A stretch of DNA of 64,000 nucleotides from the NCBI RefSeq assembly GCF_964204645.1, contig NC_134025.1, forward strand, positions 23,528,001 through 23,592,000, given 5' to 3'. The position numbers and the translations under genes are program-made. Under the pieces are notes generated by a model. That model saw only the letters and a list, made by a program, of their open reading frames with translations. It was not told the DNA's origin and did not search any database. Shown here in pieces: positions 1-64,000 of the stretch; the first letter of the stretch is position 1, and each line of letters opens with the position of its first letter. Source of the DNA: Tubulanus polymorphus. Taxonomy: Eukaryota; Nemertea; Palaeonemertea; Tubulaniformes; Tubulanidae.

Positions 1-140
1 ACGTTTTATTTACATCATTACTTTTCATTCATCAAGGTTTTAATCCTGTTTTCATTAATTTGTTATGCACTTTGATATTAGTTAGAGTTGTTCAATATTT
101 CAAGTAGAAGAGTTCGATCTGAAATAACTGATTTTTTCAG

Positions 141-332
141 TTTGTTAAGAAAGGTGTTCCTGAAGAGTCCCGCTCACTGATTGTCTTTAAATTTGGGAGA
201 AAATTACTTCAATCTCAAATGTTGGATCTCCCTGATCAGAAAACAGATTTTGAGCCAAATATTTGGAACATATACCAGCTAAGTGGCCTTTTACTTGGAA
301 ATCAGGGAGAAGTCAGGGAATTTTCTTTTCTC
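141..332 (+). CDS. Possible 3'-terminal exon of an upstream gene (partial)
   Basis: A pyrimidine run ending in CAG at 140 is followed by an open frame to a TAA at 330-332, and AATAAA lies at 548-553, so this could be the last coding exon and 3' end of a gene that begins left of the window. The first part (FVKKGVPEESRSLIVFKFG...) reads like real protein. The last third runs into a repeated 'agtcagggaatt' sequence at 300-400 that looks non-coding. I recognise no family. It could equally be a chance ORF. Confidence 0.25.
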
Positions 333-1738
333 TAAGAAAGTCAGGGAATAGTCAGGGAATTTTGTTAAAAAGTTAACAATTGGGGAAAAGTCGGGGAAAT
401 TAGTTGAGATTGCTGGTAAAATCAAACAGTTTCCATCTATGTCTTACGTATTTAACTGTGTTGATTGATCATTGGATTCAAATTGCTTAAATGCTAAGAG
501 TCATCTGTTTCTGTGTTCATTGACGATCATGTCATTTGATCATGATGAATAAACTAACTTGTAAACTTGAGTAAGATAGAAATGGCTTACAAATCCCTGG
601 CTACAGACTTAATGAAAGTGAAGACACACGAACGGTAGAAATGGAAATGAACTTTGATATACTCTGTATATTTGTATTTCGAATATTCCGGGCTGGCATA
701 AATCAACAACCGGCCGGCGATTAAATAGATTTTACTGTTTGAAAATCAACATCGAGCCGCCAATTCATTGACTGCAATTTCCGTGCTCGGCTAGTCTTAT
801 TTCAATGAATAAAGCCGATTATCGCATTGATAAATGAATGAATAATTCCCAAGTATTAGTAGTGATAAAGCTCTGATTTAGATTAATGCTATGTCTGGAT
901 CGAGCAACGACATAGATCAGTGGAAACAGTTTTGAAATCATGACTTCAGAACTTAATCAACAGTACCCCAATAGATGAAGAATGCGTTTAAATGATTGTA
1001 TGTGCGCTGTTGTATATCTATTGACTTTTTATCATTTGTGTTTTTAGTTCTTAGTCAAATAAATCTTTCCGTTTCATAACATGGATCACATTATACGATC
1101 AAATCTCGCTATAAGAGATTTCTGACGTAAAATATCTCTGATTATTTTGACCAATTTTAATCTTCACTTTTGATTACGTCATTGTGATATGTCTCATATA
1201 TATCAATGTACAGTTGAATGTCTTAGATACATCAACATTGTGGCGTGTAACTATTGACGTTGAATTTAGAAATAGCGCAAAAGTCATTTTAGTGTAAAGT
1301 GTTCTCATAAACAAGATTTCTTTAATGGAAGGTAATTTTTCCGTACAAAAGTAATGAATGATATACCTGTGCGAGACAATTTTAATAGCTGATATTCTCG
1401 TTTGAGGGACCGTGCACAGTGAACAGAACAGGTTTTTCAGTATTTGATTAGTTTTTGAACAGGTATTTGTTGATTATATACCTGTCAATCCTGTGTCGAA
1501 GTGTAAAATGTCTTATAGCCAATAACATTCCCTCTGCAGAATGCGTTATTGTGTTGAAAACCCCATTTCACAAAAGTTCTTCAACACTTTGTCTTAACAA
1601 CATATTGTAGCAATAGAGTAAAATAACTCAAGAGTTCAAATAATCTTTAAACTAAGTTCACATGTAGATATTTTTGTCATGTGTATCGTCGGTAAACTTA
1701 TAATTGGTATTTACATTCATCTTTTCTACCAACATACA
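333..1738. other. Intergenic or 5' intron sequence, no gene seen
   Basis: At 300-400 there is a short run of diverged 'agtcagggaa' repeats. Beyond that the stretch is AT-rich with stops in all frames. The missing first coding exon of the KIAA2012 homologue should lie here or left of the window, because exon 3886-4209 starts in phase 0 without an ATG, but I could not identify it. Confidence 0.5.
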
Positions 1739-3499
1739 ATAAACCATTTTACAGTTGCTAGCCGCCATTTTGTTAGGGTACTTTTGTCCTGTATTGTTGG
1801 GTCGTTTTTTTCTCTTTTTAAAAACTATCCGTGATGTGTGTTGTATCATATTTCATCTGTCCATGGATGGATTTTGACAGTTTCAGCAACATTCAAACCG
1901 CATAAATCTCTAGTTTTCAGTTATGTAAGAATCATTTTTCAAATTTGAAACAATGCGACTTGAGAGCGATATAAAAATTGGCGGTCAGTTTTTTCCGTGC
2001 GCATAGAAATCAAGGGTACTGAACTTTGAAGTTCGTTATTTTCAGAAATAATTTTCTAAAAAATCCAAGCATTTCAAGAACTGTGCGCATAAATGCCCTC
2101 TTTCAGGTGAACTTTGAAATGTTAAGATATCTTGCCTAGTTTTTTCCCTATGGCACTTAACCTGCAGCGCATGTATTGTCATTCCGAGATTCGGCGCTGT
2201 TTTCTTTGCGTGTATTTCAGTATATGGGTGTTATTTTTTTCATTTTTGATACACTTGTCTCTACGGAAAATGGTTTTAATTGTTGGTACGAGTATCAGGT
2301 TTAAATATTACGGCATTAATACTGTATTCCGTTCTCCGGCGCTAGTTCGTAATGGCTGTATTGGTAGCCGCTTTTACAGCAGGCAGAGGCTTACGTACAT
2401 GCACCCAAGAAAACCCAAAATATCACTCTTTTGTTGTAAATGCAATCCACACACTTCTTGCGTTTTTGTGATGGTAGATGTCACGTTTTACTTTTAATCA
2501 CCTGTGTCTGACATTAGGACTTGATACTTGATATTTCACCACCAAAGCAAGAAAATGTTTTCCTATATTTTCTTCCCGAGCAAATCAATCTTGTGTGTAC
2601 TTAATAGAAAGTATTCATAGAAAGTAGCTGAATATTTGCCCCACCCCATTTGTCCAGCTTTTTGACCACTTCTCCATCCATCTAATTTAAGTAGATTTTT
2701 ATGTAAATTAATTGATAGACTACTGATTTAAATGGTCATCATACTCGATTTTGAGTGTTATATTTCTTTTCTTCTTTCATCTCAATATAGGCCTATATGT
2801 TCTCTTCCCGCGCGCAACTTCGAATACGTGATCAAAATGCCGCTCAGTCTCACTGCTAAAACTGGTCAAAAAAATCCCTTAAACTCCAACATCTCAAATG
2901 TCTTCGATCTATTATTGCATAAATGACGTAATATTAAAACCTGATACTCGTACCAACAATTAAAACCATTTTCCGTAGAAACAAGTGTAGTAAAAATGAA
3001 AAATAACACCCATATACTGAAATACACGCAAAGAAAACAGCGCCCAATCTCGGAATGACAATACACGCGCTGCAGTTAAAGAGCCATAGGGAAAAAACTA
3101 GGCAAGATATCTTGAAATTTCAAAGTTCACCTGAAAGGAGGCATTTATGCGCACAGTTCTTGAAATGTTTGGATTTTTTAGAAAATTATTTCTGAAAATA
3201 ACGAACTTCAAAGTTCAGTACCCTTGACTTCTATGCGCACGGAAAAAACTGACCGCCAATTTTTATATCGCTCTCATGTCGCATTGTTGCAAATTTAAAA
3301 AATGATTTTTACATAACTGAAAACTAGAGATTTATGCGGTTTGAATGTTGCTGAAACTGTCAAAATCCATCCATGGACAGATGAAATATGATACAACACA
3401 CATCACGGATAGTTTTTAAAAAAGAGAAAAAATGACCCAACAATACGGGACAAAAGTACCCTAACAAAATGGCGGCTAGCAACTGTAAAATGGTTTATT
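1739..3499. repeat. Large inverted repeat (foldback element)
   Basis: Bases 1739-2318 and 2921-3499 are reverse complements of each other, with scattered mismatches and small indels. The matching landmarks run in order from the outside in: 'aataaaccattttacag', 'gctagccgccattttgttag', 'ccatccatggac', 'gtgcgcataaatgcc', 'ttgcctagttttttccctat', 'ggttttaattgttggtac'. The 600-bp spacer is not repeated. This is either a foldback transposon or two copies of one element inserted head to head. The short ORFs in the arms mirror each other only because the DNA is duplicated, and they are not genes. Confidence 0.9.
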
Positions 3500-3885
3500 A
3501 TTCTGAAAATTAAAATGTATGATAACTTAAGCAAATTTACTATATGTCTATAATTTCTATTTGACAAAAATCTACTGAACAGCATGACTAATGCTGAAAA
3601 ACATGTTCGAAATATCTTTGTTTTGGGGATCAGATAAGATACAATTTTGCTTGGAACACTTTTCTGTACTAAATGGTATAGAAAATCCTAATTGCATAAA
3701 GTCTTTCTTATTGTCATTTTGTAATAAAAGAGTTGAATATTATTGTGGTATTATGAATGAAATTATTCAGCAATTTGTCCCATCCGAATCAAACAATCAA
3801 TGAATTGAACATAAAAACTATCGATCAATTTTATTCACTTCAGTTAAATTGTCATACTATCTAAACAAATGGCTTTTCATTCCAG

Positions 3886-6800
3886 GACTACTTTAACTGG
3901 AAAGATGATACAAATCGTAATTTCATATTACCACCGATCGCATCAGACAAACAGCCTGAAATCGGCGATTCCGCTGGGAACAGTCACTCGAATCGCGGTA
4001 GCTACGAAACAAAGTTGATAATTCCAAAAACATTTATCACGAGGAAGGGTGCATTGCTTTTGTTTTCGGAAGATCTGGCAAAAACCTTTGAAGAAGAAGA
4101 GGATGGCCGAGAAGAAGGCGGAGGAGGAAAAGATATGGCTCTCACAGATGAGCTTGATCTCAGAACAGTAGGAGATTTGGCAAACAGTATTTTAGCTTAC
4201 GGAAGTCGGGTATGTAATATTCCACTCCATTATTAAGTAACTTGTTTCTTTATTATGTCCACTACTAAAGCTCGATAATCTAGCATAGTACAGGCTAAGA
4301 TTTAGATTCATCCAATAGTTTTTTGTTCTCAGAAACCAGATGAAGCAGTTTGTCTCAAAGTCATTCCGCAACGAGATAGTCGTTCACTGAAGATAATCCG
4401 GCCTGGATTCTCACCTCGGCGTTACCTAGCTAGCTGGACAAAGTTCTTTGATACGAACTTCGTTGCCAGGCTGTCTACAAAAGGTATTTATCACTAAGTG
4501 TTGTCAATCGACTGCATCTTGATATCAGGATGTAAATTTTTACAAGATTTTTTCTTGCTTGAATTGGACCTACTAAAAGAGTTAATCAGTTTTCTCTCAT
4601 TGATGAAAACTTTATAGAAATTGTAATTGGTACTATATTCATTTGTTTCCTTCACATGCAGGTTATCTCCACGAGAAAAATCTATACGAAAGCAATCAGT
4701 TTCTTCCACATATTCGCTACCCGGTTAACGTCGACCTGTCAAACTACCCGATGCCATACCGTATAATGAAGCAAATGCTCATGTCACCAGGAAGTCTATC
4801 TGGATATACATTTTATTGGTCTTTCCTCAATGGGAATAAAGGTAGTGTTATAACTATGCAGGATAACGTGAATAACGTGTTTGGAGCAACGTCTCAGACG
4901 TTTTATTGAGTTTATACACCAGGATTGGTTGAATTTTACTCCAGAGTTTAATTAGTTAATGCTTTAACCTAGCATGTCTGCTTTATTCTACATGCTAGAT
5001 GTCCATAAGGCACCCCTTTCATACTTATGTCTATTTTCTTACAATCGATCGACGACCATAAAACTCAACAGTGTGAAACTGTTCCCATGGATGTGTGTAT
5101 TGTCCATGGACGTTACCTCCTCTATGGCCCGCTGTTGTTTCCTGACCAATAAACACTACGGAACAATGAAGTTGAATTCTCCCTGGGGGATGATGGGAAA
5201 TGAAAAGCAACTGCAGTGATATCGATCAACGTTTAGGCGTTGTGAAACAATACGTGGTTGTTTAGTAGAAGTAAATGTTCAATTGGAGTGAGTCAGGCAT
5301 GGAAACGAGAAAGACAATATCTATTAATTTCCAATATGGTGTTCACTGGTGCAGTATGTCAATGAGACCCATAGTTACGGAAGGCCGCATCTGAACTTGA
5401 TTAATGTTTTCCTTCATCCACATTCACACTAACATTTAAAGGTTTACAACATTTTACTTATAATCTTTATCATAAGTAATTAATACATATTCAACCATTT
5501 AACAAATTGCCTCAATTGCCATATTGAATTAAGGCCGAAGATTTGTTTAAAAATGTTCTGGATATCATTATTGCCTACCAGTCTACATCATCATACTGGA
5601 GTGTTGTCGGTTGTTTCATGAAGTTTCATCAATTTGAAAGCTCAAATGAAATATAAACAGCAATCCATAAAAGAGAACATTAAAATTCAGCTTCAATAAA
5701 GAAATCAATTTGCAACGACTCGATCCATTAGCACTATGTGGAAAATGCATTTATCTGCCGAAAAATCATATTCAACTTGAGATATTAAAAAATATCATGC
5801 AGGTAATTCATCATTCCTGCATCAGCAATGATCAGTTCATGAGTAGAACTTCTGTCAGTCTGAATGTAGAAGTACTAAGATAGATCGAAAAATCTGAATG
5901 ACGCATCAAAACTAGTCGTTGTCAAAATCATACTTCCATTTTGCCTGAAATTCCAATGTGGAGAACGGTTTATTAAGTAAAGTGTATACATATACAAATT
6001 TTATTTATATTTCAAATATGATATTCTAATATAGATTCTTATTTGTTTGTTTATAGATGATGTTGACCATTCGGTTCCATCAGATTCTAGTTCTGATACC
6101 TCGGGTAAAACTCAATGGTTCAATTCTTTTGTGTATTTTTACCTCGCCATTGCTGGGCATCTGTGCAAATGCCTCCTCGATTCTTAACCTTCAATGCCAG
6201 GTCTTCGCAAATGCTCCTCTCTAGACGTATAATTTTCTTCAACAATCTAATTGTGGTTTTTTGAGCTATATAGATCTTTTTTTGGAGCAGGATATAGATG
6301 AGTCAAATGCCTTTTCTTTATTAAGATTTTCTCATTATAGTCGTGCCATATTTTCTCATATGAAGAATTTATGAAATTAATGATGACATTTTTTTGCTTT
6401 TGTTCAGGACACCAATAACAGGTTGTTGATATTTTTCCTAAGTAATGGCTTTTTTGAAAACACTCCTGATTCATCCGTGTGTCATACCATCATGTTGTTA
6501 TGCATGTACTTTTCAACTTTTACTAACTGAATTGAATAAGCTGCCTATCCTAATAAGCATATCAAGTTGAAATCACTGTTATTCTTATTTTATGACTAAT
6601 TTAATCTTATTAACTGTCACCTAATCGGGAGACTTAAATACGTAATAGGTTTTGACTAAATTTTAGACCCGCGTTATGAATAGAGTTTTAGTTGTTTGGT
6701 GAACTCCGTCGCAAGGTGACTACATATTAAGACGGTATAAAACTTCTTGGTCAACCTTTGTTGGTCGAGAAATTCTTTTCTAAATCAGCTGCCATGCAAG

Positions 6801-7421
6801 AAATACTGCACAATCAAATTGAATTGAATTGGTCAAAATAAAGCCCAATTACTACTCTGAAGTGTCTCCATATGTATATTATTAGATCAGTGTATCGATA
6901 TCATATTAGCATAGCCATTATATCCACATGTATTTGGACAAACCGTTTTTTGGATTATGATTTCACTCAGGTATCGTTTATTTCAACTTTCTTTTGTTAA
7001 AAAGGCTAGGTTCACATTGTTTAAGTTAATATGATTATGTGTTCATCGTCTTACAACATCATGGCTTCAGTTACTTAGCTTTCATAGGAAAATTAGATCT
7101 AAATTAAGTAATTATTGACTGCATCTTTTATATCTGGAATACCCTCGTCTAGAGCTTACAGGGCTGCAACTCTGATTCACCCAAATCTTAACAGTGAACC
7201 AAAAACCAAGAAGGTTGTAGAAACTGAGTGAACATATAAGGATATAGTTATCAATACTATGTCCAATCATTCATACTGGATACTGTCTCCATAACCTAAG
7301 GCTTACTTTTCTGTGCTTTAAATTATTAATTGTAGTTGTTACATGTTTCCTGCTCCTTTGTTTTAAAATGGCCACATTATATTACATAATCATTAGTCGG
7401 GCTTCTATGTATTCAGTAATG

Positions 7422-7477
<56 letters not shown>

Positions 7478-10400
7478 CTTTACCTCACCTGGTTGGTATA
7501 GTTGAGTCAAACATGAGCTCGTTTGTTTGAGTTCATGGGTGTTCAGATTCATTTTCGCGTGTGGCTCACTTGATCAAGAGGATAAGAATAAAGTATATCT
7601 TCTCCCCTCATGGAGATGATAGAGTTTGATCATGCTGGAAAATCTTTTCTTCACCATTAGCTTTTTCTGTTTAATTTTTAGATGTAGCTGATGAGGGAGT
7701 GGTTGAAATCCACGGTGACATCGACGAAAACGACTTTTCTGACTTGCGGCTTCAAAAACGAGAAAAAACTTTGACAGACGGCGCTATATGTGTCGTACAA
7801 ACAGATGAAGATGGACTTGTGCGAGAAGTCTCATATGCAGAGTTAGATGCTGATTATCAGCAAGAAGTTCTTACAGACCTTCTAGTTAAAAGTGCAATAA
7901 GTCACGCTCTGATGAAAAAAGAGGTATGTCATTCAATTTGATGATAAGTGATTACTGATCAATTGATCAAATGAAACTTAGTTACAATATATGAGGTAAC
8001 CAAAGATACCACGATTTACTTAAGTATGGCATGGTTTACAATCACAAGATTAGACATTTTTCATGGTGAAATAATTGCCCTTTCTATTGAGTACAACTGG
8101 TCATTTTATGATAAAAATCCCATGTCAATCAAAAGCCATTCAGCACCTCAAGTACGGTACTCAGTATTTTAGAATAATAAAACTTAATTTTGGTGGCGAT
8201 AGGTCAAAGTCTATTGAATTGATTATGTTTATGAAATTAAGGGAATAGAGAATAGTGTAAAAGTGGATTTTACATATGTGCATATTTTCTTTCAGCAACA
8301 AATGGAAATTGATAAAGTTAGGATGATAAGTCCTGGGCTGTCTGTGATTGAGTCTGAGGCCACATACAGCGAGGATGATGTACGTGAACGCGCCATGTTT
8401 GACATGGTCGAAGCAGTGCAGGTAAATACAAAAGAGCCTTGGTATTAATGCTTTATTGAGAGAGCTTTATCAAGTTATTGTCATCTTACCCCTGGAAAAG
8501 TGGTTCATTGGTGCTGGACAACCATAACGACCATATAGGTCTATAATATTTGCTCTTATCTGAGATTTTGATGGACACCCACTGAAATATTGAGTATTCT
8601 GTAATTAGTTGTTTTTAAGTATTTGATTAATATTTTTCAAGATTGCTTCATATGCTCTATATATTTATTTATTCAGTATCATGATTTGTATCTCATCAAT
8701 CAACAAGTCACTAATGCAATAGGTACCTGGAGGGATAGCTCTTTACAGTGGCATAAAACACAAGTATATTGCTCTGATGTGCAGACCTGACTACTACTAC
8801 TATTTGAGAGTAGTTGCTACTCCTTTAAGCACTCAATTAATCCTAAAAATATCAAAATATGCTTACAATCAGAATAACTTTCAATTAGACTACTATTTTA
8901 GATGTCAAATTCTGGTGAAAACTACTCCAAAGATAGATACTAAGGTAGTCAAGTCTGGATGTGGTTTGATGTGCTATCACCTGCATATTCTAATGGATCC
9001 TATACCCCTTAGGTTTTGACATTTCAGTTTTTAGGCCATTTTTAGTCTAGCGTGTTCATTAAAATAACATTAGTATTAGTAGAATTGATGAGGAAAATCA
9101 TATTTTCATAGAATATAATTACATGGAAGAAAGATACTGGTATATTAAAGTTATCTTATGAAGGACGTGGTATACCATACTTAAGGGATACTAATAAATA
9201 TCTGGTCTTTCATCGTACTGCTACGTGAAGAACGTGATTGAAAAAGTGCTACATCTATATTTTAAGCTACATGTATATCATCGAAACTGCATATGTTGCT
9301 GCTTCAGATACAACTGTCGAAGCCTTGTTATTATATCATAAATCTATGAAGTGTTACTGACACAAAATGCAACATGCATATTCTATGAAACGTTGTCATG
9401 CAATCTGTCCATTTTGTTTCTATGATGTTGTCATTGCATCATGTTTTTATGTCAGACTTTTTATGTATGGTGATTACTCGTCTTAGTACTCAATCACTTG
9501 GTACTATGCATCAGATACTATCAAAAATACATATAAAGTATGTATTTTTGATACTATGTATCAGATTGCAAGGGAACAAAACAAAGAAGAACCAGTTTCG
9601 TTTTGGTTTTATTCTACATAAACTGAATGATTCAGGATAGGTAGCATTTCTTTTAAAAGAATAAAATTGCATAAGCCTTCAGTTTGTGAGTCTGCTAACA
9701 CTGCCCAACGCAATTCAGTTGGTAGTGGAAAATACTCAAACAAGAAAGCCAAATTAGATGTTATTTATTAAAAAATATGACCATTACAATAGTTTTCTCA
9801 AGATAAAATTTCATCGTCCAGTAATTTCATGAGTTAAAATGTGAATATCAAAAAGACCATTTCTTGGTACAGAAAATACATTGGAATTTCATCATCAAAG
9901 GTTATAAATCTCAGTCAGTCTGTTCGGAAAGTTTATAAAGTTTTCAAACAATGCAGTCTTAAGATTTCACATGCCCAACCAAACAATATCTCTCAATTAC
10001 CATGTTACCTTGGCTGTCCAATTAATTGTTTGTTAAATGGATTTAAGGTTATTAAATTCGCGTATTCATTATATGAAATGCATATACTTAAGACGCAAGT
10101 CAAGTGGAAAATTTGGTTTTTACTGCGGTTTACCCGCTGCCATGGAAGCCAGCCACTGTGCCTGCCGCGTTATGTCCCTATTCAAGAAATATTCGACCCA
10201 CCAAAGTGTCTTCTTTTGTCGTCGTCCGTTAACTGTACATTTAACTTTTGCGGTATTTTATGCTTCACTTTGTTGAAATATCTTAAAACAGGTGAATAGT
10301 TGAATTTGGTCTTTATTTTCTCGGTCCGGTGAGCTGAAACCGTTGCAAGTCAATTAACAGCAGACGCATACACGGTCATTCATTTCACATTGTTTGAATT

Positions 10401-13400
10401 CGCATTCAATGGAATAAGCCTTTTGCCACATATTAGAAGAAGTAACATAGATTAGCAGTGAATAATGTGATTATATATTCCTAGGACTGCAAATTGACGA
10501 TACTTATTGGGAGTAAATTGCAAATATACTAAAAAAAAACAATTTTCTGAGTTTTACCGATTTGGACTACTTGTTTACATCAAAGAATTATTGCGGTTTT
10601 CATTGAGGTAGATGCTGTTGCAATTTGACAACCGGATGTCAATATTAAAAAGTGTAACTTGTGCGTGCTGGCTGCTTAGGATTTAATCATGATGGATGAC
10701 GATAATCTAGATTCAACGACAATTGCTTATCCATCTAAAAACTGGTATACCGATAATACAGACTTGTTCTTAAAGTCTTCCTTCGACAGCAATTCAAGCT
10801 TAATGGATATGAATGATCTGCTACCACTTTGGTCAGCTTTTAATATATAACCTTTCAGGTGTTTCAGCACAAATTGCATCATGCGGTTACTATATTGAAC
10901 AATGAACAATGATAATACAATATCGCCGCTGATGTATATACAGTACAGTAAATATAGTTAGTCTGAAATTCATATATTTATTTCAGTAATAGCTGTGATA
11001 GTTTATGCAGATACTGTTTAATAACACTCGCAAGTCTCATTTAGATTATGTGTTTTGTGCTGAATTGTTTTATTTGCTCTTGCAATAAGATTGAACATTG
11101 GACATTTTTTGTGGCAGAGAAGCAAAAGAATTAGAACTTACCGTGCTTATCAAAGATGTGCTAGTAACAATGGAGATTCATTTATGATGCGCATTTATAA
11201 TCTTAAGTTTATATGAAACTGTTGCTTTTATCTTACGGAGGATCATTTGGGTTGGATAGTTCTGCAAAGTATTCTCATTGGATTCGGTATAGTTATTAAC
11301 TCGTCAACATGTCTAGTAGCGATATCGCAAATATGAGCAGTAGTAAAGTTACGAATATGAGTACTAGCGATCTCGCAAACATGAACAGCGTTGAAGTTGT
11401 TGAAGTGGTTGAGTTTCAACCAACTGAACGTTCTTACAAAAAACGTAAACATCGTCGAATTAAACTAGACATGGTGGAATACGTTAAAGAATGGCGAGCT
11501 CGCGAATGCTTGATCTTTCGGCCGCATCACAACAGCATTAGAAACTGCTTGAAAACTACACAATTATTATCAGAGGTACAAGCGGCGTGTGTATTTACAA
11601 ACGGCTTTTTTAATCCATTCCTTCATAGGAGGAGGTGCATGAAGCGTTGATTATAGGTCAAATGTGTTAAGAGGTTACGAAAAGAATCAAATTCACGGTG
11701 CTTTATGGAAATTCTTTTCAGACATGATTTGTCTGATTTCGGGCAGTGATAAAATGTCTCTTGATTTGAAGGGAAGTTTTGAAAGATTTTATTCTCTCTG
11801 CAGTCATTGCTAGATAATCGTGGTAGTGGTGTGTTCGATTCGCGTATCATTCCTGACCATGAAGAATCTCAGAAAACAATTCGAGCTCAAATTGCCGTCA
11901 AACCGCGAGCGAGAAAAACGTCGCGATCTAATCGGTCATCTTCCAGCCATTCGGACGGAAGATCTGAAGGTAATTTTTCACATTTTTTCATTTCTTTGAC
12001 TACCCAGTGTACTACTTCAATTCGATGTATTCATTAGTATCTATTTGCAGCTGGTGTGAAGTCTTGGCCGGGAGAACGTGCGTATTGCGGAAATATTCCC
12101 GTTGCATCGTTGAAAGAATCAACATCTAACTCCGACCTAGCATCTGTCTGTTCAGCTCCAGCGATACCATTATCGACGAGTTTACCTCAATTGTCGTCGC
12201 AAAATTTCATGTTCAAACGTCCCGATCGTTCGTTCCTGTCTCCGATAAAAGATGTATCATGCCCACCGACTAGAGCATCAGTCCATCTACCACCAATAGT
12301 CAGTAGTAAGTACATGTATATTTTACTGTAATACATATTATATGAAATGTAGTATGAAAGAATGAAGATCGCAAAAGCTCTAACTTCATTTACCAAAATT
12401 GAAATAATGCGATTTTTAGTCTCTCACTAAAGACCATCCATACATCATATGTCCAGACATCAGGTTTGAAAAGTTTTTATAGGTAGTCAGTCTTTCTTTG
12501 TGTATACAAATTTCGCATGTAATGGTAGTCTATCTGCAAAGAAAATATTTCACTTCGTCTCCTTATACAGATTCTTTTTTTATTCTATAAAAAATTCTGT
12601 TTTTTGGGACATTAGATAATATATGTGTATGAATTAGAACTAGAGGTTGCCTCATATTGATGGTGCAGTAGTTTAATTCTGATGTAGGTGTAGTAGAAAT
12701 TTTTAACTTGTCTATCAATTTTGATTATGGTATGTGAAGATCTCATTAAATCACGTGGATAGTCTGCAAATGATATTAGGTTAGGACCTATTTTGTTTGA
12801 TTCTCCTAAGATAACTCAAACATGACTGTTTGTCTACACCGGTCCCTTAAGTTTATCACAAACCTGTCACTCACACTGGACATGGTGAATAACAATGTAA
12901 TCTGCCATTAGTAACTGACAGTGCTTGGATTTGATTCATTGGATACAATCAATACTGGATATATAGGATATTCTGAGGATTTCGTTGAACTATGCCTGTT
13001 TACCCTTGTTGTACTTCAATAAATGTAACTGGATTTAGAATACCAGTTTTGGAACTAATTATTCCAGGTAATATGTTATGTAACTGTATTTGCAGTACAT
13101 TAAGACCTCACTCATGTATATCTAAGTAATAATCTCATGTTATTTTGGCCAAAAATGTAATGTCTTCTTTGATATCTTGAGATCTAAGGGCATTATTAGT
13201 CATTAATTCTTTTGATTTTCAGATCAAAAAGTTGGTGCCTCCTTACCGGATTTGACATTAGATCCACCAACTCCTCAACATACTACTTTAAACAAGAGAC
13301 ATTTGAGCCGAAGTATCAGCAATCTACGACAGCCAACAAATACTAATTCACAAGAAGGTTAGTAGTTAGGTTTGTTTACTTCAACCATCAGTAGGAACTA

Positions 13401-16400
13401 AGATTAATTCTCAATAATTCCCTAACAATGTTATTTCAAACAGACAAAGCAGATGGACAAAAAGAAACCAGTTCAGACGGCGAAGCGAAACCAGCCAAGA
13501 GAAAGAAAAATAAGAAAGACAAACTGCTGGAAGCGCCAGGCCCTGTTCAGAAAAATGCCTCCCAAATAAGTGTTTCTTCCGTATTTAGCTCTGATCTTGG
13601 TAAGTAAAAATAGGTTCTCAATCAGGGATGTACTCGAAATACCTTTTGCGAGACCTTTCAGGTTAGAATTATTTTGTTTAACTTTCACATTATAACAACT
13701 ATTATAGGTAGCAAACAAGCCCCAGGTGATGCCAGTATTTTCAGTGCTTTACCTGGCAAGAAGGCACCGGACACTGGCGGTTTCCGAAGTAAATCACCCT
13801 CACTGAAGAAGCGAGCTAGTAATTTACGTAAGTATTAACAAGAAAACTGACAACATCCTGACTTAGAGATTAGACTTCAAATGAATCGAATCTAGAAAAT
13901 GATATGACACTTAATCTTAAGAAACTCACTGAATAAGGATGTTAATTGTATGCATATATACAGACGATGATTCAAATATTTCCATTGAAACGAATTCTGG
14001 TAAGCAGTTGCATAGGAAATATACCATATATAATTAGATACATATGGCTACATAGTTTACTAACAATGTACATGCATGATGTATATTGGTATTAACTAAC
14101 CGCACATGCATATAGCTTATCAAAAGTACATAGGCCTATGTATTTTTGAGCTTACACATACATTTTTATTGATATGATATTCATTGTACATATATTTTGT
14201 CAGAGAAAAGCTAGTTTAGCTTTTTTAGATATTAGATATATGCCCTATAACTGCTTTGAATTGGCTGTTGCATTACAGTGTCAAAAGCGAAATCACCTTT
14301 CCTCAACTTACCGAAGATGCGTAAACCTGGTAAATGATGTTGTTCATATTTTTCCTAGCTTTTCATATTTTGTGCCTTGTATGTACATTTAGATGTGCCT
14401 GTTCTTTGTCTATGAAATTGGGAACTGCTTATCCTGTAATTCTTTATTTCGCTTTAGATACTTGATTTAGTAATTCCTTCCTTGTGTGTGATTCCTCTGT
14501 GGCAGTTTGGTCACGCAGAATTTCTTTTGTTGCCAAAACATTATATTCGGCAGTGTTTACATACTCGAGTGAACGTACTGATTTTCTACTATTTTCTTTA
14601 GCTTCACCACTCCATCTCTATTGCATATACCACTAGATAATCCGCTATAAGATCGGCTGATCATCAGATCAAATCATTTGTTCTATTAACATTTTGCGTC
14701 ACATCTTTAAAAGGAATTACCAGTATGCAACACAGATACGCAATCTAACTTACCGGTGGTACCGTATATTTTTTCACAGGCTCACTGCAGAATGAAACAC
14801 TGAAATCAACATTTACTGGTAGTGTAGTGCTTGCACCGGATGGAGAAGTGCTACCAGTTGGTGGAACTATTGATATTACAGGTAAGCTTGGTCGTATCAT
14901 AACATCTTACCATTACTGTGAATGAAATCATTAAAGGTATTGAATAATTTGCTGTGGTTTTGCCAAAAAATGAACAAATTATAACTTCACACAGCTTTTT
15001 CACGTTAGTTAGCTTGCTTGACAAATTATTTGCTTTCAGAAACTCCAAATTCAGCAAAATCCAAAGGTTAATATAGTAAAGCTTTTTCATATTTTAATTA
15101 ATGGCTGCACCATTTTCAACACAAGAGTATGTTAACATAAAATACAAATCTTTTCCTAAATAATTAATCAAATTCCACAATTCCGAGTTGTATTTAACTC
15201 AGACTAACAATTACCGTAGTAAATTTCCAATGAATTCAACGCATTATCAAATCTTAACTCTGAACTGTGGAACTGGGTCTGTTATATGTCCTTTTTTCAT
15301 TTTACACTGCAGTGATATTGAATATATTTTTTTTGTAAGTTTAGGTTCATCTTGGCATGCAGCTTTTTCAAATGCTAGACTGTTAACTTAAATGTTGTAT
15401 TATTCATTTCTATGTATCTGTTTCGTTTGGCTGGATTTCGATTCCAGACCATTTTTGTAAATCGAATGTGTTATTTATCTTGTTAACCCTACTAACACTA
15501 TGGATTACATATATGACATTTTACACATTTGTTCAGTTTTTGTGGATTTTATAGAAATATCTTTAATACCAACATAGATAATACAACGAATGGTGATAAC
15601 AGAAATAATAATGAGGTAGATCAAAGTGGAGATATCCATGCAGAACTAGACATTCTAGGAGCTCAGATGGTTGCTGAAACAGGTTCGATGTCCTACACAT
15701 TTCTAGATATCGCTTCAGCTTTCCTATTCCTACTTCTCCTTTATCGATGTTGGTACCTTGTATTTCCCTTGGTCAAACTAACCTAACTCTCTGGGTAATA
15801 CCAAAATACAGAGTATGTAATTCTGGCAATACCTCAATGCACTGTTGTATTGTAATATGCTTCTTTTCAATTTCATGGCTATCCTGATTGGTGTATGTAT
15901 TTGATTTCTATGTTCTTATCTAATATATTTGTATATATGCAATGTTCAGCAAAGCTCTTTTAACCCCTTAGCTGCAGGATATGAGGGGTAATGTCATTGC
16001 CTGTGTCCGTCCATTAACTTGTTCCCATCATACAGGGTACAGTTGGTGTTAATCGCATTCAAGATGGCTGATTGGTAGCCATGTTGGATCATAAAAAGGC
16101 ACTGTTCCTTTCCTACAGATGGCATCTAAAAATACACTGTTCCCATTCTCCAAGCCGCAGTTTTTGAAGCAGAGTGTTTGTTTTAACATATCAGTGTACT
16201 AAAGCTTAAGAATCTTATCGATTATTGTGCTATTGAAGATTTAAGAAGGCTGACTGGCTGCCATATTTGATTCTAACACTGTTACCACCATACAGTCAGC
16301 AGTTTTGATGAAAGAAGTACGCTATGCAGCTATTGATACATGTTTGTTTTGGTCATTCAAGATGGCGAATTGGCAGCCATTTTCGATTCTCATCCTGTTA

Positions 16401-19400
16401 GCTTCATACAGGGTGCAGTGTCCAGAGTAGAGCATTCATTTGCATGCAAGATGTCTGATTAACAGATGATGTTCCCTATCAATTTTAGTTATGATTGCAT
16501 TCAAAAAGGCAGACTGGCGGCCATTTGACTTTTGAAAACCACTTTCCTATCCTACAGCATAGGCCTACAGTACTTGAATTATGTTCACATTCATAAAATT
16601 GGGGTTTGTTACAAAAGTAACAATCCCCATTTCAGTTGTATTTGCATGCAAGATGGCTACCAAGATTACGGGTTTCGCACTGAAGTTTGCAGTGTGCTCG
16701 GTCGGCTGCAGGTAATTTTCGCATGCGATCTGTTGCATGCGAAAATCACACCAATCAAAAATATTTGATATCTCCGCAGCGAATTTATCACTGCGAATAT
16801 ATTCCCATAGTATATCTGTGAGATGCAATTTTCCCTGCAAACCATACAAAATATAGCTAATCCTTGATGAACTCTATTTTCTAGACGTGGCTTATGGTAG
16901 GTCTAATTGTTTAGCACAACTGGAACTTGGTTTTTAAGAGGCTACAGAAACTAGTTTGTTCAACAAAAATTTACACAATGATCTTAAAGATAGTATGTCT
17001 GATGACAACTCCTCTCCTGCTATGAATACTCCGCCATTTTGGTTGGTTTGGAGAGTAAACCACTGTCAAATTATTTTCCTGATTAACCTAACCAAGGCTA
17101 GAACAAATGAGCAAACCGATTTGCTCGATTTTAGACGTATTTACAGCAAAAATTGTATAGTGTGTCCATCGCTTAAGGGTTAAAACCTAGTCTTCTTTAT
17201 GATCTAGAATAAAGCATAATCTTTTCCACCTTTCCACATCATTAAACTGCTTTTTACCCGTATAACAATGAAAATGTGATATCTAGAAAATTAGATTTTC
17301 ATATCGAAATAGTAACATTTAGATATATTTATCCACTAGATCGATTTGGAAACCTTACTGAGGAAGAACTACTGTTGCGACTTCGTGAACATGCAGCAAA
17401 AATTGCTGCTCGAGTCCTGCGACGATTTGGTGCTGGAAAAGATCTTGCAAAAGATGCTATGGTGAGTTGAAAGGATTCTACTGATTTGTAAATATCATAT
17501 ATGTTTGAAGTGAAGAGTATCGTGAGTACTCTAACAAGAGAGGAGATGCCTAACTTAATTTAATTTTGGATTGCAAGACTTTTGTAAAAATATTCTAATA
17601 TAAGAAATATCATTATGGTAGTGTCTCCTATTTTCAAAAATACTGCCTTTACTAAAATGAAGACATAGCCAACCTAAACTATACTTACAAAACAGAAGAT
17701 TATAGAACTTATTTTGTGAAAGCCACATCTAAAGTACATGTTTATTCCGGGTAAGAAAGTGCATTGTGCAACTAATGTTTTGTTTTGCACTGCTGGACTA
17801 TACACAATGGCATGCAAATTTTGAGCGTGAACTATCTTAACATGTTTGTTTTGTGTGCTTCTTTAAAACTCTCATCAATTGATGACAGACGGCAGCAACA
17901 ATTTGGCAACGACCACCAGATGCGGATACAGCTAGCAAAGCAGCAGATAGTGAGGATGATGATGACGATGTAAGGCGGTCATTGTTATATTATTCACAAG
18001 ATATATTTGGCAACGCATTTCCTTTTTTTATTCCAGACTAACCTTTTTCTAAATGTCATATTCGACTAATATCCATCAAATTGTATTAATAGTGCATTGA
18101 AGAAAATTGAGTAAACATATTTGAAATATGGTATATTTTTGATGGTTATTTTTTATCACAAATTGTTTCCCTGCACTCGCTTTAGCTGTATACATATATA
18201 AGAAGAATATCGTTGTATATGCTAACAATGTTGATATCTTAAATCTAATTTACACAACTGCAAGGTGCACTGCAAATGAGGTAAATGAGGTGGCAATGAG
18301 GTAAACTGGCACTTTATTCCTATTAATGGCTTATCACATAGAATACCAGAAATCAAGATGCTTCACCTATAAAATGATTAACGTTCACAGTTACCATTCT
18401 ATATCATTTAGATTTATTTGCTTATATTGCTTTGAATGCTACAGTATTCCAGGCTAGAGTTACCGGTAGTTCTTTTTTAGAATTAGACTCGAAATAGAAG
18501 CGTTATTGAGGAAATGAGATCAAAATATTACGTCATTTTTGTTCTGGTTTACAGTTTTAATGGATTTTTGGGGAGTCATTGTATTTTTACTGCATGTATT
18601 TTACTGACTGTACCGATTGTATTTATATTTGGTGATACAGGTACATGAATATGTCTTTTCTAACTAGGTATGTTAGAATGATTATTCTTTAGGTTAAAGG
18701 ATGAAAGCTATACATTTAAATTGGTGTAAAAAGCTCTGACCAGCAAAATATGTTCGACTTAGAAAAAAGGCTAAGATTACCTCAGATTTAGGGTCATTTA
18801 CTGAATATGAATTCCTTCTAGGAGAAAACTAATCAGGCAGCTTCATGGCTCTGTCAATCCTTTGAAAATTCTTAACATTTTCTCAGGTCTGAGTTATTGT
18901 TCTGTTTGCTTGCAACAATAAATCAACATCGTGGCTGACTTTTAATGATTTTACTGTCTTTTTGGGATCACATATTTGTCCGACTAAGACGATATATCCG
19001 ATTATTAAATCTGGTACACGGACCGATTTTTATAGAAAAATTAACTGGACAATTCCAGATTGGAGAAATTCCTTCCAATTAGACTGATTTCCCAACTAAC
19101 AGTAATTTGACATACGCAAGTTTTACTGTATAAACTCATTGCAATCCATAGGCCTTACATTTACAAATTCTGTTTTTTCTAGCTCATTCTGAAAGAATTG
19201 ATGAAAGCAAATGGATTGACTGATTTGGATCCTCAGAGTGCTTTGTATAAAGAACTACTGCGACAAGCATTAGGAAAAGCATGTATGTGTTCTACATTTT
19301 TGTGTGTAAAAAGGGAGGTTGTGTGGTATTCAAAACAGTATTATTAATATTTCATTTTCAATTTCAGTGAATATTGATATTCCGGAGGATGCAATTATAT

Positions 19401-22400
19401 CTGATGATCTATTGGCTGCACTAGCAAGTGGTCAACTGAATCCAGATGATATTGAAATTGTATTTGACCCTAAAACTGGAAAGCATATTGTCAGACTGAA
19501 AAAACTTACAGCTGAAAGACTTCGACAAATGCCAGTCGAGGCACAGGCAAGAATTTTGGCCAGCTTATCACTGGAAGAACGAGCTCGTTTGTTAGCATCT
19601 ATGACTGATGAAGAGAAAAAGAAACTTTTAGCCAGTTTAGGTATGGAAGAAAAGGCAAAATTATTAGCAGCCATGTCTATGGAAGAACGAGAGAAATATC
19701 TGGCTATGATGACTGAGGAAGAAAAAGCAGCTTTATTGAGAATGTTACCACCGGAGGAACGAGCTAGATTAGTGGCAGCATTAACAGATGAAGAACGCGA
19801 AAAATACTTAGCAACTCTGACAGATGAGGAAAAAGCTCAACTATTGTTATCCGTTTCACTAGAGGATCGTGCCAAGATTCTTGCCTCTATGTCTGCTGAG
19901 GATAAGGAAAAGTTATTGGCCATGTTGAGTACAGAGGACAAGGCCAAACTTATTGCAGCTATGAGCATGGAGGAGAGAGAAGCTATACTTGCAAATATGA
20001 CATTAGAAGAAAAAGAAGCACTGCTTGCTGCTTTAGCACCAGAAGAGAAAGCCCGTTTGATAGCTGCTTTATCAGAAGAGGAAAGGCAACAAATTCTGAA
20101 AAATATGTCGCTCGAGGAGAAGGCTGCAATTCTATCTTCTCTGTCATTAAAGGAGCGAATGAAAGTTTTGAATTCTTTATCTGAGGAAGATAAGCAAAGA
20201 CTATTAAATGAATTACCACCTGATCAAAAGGCTAAGATATTGGCAGCGCTCTCAGAAGAAGAGCGTGAAAAATTCCTTGCTAATCTATCACTAGAAGAAA
20301 AAGCAGAACTACTGCGAGCCCTTTCACCTGAATCAAAAGCTAAACTTTTGGCATCCATGTCAAGTGAGGAGAGGGCTAAATTGTTGGCAGAGATGTCTGT
20401 TGAAGAGAAAGCGAAATTACTCCAAAATCTTTCAGCCGAAGAAAAAGCAAAACTTCTTGCATCAATGTCTGTTGAGGAGCGAGCTAAAGTTTTAGCAAGT
20501 ATGTCGGAAGAAGAAAGAATGAAACTTTTGGATTCATTACCACCTGAGGAAAGAGCTAAGATAATTGCTGCTCTATCAAAGGAAGAACGAGAAAAATTGC
20601 TGGCTAATATGTCTGAAGAAGAAAAAATGGCACTTCTTGATATGTTGTCAACAGAGGAGAAAGGAAAGATTCTTGCTGCAATGTCAACAGAGGAGCGAGC
20701 AAAATTCCTGTCAAATATGACTTTGGAGGAGAAAATGAAAATGCTTGATTCACTTGGTATAGAAGAAAGGGCCAAACTTTTAGAAGCAATGACAGCTGAA
20801 GAAAAAATGGCATTACTTAATAGCTTGCCTCCGGAGGCAAAGGCTAAAATCTTGGCTGCATTATCTAGTCAAGAACGTGCTAACATTTTGGCCAATATGA
20901 CTTTTGAGGAAAAACTAGCAATGTTAGAGGCTCTACCACCTGAGGAAAGAGCGAGAATTTTAGCATCCCTATCAAAAGAAGAACGTGAAAGACTCATTGC
21001 CTTGTTACCTGAAGAGGAGAGGGCTGAAACACTGAGGGCATTGAAATCATTCCTGAAAGCAGAAAAAGAGCGCAGCAAACTAGAGAAAAGACCTGAATTT
21101 GTTGTTGGTTAGTGTCAGTTTATAACATTCATTTCATGTTTATATTGCTTTTATAGCATCATTTCTAAAGCAGTACGGTTTTTGATTTTTCTATCTTAGG
21201 AAAACCAAAGGATTCAGATGAGCTTGCTAGACTGTATGGGCGATATGATGGTAAGGCATATTAATCTGCAAAATATATACATTTCTGTATAAATCATTTG
21301 ATTTTGCGGTGATGATCTGTTGTGACTTGATACTATCAACTTACTCTGAAATGAACTGAAAATTAAACTAAAAGATTTGCTGTTTATTATATTATAATGA
21401 CAAATGTGGAAGTATTGGTACATCTAACATGCGTGCAGTGTTTTTGCTATCAAATAAAGAATGAAGTCAAGGGTTTTTATGACATTTAAAGTGTTTTAAC
21501 ACTGTCTATTTATGATTCATTCATTACAGACCAAAATATCACTAAATCATCTGTTAAGAAAACTGCGTCCGTCCCTATAAAAAGTGCCGCACCTGCAAAG
21601 GCACCCCCTCCATCACCAGAGCAGTCAAATTTGTCCTTCGTCAGTGTTGAGAAAAAGGCTTCCGTTGATGAGGGCAACACTGAAGTAAACGTACCTCAAG
21701 TTAGCTCTTCATCAGGGCCACCACCTCCAGGTGGAGGCAAACCTAACAAGGATGTGCACATGTCATTAACACTGCCAAAATTAAAGGCCCCTTCTAAACG
21801 TAAAGAAGGTCCTAAGAAAAAAGAAGTCCATTCAAAAGAATCTGGCCAGTCTAAAGCCAAAAAACCTAAGCTACCAAAAGTTACAAAAGACAAGGTGGTG
21901 CTTACTAAAGTGAATGCAGAGCCACTAGAATCAGAGTCCGAGACTCCTGCAGAGGATGAAATCAACATTGAGGAGCGTGAGCTGACTCCGCCAGAGGTTG
22001 CAGAGATTGAGGATGAACCACTGGCTCCTCTGCCTATACAAGATAATAATCTCTTACAACCGCAACCCCATGATGAAGGTGTGAAATTTATATATTCTTC
22101 CACTTCCCTACCCCTCTATTATATAGCATTTTCACTCTATACATTATTTCTAACTACACAAGTTCATTGCTTAAGCGATATTTTTTTGGGTAAAATCTGT
22201 TCTATTTTACTCTAATTCTTTCACTCTAATCTAAATTTCTCACTTATTACCAAGTTTCTCACTTATTTAAAGTAAGTACATGTATAAACTTTGTTATGCA
22301 CATTATCATGTTATACTAAATGTATGTATATTTTTGCCTATTCAAAGCTTTATTCCGATTGATAAAGTAGCATAAGAGATTCTGAATCAATATCAGATTT

Positions 22401-23812
22401 CGAATTGGAACTAATTTTATCATTTCTTTTTTCTTTTCATTTATTTTCACATTCTCAGGACGACGTGAGTCTAGTGTAAGTACTAAAGAAATCATTAATG
22501 ATTATTAGATGATAAACGAAGTTCAAAATTTGAACGAAAAGAAATTTATATTTGAACAGGATACTACAACAAGTAGTCTTCGTGCTGCACAGAGAGCGGC
22601 TGTAGCCGAAAAACGTAAACGTGAAGTCGAACAAAAACGACGTGAACGGGAAGCGGCAAAGAAAAAAGAACAAGAAGAAGAAGAACGCCGAGAACGTTTG
22701 AAAGCAGATCTCGAGGAAGAACGAAGAGAGCGAGAGGAAAAAGTCAGGTAGAACTGAACATCTGGTTCCATGGAAAATTCACTCCTTGTTACATTACCTG
22801 AATAATAGATGTCCATTTTGAATGATTTCAATTTTTCAGACTTCAACGTGAAAAATCGAAACGAGACCGAGAACTACAAAAGCTGACCGAAGAGCAGCGT
22901 TTGAAACGAATTCGTGAGAAGGCCGACAAAGAAAGACGAATGAGGGAGGAAGAGAAGAAACGTATGGAAGATTTCAAACGTGACAGAGCCAATGATGAAA
23001 AACATAAACAAGGTGAATATCACTATGCCACATTAGTGTTTCAAAATATGGGTATGGTAAAAAAAATCATTATGCTTGTGGTGGCCGTCCCCAGTAGCTG
23101 TTGAACATTATTTTGATCCGCTATCAAGGGAAATCGTCTTCAATTTTTAAGAAATATTGAGGCCTTTTCTGTTGAAATAAGCATCTACCCTCATAAACTA
23201 TAACTGACTGACTGTTAAAAACCGAATGGCATATCAAGACATTTTTATAGAGATACCAGGAGGAATTACCATTTCCCATTCATCACTTGTAGCATTGATG
23301 CAACAGAAGCATGAAGCTGAAAGACGAAGACAACTAGAAGAAGAACGAATGCTGTACGAAATGAGCGAACGCGAGCGTATGGAATATGAGCGTAAAAAGA
23401 AGGAAGAAGCAGAACGCAAAGCTCGAGAAGAAGCAGAAGCAAAGTATGTGATTTATTTGTTCGTTGATTCATTCCATTATTTTCATTGCCTATTTCCTTT
23501 AAGATCTATGAAAATGAATTTTCTTTATTCAGAATATACGCATGTGCTTGTTGATCAAATAAGAGGAATGTTTAATTTTTCAGGGCAAGACGCGAAGCTG
23601 AAATTGCTAAAGCTATGGAAGAGGCTCGTCAATTGGCAGAAGAGATGGCGCGTCGTAAGAGAGAACTAGAAGAACGTATGAACTTTAATCGTAGTTTACA
23701 TGTGGAAGCAGAAGGATTGACTGTTACACAAGATGTATCTCGGTCTTTTGTGTCATCTTATTTTGATTTGCTGCAGTGGTTAGGAGTAGATTTACCAAAA
23801 GAAGGATTCTAA
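3886..23812 (+). CDS. KIAA2012: KIAA2012 homologue, 27 exons, 5'-incomplete
   Basis: Exons: 3886-4209, 4333-4483, 4662-4841, 6057-6104, 7682-7923, 8296-8421, 11804-11969, 12051-12305, 13223-13357, 13444-13599, 13708-13827, 13964-13999, 14279-14329, 14780-14881, 15040-15066, 15578-15682, 17340-17461, 17889-17969, 19183-19282, 19368-21107, 21200-21250, 21530-22078, 22459-22475, 22560-22747, 22840-23012, 23293-23443, 23584-23812. Phases agree throughout and the total, 5625 nt, is divisible by three (1874 residues). The N-terminal block (DYFNWK, IPKTFITRKGALLLFSEDL, LRTVGDLANSILAYG) and the C-terminal block (charged coiled coil, then VSRSFVSSYFDLL) match what I recall of human KIAA2012, which is shorter at about 1180 residues. 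The middle is basic and Ser-rich, then a 12-residue repeat array, then a Pro/Lys-rich linker. The initiator exon is missing. The function of the family is unknown. An alternative reading is two genes, split between 8421 and 11309. Confidence 0.88.
7427..7476. repeat. (TA)n microsatellite
   Basis: About 25 uninterrupted TA units lie in the intron before exon 7682-7923 of the KIAA2012 homologue. Length polymorphism between individuals is to be expected. Confidence 0.97.
8422..11308 (+). other. Large intron of the KIAA2012 homologue
   Basis: I see no exon that fits the flanking phases. The stretch holds an imperfect hairpin at about 9505-9565 around 'tcaaaaatacata' and a few ORFs of 50-150 codons with no splice context or recognisable content. 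One short ORF with two ATGs starts at 10689 and encodes an acidic 53-residue peptide (MMDDDNLDSTTIAYPSK...). It is not supported by anything else. The 3' end of this interval would hold the promoter of the alternative exon at 11309. Confidence 0.5.
11309..11575 (+). CDS. KIAA2012: Alternative first coding exon of the KIAA2012 homologue
   Basis: The exon runs from an ATG at 11309, with an in-frame TAA only four codons upstream, to a donor after 11575. Its 89 codons end in phase 0. The next exon (11804) also starts in phase 0, as does the junction after 8421, so the long transcript can skip this exon and a shorter one can begin here. The peptide opens with three 8-residue repeats (MSSSDIAN, MSSSKVTN, MSTSDLAN), then a basic stretch (YKKRKHRRIK) and an aromatic, Arg-rich segment. 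I infer an internal promoter upstream. The other possibility is that this is the start of a separate gene and exons 3886-8421 belong to another transcript ending soon after 8421. Confidence 0.6.
16060..16680. repeat. Diverged tandem repeat around 'gattggcagccat'
   Basis: Five or so degenerate copies of a unit of roughly 110-150 bp follow one another. Each has a form of 'aagatggcngattggcagccat' followed by 'ttcgattctnatcctgtt...cctacag'. Clear copies begin near 16063, 16245, 16360 and 16505, with a weaker one near 16650. It lies in the intron between exons 15578-15682 and 17340-17461 and has no coding potential. Confidence 0.65.
17970..19182 (+). other. Intron before the repeat exons, little content
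   Basis: The intron separates exon 17889-17969 from 19183-19282. Near 18265-18305 there is a short imperfect repeat of 'gaggtaaatgaggt'. Otherwise it is AT-rich sequence with stops in every frame. Confidence 0.6.
19368..21107 (+). repeat. KIAA2012: Exon encoding about 42 copies of a 12-residue helical repeat
   Basis: After a non-repeated lead (NIDIPEDAIISDDLLAALAS, then a PDDIEIVFDPKTG segment), the frame encodes about 42 consecutive units of exactly 12 residues, from PVEAQARILASL to PEEERAETLRAL. The consensus is S/T-x-E-E-R/K-x-K-L-L-A-x-M/L, with a Pro-Pro variant of the first two positions. S/T-x-E-E is a typical helix N-cap, and positions 8, 9 and 12 are hydrophobic, so each unit should be a short amphipathic helix plus a tight turn. 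The pattern resembles the short-helix superhelix of the MgtE N-terminal domain (inference from the motif only). Codons differ between units, so this is an old protein repeat and not slippage DNA. No intron interrupts the array. Ser/Leu-rich frames on the other strand are shadows of it. Confidence 0.93.
22560..23812 (+). other. KIAA2012: C-terminal charged coiled-coil block of the KIAA2012 homologue
   Basis: The last four exons encode about 245 residues. Most are Glu/Arg/Lys arrays (EKRKREVEQKRREREAA and similar) that would form a long single helix or coiled coil, the region I recall as Pfam DUF4670. It ends in a conserved tail with LHVEAEGLTVTQDVSRSFV and SSYFDLLQWLG. The tail, not the low-complexity helix, identifies the family. 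The acceptor of exon 23293 was chosen over the AG at 23309 because only it keeps the frame after the phase-1 donor at 23012. Confidence 0.85.
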
Positions 23813-24643
23813 GTCGTCTTCCTGACTAGACACGCTTAAGCTTTTTGACAGTTGACTGATTTTATTGTAGATGGGTGTATAGGCCTGCACTGGAGCTAGA
23901 AGAGTTTTAACTATTTTTTGAAAATGTTCCGCCTCTAACAAATTTAGTCTCCCTACTTCTCGAAACCAAAGAAGAGATACATGTATCTCTTAGAAAAGTC
24001 TAGTCATACATATATATCATTGTTTGAACAGTCAGAAAAGTTTGATTCGAGTCACCTGTCATTAGATTTAGAAGTATTCAATTATGTAATGCTACAATGG
24101 TTAGGTTGTATTTACGCTCTATTTCATAGAAAAATACTGATACATGCATGTACATCTTCTCATGTTACTCATCGAGATTGTGATATTTTCCGGTAATACC
24201 AGTATCTAATCATTTTTGGCTGGAATAGATGAGGCTGTTCTGTGCTGTTGTTTAGGGGTTTGAATTTTTAGAAGAGATGCATTCAGTAGAAAAAAGCCCC
24301 ACCGTGGCCGCATTTGATTTGCCCTGATTCCACTCAACTCCACAGCACACAAGGATGAAAAACCACCGGCTGTAATATAACCATTTTATATATGCTTCCA
24401 TTGTAAATATTAACCGTGAATCAACTGAATTTGCCTTGATATAGTGTGCGCTTTTCATATAATTTTTTTCACTGGGCCACGATTATGAATCAATTAGAGA
24501 TGCTAAATTCATTTATTTAGTTGGTTTATTTCATTGTGATACAAACATATTGTACTGCTGTTATTAAAATATCTGTGATAAAAAGGTTCGTTTTTAATGT
24601 TTGTTTTCATATTGCACAACGCTTTTTAAACGTAAGGTTTTGA

Positions 24644-24649
24644 AATAAA
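24644..24649 (+). terminator. Poly(A) signal of the KIAA2012 homologue
   Basis: AATAAA, about 830 nt after the TAA at 23810-23812, is the first canonical signal I see downstream. The interval 23813-24643 would be 3' UTR, and I see no gene in it. Confidence 0.55.
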
Positions 24650-24876
24650 AAATACTCCAATTTTCTTATGACATTCCTGCGTAGTCGTTTATTGCTTTTG
24701 GGAAAGAATCATTCATTTTCTCAGGAAGCTTGAAATATAGAGTAAATCTAACTCAAAAGACTCATCGATCGACTGCAAACCGCCCCTAGATTAGTGAGTT
24801 CACCTTATTGAGAAAAGGGCCTTGCGCCGATGGTCCTAGGAAAACATTCCTTATGGCGGCTTAGGACATACCATAA

Positions 24877-25030
24877 GGTGCTGCCGCTATGCTCATAGTT
24901 AGCGGATTTTTTAAACATCAATATGAATCTTACTCTGGCAATCAACTTCAACACATAAAGTTGACTGCCAGAGTAGAATTCATATTAGTGTATAGAAATT
25001 CCGCCTACAATGAGCATAGCGACAGCACCT
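24877..25030. repeat. Hairpin MITE-like element
   Basis: Two arms of about 73 bp (24877-24950 and 24957-25030) are near-perfect reverse complements around an 8-nt loop. Matching blocks are 'aggtgctg..gctatgctca' against 'tgagcatagc..cagcacct' and 'actctggcaatcaactt' against 'aagttgactgccagagt'. It lies 3' of the KIAA2012 homologue and has no ORF. Confidence 0.85.
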
Positions 25031-26274
25031 GACGGTAGCATGTAAATAGTGCACTATCCTATATATTATAACCTTGTTAAGTTTTTAAAATGTTTTTGTT
25101 TTTCTATTGATATGTAAATCTTTGTAAACAAAATCATTTTTCCTCCACTGGAAATGGTTGAAGAGTAATACATCATCTCATCTTATCTTATGAAGCTAAC
25201 CTACTACAGCAAGTGCTGTTACCATGGAGGGCGTATTTACATATCTATGCAAAATTTACCTGCAATGTTTATTCCTTTGAGAAATTTTGAAAATGTCCTT
25301 GTTAAATTAACCACTCAATCAACTAAAGATCTTTTTATTGTAAAATAATCTGCCTAGACTTGTGAATGTCTCCTTTTTACTTGGGGATGGAAAAAGGGTA
25401 CGAATTCGTGCATGGTCACCGTCTGAATCCGCACCTGTGAATTTCAAACACTACAATGCTTTAGATAATAATTTCTACCGAGGGATATATTTTGTGCCGG
25501 ATTAGAGATTGATTGAACAATTGCAGAAATCGTATATACAGTCTTAAAACCGAGACTTTTGAGACAAGGGAGAAGAACCGGACAACCTCCAGCACGTTAC
25601 ATACCCGGTTCTTAATCGGATGATTAAGTTAAAATTAACGAGGTTTTAATCTGCATTCAAGTCATAGGCGAATGCGTAAGTCATTGAACAGGTATTCAAG
25701 ACAGGGCAAATGCAAATTTTGACCCATCGTGAGAAATCTACCGAGTATCGTCAATCATATCATCATACGCACGTCAAAAATTTATTTCAGACATAAACAC
25801 GTAAGACTGGCTAAAATTCCGGCAAACATTGATGATTTCTGAGCAAACACTTAACTCTTGGTTTGTTAGTTTTCGTTTAATACGATACTGATATACACCG
25901 TTATAGAAGAGGAGTTGCGGAATTTGAGTTTGTTTGCGGCAAACATTGCGTGCAATTTCACGCGGATTAGTAGAGGCTCGTTGTAATCGGATTCCCGCCA
26001 TTATTATATATTACAACACTCGCTTTTGTCTCGGGATATCGGTAGTGTAGGTCATTTATGGGACAGCTTCTTATTGCGTGTACGTTAATTACTGAACTGA
26101 CCGAATTGAAGTAATAAACCCCTAGAGATTTCGCGTTCAATTATTACCGGTAGATCCTTTACGGAGCTTTGCAAGTTCGAAATTGAATTTACGTGTTGTT
26201 AGCATGAAGAACCTTGACCGAGAACATTCTCAATATCAGAGACCAGTGACAAAATAAAAGACGTACATTGGAAA
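25031..26274. other. Intergenic region between KIAA2012 homologue and the 238-aa ORF
   Basis: No convincing gene. On the minus strand an ATG at 26001 opens 75 codons to 25774 (MAGIRLQRASTNPREIARNV...). It would be divergent from the ORF at 26275 and could be a small gene or a first exon, but no similarity supports it. The promoter of the downstream intronless ORF should lie in the last few hundred bases. Confidence 0.4.
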
Positions 26275-26991
26275 ATGTCGAAACATTTAGCTTTACCAGC
26301 AATAACTACTACTACGACGCGAAGGACAAATCGTTTACTGACTCCGGACAGATTCGCTATTCAAAGCTTGTACAACAGTCAACGACGTCATCTCCTGGGC
26401 AGACAGCAACGTCTTTTAGAAGAAATCACCCGAAGATGCCGAGAACAAGAAGTTGAACAACTTTCCTGCGAAATATCGCAAAAGTGCAATTTGTTCGATC
26501 CGGTGGAAGATAGCGTTGAAACTGCTGCTAAACAAATAGCAAGATGTTATCAAAAAGATACAAGGCATTTGGCGCCGATTAAGTTCGAAGACGATTTGAG
26601 TGATCCCCTCTTTTATCGGGATCATACATATTTCCCAGTTCGTCTGCTTCGATCGCGACCTGTTTTGAAACCTTGGCACAGTCTTCAAGAAGATGGGTCC
26701 GATGATTTACCCAGGTCTCAACCCGATGATGAGATAACCTATAGAAAAGGAGTTCATCACGAAAGAAACAGTTTTCCGAAAATGAATCTCGCTCAGCATT
26801 CAAACACCAACGTGAAGTTTCAGCAACAACTCCATTCTAAAGTTAGGAGTAGGATGGCACCGTTATTTCTACCAAAATTAGCTGGAAACAATCGAAGCAT
26901 CGATAGGTTAAATACGTTCATCAGTTCCAGAAAGTTACACATTTACTCTCGACAAGGCACTCGACTCACAAAACCTGTCAAGAAATGGTAA
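26275..26991 (+). CDS. Intronless 238-residue protein of unknown function
   Basis: The longest clean open frame outside the recognised genes runs from ATG at 26275 (context gaaaATGtcg) to TAA at 26989. The protein is basic and hydrophilic, without signal peptide or membrane segment. Residues 1-15 are Thr-rich. Residues 30-70 (SQRRHLLGRQQRLLEEITRR and on) form a likely amphipathic helix or short coiled coil. The middle has aromatic and Pro-containing patches (DPLFYRDHTYFPVRLL, VLKPWHSL), and the C-terminus is Arg/Lys-rich, ending VKKW. I do not recognise the family. Codon use looks coding and the length is unlikely by chance in AT-rich DNA. It could be a single-exon gene or a retrocopy. No function is proposed. 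Confidence 0.5.
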   Translation: MSKHLALPAITTTTTRRTNRLLTPDRFAIQSLYNSQRRHLLGRQQRLLEEITRRCREQEVEQLSCEISQKCNLFDPVEDSVETAAKQIARCYQKDTRHLAPIKFEDDLSDPLFYRDHTYFPVRLLRSRPVLKPWHSLQEDGSDDLPRSQPDDEITYRKGVHHERNSFPKMNLAQHSNTNVKFQQQLHSKVRSRMAPLFLPKLAGNNRSIDRLNTFISSRKLHIYSRQGTRLTKPVKKW

Positions 26992-28213
26992 AAAGACAAA
27001 CACATATTCTGTGGGACATATAGATACCTAGGGCATGCAATCTTAACAGTGCTCTAATTCTCCGATTGTGTCCTAGCCGTCCTGGCTGCTTCGATTCCCA
27101 ATCACTTTATATTCTCAATTTGTTTTGAAGTTATCGAGTAATTTTGGGAAAGTGGGAATATACTCGCATTGAATTGGAAAGAGCATCACCATATGGAAAA
27201 CTCAGCGAAATAAGTTATCTTTGTGAAGTAAGTTAAAATGTGTACTGAAAGAAACGTTGCGGATGTACGTACGTGGCCATAAACGATTTTCGCGAAGGGA
27301 TTCTGAGCTTGTTTCTGTAAAGGATTTTGTGATAGCTTGCTTGTCAAATTCGAGGAAAATCACGATTGACGATTCTATAAAACTATTCAGAGACTCCAAT
27401 TTCCCGCTGCATATAATGTGCTCTTTCGTATGTATTTGCAACTGTATTTTATTCAACATACTTCGGGATAAAAACTAATTACCTCGAATTAGCCAAGCGA
27501 TTTGTTGGTTTCTTATTTACTAATTCCACGCAAGATTCTATAACTAAAATTATGCAAACATATTGCTCAAAAGTTGGTTAGAGCATATGGACTCTGGACT
27601 CTAGAGGCTGCAGAGTCCATAAGAGTCCTCTAAGAGTCCATGGTTAGAGTTTGCGTATCTATATCCACTGAGGTTATCATAACCTCAGTGGATAGATGGT
27701 TACAATGCAATTCGATCTAATGTCATTTATCCACTGGTTAACTCTAACCAACTTTTGAGTAACTGACCCTTGATTAAATACTTATTATACAAATTTTTGA
27801 CGAAATTGCTGAAGGATTCATGTGGTTCTCTATCGATCTCACCCCATCTACTCATTATCTTTCATTAATTACCGAATCATTGGTGGTAAGCTTTTATGAT
27901 CAGATTGCTTGTGAAAATATCCGATCGTGAAACTAAACCACAGGCAGGTTTCTGACAAATCATATTATCTATGCAAGATCCGCCGAATATGAAACTTTGC
28001 GTATAGATTTGGGTACGTCGATATCGGATGATGTGCATTGAAATTACGTTATAGACCAAAGAAAAGATGGAAATTGGAGGCGAGAAATATATACATTAAG
28101 CACGATTGTGTAGTCTTCATCGCAGTTTGTAGCTCCAAGGAATCCACATGGATACAGTCAGAATAAAGCAAGAAACAAGATAAACAATACATTTCAACAG
28201 TAGCACAACGATT
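26992..28213. other. Intergenic region between convergent transcripts
   Basis: It lies between the + strand ORF ending at 26991 and the 3' end of the minus-strand membrane-protein gene. No gene is supported; it contains the nested inverted repeat at 27565-27763. Confidence 0.5.
27565..27763. repeat. Nested inverted repeat with a perfect central palindrome
   Basis: The outer arms are 'gctcaaaagttggttagag' near 27565-27583 and its reverse complement near 27742-27762. Inside lies a perfect 16-bp hairpin with a 1-nt loop: 'tatccactgaggttat' at 27662-27677 and 'ataacctcagtggata' at 27679-27694. Between 27587 and 27645 are short repeats of 'gagtcca'. It looks like a short non-autonomous DNA element with sub-terminal palindromes. 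Confidence 0.8.
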
Positions 28214-28219
28214 TTTATT
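28214..28219 (-). terminator. Candidate poly(A) signal of the seven-segment membrane protein gene
   Basis: AATAAA on the minus strand, about 1.5 kb beyond the stop at 29706. The interval 28220-29705 would then be 3' UTR. It is AT-rich and contains only short, unconvincing ORFs. Confidence 0.35.
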
Positions 28220-29705
28220 TCAATTTCGCATTAGATGAAATTTTCAATACGTAACTTTTGCAAACGAGTAAAAATTTACATGAAGATCATCGTCTTAATT
28301 CTCCCAGTTGATATATACAGCAAAAGGGGCATCAAAACCAAACTGTTCTGGGTCACGATACGGTCATCGACCCATCAGCAAGAGAAACAAATTACCGGAA
28401 ATCTTAATTAAACTCAATGATTTTGCATAAGTTTTTATACGTATTACTATGGCACAAAAATCTAATTACTCAAAAATCGTAAATTTGTTGGCCCCATTCT
28501 AAAACGCTATCAAGATTCCCAATAGAACTTGACATAATAAAATTCACTACATTTTAGGTGTATTTACATTATAAAACAAAGATTTCTCTATGTACATACG
28601 ATTTAATATATACGGTATATATCTTACATAATACAGCATTAGCCTAAACTTTAATAAATTAAATAGGTTTTAATTAGTTACATAATTTGTTCCTACAACG
28701 AGACCCTCACAACCTCCGAAATCAACCAAAAAGGTCTCCCAAAATCACGATTAAGAACCGAGAAATTTTTTCCACTATCTCGCTTAGCCTAGTACGTGTA
28801 TTGAAAAGGGTAGATGAACATACAATGAATAGAGGTCAAATTTCCTCGGTACATGAAAGTCGAACATCGAAATACCTGCTAATTCAGTTATAATCTATCG
28901 TATTCAAATGCAATTCACTTGAGATTGTAAGAATGCAGCGTAATGACTAGTATCAAAAGTTCATATTTTCGCTAGTATTGCTTCGTAAAATTTCAGGCTA
29001 ACATCGAAATATCGTTTGGTCCAATATATCTGCGTACTTCACGATAAATGAACGAAACCTGAGAAAGAAAATTTACCGGTCTACCTCTACGCGTGCTCCG
29101 AGTTGAGAAATTTTAGCACTGTAGGGTTTATTTCATTACATTTAGTAGTTGAAAAATTGATAAACACGCAATTCCTAGCACATTTACGACAAGACAGCAC
29201 CGAACACAAAAAAATCACTATCAGAGATTTTCTCATCAAAAAACGATTCAAGACAAAGATTCTTAAGATATGCCTGGTGGTACAATTACGCTGTATGACA
29301 TCGTATGAATGTATGTACCCTGAAAGCCAGATGAAGCCTCAATATTTAAGATTGCTACGACATACAATATATGCAGATCTACATCAGTGAACGGTACACA
29401 GCAAATAGATAATAAGTTATTACCTAAAAGCATATGCGGATTACAGATTTGATTTTCTAAAATACAAGATCTCAATTTTGCGAGAGACATCAAATATTTG
29501 ATTGTACATGTATCGATAAAAACCAGTTTTTATAAGTTATCTATTTTTTCCCAAACTTCTCAACGGCATATTCAAAATAGCCCAAGAATCTATGAGGACA
29601 TGTACCCTGATATATTCAGTCATGTACATTCTGCATCCAACTTCGACAATGTTTAGGTTAAAAATATTTTAACGTCATCAGTAAATTTTCGGCGTAAACT
29701 CATCT

Positions 29706-32700
29706 CTAAACATTAACGGCTCCTCTGAGAGATTTGTGAACGGCTGTTATAGTCTGCTGTTCGATACTGCTGTTGATGCTATTTTCGTTCGACGCCGAGC
29801 TCGTGGTCGGTGTGATTTCCTCTCGGATCGGCTCGAGTTGCGCCGACGGGCGTCGACGAGGGCTGTTCTGCCACGACGACGTCGGACTGGGCGATAAGTC
29901 ATTGTCGAGTAGATGAGATTCGCTTCCCGGGTAGTACAACGGTTTGTATGTCTGCTGATAACTCTGGTAAGCCGGACTAAAAACCGAGGTGTAAGTCTGA
30001 AATTGAGACGGGAGTTACAGTTGAACTGGGGATAGATGACAGATTGGAAACCAGTGAAATATGATCAAGAAAATTATAAATAAGTAAAATTCTTTAATTT
30101 TAAAACGAATGGCAGTGAAAAAAGTCTCATCATATCATAATCTATGAATTTTATTCTGCAACTCAGAAGTTATAGAAAAGGTTATAAGCGAACAGTTCCA
30201 CCTTGATTGACGAAATATACCGTAGATTTCTCAAGTGCAAATTTGATTTCTTCAAAAATAAATGGTCACAGCATAACTCAAAATAACAGTTCTTACTTAC
30301 ACCTTCCTCACTGAATGCTGGAAGCAGATCGTCTTGATCAGAATTATTCTCAATCGGTTGAAACACGCATAACATCGCCCAGATCGGCAGCAGAAATTTG
30401 ATCACCTAGAATTTACTCGAAAGTGCTAATCATTCTCGATTGAATTGATAATGTAAGATAATTAAATCAAAATGACTTAAAACGTACCATGAAAATTCCA
30501 AATACAGGTGTATAAATTTCTTGCATGTGGAGCTAAAAACAATGATAATACGACAATCAATAAACTAACAATTCTGCATAAATCATTTGAATAGGCTTTT
30601 TATGTGATAACTCTCAACTTACAAATATTGCACTGCACCCTCTTTCTTCATCTCCCACTGAAACATATATGAAGATACATTAGGACTTACGATATACACC
30701 AGGGCCCGGTTTTACAGACTGGTATTACCTTATTAAACACGGGGGCTAACTCAATTGACAATGAATTGAGTTAGCCCCCGAATTAAAGATAATACCAGTC
30801 TATAAAACCGGCCCCAGGTTGTTTAGAAATCGGTTACAAGTGGTTACAACGAAGATGATTTTCGCAACTTACACGCTTTCATGGTTATATCATAAACAAG
30901 TCCAGCAAACGCCGACAGTTCAAACACCATGATTACCCTAAAACCAATCAGAAATAACAATTTAGATAATTGTTAATTTAGACTCCATCCATAATCGAAA
31001 TGAATTCACAGCAATTCCAGCAGCTTTAGAAGAAAGGCTGAATTTTAAGTGTAGGGACAATTCTTTTTGAAAAACCTACCCCCAGAGATCACGTTTTTGG
31101 GCCCGTCTCACCGATTCCAGGGTACTAATTTCGTTCAGACGACGTGATATATAAAATCCAGCCACCATGAACAACTGCACCAAGATAAATTCAGCTGTCG
31201 ACAGTTCTAACCATTGAGGTTCTAAAGAAAGAATGGCAACTCTTGAATACTAGTCAAAGAAATATCAAAAGCATGGTATATCTTTCAATTGTAAATGAAG
31301 TAGTATTACATTAAAGGGTTGAAACTTTCCCTAATCGGGAGTTTGGTTAGATATAGTTTTGTTAATTTGAAATGTACAGTTTTAGAGCCACACAGGATAC
31401 TTACGTAGACATTCCACCCAGGAAGACTGTATCGACATAACACCCATCACAGTTACAATGGTGAAATAGAGAGTTGAAACTACCAATAATGGTAACAAGA
31501 CCCTGAAAACAAAGCATGAAATCAATTCAAATAGCTTTACACATCATTGATACTTCTCAGTAGATCAGAGGTGCAATACAGTCGGCACATTCTGTATCGG
31601 AGATATAAGTATAATGGGGTCATCGAAACCATCAATTCACTCAGGTTTTATATACATACATACCATCTACTGAGCATTTCCTTTCTGAGAACACGTGTAG
31701 CCAGATTCCAGTAGAAATGACACACAACCAAGAACTGTATCAATTTCAGATACTGCGTGATGAAATCGAACTCTGAATATCCACCTATCAGCCAATGAAC
31801 TGAGCTGAAATATTTGAGTAAAGACCAGACATAAAACTCGAAGAAGGCAAGGTTTTCGGTTTAAGTCAACAATAAATGGCCTTTCCGGAAAAAAATGGGA
31901 GTTTAGTGATGAAATAAGTATCCCTGAACATTTTTGTCTAAATCCAAACAACTCAAACTTGGAGCTTCAATTTCATTGAAATGTACATTGTATAAATTGA
32001 TACATGTACATCATATATATATATATTGTACATACCATATAACACATTCAATGACAGCCGTATAGAAGATGATATACTGGTGTAGAGTTGGATGTCGATT
32101 CAGATGAAGTTTGATGATCTTTACAAAACACAGCAGTCCGGTAATGATTGCAAAGAAAGCCATGACACCATTCCTGAAATAGCAACAAATCAATACTCAG
32201 CTATACCTGAATACAAGCAGTATTGTATTCGATAGGCTTACTCATGACAAACCCCTTCACATCTGAGCTGTTTTAGAACCAACAGATGAATTATAAAAAA
32301 TTCTACTCAAAATATCTGTAGTTAAAAGCAGTGATCTAATGAAGAATGTAACGGATGAAGAATGATTAAACATTGAAGGGTAAAAACGAAAAGACCAAAT
32401 CACATCTTTGGAACAAGACAATGCATGAGGCTTTGAAGCCATCGAAATTTGAAGAATTAACTGTATTTTGCACCATAATTGAAGTGCGAAAATTTGATTA
32501 CCTGGCACACGCAATTGTGTTGAAGTTGCGAAAACAACCTTTCTTCGCAACATCGATTGACTCATTTTCGTGGTTGGAAGAATTTGGATAGTATGCCGGT
32601 AAAATATCCAACATGTTCGCGTCTCGAGTAGTTTGCCAATTCTGCCACATTTTTCAGATGGAACTACTAAGCCTACTACGGATTTCGTTCTGACGCTAAA

Positions 32701-34508
32701 CGCAAAGCTACATGACGATAACCGCGATCACTTAACATCGAATTTCTGCTATTCACAACACGAACAAAAACCTGAAATGAGCCAAAATCTGGAGAAGTTA
32801 GCGCTTCTATCGCGAAGAATTAATTTTGGCACGCCGAACATATCAATGACAATGGAATTGGCACGCAGACAGTTTGTAAGATAAAGATCGATGTTTATCA
32901 AGGACAATAATCTAAAGACCTAAACACCGAGAACGGGTCAATTGATAAGCTCTTTGATTTAAGTACAGTATATATCACAGTTAAAGTCAGAGGTTAAATC
33001 ATTCCTCAAGGTGAATGAGGTTAAAAATTCTAAATTCTTATGATACAAGATAGTGTAAATAGTGTTAACGATTACACACGAGACAGTGAATGTTCAAATG
33101 AACTCCATTCAGAGACTACTATCTCATCAAAATTGAATTCAAATCACGCTACTATCGATTACTAAGAACAGAAACTCGATTGACCTCACTTCAACTACAT
33201 TTATCAATGCAACTAAAGACTAAAGTGCATAATACCATTCTAAACACGACAAGCCACGTGTTGACATTTTGTCTTTAACTTAAGACTTGGAAGGGATTTT
33301 ATTCTTCAAGAAAAATTTTCAAAAATTTTGCCCATAGTCAACTTCTCACACTAAGAGGATATTTTCAGTTATGCCCGCCACAAAATAAAGAAATAAATGC
33401 TCAAAATAATAGCTTAGCTCCAGAATGCCAGATTAGGTTACTCTAGCCAAGTTGTCAGTGGTGGATCCAGATCCGCAATCGCTCGCTTTTTTCGGCCAAC
33501 CAAACATTTTTTATCATATGGGTGTTTTTAGTAGCCTTTATATTTGAAATTGAATGAGCTTGAGGATTGTGAAAATATCCAATTGATGTGAACGCTAAAC
33601 CAAAACAGACCGGGCAGAGCTAGGGGCGCAGCTTTGGCCAGGCCTATAAATTTGCCGAAATTTTTTGTCTGAAAGTAATACTCGAAAACTTTTGCTCATC
33701 CTACTCCCATCCCCGTGAAATGTTTTGCAAGATGCCCCAGCAGAGCCTTCGCACTGCATCCATTTAAAACATTGGATAGGCCACTTCGCTTATTGGTCTG
33801 GATATGATGATGGGCAAATCACAGGGGCTCGTCACGATAACGGGGGGCCCATAATCAAAGATTTGACCCAGTATCCTAGGTACCACCACATAAAAAAGAA
33901 TATATTTTTTATAGGTAGTGCCTAAGATACTCGGATACTGGGTCAAATCTTTGATTTTGGACCCCCAAATCGTGACAAGTCCCTGCTGCTGTGTGTGGGG
34001 CAACTGACAACTTGCTTCCACCGGCCTTGCAAAGCCACTCTCAATTTCTTCAGCCAGTCCGGTACGTTGATGTTGGTAACAAATGCCAAGTTAAGCCAGG
34101 CAATCATTGGACTTGGTTGGGTTTTCACTGACTGACAGTGACATTACTGATTACTGTCAGTGTCAGTACAGTAATACTAAATTTAAGTAAATAAATGTCA
34201 CTAAAACTGAGCTTCTTCATTCATCTGTTCAAAGATTCATCTCGATTAACCAGTTAACAACGACGTATCAATAAATGTATCCTAACACCTCAGTAGGGCC
34301 TAAAATATAGACTAAAGATGGGCATTGACATCGATGATAAATCCATCTAAATGAGAGATTTTCATAATTTTTTCACGACCCACTTTGACAACTCACCACC
34401 ATATTTACAAATATAGAGAAATTCGCACGATCGCGACTCGGATGATCTTAGTTCTAGCTCCCACCACGACTTGAACATGGCAGCACAAGTCGGCGTCAGA
34501 ATTTCCAT
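29706..34508 (-). CDS. Unidentified protein with seven predicted membrane segments
   Basis: Minus-strand exons in order: 34508-34397 (ATG at 34508, second in-frame ATG at 34478), 32267-32242 (26 nt), 32173-32036, 31804-31664, 31502-31405, 31221-31080, 30937-30873, 30657-30623, 30532-30488, 30405-30301, 29996-29706. From the 26-nt exon on, all phases agree (1086 nt, 361 residues). Hydrophobic segments include MAFFAIITGLLCFVKII, YIIFYTAVIECVIWSV, YLKLIQFLVVCHFYW, LLPLLVVSTLYFTIVTVM, FILVQLFMVAGFYI, VIMVFELSAFAGLVY and PVFGIFMVIKFLLPIW. The tail of about 110 residues is Ser/Thr/Pro-rich with an RRRPS site of basophilic-kinase type. Seven segments suggest a receptor- or transporter-like topology, but I see no DRY or NPxxY motif and do not recognise the family. 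The donor of exon 1 does not match the phase of the 26-nt exon, so one exon in 32300-34390 is missed or another donor is used. Confidence 0.75.
30698..30819. repeat. Near-perfect hairpin MITE
   Basis: About 60-bp arms are reverse complements around a very short loop: 'ccgggttttacagactgg'-type ends and 'gggggctaactcaatt' against 'aattgagttagcccccg' in the middle. The element lies in the intron between exons 30937-30873 and 30657-30623 of the membrane-protein gene. It would fold strongly in the transcript. Confidence 0.9.
32268..34396 (-). other. Intron region of the membrane-protein gene with an unresolved exon
   Basis: It joins the first exon (34508-34397) to the 26-nt exon (32267-32242). 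Their phases do not match directly, so a further short exon of length 3n+2 probably lies here, though I could not find a convincing one. The hairpin element at 33825-33975 is inside. Confidence 0.45.
33825..33975. repeat. Hairpin MITE-like element
   Basis: The inverted arms share 'atcaaagatttgacccagta' on the left and its reverse complement near 33936-33957 on the right, with 'ggggggccc' and 'ggacccccaa' ends. The central AT-rich loop sits near 33890. ORFs on both strands here arise only from the palindrome. Confidence 0.85.
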
Positions 34509-34571
34509 ATAAACGATCACAAATCAATAATCAATAACACTGAATTACACATGTAGATACATTCAATTGCT

Positions 34572-34577
34572 TTTATT
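34572..34577 (-). terminator. Candidate distal poly(A) signal of CNK
   Basis: AATAAA on the minus strand, 1.7 kb after the CNK stop codon and only about 64 bp before the ATG of the next minus-strand gene. Weaker ATTAAA signals for CNK occur at about 35099 and 35197. The interval 34578-36277 is read as CNK 3' UTR. Confidence 0.45.
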
Positions 34578-35875
34578 TATTTTCAATAATTGAAACAACG
34601 AGACGAAGCACCACTTCTCTTATTATCATAAAAACCATACAAAACGTACCCAATCTTATAACATCTAATAGACATTAGGCCTGCATACAAGTATTAAAAA
34701 AAGATGGGTATTGAGATAAAGAATGAATAAAATTTCCAGTCCAACAATCTTTTATCCAATAACTTTGCCGAGAAAAACTTGGTGAACATTCTAGGACACA
34801 CTTCAAAAATAACAAATAATATGCTGACTTGATATGCCTTCAAAAACAATAAAATAAATCGAATGAAAATTGTTGTTAGCCAACATGATCTATATTATTT
34901 CGAAATCTAAAAACTGTTCAAATCCAACAATCATAAATATATCACATTTTCATTTTTTTCTAAAATAAAATCCTTACTTGGATGAATTTGGTGTTTTCAC
35001 TGAAAGTTAGTATACCGAATTATCATTGATATTCAATTAAAAACAGAATAATATTATGATGCAAAAAAACAGCACAGATTAGAATAAAACATATAGCGTT
35101 TAATGAAAAATATTCGAAATTAGTCGTAATAAAAGAGTGCCTCTCAAAGGTTTAAAATCAACGTATCACTTTAAAAAGTGAAACCAAATTATAACCTTTT
35201 AATACTTTCTCGTGAATCCAAAAAGTATCCATTAAACCACATATGGTTATTTGAAATTGGTGACTACGTAAACGGAACCTCAATTTTGAATACTAATTTG
35301 GTTAAGTACCAAGTGAATTTCTAGGTACGCGACAGTTTCCCAGAATTTGAAATACAGTAAAGCAGTATCATATACACATAGAATAAATTTTTAGATTCTA
35401 TTATTGCAACGAAATGATAAAGGATGCACTGATTTAGTGATGTTCATAGCCATTATCATCCCGCATAACAATTTGATCGCAATCAATATTTTTCATCAAG
35501 TCATTTGATCCTGGCTCTCATCATTATCTGTAGAAAAAGGATTCAACGCATATCTACCTATACATCTATGTACTTAGTACCTCTATAATGACCGCAGTAT
35601 ACAAGATATATTCTTTACATGTTACAATAATTTACACGATGAGCACCAAAATTTATCATATATTTACAACATATAATAATATCATCATTGTTAAGACGCA
35701 AGCAAGCTTATCAGACAACGAATACCGGTACAGTAGATTCGAGGCTTATCCCATGGAACCTGATGGACCAATACATTGTTCAAGCTTATCATAAGGAAAG
35801 CAATAACGGTAGACGGATGTGTCCTCAGTTTGTGGATTGTATAAGAATCCAACAATTCATGCATAAAATTACCTA

Positions 35876-35968
35876 TTCTATTATCTTATAGTTTCTGGAT
35901 TTTGCCAAAATTTGATTGTCTCTATGATGATGGAATTCAGGCAAAATCCTGAAACTGCAAGATAATAA
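35876..35968. repeat. Hairpin in the CNK 3' UTR
   Basis: Arms of about 30 bp ('tttctggattttgcc' and 'ggcaaaatcctgaaa', extended by 'attatctta' and 'aagataat') flank a 31-nt loop. In the CNK transcript it would form a stable stem-loop in the 3' UTR. It may be a relic of a small element or a regulatory structure. Confidence 0.7.
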
Positions 35969-36277
35969 ATAGATATACATCAATTATAGGATTTTCATCT
36001 AATTTCAATGAGATGTACTCATTCAATACAATTCTGATTAAGCCAAAATATACAGAACACTGTAGTGAATTTGGCTTTTGAAGCTACTAGGGGCAGCTGT
36101 ACAGTAATGACTTAAGACGCAATCTCTTGAACATCTTTGTGCTAGCTAAGCTCATTTTAGCAAATCTTACAACTTGCGATGTGTGGGGAACATGAGCCCA
36201 TTTCTCAATTAAGATTCATACATATACATTATTTCACACAATCTAACTGTAGTGTTAGTCATACAACAAAATACATA

Positions 36278-39200
36278 TCACACATCACTTTCCTTTAAGT
36301 TGAGACTCGTGCACAAATGCGGGTACTCATTTTCAAATGTATGTAAGTCCTGCGATGTAATATCCGATGAAAGAAATTCATTCACAGCTTCTAAGTCTCT
36401 TTCCTTATCCTACAATTGAAAAATAAATATAATTTTAATTCCAAGTTTGAAAAGGCTGTTAAATTGTTGAATTTATTGCAGACATTAAGAGCAAGTGTAC
36501 CAAAAAAAGAAATTTAGTGAATATTCTCCCATGTCAACTCGCCCTATCTTTTATATACTCTCGCAAACCGATGGTAGTTGTAACTAGAATTTGAATATAT
36601 GCTCCACCCTTTAGCCCAATGGAATACAGTACTTTCTCATTTAAAGTACAGTACCAGTAGCTACCGAAATGAATTAATTCAACGCTGTATCGAACCTTTA
36701 GTGTTCGTTGTAAACTTTGTAATTTCATCATCTTTTCAACTTCGTCTGATGAACGCGTAGTTTTTGCAAGAACCGTCCGCCTGCGGCTGTTCATGTTTTC
36801 ACCGTCGATTATCGAAAGATTTTGACGTTTGAATTGATCGGTTAGTCGTTTCAATTCGTCACCTTGCCGTCTCAAACGTACAGGTTCTTCACTACCTATC
36901 AATTCATATAATACACACAGCTTAGAAGCTTAGTCGGGATGGGTTTAAAACTGTGGATAACATAAAAATCATGAGGAACGTTTTCTATTCATCTACGGCC
37001 TTAAGAACAGGGGTCTAAACTGACCAACCAATCAGTTGTATATACCGATTCAGTTGTATTTACCCTACGTTTTACAGTCAAACCTAGTTAATTTTAGCGG
37101 AGAAGTGATTATAACAAAAATTTTCATGTCACAGCGGAAAATTTTGTTATTTCCTTTGATTTTCATTGATATCGCTTTCAAAGAGATAGCAGGTAGAATG
37201 GAACAAATTCTGTGTCCCTTGAGCAATTTTCATTGATTACAACAAAATACCAGAGGTTGCAGCATACAGAGGTAGTGCTAAATGAGTCTGGATGTACTAT
37301 AATAAGTTCTGGGATTGATCTTTGTTCTCGGGTAGGCCATGTCTTCATGCACTCTGTGGGTCAGTGTCAGCGCTGATGGAGGTACATGAGATGGCTTCGC
37401 TGTACAGTACAGTACAACATGAAACGTTGTCATGAAAGTACTTACTACAATATTGAGGTTTCAAGAGTGGATCTAAACGCAATTAAATCATAAACAGAGA
37501 TTACAAGCCCCTGGTGGCCCTTGGTCTTTGATATTGAGGCCTACATAATTTTTAAATTTTCTCCCCTACCCCCACTGTATGAATAATCGGATACAACAAA
37601 GTTTTTAAAGGTTGTAACGAGGTTTGACTGTAGCTGCACAGCAGTAGATCTTGAACGTGTATATCCACCTTACCCACAAAACCACAATAACTCACGAGGT
37701 TCACTGATCTACGCACCTTCACTATCGGTGACTGTTATTTTGACTTTAGCTGGACTATCACAGTTATGCCTTGAGTGGAAATCTTCTGATATACTCGACG
37801 AATCGCTATCAGTTGTATGTCGATGTTGATAGGATAAACTGTCTTTGTCCGTATCACGGTCACTCTCCTCTTCACTTTCGCTATAATATCCAGGCTCTAC
37901 AATGAAACAAATTCAAACCTATCAACATTTTAATGTCATGCAATGAATATTGTTTAATTGGTAACAAAAAAACTCTACAGACTAAAATCCACATTTTTTG
38001 GGTGTAAATTTGATTCAAAGAGATACTGCCTGGTTGAAAATGAAGCACGGCAATCCTCACAATACAAGTGCTGAAGGTTCAAGCCCTCCAAAGGAACAAG
38101 GCTTATATCTAGAGGAGCTGAGATGTGTTTTCCAAACATTTTAGACTCATAATCAACTACGGTTTAAGTTCAGTAATTTCTATAGCCTCCGGCTTTATAA
38201 AACATCAAGGATTAAGTGCTCTAGCATGGTGGGCTGCCGTGCTGAAGTCCCTCACTGAGAACATTTTATCATAAAATAAATCAATATTAACTTATGAATT
38301 ATGAACCACAAGACTTACGTAGTTGTGGAACTTTTAGTTTAACTGATGCGCCAGGGTTGTGAAATCCACCGATAGTGCCAGCACTGGTGGACGACGCATC
38401 AAAACCAATAGCTGCGAGTCCTAGTTTATTCATCCATCTAAATGAGATAATAAACAGAAAACATCACTTTCCATTGATACGTTCATTGAGAATAAACATT
38501 TAACCCGTAATGCATATGAAACAACAACGTACTTGCTTCTGTCTTCTTGACTATCAGATGCAAAGTAGAACGTGGTACCAGAATGGGCCAGTTTAAATGC
38601 GCTGAAAACAATGAACATGAGCAAATCTATATTGCAATGCTCGTGAATGTCAACCTATAATGACAATGAAAACATTTCAAGCAAAAAACAGAAAGCTTAA
38701 AAAACAACACTCACAACCGCTTTCCTTTGATTTCCGGAGCTGGCGAAACTTGAAATCCGGGAACTGCTATCAGACCTTCAGCTTTTGTATCCTGCAATGA
38801 TAGCAATAACCTAATGACATACGCAATACCAAAATCATGTACCCATTAGGATAACTGGATATAAGCCTATACATTAAATTGTCTGAAAACTGCAGTCAGG
38901 ACAGTTTTGCTGAAATTGCAACGTGGTCAATATCAACTAGAATAATTTCCAAATCCTATAATTTCTCGAATAAGATTTATTTCAAATTAAGTACAACAGA
39001 GACTTAAAAAAGCAGATCTTTGAAGGAACAACGCAACAGAAGCGAAGTGAAGTAACCAAACATCAGTTCCGCTTGAAATAGAGATTGTTACATGGATGTT
39101 CTCTTTTTCTGGATTAAAGCAACCACGCATCCATGCCTTCCTATACAACAGCTGTTATGTGTATAATATAAATATATTAGTAGAATGTCTGTTTTTACTT

Positions 39201-42200
39201 TTTGCTGTGGCCTGTGGCATTAAAAGTGCTTCGTAGCCTAAGATCATTTCTGATCATTTACTGGGGAATTGAAATGTTGCCAATTCAAAATAGCTAGAAA
39301 TCAATATTGTGAAGCAAATGCAAGACACTTGGACAATACCATAATACAAGTAGAGAGATGGCATATCTATTAATTATGTCCTTTGATATACAGTATTATT
39401 GGTATTGTCTGTTCAGTGATCTGTGATTCGCTGACCGCTCTAACAATAACACAGCATTTACATACCACTCCTAGTTTCATAGCTTTCTGTTACCAACAAA
39501 ACACAATCACAAACAGAATTTATACATCATTTTGTTTACATTTGTCAATGTTTTAAATGGAGGATTCATCTCATCACGAAACGATACAACAGGTTTCTTA
39601 CGGGTTTCCCAATTTCATTTTCCATAACTTTTCCATACCCCATTTCCATGCCAACTTAGAACAGGCAATGCAGGCCCATTCAATGTAAATAAATGCCAAA
39701 TATTAACAATACCATTTCATAAAGTTTCTCATCAAATGTGTAGTTAAGACATTTATGTATATAGCCTAAAATTCAAAGTAGAAGAAAAATTGTGTTTCTT
39801 TATCATTTTCTGATTTTCCATACATTTTCCATACGCTATAGAGTAAAAAACAAATTTCCATAAATTTCCAAGGGCCTGGAAAAATAACTACCCTTTCCAA
39901 AACTTTCTGAAACCCTTAAGAACCCTGATACAAGCAACACTGCATAAACCAGCACAAACTACTTCGAAGAGGGAATTCAACATTTTCAGTATTAAACGAA
40001 AACCTTCACAAAACAAAACATGTACTTACATCTGGATCCTTGTAGTAATAGAGCACAGGTCCCTTCAGTACAAACCATCGTTTACTCCATTTACTACCAG
40101 TGAGTTTTAAGTGAGCTATTTTCTTCTTCCACAACCATCCTTGACACATTCCCTGTCCCAAATCTTTACACGAAACACGTCGATCTGTGCGTACAAAAGA
40201 ATTGAATATTAAGTCAAAATATCTGCTTCGGTTTTAAAGGAAAAGATTGAAATTTTCAAGATCAAAATCAACAAAAAATAACATATTGACAAATAACTGA
40301 ATAAACCCTGCGGTTAGAGCTGGTCTATAAAACCCACTTTCAGGCTACAAATTCCAAATAACAAATCAAACTGTAACCAATTCAAAAGCATTTTGCCATT
40401 TCAAAAGTTGATATCAACTCACCAGTTTTCTTTACTGGTTTTTGTTTACGCATCCTCACGACAGACGGTGAATTGTATGACGGCTAGAACATCGCAAAGA
40501 AAAAACATATGATCTAAACCACGAATTGGATATTGAGGCACATGAATTACAAATTATTGAGGAAAAAAACACACTCACATCTACACCAGCCATCGGAATT
40601 TTCTGCGGGACTCCACCAACAACATTGATCATATAGCTTCCTTCTTGGCTGTTTACAAAATAGAATACAAGTATGAACTCCTAAAAATACTGTCCTCGAA
40701 AAACAATAAGGGACCATTCATTTATTACGTACGCGTGAAATTCCAATTTTTCAACCCCTCCTCCCCAAGCATACCTTAATTTAGAACCACCCCAGCGTAT
40801 ATTTTTACATTTGAAATTAAATTGATAATTCTAAGTATATTCAGCTTCAAACGGATGAGTATTCCATAGATTCACGGTATATTAGATCGGTAGAAACTAT
40901 CGTAACGTAATTATCAATTTCCGGGGTATCAGCTTCTGAGACTTTCGTCGAATCGCTGTATCGGTAGTTTGTGGTCAAAGAATTTCCTTGTACAATAGAC
41001 ATATTAGCGTACGTATAACGTATGATTTGACCGACTCCCCCGTAAAGATTCGTATGCATCAGATATAACCCCCTCCAACACGCGTACAAAAATAAATGAA
41101 TGTCCCCTAATTCCAAAGTGCCATTTCATGCAACCAAAGGTTTGTTCAAAAGGTTATTTTTGTCGATCAAATCAACTTGTGATATCGGTACTATTCGGAC
41201 TTACTCAGACTCGGTTCTTGACTGTCCACTCGTGCTATCATTATCATCAGAAGCATCATCCTGTAAAAACAAAGCATTGTCGGTATCTATCATTCAACGA
41301 ATTCTAACAACATATACATAATCATTACTTTGCATTGAAATAGCATAACACACACAAGGAAGGTCATCAAATCGGGGAATATATTTTTCCAATTACTGCT
41401 GTAGTATTCAATTTCAAACTACATAATATCGATTTGTGTGTTTAAACCTGAAATCTGGTGATAGAAAATCCTATTACTTTCCCAAAAAATACTGCAATAT
41501 CTCATTACGGTCTGTAATAATAATGAATACATGTCTATGGCCTGGTTGAAATGCTATGCTCAAGTAATATCTTATTTCAGGGGAAAATGCTTTTTACTTC
41601 CTCATTTTTTCCGACAATTTCATTTTGTTACAAGCTATTTTTCAGTACACGTGCTGCATTTTAGGCGACCTACAAATATGGAACTATCAAATATTGAATT
41701 TTTTGATTGTGATATGGTGATATTATCACTTTCAACCAATGTGCACAATGATTTTAAACTTCAAAACAGGTTATTCTGGATATCTCTGGTATAATGAATA
41801 CCCGGTATTATTCACTGCTTTTTATATTTAACCTATAAACTACAGTTATATCATGTGACAAAAGTGAAACATTCATAATATTTCCTCACCCGATAATCCT
41901 TGCTGGTGCTCGATCTTTTTGTAATTTTCATCAATACTGGATCACTTTTTGCATCGAACAATGCCGGTTGTTGCACGCGAGATATTTTACGCTCTCTGCT
42001 ATGAGTTTTTGCCTCGTGGCCTTTTTCTTTCTTCTTCTTCATCACGGGCGATAGATCCTTCCTACGCAAAACGGGAGATGGCCGCTGAACTTTAGTTTCA
42101 CTAGTGATTTGGTAAGAACCGATCATTTCGACTGCAATAAGGTAGAACAACAATTAAAAGATTATCTGATATTCAGCTTACGGGGTTAAGCTGGAAGCCA

Positions 42201-45200
42201 GACAGGTTTATATCAAAACTGTTTCATGGTTATTGAAAATTTGATTCAAGTATTCTTCTTCTTACGCATCTCCTCTGATGTAATCGGTTACTTATAAATA
42301 CATGCTTTTAACTACAATGGGCCTAGTTCTAGAATAATCAAGAAATAACACCAGCATGATTTCATGTTTCATTATCTGGTATTCAGATCAAAATATGGCT
42401 AAAAAGAATTGATATTTTTTCTCCTTTCCGTCGAGCTTAAGTAAAAGTTTACCCGGCCAGCCGCCTATCTACCCCGTACATTATTACTTTTTTTGATATC
42501 ACGATCAAGCTAACGATAAACAAACCCGGCAGCTATAAATATGAACCGATTACAACTTTTATCACGGTTTAAAAAACAACCTGGCTGATTCAAAGAAGCT
42601 AGGTATCATTTCTTTTTTAGCCCGAACAGAACTATGGTCTTAGTCCTCGCAGTGTACACTTGTGAAGAACTGTTTCGTAAAAAAATCGTAACACACATAC
42701 CCCCTGGAGTCTTTTCATTGGTTACAACATGGTTCGTACGATCGATTACCGGAGAAGCACCGGTTACCGTTGCGCGCCGTTTTTTCTCATCGCGGTCAAG
42801 CTGTGGAGATTCTGAACCACTTCTAAATACTTCGTTATCGGTATCAACATCCCTAAAACGATTCAAATTATTAGAGATGATTTTGTTAGTAGGAGAAACT
42901 CAATCATTTCATTACGGAGATTACAATCGATTACATTTACATATGAAACATTTAGGGTTCTTACGGGTTTCCCAATTTCATTTTTCATAGCTTTTCATAC
43001 CCAGGTTATAAATTTACACATCATCAATCTAGAACAGGCAATGTGGGTCTGTTCATAGTAAATAGGTGCCAATTATCAAGACCACTGACTAAGTGTTTCC
43101 ATAGTTTTCAAAGGCCTAGAAAAAATTCCCATTTTCCAAGACTTTCAAAAACGTGTAAGAACCCTGAACTCTTGATAGAAATCACAAGGTTCCATTCAAA
43201 ATGAGTCTTTCGCGATCCTGACAGTCCTTAATACTAGTATCAAGTACACTTATAACAATATTCACAAGTTGGGAAATAATGAATAAGAATTCACTACCAG
43301 CATTTTTGGCCCACTCTCCAAGAGCTGACTTACCAATCACTGGAAGATCTATCTAGATAACTTTCCGATCTATACTTTTTTAAACTGCCGATGATTCTAC
43401 AGAATGTATTTCGCAACATTTTCAACGGTTGGAAACTCCAACATAGTAGTTACATACGGTAATCGTATCGTAAATGCAGCTAATTCTTAATACGACATAA
43501 CTAGAGGCACGTTTCATCACAAATAATTCAATACGAAATGTATACGGCAAATCGGTAATCCAGGTTTTAGGGTTAATTTTGTCTCGTTAATGCACAGCAG
43601 TCGCGGTAGCGCTACAATCATTAACAAGGTCGCAAGAAAGAATGATCAACATGCAGTATATTGATACTGGAAACGAGTGTACACACAAATATGTGACAGA
43701 CATCGTGATAAGGGTAATAAATAAAACACCGAGTTGAAATGAATCACTACATTGCGCCACATCATCGAGAGATGAGGTATTGAAAATTTTGAAACGGAAG
43801 TGAGAATAAAAGGTGGTTATAACAGTGATAGACCGTGCACATACAGGCATTGAATATTGACAATTAGAATCGAGTTCATTGTTAATAAATTCACCTCGCA
43901 AATTACTCATTACCAACCTTGACCAACCTATTGGCTAGGTTTCATTATAGAACACCGGGTCCACTAGGTCATAATTTTGTTACGGGGAAAAAAAATCTCA
44001 TGTGTTTTGTGATATCAAATAATACTTTGATTCAAAATAAAAACAGTACAAGGAAAACCCCATTATTCCTTTCCTATTAGATCTATGGAGAATAAATGCT
44101 ATTCGGAAATATCCTCAATCAATAGAGCCTTCAGGAACCTCATCTTCCTTAATTGGGGAAATTCATCACATTTAAAAACAAATGAACACACCGACATTCA
44201 TTCTGACAGAACTCTTCTCTCGGACAACAAAATTTTTACCTGTTTCGGAAAAGTAGACTGCAGCGGTTAATACGATGAGAAGACATTTTATTTCTGTTGA
44301 TTATGGTAAATTTGTTGAACATACAAATGAAATACCCATCAAGCGATTTACTCATGAAAATAATAAGTACTCGTTCCAGGAAGTATGATCGGTAATCATA
44401 AACAAACACGTATTCAGTGAAGAGGCAAAAGCTTGAAAGCTGTATATACACTACGTATCAGAAGAATGATTAAACTCGTACCTTCCGGGTAGTTTGTCTT
44501 GAGACGGGGGTATAGCAGCTAGTAGCGGAGAACGAGTCGTCAGTTTATCGGCACCGCTGACACCACCGGATCGACGTTTATGCGCTTTCGGAAACGTCGA
44601 CTGAAGCGGTTTCGGTTTCTGTTTACGGCGTATCGGTTTTCCGTAAGTGCTCGAATGATACGGACGTTTCTTCAACGTTAAATATATCTCTTTGTGATTC
44701 TCCCGCATCAGGCTGACGAGCTTTTTATGCTGCCACGCAATCTACACATTAAAGATAATTGTTTCGGCCGGTAAAAAATCTTCATGTTGCCTCATGCTGC
44801 TATAAGATCAATATACTTGTATTCTGGTGTATCGTTAGATGGCAACTTATTGTTTAAATCTACTTACCCGGTAGTTAAATGAATCCTGTTTTATACGATT
44901 TTTTACATGCAATCGAAATTAAAAATTCTATTTACCACTGTTTGATAATTCACTTGAACCACTTCATCTCCTTCTTCAACTTTTCCGGATACATGCGCAG
45001 GGGACTGGAATCATAAACAAACATTTACCGACGTACCGTATTACTATGACCGAGGAAACCAAAATTAAACCAGTGCATATCACGAATATTAGAGGCAAAA
45101 CACTTACAGGATTATTCACGGCACTTATAGTGTGAATTCCATCATAGGATGAGTGGATGTGAATACCCTAGAAGATAGCAAAGTTACAAATGATATAAAA

Positions 45201-47645
45201 GATTATCATAACTGAAAGATAATCATAACTTATGATAATCTTTCAGTTTTGATAACTTAACTTTGAAGACAACCAAATATTCATGATTAATTCATGGATG
45301 TAATCTTACGAGTTCCTCAGCCGGCTTCTTTCGAATATTAGCAAACTCCAGAGTTGCTGGTTGTATGACCAACGAATCTTTAGCATTTCGGATGAGATTG
45401 TCACAGATTTCAGCTAATTTCATACTCTAGAAAAAATTGACAAAAGAATTTCGTCAATTGATCAGTAAACAATAACACAAAATCTCTTTAAGACGAGAAT
45501 AGGAAGGTCTATGACATTTGAAACTCACGATGTCCAGTATTTTTTCTAAATTTGTTGGAGAACACGTGTCGCTTTGAGATGCGGCCAGGAGTTCCATACT
45601 CAGCTTCATTATGTTGTTATGAAGAATGATATATTCATCAGTCAGTTCAAATGGAAATCTATAATAACAAAACGTCAATTATTGAATAGAAAACACCTGA
45701 ACGAAAATGAGATACCACGGTACTGGTTAACCGTACATTTGAAGAACACCAACTTAATGATTTGGTGAATTGCTTGATAATCTGATAATTTCAATTTTCA
45801 ATGCCCCTTCGTGAACAAATAAGAGAAGTGGGCTAATAAGTGCTGATATGATTCTATAAAACACAGGCCTACCTGTTCAACCAGGATAGCATTGTCTTTG
45901 TAGCTCGAATCACATAACATACACCGGATAGGATCGAAACACAGTGTCCTGACCTCAAACGAGGACTACCACTGCTGTCTGAATAATAGTCCATCACTTC
46001 ATTACGCAGTGTATTTGATGTGCAGCTCACCTGCAGGGCCAGAGCCTGCAGATTCTCACGTTCTAAACCAAAATGCTAGAAAAGAAAGGCAATACTCTTT
46101 AGTATGACAGTAAATCATATCACAAATCTACTCAAGACCTGCTGGTATTCAGACTTAAAGTTATAATACTTAGCCAACTTATTTGTAAGGCTAGTTAACT
46201 CAAAATTTCTAAACATGTTCTATTTCAAAACTTACTAAATTGCACAATAGTTCAAGAGCTTCCAGAATTATTTCCTGATGGCCGAGTTTGTTGATGCCGA
46301 GAGCTTCCAGATTATCAGCACCAAAGTATAGAAGCTGTTTTCCATTGACTTCGTGATTTAAGAAGAAATGAACGTATGGTAGAATGACATCATCAAGACC
46401 TGAAAATTTTAAATCATTTCATTCATCAAATGCTGGTAGCGCAAAGTCGTTTATTTGACATTTATCCGAGAATGACTCAAAATCTTGCGTAAACTAACCA
46501 GGTCATGTGTCGATTTTACTTGAAGTTCAAGTGGATAAAAATTGCCTCAAAAAATATTGGTGAAATAATAGGCCAACCTTTTTCATAAGAAAATTGCCTC
46601 ATAAACGAAACACAATATCACCAAACAAACGCAAAAGAAAAATAATTGGAGGTGATGGTAATTTAATCAAAATCAGTTTATGGAGGTGAATTTAAAATCA
46701 TCGCATATTTGGCTTCGGTGTATTAATGTCAGAGGGTGTGATAGTGATTACAGGCTATACAACTGAAGTTCTCAGTGGAACCTCGTTATAACTCAAATAT
46801 AATGACTCATCGGATATTACAAATATAAAATTGTGTCCCAAATAAGACAATTGAATGACATTCATAATGGATAAAACTATTGGTTATAATGAACAAATCT
46901 TCTGGTCGCCTGAAGCTTGTTGTAACGCAGTGGATAGGCCTATTTTAGTGTGTTTATTTCCGCTATTTTACCGTACATCATCGCTGATTGGCTGATTTAC
47001 AGAGGTGTACAACTTAGAAAATTTGAGGAAAGTGTGGTGGAGAACAAAGTTAGAGAAAAATAGAGTGGATAGAGCGAGACTCGAACCCGGACCAGTATAT
47101 TACTAGCACAGCGTCATCCCACTAGACCACCGAGCTCACTGAAAACCAACCTAATGTTTTAACTATCTATAGGCCTAGTACCTCACCTTACCCTATCCCT
47201 AGGGGTAAAACGGACCCTCTAACCCTAACCCTCTGGGTCCTTTAAACCCTAAACCCATCAGAAACCCTAACCCTAAACCCAATAAAATGATTTTATTGTT
47301 ACTTCATTTAGTTAATACTATAATATAGAGTAATTATATAAAATAGCGGAAGTAAACACTTTGCTGTATACGGTTAAATATCCATTCGTTGTTGTAACGA
47401 GGTTCAGCTGCAGTCTCTCGATGTGAAACGTTATGTCGTTAGGGGAACGGCCCCTATATGTTATGATACATTGCGATGCTCTAGTGTCAGACTCCGTTGA
47501 CGTCGTGTGGTATTTGCTAAGTCCCAAGGGACAGAGTTTGTAAATCAACAACAAAAAACAGCAAGAGAAGAAGAGCAAGCAACCTACCCCTTAACCATTC
47601 AGCCACTTGCTCCGGGCTCCAGGACGGTACATTGACAAATGCCAT
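36278..47645 (-). CDS. CNKSR2-like: Connector enhancer of KSR (CNK), complete, 21 exons
   Basis: Scaffold between receptor/Ras signalling and Raf/KSR at the membrane. Exons (minus order): 47645-47588, 46399-46236, 46075-45873, 45658-45529, 45426-45310, 45167-45108, 45004-44936, 44741-44482, 42852-42701, 42131-41890, 41260-41205, 40648-40579, 40483-40423, 40184-40030, 39486-39466, 38791-38715, 38601-38533, 38437-38319, 37896-37717, 36895-36696, 36409-36278; 2595 nt, 864 residues, phases consistent. Domains: SAM (about 5-72; WSPEQVAEWLRG, LGINKLGHQEIILEAL), CRIC (76-185), PDZ (205-285; EEGDEVVQVNYQTV, YLTLKKRP), basic/Ser-rich linker, PH (563-665; GWLWKKK, KRWFVLKG, TTFYFASDSQEDRSKWMN), C-terminal coiled coil. 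The invariant pre-PH motif RRVSCKDLG is present. The C-terminus ESDV is a class I PDZ ligand, like ETHV in human CNKSR2. It is the single CNK seen here, as expected outside vertebrates. Confidence 0.95.
37074..37634. mobile_element. Non-autonomous DNA element with pogo/Tigger-like inverted ends
   Basis: The left end 'cagtcaaacctagttaattt' and the right end 'ggttgtaacgaggtttgact' are reverse complements of a CAGTCAAACCTCGTTA-type terminus. About 520 bp lie between, without a transposase ORF. It sits in the CNK intron between exons 37896-37717 and 36895-36696. Similar ends recur at 46774 and 47412. The superfamily assignment rests on the end sequence alone. Confidence 0.6.
39466..39486 (-). CDS. 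CNKSR2-like: 21-nt microexon of CNK inside the PH domain
   Basis: Minus strand: acceptor ...ggtaacag, then 21 nt encoding KAMKLGV, then donor gtatgt. Both neighbouring junctions are phase 0 and the exon is 3n long, so inclusion or skipping keeps the frame. It inserts seven residues between YYYKDPD and DTKAEG, a strand-connecting loop of the PH domain. Vertebrate CNK runs straight through this point (compare human EEDEKAEGF). The splice sites look genuine, but a chance match in a long intron cannot be excluded. Confidence 0.55.
39596..39925. repeat. Interspersed repeat, copy 1
   Basis: It starts 'ttcttacgggtttcccaatt' and ends 'aaacccttaagaaccctga'. A shorter, diverged copy lies at 42955-43167 with the same start, an internal 'tagaacaggcaatg' block and the same end. 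It is a non-coding element inserted twice in CNK introns. Confidence 0.75.
40709..41108. mobile_element. MITE-like element with 'agggaccattcatttatt' inverted ends
   Basis: The left end near 40709 ('gggaccattcatttattac') and the right end near 41108 ('aataaatgaatgtcccct') are inverted copies, with 'cgtacgcg' and 'cgcgtac' following inwards. About 400 bp, no transposase, in the CNK intron between exons 41260-41205 and 40648-40579. The minus-strand ORF inside it is considered spurious. Confidence 0.75.
42853..44481 (-). other. CNK intron after the PDZ exon
   Basis: Apart from repeat copy 2 (42955-43167) I see no further exon: the AG|G phase of the flanking exons joins cleanly. Minus-strand ORFs near 43587-43916 have no splice context. 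Confidence 0.6.
42955..43167. repeat. Interspersed repeat, copy 2
   Basis: Second, deleted copy of the repeat at 39596-39925, in the same orientation. It lies in the CNK intron between exons 44741-44482 and 42852-42701. Confidence 0.75.
45204..45254. repeat. Short near-perfect palindrome in a CNK intron
   Basis: The sequence around 'ataactgaaagataatcata' is followed immediately by its reverse complement with three or four mismatches. It would fold into a stem of about 25 bp between exons 45426-45310 and 45167-45108. Confidence 0.8.
47065..47139 (-). other. tRNA-like sequence, probably a SINE relic
   Basis: The minus strand shows an A-box-like TGGTCTAGTGG and a B-box-like GGTTCGAGTCT at tRNA spacing. 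The acceptor and T stems do not pair properly and the anticodon loop is unclear, so a functional tRNA is unlikely. A tRNA-derived SINE head or tRNA pseudogene fits best. Confidence 0.4.
47214..47280. repeat. Interstitial telomere-like repeat tract
   Basis: Degenerate CCCTAA units ('ctctaaccctaaccctct', 'aaaccctaaaccc', 'aaccctaaccctaaaccc') are interspersed with 'ctgggtcctt' and 'atcag'. It resembles the (TTAGGG)n telomere repeat of most animals, here inside a gene. Confidence 0.7.
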
Positions 47646-48884
47646 CGCCGTAGTAGAATTCCCACTCTCAGTGTCATAAACTTTCATTAAAACAACTAGT
47701 CTTCAACACCTTTAAGATGCGTCAAGGTGGTCCACGTCTTCGTTTTCATCGATATTCGTTGTGTATTCTTTCATTTCCCGTGATTTCCCGGTGCGGAGAT
47801 AATAGAGCGCAGCGTTTATCAGCGTGAGCGTCGAAGAACAAAAAAATTGAAAACATTATCACGAAATACCAACAGCATTACTCACTTCCCTATGGGTCAA
47901 TTCAATTCAATTCATACTTTATTGCTAAATAATTGAAATACAACATATCGGATTAAGACAAAAATGATATAACATAGAACAAACTATGGAGAGACAAAAA
48001 CTATTTACAATATGACAAAGAAGTGCCATCTTCTCAGTTTCACAATGAACCGGGGTCATGACGAGGTTTTGAAAAAATTTTGAAATCAAATCTAATTTTT
48101 TTGTATAAAGCATGCACCCGTATGCATCTATAGTAGTCTAGTGAAAAAATTTTTTAAATATTTTTATCCAAACTCGAGAAAAGCCTGTGGCAACGGCCCT
48201 AGCAACGAGATTGGTGCTGTTTCTCTCAATTTTCATACTATCGTTTTTCTGACTATATCCGGATCGTTCCAGAGTAAATAAGAATTACTTTTCCAGAAAT
48301 ATCCGACGTGGACTCCCAATGAATATAAGAAAACAGTTTTGTTTCGACCGTTAAGCTCTCATGACATTTATTGGGCTTTCATCACTCTGCTCCTCTTCAA
48401 GTGGCCCCTCTGACGGACCATGATCCTGCGCCATTACACTTTGGACACCAGGAAAACACTGTCATGTCATCGGGATAGTTTCAACTGTTTCGAAATTTGC
48501 TCATTTCATACGTTGGAAAAGACTGTCATGTCATCGGGATAGTTTCAACTGTTTCGAAATTTGCTCATTTCATACGTTATGTATGGATGTCAACACGCGC
48601 GACTAACAACATAGGACTACGATAACATTTCTTACAGAAGAAAAAACTACGATAGATTTTCTGACTTTTTACACATGAAAAACGACAAAAATGGCGAAAA
48701 AGCCTGTAATATCTTAACTCATTATCATAGCTGTTTCCAAATTATCGATAGGAATAGGGCCAGTCCTTGCTGGTCTTGGTTGGATTGGAAGATCATTTAT
48801 ACGAAGAGGAACCGAATTGTACATTAATATTTTTTGCTACCTAAACTGGGCAGAATATTGCAGAGAAAAATATGCCACGAGGAC
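47646..48884. other. Intergenic region between the divergent CNK and sulfotransferase genes
   Basis: It should contain the CNK promoter and 5' UTR (minus strand, left part) and the upstream control region of sulfotransferase A (right part). It holds the 64-bp tandem duplication at 48451-48578. No ORF in it is convincing. Confidence 0.6.
48451..48578. repeat. Two-copy 64-bp tandem repeat
   Basis: Copies at 48451-48514 and 48515-48578 both run 'ggaaaa.actgtcatgtcat' to 'gctcatttcatacgtt' and differ by about one base, so the duplication is recent. It lies about 430 bp upstream of the TATA-like box of sulfotransferase A. Confidence 0.95.
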
Positions 48885-48893
48885 TATAAAAAG
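48885..48893 (+). promoter_or_regulatory. TATA-like box of sulfotransferase A
   Basis: TATAAAAAG, 228 bp upstream of the ATG at 49113. Equivalent boxes precede the other two sulfotransferase genes. Confidence 0.5.
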
Positions 48894-49112
48894 CGCAAGG
48901 TTTTGTGCATTGTTGCGAATATACGTATAATTTAGCACAATTTACTACCTTAAGTATATATTTTAGCGACGCTTTATTTATGACACTCGATTGAAGCCGG
49001 CTGTCAGTCAATATGGGTCAATCATAGTTTTCCTCTCACTGTCCCAGTATACTACTCCTGTCAAGCCAAGCCAGCAAGACGCTTTTTCAAAAATAACGAA
49101 AGTTGTCGAAAT

Positions 49113-50994
49113 ATGGTTTTCTCGATACGCCTGGCGTTCTTCGGTATTCTTACGACTTTTGGTAAGTGAAATTCATTTTCATAAACTAGAGTTACAGCGA
49201 TCATGGTGATTATATATTACCTTCACCCGGGAGGTGTTGTTTCGCCACCGCGTCCCGTTTGTGGGGTGAGCAAAATCATCTGTTCGCAAAATAGCTCAAA
49301 AAGTCAACGGATTTCTTGACGATTTTCACGAGATTGTTAATAAGTATTTTTCGCGAGGGGGATATAATTAACACGGGGATATTTTTACTTAAAATTCGAA
49401 AGTAAATGAAATGGTAACAAATAGGTGTTGTTATTTACGGTGTGAAAATTGCACGTACTTGAATATTGAAGGAAATGCGCTGGTAATTCTTCAATATTGC
49501 TGAAATCTAGAGGCAATTGTGTCATTTTTGGCTAGAAATTGATAGAAATAAAATCACTTATCGGCGTTGGTGTTAGTTATGATCTACAGCAATTCAACCT
49601 TTTGGATAGATGATTGATTTTTCTATGATTACAGTTATTGTGATGTATATGATCGTGTGGACCCATCAAGGCTACGAATTGAAAGAAGAAAGAAAACTAG
49701 TACCACCAGGAAATACAATTAACAGACGTGATCTGAGCGCGCCCGTAAAACTGGTGATTTTGGGATATCTTCGCGGTGGCACAACATTCTTCAGCGAGAT
49801 ATTCAATAGAAATGGAAACGCGTTTTTCTGGTTCGAACCACTAGCGGTCCACTACTTACACAAGTACGGGGTACATGTCGATCCTATACATATATTCAAC
49901 GGAGTTAGAGATTCTCCAATACGGTAAGTTGTAAAACAGGTAGTTTCGATTCCACCGAGTTGATCTTGACGATGTAATATAGCTTAGATATCAAAACATA
50001 AAGACTTGCTATCATATGTTTGGAGAGTTTAATTCTTCAATGTTTCTATTCCAGGATGACCCACGAAGATGAAAATGAAGTCATGGAAACGTTAGATGAT
50101 TTACTGAATTGTCGATATCCGACTTCTGCTGTACCCGTTGATTATTTAAGTCACCGCTTTATGCTCACAGGCAGCCGATCTGTCTGGAAAACTGGTTATC
50201 CCCGATGTGTTAAAAAATCAATGAATATGACTTCCATTCGGAATTGCTATCGTAAACTTCCGCGTTGCTCTGCCCCAAGCTCAAATTGTACGTCGATACT
50301 GGCCGCATTGAGAAATAATAAAGGAAACGTATCGAAAGTCGAATCAATTAGCAGATCGAAATGGAAAGTGCAAGCATTTAGAAATTGGTATAAATGCATG
50401 AAAAAGGTGTACGAAAGCCAGAACATAAAGGCATGTCTCAAAAGAACCTTTCTCGTCGAAAGGTGTAAGGAAACTGGTATTCGCGTGACCAAACTTATTC
50501 GTCTTAGCATGGAAACAATTCAACGTCTGGCGGAAAACCATCCTGATTGGTTGTTTTTATATTACGTACGGGATCCACGTGGCATTCTTAAGTCCCGAGA
50601 ATCTATTCGAATTTTGTCGAGACAAAATATATTCGAGGAAGCGAAACTTCTCTGCTCTCGTATGAAATCCGATATGCATATTTTCAAAGAAATGACGAAA
50701 AAATACCCCGATCGCTTTTTCTTTTTGCAGTACGAAGCATTCGCCAAGGAACCGGTCCGGAAGGCGAAAGGTGTATACAGGCTTCTAGGGCGTACATTAC
50801 CGGACTCAATCGTAAAGGAAATACGTAAGATGTCGCAAACTGCCCATAACGGCAACAACATGAACACGAATAGAAAAGATCCTTTTCGTGTTGCTAACGC
50901 GTGGCAGAAAAATATGACAATTCACGAAGCTAAACAAATCAAACTGTACTGTTCAGATGTGTACGAGGCTTTGGGATATTCAATAAGCATCTAG
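49113..50994 (+). CDS. Carbohydrate sulfotransferase A (Golgi, PAPS-dependent)
   Basis: Exons 49113-49161, 49635-49923, 50055-50994; 1278 nt, 425 residues. Expected to transfer sulfate from PAPS to a sugar hydroxyl of glycans or proteoglycans in the Golgi lumen, as the CHST1/3-like 6-O-sulfotransferases do. A short cytosolic N-terminus is followed by one membrane anchor (about residues 4-26), giving type II topology. The 5'-phosphosulfate loop is LGYLRGGTTFFSEIF at about residues 65-80, followed by the family's FFWFEPLAVHYL segment. The 3'-phosphate site is YYVRDPRGILKSRE in exon 3. Several Cys pairs occur in the middle. It is the most diverged of the three neighbouring paralogues but has the same intron positions and phases. 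The sugar acceptor cannot be told from sequence. AATAAA lies at 51089. Confidence 0.93.
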
Positions 50995-51172
50995 TCGGTC
51001 GTCTAGTTTAATTCACTTCGTCAATCATTTGCAATTTCCGATCGATAAATCTCTCGAAATTACTTGCATAGTTCATTGGATTTTCAGAAATAAATTACGC
51101 CTGCTAGAGTATATGACGGATAACGTATGTTAAAACATTGATTTACCGTGCGGATGATTTCGAAAACGATCA

Positions 51173-51180
51173 TATATAAA
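51173..51180 (+). promoter_or_regulatory. TATA-like box of sulfotransferase B
   Basis: TATATAAA, 159 bp upstream of the ATG at 51332 and 180 bp after the stop of sulfotransferase A, so the spacing between the two genes is very tight. Confidence 0.5.
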
Positions 51181-51331
51181 CCGCCTGCGACATCTGTATA
51201 TCTAATTTTTCAAATCTTCTTTTCGGGCTCGAAAATCATTGTGATAAATTACAGCTGGCTCCTCCCGTGCATATATTTCCCTTGAAACCTTACTATAGGT
51301 ATATATTCCTTCTGTATCCCGAAGGATCAGG

Positions 51332-53361
51332 ATGATAACGAAGCCTGTTCGTCGTTTTTTATTCGTCGTTTCTTTCGTGGCTGCTGTGTATCTTCGTAAG
51401 TTTAAAAAGACGCTATTCACTTTACTTTTACTTCTCTTTATTTCACGGCTAAAGCTTCATAACAAAATGATAATGTTGACTGGATAAGCAGGGCTGGGCC
51501 TTTTCTGTAACTTTTATTACAGTCCTGGGCCTATCATTTTCATTGTGGAAGCATCCATTGCGGAACGACACGGCAATCAACACACAAACGCCTATCGGTG
51601 ATAGACCAGAAATCATATCCAATTCAACTTCAAGGAAATTTCCCCTGAAAGTGATAATACTAGGGTACATGCGCGGAGGAACTACATTTCTCGGGGAAAT
51701 CTTCAAGAGCAATACAAATGCATTTTACTGGTTTGAACCAATTGCGTTGCACTACCTCTATAGATATGGTCTATGGTTTCAACCAATGGATATATTTCCA
51801 TCGTCAGACTATCAGAAAATTACGTAAGTTTTACTCACATTTTAAGTCACTTCCTTTTCAAAAGCCGTGGTACAAATAGATTTGTCCATGGCCGCCCTCC
51901 CGTCGGTAAACAGAATCTTGTATTCTTGGAAAGCACTTTTGCTTATATTTTGTAATGTTTCGTGGGAAATTCCGAAGATAATTATCTTGAGGTTTGGTAC
52001 GTAAGTAGACCTATATGCATTTCCCTGGTCTTGGCATCACACCAAATATAATTGGTCTATCGGAAACAGGGCGTCTTTTGGAACAAAAAGGTCATTTGAA
52101 GTTTTTTTTACATCATTATTACATTGGAATTGTAGTTTAACGTTTCAAACGGGTTTTTGGATCAGTCGATTTTTACGCTGTGCGCGGCCATCTTAGTTTC
52201 ATCAGTACTAGTTCTTATGTGGAGAATGGTTTGCTATAAGAAGATACTAACAGGCTTTTTGGGTTTGAAATTACCCAGTGTATTGTCCTCACCTTCGGAG
52301 GACGGAGTTAGGTGTTGAAATATATATATCAATTATTTCACTATTTCCAAATACCTAAAATATTGCTCCAATAATCTATCAATAGCTTTTATTGTTTGCG
52401 CAGGATGACAGAGGGAGACGAAGAAGCTATAGACGCCGCTTTGGATGCGTTGTTGTCATGTAAACTTGATTCACCTCGCATACACGACGAATATTTATCG
52501 CACGCGTTTAACATGTACTTTTCATCCCTGATGCAAACTGGATATTTAGATTGTTTCAGAAGAAAAACGAAACAATCAGATTTTGTGTTATTGAATTGTT
52601 ACTATAAACTTCCAATCTATACGTGCCTAAACAACGTCACGTACTGTTCACGTATATTAACTGAATTCAGACGCAAGGGTCATAACGCCTCATACAGAAA
52701 ATCTCTCTTCAAATCTGATGAAGATATAAATAAATTCAGAGATTGGTACAAGTGCATGGGGCCGATATATAAATCAAACGCGATAAAAGAGTGTCTTGCC
52801 GAAGTAGATTTAATCGCTAAGTGTGAGAAAAGTAAAATTCGCGCAGCGAAAATAATACGTGGAAACGTGAAGCAAATACATCGTCTGGCAAAGAAACATC
52901 CTGATTGGCTGTTTATTTATTACGTACGCGACCCACGTGGTATCATTAAGTCACGTGATGCGAATAAGTTGTTCACGGCAAAAGACGTAATTGAAGAGAC
53001 TCGAGTTTTATGTTCTCGGATGAAAAGTGACAAGATGAGCTTCGACCAAATGTCCGCTGAATTTCCAAATCGTGTGTTATTTTTGAAATACGAAATGTAC
53101 GCCCAAAATCCAATGAAAACGGCCGAGGAAACGTTTATGTTTTTGGGCAGTAGATTTCCGAAGCATGTATCCGATACACTGTACATTATGACACATGCAG
53201 ATCACACAAATAAAATAGGCAATATGGGTACATATAAAATAAATTCCACTAAAGCTATGAATGCTTGGCAAGATAAAGTAACGTTGACTGAGGTGAAGAA
53301 AATGAATGAGTTCTGTAGAGATTTGTACGTCGATTTAGGCTATTCCGAATATGGATTGTAA
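51332..53361 (+). CDS. Carbohydrate sulfotransferase B (Golgi, PAPS-dependent)
   Basis: Exons 51332-51395, 51523-51823, 52404-53361; 1323 nt, 440 residues. Type II membrane anchor at about residues 9-28 after the basic MITKPVRR. The 5'-phosphosulfate loop is LGYMRGGTTFLGEIF, followed by AFYWFEPIALHYLYRYG. The 3'-phosphate site is YYVRDPRGIIKSRD. Exon 3 starts right at MTEGDEEAIDAALDALLSC, the equivalent of MTHEDENEVMETLDDLLNC in A. It is very close to C in exon 3 and less so in exon 2 outside the PAPS loop, as expected of tandem duplicates. A likely poly(A) signal AATAAA lies at 53771. Confidence 0.93.
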
Positions 53362-55163
53362 ATACAGAGTAAATTCCTCTAATTAGTCATTTTTAATCTC
53401 AAATTTTCCTACTTTTACGATTTTTGGCCAAAAATATGGTTGGAGCTGAAAAACAGATATAGTCTTTAGCCCGATACGAGATCGTAAATGAATTCGATAT
53501 TCACTACTCATAAGCATTGGTACGTATGACATCATAGATATCAAGCAAAGTGTTTTATCCGAACCGAGATCGGACACCTGATCTACTTACATGTGCCAAC
53601 TAAGCCACACTGCCCGTATGCGTGACCTTTACGTGGAGTAATAGGTGCGACATAATGCTGTATGGTTACAGATGTTTGGAATGTGTTGATAAAATATTCG
53701 TGTAAACGGCATTCGCTGCTATGTTATTTTGTAAATTGTGTTGTATTTTTCACTCACCTCGAGTTTGTCAAATAAACTGTCAATTGTAATCTGTTACCAG
53801 TTCGGCAGAAGTCGGAAGCCAGTGAATTCCGGTCTATGAATAGATTCTGAAGATGATTAATGGAATTCCACTTTAAAAGCACCTTTTTCTATATATACAT
53901 TTATGTATTCATAATGGGAGGTTGTAAATACTGGGGTTCCAAATCTTAGTTTTTAAAGCGCCCGGTACCAACCAGATTACAGTGCGCCTTTCTGGCAGTG
54001 ATCGTTCTTTGGGTAAACATTTACAGTTTCATTACTTGAGTGTCTTTAATATTTGGTAATGAGTTTAGGCCTACGGTAGCTCAAGAAACAATATCTGCAA
54101 GTACGTTTTTCTGTGAATAAAATCAGTACAATTTCAGATTAAGTGAAGAAAACACGTCTCTTTGTCATCTCTGGTCGAACCAAATCATTGAGTGGGCACT
54201 GGGGATTCTGGTACATACATGAAAAAGTGAGGAATGTAGGTTTAATGGACACTAAGATATTTCGAGATGAATTAAATTCGCGAAACTTTTGACGCGCGGT
54301 ATAGGTATGCGGTCCCCATCGTCACTGCGCTCAGTTGTTCCGACAGAAAAACTCGAGAATCATCCGAAAAATTCGGCTTTTCATTTCCTTTAGAACGATG
54401 TTTTAACTAGATTTATCAAGACTGAAAATTCAATCAAAACTTTTGTTAAAAAAAGGAGCAAACATCATCGCAAAACGATGGGGACCTCTAAGGACTGGGG
54501 CGCCTAGAAACTGGTGACTTCTCTAATAAGTTCGGCCATCTATGCTGTTTTCATCGATGCTTGGAGCTGAAAGAGCGATGATATTCGACTAACTCCGCAA
54601 CTAGGAAACGAAAACTCGGTAATCAGAAAATTTCATTGTGGTTCGAATTAGTCGAAGGTCCGAGTTGGCAATGTTTGAGTTAGGCAACGTTTATGTATTC
54701 TTCTCGGAGAAATTACTCCTTTCTTAGTCAATATTGATTTTTTGTTTCAATTTTCATTTGACGAAAGTATACCTGGATGCCAAAACCTCGAAGATCTGAT
54801 TTGATGAAACAATCTAACATACATTATCCAGTGATTGATAATAAGCTTTTTAATTGTCCCTTAATTGAATCGCCTCTAAAAAAACGAACGCCTCTAAAGA
54901 AACGACTTGGCAATATCAAAATCCTTACTCATTTTTGCGATACGAAACACTGACTAAAAACATCTCCGATCACATGAATGTCGAATATCAAAGTTTATAT
55001 AAAAGCACAATACAAGTAACATCTGTTTCAAAAATACCGAAAAATGGATTCTACCAATCTTTCGCGATTATAAAGGAAACTTATCGTCGCTTTCCAGATG
55101 TTGCAATTTTCGCTGATGTTTATCGGCAGAGACTGGGGGACACATTATTTGCAGATAAGAGTG
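53362..55163. other. Intergenic region between sulfotransferases B and C
   Basis: The first 400 bp are the B 3' UTR. The rest has no supported gene. At 54310-54490 there are inverted short blocks ('ggtccccatcgt' and 'acgatggggacc'). An ORF at 54935-55186 (83 codons) has no recognisable content. Confidence 0.5.
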
Positions 55164-55895
55164 ACGTAGATATATATGGTGGCTGATTCGGGTCATAACG
55201 TACAATTCCTATGCAAATGAGGGCGGTAGAACACAAGAACGTCAAATCGAAAAAAAAGAAACGTCGAATTAACTGAACGATCCATTTTGGCGCGCCAAAA
55301 CAAACAATATTCCATTTTGACGCCCCTGTCAACACAAACATCTAACCAGGGTAAAATTATTTTTCAATTTGCATTCAGACGCCAAAACGAAAGTTTGTTT
55401 TGGTGGGGACCAAAGCGAATTTTTAGATGCACATTCGATTTACTATTGGGCGCCAAAACTGAAGATTCTTTGTTTTTGATCTTAAAATAGGGATTGTCCC
55501 CGTTACTTATTTATTTGGTTGGTAAATTTCGTTTGATTTTTCGATTGAGTGTCCATTACAGACCCACCACACCTGCCGGGAGCGAAACAGGGGGTTTGAT
55601 TTTGAAATCGGAAATCGAAGTACAGATATAGTTGTGTGATCGGCGGTCAAGTTAACAGAATATTTTTTAATCGAAGTACATAATTGGAAAATTCGGTTCC
55701 GGTTCATCCAAACAATCTTCCATTCAGTCTGAACCGGCAAGCGACTGATTGGGATGAATTTTTCTGGCTGCCTAATTTATAACATTGAGATTCTGGAAAT
55801 AGCTATAGGCGCACCAAATACGACGTTTTTTTTCGTTCTGGCAATTTTACGTTATGGCCCGGATCAGACAACGAATCAGCCGCCGTATGTATAGG
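55164..55895. mobile_element. Non-autonomous DNA transposon with terminal inverted repeats
   Basis: The left end ('ggtggctgattcgggtcata', near 55176-55195) and the right end near 55846-55890 ('gttatggcccggatcagaca', 'gaatcagccgcc') are inverted copies over 30-45 bp, with one arm carrying an 11-nt extra block. There is no transposase. Internal 'cgccaaaac' motifs recur near 55290, 55378 and 55451. A similar end ('ggccgattcaggccatgaaa') occurs at about 59200 in an SCPEP1 intron. Confidence 0.65.
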
Positions 55896-55933
55896 GTTTG
55901 ATGCGCAAACATTTCTGTCCGCATAAGGTACCC

Positions 55934-55942
55934 TTTATATAG
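55934..55942 (+). promoter_or_regulatory. TATA-like box of sulfotransferase C
   Basis: TTTATATAG, 158 bp upstream of the ATG at 56092, almost the same spacing as for B. Confidence 0.45.
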
Positions 55943-56091
55943 TTGTCACTGAATAAAGTGACATCTGTTCTAGTTATCATATGTCTATTTTTTGATTGAT
56001 TTTTGTTTCGGACTAGTATATCATTGGCAATCTTTTAACGCAGAGGGATAGGACAAATCAACTTTTCAAATACTGGATACCGTGTTCTACG

Positions 56092-58314
56092 ATGAAGATA
56101 ACAAGGCATTTTCGTCGTTGTTTATATGTTGCTATTCTTTTAGCTGTTGTATATTTTTGTGAGTCAAAAAAATTATTATTTCTATACAAAATAATTTTCA
56201 TAAATAGCAAGGCCCAATGTCATACTTCTTATTATCAAATTATTATATCAAATTAACAAGGATTAACTAATTAGTTTATTGAAATTTGTAGTTGCGAGGG
56301 AATCATTATCACGAAAGCGTTCATTACGGGAGATACACGAAAAAAAGATTGCCGACCGTTTAGGATCTCGGAAAGACCAGAAATCATTTCCGATTCCGAT
56401 TCAATACAAACAAAAAAGAACCTTTCCACTGAAAGTAGTATTATTGGGATACATGCGCGGTGGAACTACATTCCTCGGAGAGGTCTTTAAGGGCAATACA
56501 GATGCGTTTTATTGGTTTGAGCCAATTGCCATGCACTACCTCTATAAATATGGCTTATTGTTACAACCGATGAGTATATTTCCATCTTCGAAGTACAAGG
56601 CAATTACGTAAGTGTAAAACTATAAGTTGCTATTGTCGAGATGCCTGAAATACGTTTTTTTAGGATTACGGGGGCCGAATCACCCCTGGATCAGAAAAAA
56701 ATAGAGAAACAATCATAATATGCATAAATCGGCTTGTTACAGATTCAATAATGTAGACTCGAACCAAATAGGGTGTAGTTAAACTCCTTTAGAACATTAG
56801 CCAAATTCGTATTAAGGAATGAAAATCCTGCATTTGCTTCACCATTAGTCCATAGGCCCAACACTCAATGGACAATATTCCATTCAAATACACATGGTTG
56901 TGCCTACGTTTCGTCTCAGCATATGCGTGATTCAACTTCTTCGAACAAACTCAATGTGTTAGTACACGTGTTCAGATGATTTTTCCTCCAGCTCTTGATG
57001 TAGTATTTAACCATATGTTTTCAGGAAAATACACACTCCGGAAGCTACAAATCAATTGCCAAATAACGACGCATGACATACATAGGCCCTATCCATGGGC
57101 GTCGCTGGGAATGGCGAAATCGGCAATAACCGGAACACGAGCACTGAAGCGGCAGAAGCTGTTTCGGGCATGTCCCCCAAGAAAATTTTGAAATTTCCAA
57201 CGAATTTTTTTCGAGCATTTTGAGCGATTTTAAGACGATTTTAAAATCTGAGTCAGAGAAGAAAATTTTATGACAAATGAGCGAAACTCGGTTTTGAGAA
57301 GGTGAATGTTCGTTCGTCTGCCTTGCCAACTAACCTTCGATATTTTCTTTTTTTTGTAGAATGACAGAGGAAGATGACGAAGCTACAGACGCCGCTTTGG
57401 ATGCGTTGTTGTCATGTAAACTTAATTCACCTCACATACAGGACGAATATCTATCGCACGCGTTTAACATTCACTTTTCAACCACGAAACTGACGGGATA
57501 TAAAGACTGTTTCAGTAAAAAAATGAAACAATCAAATTTCGTGTTATTGAATTGTTACTTCAAACTTCCAATCTATACCTGCCTAAACAACGTATCGTAC
57601 TGTTCACGTATATTAACTAAATTCAGACGCGAAGGTCATAATGCCTTGTACAGAAAATCTCTCTTCAAATCTGATAAAGACATAAATCAATTCAGGGATT
57701 GGTACAAGTGCATGGAGCCGATATATAAATCAAATGCGATAAAAGAGTGTCTTGTCGAAGTAGATTTAATCGCTAAGTGTGAGAAAAGTAAAATTCGCGC
57801 CGCGAAAATAATACGTGGAAACGTGAAACAAATATATCGTCTGGCAAAGAAACATCCTGATTGGCTGTTCATTTATTACGTACGCGACCCACGTGGTATT
57901 GTTAAGTCACGAGATGCGAATAAGTTGCTTACGGCGAAAGGCATAATTGAAGAGGCTCGAGTTTTGTGTTCTCGGATGACGAGTGACAAGATGGGCTTCG
58001 ACCAAATGTCCGCTGAATTTCCAAATCGTGTGTTATTTTTGAAATACGAAATGTTCGCCCAAAATCCAATGAAAACGGCCGAGGAAACATTGATGTTTTT
58101 GGGCAGCGAATTTCCGAAGTATCTATCTGATGAACTGTACCGTATGACACATGCAAATCCTCTCGTTACGGGTAATATGGGTACATATAAGGTAAATTCC
58201 ACTAAAGCTATGAATGCTTGGCAAGATAAAGTAACATTGACTGAGGTGAAGAAAATGAACGAGTTCTGTAGAGATTTGTACGCCAAATTAGGCTATTTAG
58301 AATATGGACAGTAA
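56092..58314 (+). CDS. Carbohydrate sulfotransferase C (Golgi, PAPS-dependent)
   Basis: Exons 56092-56158, 56292-56607, 57360-58314; 1338 nt, 445 residues. Membrane anchor at about residues 9-25 (CLYVAILLAVVYFF) after the basic MKITRHFRR. A Lys/Arg-rich stem (RESLSRKRSLREIHEKKIAD) is longer than in B. The 5'-phosphosulfate loop is LGYMRGGTTFLGEVF and the 3'-phosphate site YYVRDPRGIVKSRD. Exon 3 is near-identical to B for long runs at the DNA level as well (for example 57721-57900 against 52761-52940), while intron 2 differs in length (752 against 580 bp). That suggests recent duplication or gene conversion limited to the exon. ATTAAA at 58364 could end the transcript. Confidence 0.93.
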
Positions 58315-58369
58315 ATCGATAGATTCAAAGGAATAACAGTTTTTCACTTGTTAGATGTTTTATATTAAA

Positions 58370-58671
58370 GCGCTGAATGTTTTTCTTATTGAATGTTCCA
58401 CCAGAATGATTTTCATGGGTTTCGTTATTGCCCTATATCGATAATGACCTAAATCAAAAATTCATAGAATGTTGTTTGGCTAAATACATAATCACTTCTT
58501 AATTCGCAATTTGGTGATGGAGGTTAAGGGTCCCAAAGTGATTCTGTACAATAATACACAAAACGGGCCATTTACTATTAACTACGAGTATGTTTTATAA
58601 ATTGAGGTCGCAAATGTTTGTATCTGTAGCTCAAACGAATATTCATAATCGTAATAGTCGTGTGTGTAAGG
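58370..58671. other. Short intergenic region before the carboxypeptidase
   Basis: About 300 bp of AT-rich sequence. It must hold the carboxypeptidase promoter, but no TATA box or other clear motif was seen. Confidence 0.5.
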
Positions 58672-61600
58672 ATGAAAATGGATGTCGGCATTTGGTTGTC
58701 AAAATTCATTTTCGCGTTCAATTTATTACTATTGAAATCAGGTAAACATTTTTGAATTGTTCGATCAACCAGAAGTCTATTTATCTTGGATACTTTTTAA
58801 TCTTGATTTTTATGTTCTTTTTTGAATTGATAAGATGCGGGACCAATTGATCCGATTAAAGAATTTACGATTGTTAGGCCCGGTGTTCACTTACATTCAT
58901 GGCTTTACCTCACTGCACACCCAGACGGATTTCACCAAAGACCCCTTATTCTATGGTTATCGGTATTGAGCAATTTTTAAATCATAATGTAATCCAAAGA
59001 AGTGTTTATAAAAAGCTTCATATTAAAATCAAAGTGGCAACGTTATTTTCAAACAACGCCTTTCTAGTGTACCATCTGCTAATGCTTCGAATTCTAGGGT
59101 GGACCAGGTCAATCCAGTATCGCCATGGGTAACTTTTTACAGATTGGACCGTACGATGGTGATTTGAATCCGAGGGACACATCATGGGTGAGTGACCAGG
59201 TGGCCGATTCAGGCCATGAAATTCAAACTTTAGAACGATTTATCCGTTTTAATCCCATGAAAAAAATGCGTATGTTGGATCGCATTTCCAAATCGTTTTT
59301 TTAAACAGGTTAGATATTGTAGTGTTCTGTTCGTCGATAGTCCCGCCGGGTCAGGTTTCAGTTACGCGGATAGCGAGCAGCTGTTTACATCGGATGTCTC
59401 TGGTGTCGTGACCGATTTAATAGAATATCTACGACAATTTTTTTCAGTAAAACATCGTGAATTTAAGGTGAGAAATGTATTGAAATACAGGCGCGATTCC
59501 ACAAAAATTGCGTGATCAGTGGGGTAAACCCCTCGTGCCCTCTTGGATCTGCGCCTGAAGAGACGTTGATGAAATTTTGAAACGACTCACGATTGTGGAC
59601 TTGTATGAGCCATACGGACCTGATTGGAATAAAGTATATGAGTATGATTTTCTCAATTTGTTATTAGGGTATACCGTTTTATATTGTGGGGTCATCTTAT
59701 TCCGGAAAAGTTGCACCAAGACTGGCTTTACGACTCCGTAAGGTAAACAATTGATTTTTTTTCAAAATCGACCAAATTCATCCTAACACGTTTTATATGC
59801 TTAGGAAATAGAAAATGGCCGAATAGACAGCAATCTAAAGGGCGTAGCCATTGGTGGACCATGGATAGCTCCGATAATCAGCGTGAAATCTTACGGTAAT
59901 TTCTGGCATTCCATGGTGAGTTTGACGATTTGATATTCAATTGTGTTATATTTTGTTCCTTTGGAATCCAAAGTGTTATGTTTTGTTCTTTTCGAATTGA
60001 CCCCTAACCCTCTATTCGTTTTTATAGTCTTTCCCGCCTGAGCAAAATATAGGACTTTTAATAGGACTTTTAATTTCCTACATTCCCTAAGCTACCGCCC
60101 TCACCCTCTTCCCCAGAGCCTATCTGATATATAGAATTTATAAATATACATTTTCTTTTTGTGTTAGATGTATGATGAATAACGCAGTATATCAATGATG
60201 TTATCGAATATGCTCGACTGCAATATTTGAAATATCTTCCAAAATATCGATTTCACGCGCTAACTAGATTATTACGTATACTTGATTCGTTATTGGATTT
60301 TATAGTCGATGATTGACTCGACTGGTAAAACGAAGGTAGACGAATTAGCTGGGCGTTTCGCTGACTTATTGGAAAGTAGCCAAGGAGGGAATCAGAGGGC
60401 ATATAACCTATTCTGTGATATACTATCAATGGGACCATATAAAGGGCGAGCAGACGTTAATGTTTACAACGTGAGGGAAAGTAACAATGCTTCTTATATT
60501 TCTGATCCTGCAGGTACTTTGGCATCGGTATGAAAAAAATTGATATTCCATAAAATTTTACTAGAACAATGCAAATCTTAGGCTTAGAAACTCATACCTT
60601 GTTTCTCCAAATCGGCCGGGTCATTTTGTAAATCGCAATAGAATTTGTTATCAGTTCATTTCTATAACTGCTGGGTCGGTTATGGTTGCTTGATCAGGAT
60701 CTTTTTTAAATGTCGGGTAGATAGGCGGCCGGTCGGATTATCCTTTAAGCTCAGCAGAAATGAGAAACAAGGTATCAGTTTTTTAGCCTTAATAGCTGAT
60801 TTAAGGATGTAGGCCTACACATGTGCCCATTTGAAATGAAAAAAAATAAAAGTCACTTCCTAATCCGACGTAAAGTAAAATGTCATTGGAATTAGAATGC
60901 TATAATCAAAGTCTTATAGACGCTGACAGACGCTGGTGGACTTATACGATCAACGAATCTCCCGCGTTGAAAAAAGCACTGGGAGAACTGAAACGTTCAC
61001 GACCAGATTTGAAGCATTTCCGATATATTGAGGAAATAAAACGTTCGTATTACACATCTGCCGTGCTGAATTTAAAGTGCAACAGCGCAAGACATTTCGA
61101 CCAAAATGAATTCCTAATTTTTCAACTGGGTATAGAAAACAGGGTATATAGACCAAATCGAAGTGATATTTCCTTCAGCTTACAGTATCGATGTCCATCG
61201 CAAATTGAGAGATGATTGCTTCACAGAATACGAGTCTTTCAAAATCAGTAAGATAACGGTCCATTATTCGAAAATTTGTCAGGACAGTCAACCTCCGATA
61301 TACCGCCCAGAACTATTTTGGCGGTATAGAGAGTATGGCGGTATATCGGGGGTGTTTAACTATGTATTTTTATAGAGATGTACATTGTTAAAACCAGGCG
61401 GTAGGCGGGGGTGGTGGTATATGGGAGGGCGGTATATCGGGGGTTGACCGTATATACATGTTGTATTTTGAAAAATCTATCTCTTACATGTATTTGATGA
61501 ATTGTGAATCTTTTTGCAGTTTCGGAGATTCTTCATACTACTAATTTGACTGTTGTTGTCTATAATGGACAGTTAGATGGTATCGTAACACCAATAGGTA

Positions 61601-62601
61601 ATTCCCGATATATCCTGTGATGCCTAATCCAAATTATCAAACGTGGAAACAGGAGACGGGTCAAACATCTTTTCGACCGCTTCCCATGTCGTGAGAGAAA
61701 CATGGTTGCCAAGATCAAACATGTTGTATCTGGAAGCAAAATCGAAAACAACGGTCTGGAAGGGCCACATTCGAATATCATCCATAGGCAGGGCCGGATC
61801 TAGGATTTTTGTAGGGGTGGTGGTCCAGGGAAGTAAAAAGAGACCATGTGAAATGTTACTGTAAGGACGACTCAAGACGTGTAACAACGTAGCACTTATC
61901 GCCGATGACCGCGAGGGGCTCGAGGGACCCATCTCCCCCTTCGACAATAGAAATGTTTTTAGATTTTGAGAAGAATTTGGTGAGATTTCCACGAAGTTGA
62001 ATAAATGAATTCCATCATAAATAATTCACAATACTAACACCACACTCATAATATCATTGCATTCATCATTTTGCATGATAAAATACCACTTGTGATATAT
62101 TTGTTTTATATTCACCTCAATTGAAAAAAAGGAAAAATCTTGAAATTAGGATTTCTTTGGGATAGACAATTCTAGGAACCTTCAAATTTAGGGGGGAGGT
62201 CTAGACCCCTCTAAATCGGCCCCAGATATGGAGTTCATATTTCTTCGGAAGTAATATCGTTGTTAAAAGTTCTCCCGTCTATTTTTGATTCGGTTCAACT
62301 AGGAACGGAGGCAGTGCTAAACAATCTAAAATGGTATGGTGCCCGAGAATTTATCAATGCACATACGAACTATTTCAAAACTCCGGGCGACAAAGATAAT
62401 TCCGGTTTCGTCAAAAGATACGCTGGTCTTTCGTATTACGTCGTCTACGGAGCAGGTCACTACGTAAGTTAGTCGATCGCCTGTTATCAGGTTTTCTCGT
62501 CAAAGTGTGTTATTCTCGTTTGCGTTTGCTGTTTTCAGGTATTTGCAGAGAAAGGAATGGCAGGGTTGAAAATACTGAAAGACATGGTTAACGAAAAATG
62601 A
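58672..62601 (+). CDS. SCPEP1-like: SCPEP1-like S10 serine carboxypeptidase, 12 exons
   Basis: Exons 58672-58741, 58835-58962, 59098-59187, 59309-59467, 59668-59742, 59805-59915, 60306-60513, 60896-61129, 61179-61247, 61520-61597, 62303-62463, 62539-62601; 1446 nt, 481 residues (human SCPEP1 about 450). Signal peptide of about 23 residues (FIFAFNLLLL core). S10 landmarks in order: WLSGGPGQSS, GNFLQIGP, LFVDSPAGSGFSYAD, FYIVGSSYSGKVAPRLA (nucleophile Ser), VAIGGPWIAP, VVYNGQLDGIV (Asp), VVYGAGHYV (His). The triad is present, so it may be an active lysosomal or secreted hydrolase. The usual Glu before the nucleophile is Ser, and the Glu of the FxE[LI]GP motif is Gln, the two residues that bind the substrate carboxylate in yeast CPY. 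Exon 60896-61129 is the weakest: its acceptor has a poor pyrimidine tract, and it encodes a segment longer than in human. Confidence 0.88.
61283..61455. mobile_element. Short MITE with 'cagtcaacctccgatatacc' inverted ends
   Basis: The left end 'cagtcaacctccgatatacc' and the right end 'ggcggtatatcgggggttga' are inverted copies. An internal 'ggcggtatatcggggg' near 61336 repeats the right end. About 170 bp, in the SCPEP1-like intron between exons 61179-61247 and 61520-61597. Confidence 0.8.
61788..62228. mobile_element. Degenerate DNA element in an SCPEP1-like intron
   Basis: Ends 'cagggccggatctaggattt' and 'tctaaatcggccccaga' resemble inverted copies of one terminus (CAGGGGCCGATTTAG type). About 440 bp without a transposase, in the intron between exons 61520-61597 and 62303-62463. 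The ends are diverged, so the call is tentative. Confidence 0.45.
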
Positions 62602-64000
62602 TGTACATTTTGACATGAAATGTTTATATAGCTGCACTTAAAAACCATTTTTTGTTCAATACATTACCCCAAACTTGAAATATACTGATCGTATCTATTT
62701 GGGTTTACCTGACTTGGTTTCTTTTAGGCTTTTTTTAAAGGTAATAATGTTCTATGCAACATACACACTAACCATCATCGGGTTTAAAGTTGTGTCATAA
62801 ACTGGCCCTCATAAGACAATTATCGAGGAGGTACTGGTCGAAGCTGGACTCCCAGTCGACAGTCTGACCAACTCCGCATTGAACACTCTGGGAAAGGTAC
62901 AGCGCTGGGAAGCGATATTTGCAATAATCCCCAAGGAAAATTACTTAAACCGGGTTCCGCACGAATTTCTAGACGACGGAGTGACATAAAAACCAACGAC
63001 CGAAATATACGAAACCCGTCCATCAGAACGAATCAGTGGACAATCCATTGGATATGTTCTGCTGCCTTCGCACCACCTTTCCTTGTATCGTTTATATCTG
63101 CGATCGTGGATCAGATGCAGTCTGCCTCGGTAGGTGTATGTCGGCAATTTACAATTTACCTATAATCCCATTGGAATATGAGATTCGAACCTATTGACTC
63201 ATTCTCTTCGTAGACTGGTTGCCGGTCTGAATGGGGACAGGCAACCAGTCTCATTCTCTTGGCTTCATATATATATATATATATATGAGCCATCCACGTT
63301 CCCGTCTCGACCCGTTACTGTCTCGACCCGTTCCCGTCTCGACCCTACCGTACAATAGCGCCACCACAGTCGATTATTTGAACTAAAAGACTACGGCGCG
63401 TATCGGATTCGTTTTTCGCATGTGAACCTACCAACAATTTTAAAAAGTCAAATTAGATTTTTGAAAACTTTTCATTGAAAAGATCGAATGAAGGAAACGG
63501 TATAAGCTTAAGTGCAGATCCGCACCTCTCCGCGTAAACGGTTCAATCAATTACATTTGATATCAATATTTCAGATTCAAAATTCAGCAATTCAGTGGTT
63601 TGCCATTGGTTAATTTTTAGATATCTTCACTAGAAAGATTTTATCCTGGATTCTGTCATTCAGCAGATTGCGTCAATCACGAGAGGTGTGGATCTGCACT
63701 TTTACCAAGAAAACACCTCCAATGTCAACAGAAGTAAAAGTTCAAGATGCGAAGTAAGCAATTTCCCGTCGAGATTTCCTCCCAGAAATAATATATATTT
63801 ACTGGTAAAGCTAAACTAATTTCAAATATAAACTTGAATGAATTACACGAGTGTAATTATTTTGGTTTCTAAAAAATAAAATCAACTTTCTTTAAATCTC
63901 TCAAACCGTTTTTTCAAAAAACGACCCGGCCCGGGGCATTTTGTTTGGGGCATGTTTATTGCCATTAATCAATTCAAATTCATCAATTCATTTATGAAGA
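62602..64000. other. Downstream intergenic region
   Basis: No convincing gene. A plus-strand open stretch at about 62818-62989 (EEVLVEAGLPVDSLTNSALN...) is higher in GC than its surroundings and could be a decayed exon or transposon remnant; it has no start codon or clear splice sites. A 12-bp inverted repeat ('agactggttgcc') lies at 63212-63251, an AT run at 63268-63286, and a 16-bp tandem repeat next to it. Confidence 0.5.
63298..63345. repeat. 16-bp tandem repeat, three copies
   Basis: Three consecutive copies of 'cgttcccgtctcgacc' with one variant ('cgttactgtctcgacc') directly follow an (AT)n run. Minisatellite-like, non-coding. Confidence 0.9.

Follow-up and report, generated by a model that had tools for sequence, protein, structure and literature searches.

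Gene structure around the repeat array

The window, that is, the whole stretch of 64,000 nucleotides analysed, contains on its forward strand a KIAA2012-like gene in which one exon encodes a long array of 12-residue units (Table 1). Eight exons from 19183 to 23812 were joined through canonical splice sites with matching phases, giving one frame of 1074 residues with a stop codon at its end. The array exon is flanked by the acceptor AATTTCAG immediately before 19368 and the donor GTTAGT immediately after 21107, with phase 1 at both ends. For the Pro/Lys/Glu-rich exon, the donor at 22080 was preferred, as the frame is preserved with it; an alternative donor at 22078, two bases earlier, misfits the next acceptor. 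No Pfam match was obtained for this exon or for the upstream frame at 3865–4236, and a sequence search of the PDB with the N-terminal and pre-array regions gave no relatives. We take the upstream frame to resemble the N-terminus of human KIAA2012.

The last four exons matched DUF4670 (PF15709), which is presumably the KIAA2012 family model, with 27.5 bits over model positions 334–520 of 521, a score barely above the cut-off of 27. Reversed and locally shuffled versions gave nothing at E 1, and the match was the only one found across the 268-Mb genome. The DUF4670 exons are charged in sequence and probably form a coiled coil.

Table 1. Features of the KIAA2012-like gene and its repeat array (positions in the window)
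Feature	Position	Strand	Basis or remark
ORF with first recognisable upstream exon of the KIAA2012-like gene	3865..4236	+	Open frame; exact exon ends not fixed
Exon immediately 5′ of the array exon	19183..19282	+	Ends in phase 1; AG/GT and phase join in frame
Array exon	19368..21107	+	1740 nt, phase 1-1
N-terminal cap: short helix and predicted beta-hairpin ahead of the array	19368..19504	+	AlphaFold2 H12-19, E28-33, E38-43
43 in-register 12-residue units, MgtE_N-type helical repeats	19505..21052	+	Frame, profile, AlphaFold2 model
Super-repeat 1, 8 units	19640..19927	+	Period-8 analysis
Super-repeat 2, 8 units	19928..20215	+	Period-8 analysis
Super-repeat 3, 9 units (one extra)	20216..20539	+	Period-8 analysis
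Super-repeat 4, 8 units	20540..20827	+	Period-8 analysis
Super-repeat 5, 6 units	20828..21043	+	Period-8 analysis
C-terminal cap: final part of a longer helix (model residues 548-572) plus disordered tail	21053..21107	+	AlphaFold2 model
Exon after the array exon, 51 nt	21200..21250	+	Splice sites, phase
Pro/Lys/Glu-rich exon, likely disordered linker	21530..22080	+	Splice sites, phase
DUF4670 exon 1	22560..22747	+	DUF4670 profile match, frame
DUF4670 exon 2	22840..23012	+	DUF4670 profile match, frame
DUF4670 exon 3	23251..23443	+	DUF4670 profile match, frame
Last exon, stop codon at end	23584..23812	+	Splice sites, phase

From 19505 to 21052, the frame encodes 43 contiguous 12-residue units, with no insertion or deletion; when counting starts at the helix cap, the exon holds 42 full units. 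The consensus of the unit is [S/T/P]-x-E-E-[K/R]-A-K-[L/I]-L-A-[S/A/N]-[L/M], in which one Glu is conserved in 39 of the 43 units and the main core position is Leu, Ile or Val in all 43. Acidic residues number 106 and basic residues 82 among the 516 of the array. The mean pairwise identity between units was 44% for the protein and 51% for the DNA, and Tandem Repeats Finder reported only 1.8 copies of a 108-nt unit because the DNA of the array is so diverged. The preliminary description had placed here a 1740-nt exon of about 42 units, free of insertions and deletions, with a 12-residue consensus and diverged codons, and had joined it to a KIAA2012 homologue. Its exon bounds proved exact, with AG and GT at the flanks; the unit count, the consensus and the divergence, with synonymous codons randomised between units, were all borne out, and the splice sites would link the array exon in frame to the DUF4670-type exons.

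The 1740 nt of the array exon are a multiple of three and both of its ends have the same phase, so that skipping the exon would preserve the frame, and its optional inclusion is possible. Just 5′ of the first recognisable exon lies a fold-back element. Its 501-nt arms (1738–2238 and 2999–3499) form an inverted repeat of 96% complementarity around a 760-nt spacer, and there is a second, inner pair at 2223–2320/2919–3016. At 48451–48578, the window also carries a 64-bp tandem duplication, which is probably recent because its copies are 98% alike.

The array matches the MgtE_N family

When the whole array exon was scanned against Pfam, MgtE_N (PF03448) was matched with 242.7 bits (E=4.4e-73), compared with a curated cut-off of 25.9 bits. 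Considering that long repeats inflate summed profile scores, three disjoint nine-unit (108-residue) pieces were scanned separately. They scored 69.7, 58.4, and 55.5 bits, respectively (E of 3.5e-19, 1.1e-15, and 8.8e-15), and each alignment spanned the greater part of the 102 profile positions. No MgtE_N match was obtained with any of five controls (sequence fully shuffled, sequence reversed, columns consistently permuted in two ways, and units shuffled internally), the column-permuted ones keeping the composition and the period of the array. The array is not a product of chance, as all MgtE_N matches vanish in the shuffled and column-permuted versions. All six MgtE_N matches obtained on the array in the genome scan shared a single register relative to the 12-residue unit. 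When the array was searched with phmmer against all PDB chains, MgtE came first (2oux, E 1.1e-6), and a profile of nine-unit array blocks found only MgtE among all PDB chains.

The gene encodes neither an MgtE transporter nor a FliG protein. The NCBIfam mgtE model, which would denote an MgtE transporter, reached 79.3 bits against a cut-off of 232.75, its best stretch spanning only positions 39–120 of 450, and no CBS or MgtE membrane domain was matched in the exons scanned. The FliG profile gave 41 bits on the whole exon and 29.5 in one piece, in short local matches on the repeat, without the ordered N, M, and C domains of that protein. No ARM family was among the best 25 matches listed for the array exon. 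The Pfam matches to WHIM1, KaiA, PRANC, TFIIE, and PUF were short and local and were set aside, as was the NCBIfam EntB exception model, whose score was far below its cut-off.

A search of the genome for other arrays of the MgtE_N kind found none. The frame at C11:4138047 (L014, frame 1447–1833) was just over the MgtE_N cut-off, but it was set aside as a low-complexity frame with a near-perfect 12-residue minisatellite of the LREFLHSLPVDS type, and it is probably not a related domain. The 1029-residue frame at C3:987265 (L006:35–3124, minus strand), which carries zinc-finger-like motifs besides a long repeat of the CAPEAQAAPA type, was rejected as a similar array, its repeat being of proline and alanine. 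The array had no match in the phage and viral collections searched. One pattern scan of bacterial genomes returned at least two Acidimicrobiia loci; the one locus read (L016) was rejected, as its protein has a short stretch resembling MgtE_N but lacks a long array. The literature searched contained no paper on an animal MgtE_N array or on the structure of KIAA2012.

Predicted fold and origin of the repeat

AlphaFold2 was run on the array exon alone and on a piece of 21 units, aligned with the 17 units before it. The former yielded about 42 helices of 9–10 residues, one per unit, with a mean pLDDT of 80.9 and a pTM of 0.48, the latter value suggesting that the overall curvature and handedness of the full-length model are not fixed. 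The 21-unit piece yielded 21 helices with a pLDDT of 87.6 and a pTM of 0.74. In a structural comparison of this piece, the best eight rows were all MgtE N domains (Z 9.4–11.8, rmsd 2.7–3.8 over 99–124 residues), although the tool's own note warns that a Z below about 13 may reflect no more than a common arrangement, and helical repeats reach middling Z values easily. The next row, ARMC8, had a Z of 7.2, and FliG, PUF, and armadillo proteins came after it. Various parts of the array aligned to the same MgtE domain, as would be expected of a continuous stack of such units. The Foldseek TM-scores of the array model against the PDB were low, probably owing to differences in curvature among long solenoids, and a viral fold library returned generic repeat proteins only.

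The preliminary description had envisaged one N-capped short helix per unit and a superhelix of about 500 residues. Both ideas gain support from the models, which predict a helix of 9–10 residues at every unit within a continuous helical superstructure. Its further claim of a new structural module does not hold: the Pfam search with the exon and the nine-unit pieces returned a known family, and both the sequence and the predicted fold of the unit match the MgtE_N helical repeat. The best reading of the models is that the array would be a very long MgtE_N-type alpha-solenoid, built of a repeat that is already known in kind.

The origin of this likeness is a separate matter, and both answers are compatible with such a solenoid. 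Helix-turn units amplified inside the gene may have converged on the MgtE_N pattern, as the unit is short and simple and could arise twice, the genome is without a second MgtE_N domain of comparable quality, and a pure consensus repeat alone reaches E=3.5e-10. However, the real pieces score far better than this consensus (3.5e-19), the period-matched permutations fail to score, and the top structural group consists of MgtE domains. These last points do not separate deep descent from convergence, and we consider the two near even.

Age of the array and its eight-unit order

At positions where two units share the same amino acid, the same codon was used in 38.0% of cases, compared with 37.5% expected from codon usage. 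No clear excess was observed between neighbouring units or at any of the lags examined (1 to 24), and therefore no recent duplication occurred within the array. As the synonymous codons are saturated between units, the array is judged to be old and not freshly inserted; by the same codon evidence it is not homogenised, and its protein pattern and exact unit length have been maintained by selection. Tandem arrays often expand fast, and a symmetrical exon (phase 1-1) has the form of an insertable or skippable cassette, both of which would suit a recent lineage-specific insertion or expansion. Given that the synonymous codons of neighbours are no more alike than expected, such an event is very unlikely, and the earlier wording of an inserted array is unlikely to be right if a recent event was meant.

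Unit similarity was raised at lags 3, 5, and 8, with z values of 4.4 at lag 3, 3.7 at lag 8, and only 1.6 at lag 5. When one extra unit was allowed, the best period was eight units (96 residues), which scored 6.62, compared with a mean of 5.73 (sd 0.10, maximum 6.05) in 300 shuffles; identity between units in the same slot was 54% versus 44%. The array comprises about five blocks of 96 residues, a block length near that of the MgtE_N model. This order may reflect duplication of an eight-unit block, a superhelix that turns once in about 2.67 helices, or the two together.

Proposed structure and role

We consider it likely that the array is a single continuous alpha-solenoid of about 43 MgtE_N/FliG ARM-like helices, which would act as a rigid scaffold of a KIAA2012-type protein in motile cilia. 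Each 12-residue unit would form one N-capped helix, 9–10 residues long, with Leu/Ile/Met and Ala in the core and Glu and Lys/Arg on the surface. The helices would stack as a superhelix in which equivalent positions return every eight units, placed between the N-terminal region and the DUF4670 coiled-coil C-terminus. Such a solenoid would most likely give the protein a stiff framework of fixed length in motile cilia, with a long solvent face open to partners.

The abundance of Glu, Lys, and Arg (106 acidic and 82 basic of 516) and the adjoining charged, probably coiled-coil DUF4670 exons might instead point to one long alpha-helix or a coiled coil, in which case the array would be a charged E/K-rich rod resembling the protein's own C-terminal part. 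This is very unlikely, as an S/T/P helix cap recurs every 12 residues, which is incompatible with a heptad, the helix was broken at every unit in both AlphaFold2 runs, and the array matches MgtE_N and not coiled-coil families. That the array lies outside the KIAA2012-like gene, as a separate gene or an unspliced frame, is hardly tenable: its long exon could be a stand-alone frame, but AG and GT sites with matching phases flank it on both sides and eight exons run in frame to the stop.

For the solenoid, a scaffold or spacer of defined length would be the most economical role because there is no catalytic signature, the charged surface is regular, and the C-terminus is coiled-coil-like. In one antibody study, motile ciliated cells of five tissues showed staining for human KIAA2012 in the cilium; no function of the protein is known (PMC12772120). 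By analogy with this human relative, the protein encoded here may also be located at the cilium. A bolder extension, which we hold to be improbable, is that a solenoid of 8/3 symmetry (eight helices per three turns, five blocks) serves as a length-defining ruler or rail of the axoneme, an ancient animal scaffold built from a repeat common to bacterial flagellar rings and magnesium channels.

Bacterial MgtE_N repeats are known in the form of a compact domain some 100–125 residues long, whereas here the repeat would extend over about 516 residues in an animal gene, about four to five times the length of the MgtE N domain of bacterial magnesium channels. If the fold holds, it would provide the first structural hypothesis for KIAA2012-type proteins. 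As a naturally regular solenoid of equal helices with an eight-unit order, the array would also suit the study of superhelix geometry.

Comparison with known systems

The gene resembles KIAA2012 (DUF4670, PF15709) in its C-terminal exons, which match model positions 334 to 520 of 521, and differs from it in the array exon, which had no match to the DUF4670 model among the matches listed. With the MgtE N domain (PF03448; PDB 2YVY, 2OUX, 8GPV), the array shares the register of short helices every 12 residues and a near-full-length profile match, and this domain is the top structural neighbour of the array model. The MgtE N domain is superhelical according to the literature, and the array is predicted to be a superhelix too. 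However, MgtE has one such domain (about 100–125 residues aligned), followed by CBS and membrane domains, whereas the array runs unbroken for about 516 residues, with no CBS or membrane part in the exons scanned.

FlgY is classed as MgtE_N and is related to MgtE and FliG (PMC11870540, PMC13023049). The FliG middle and ARM-like domains, and the MgtE_N heads of FlgY and FlbB in bacterial flagellar E-rings, belong to the same class of ARM-like short-helix superhelices as the predicted array. In those systems, rings are built from four-helix heads or from separate small domains, whereas the array would be a single long intramolecular stack; for FliG, the sequence match is also weaker, as given by the bit scores above.

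Compared with the armadillo, HEAT, and PUF alpha-solenoids, the predicted fold aligns over about 240–300 residues, and the similarity at every third unit of the array recalls three-helix layers. ARM repeats have about 42 residues and PUF repeats about 36, whereas every repeat of the array would be one 12-residue helix, and the structural Z of these solenoids to the 21-unit piece is 7.2 or lower.
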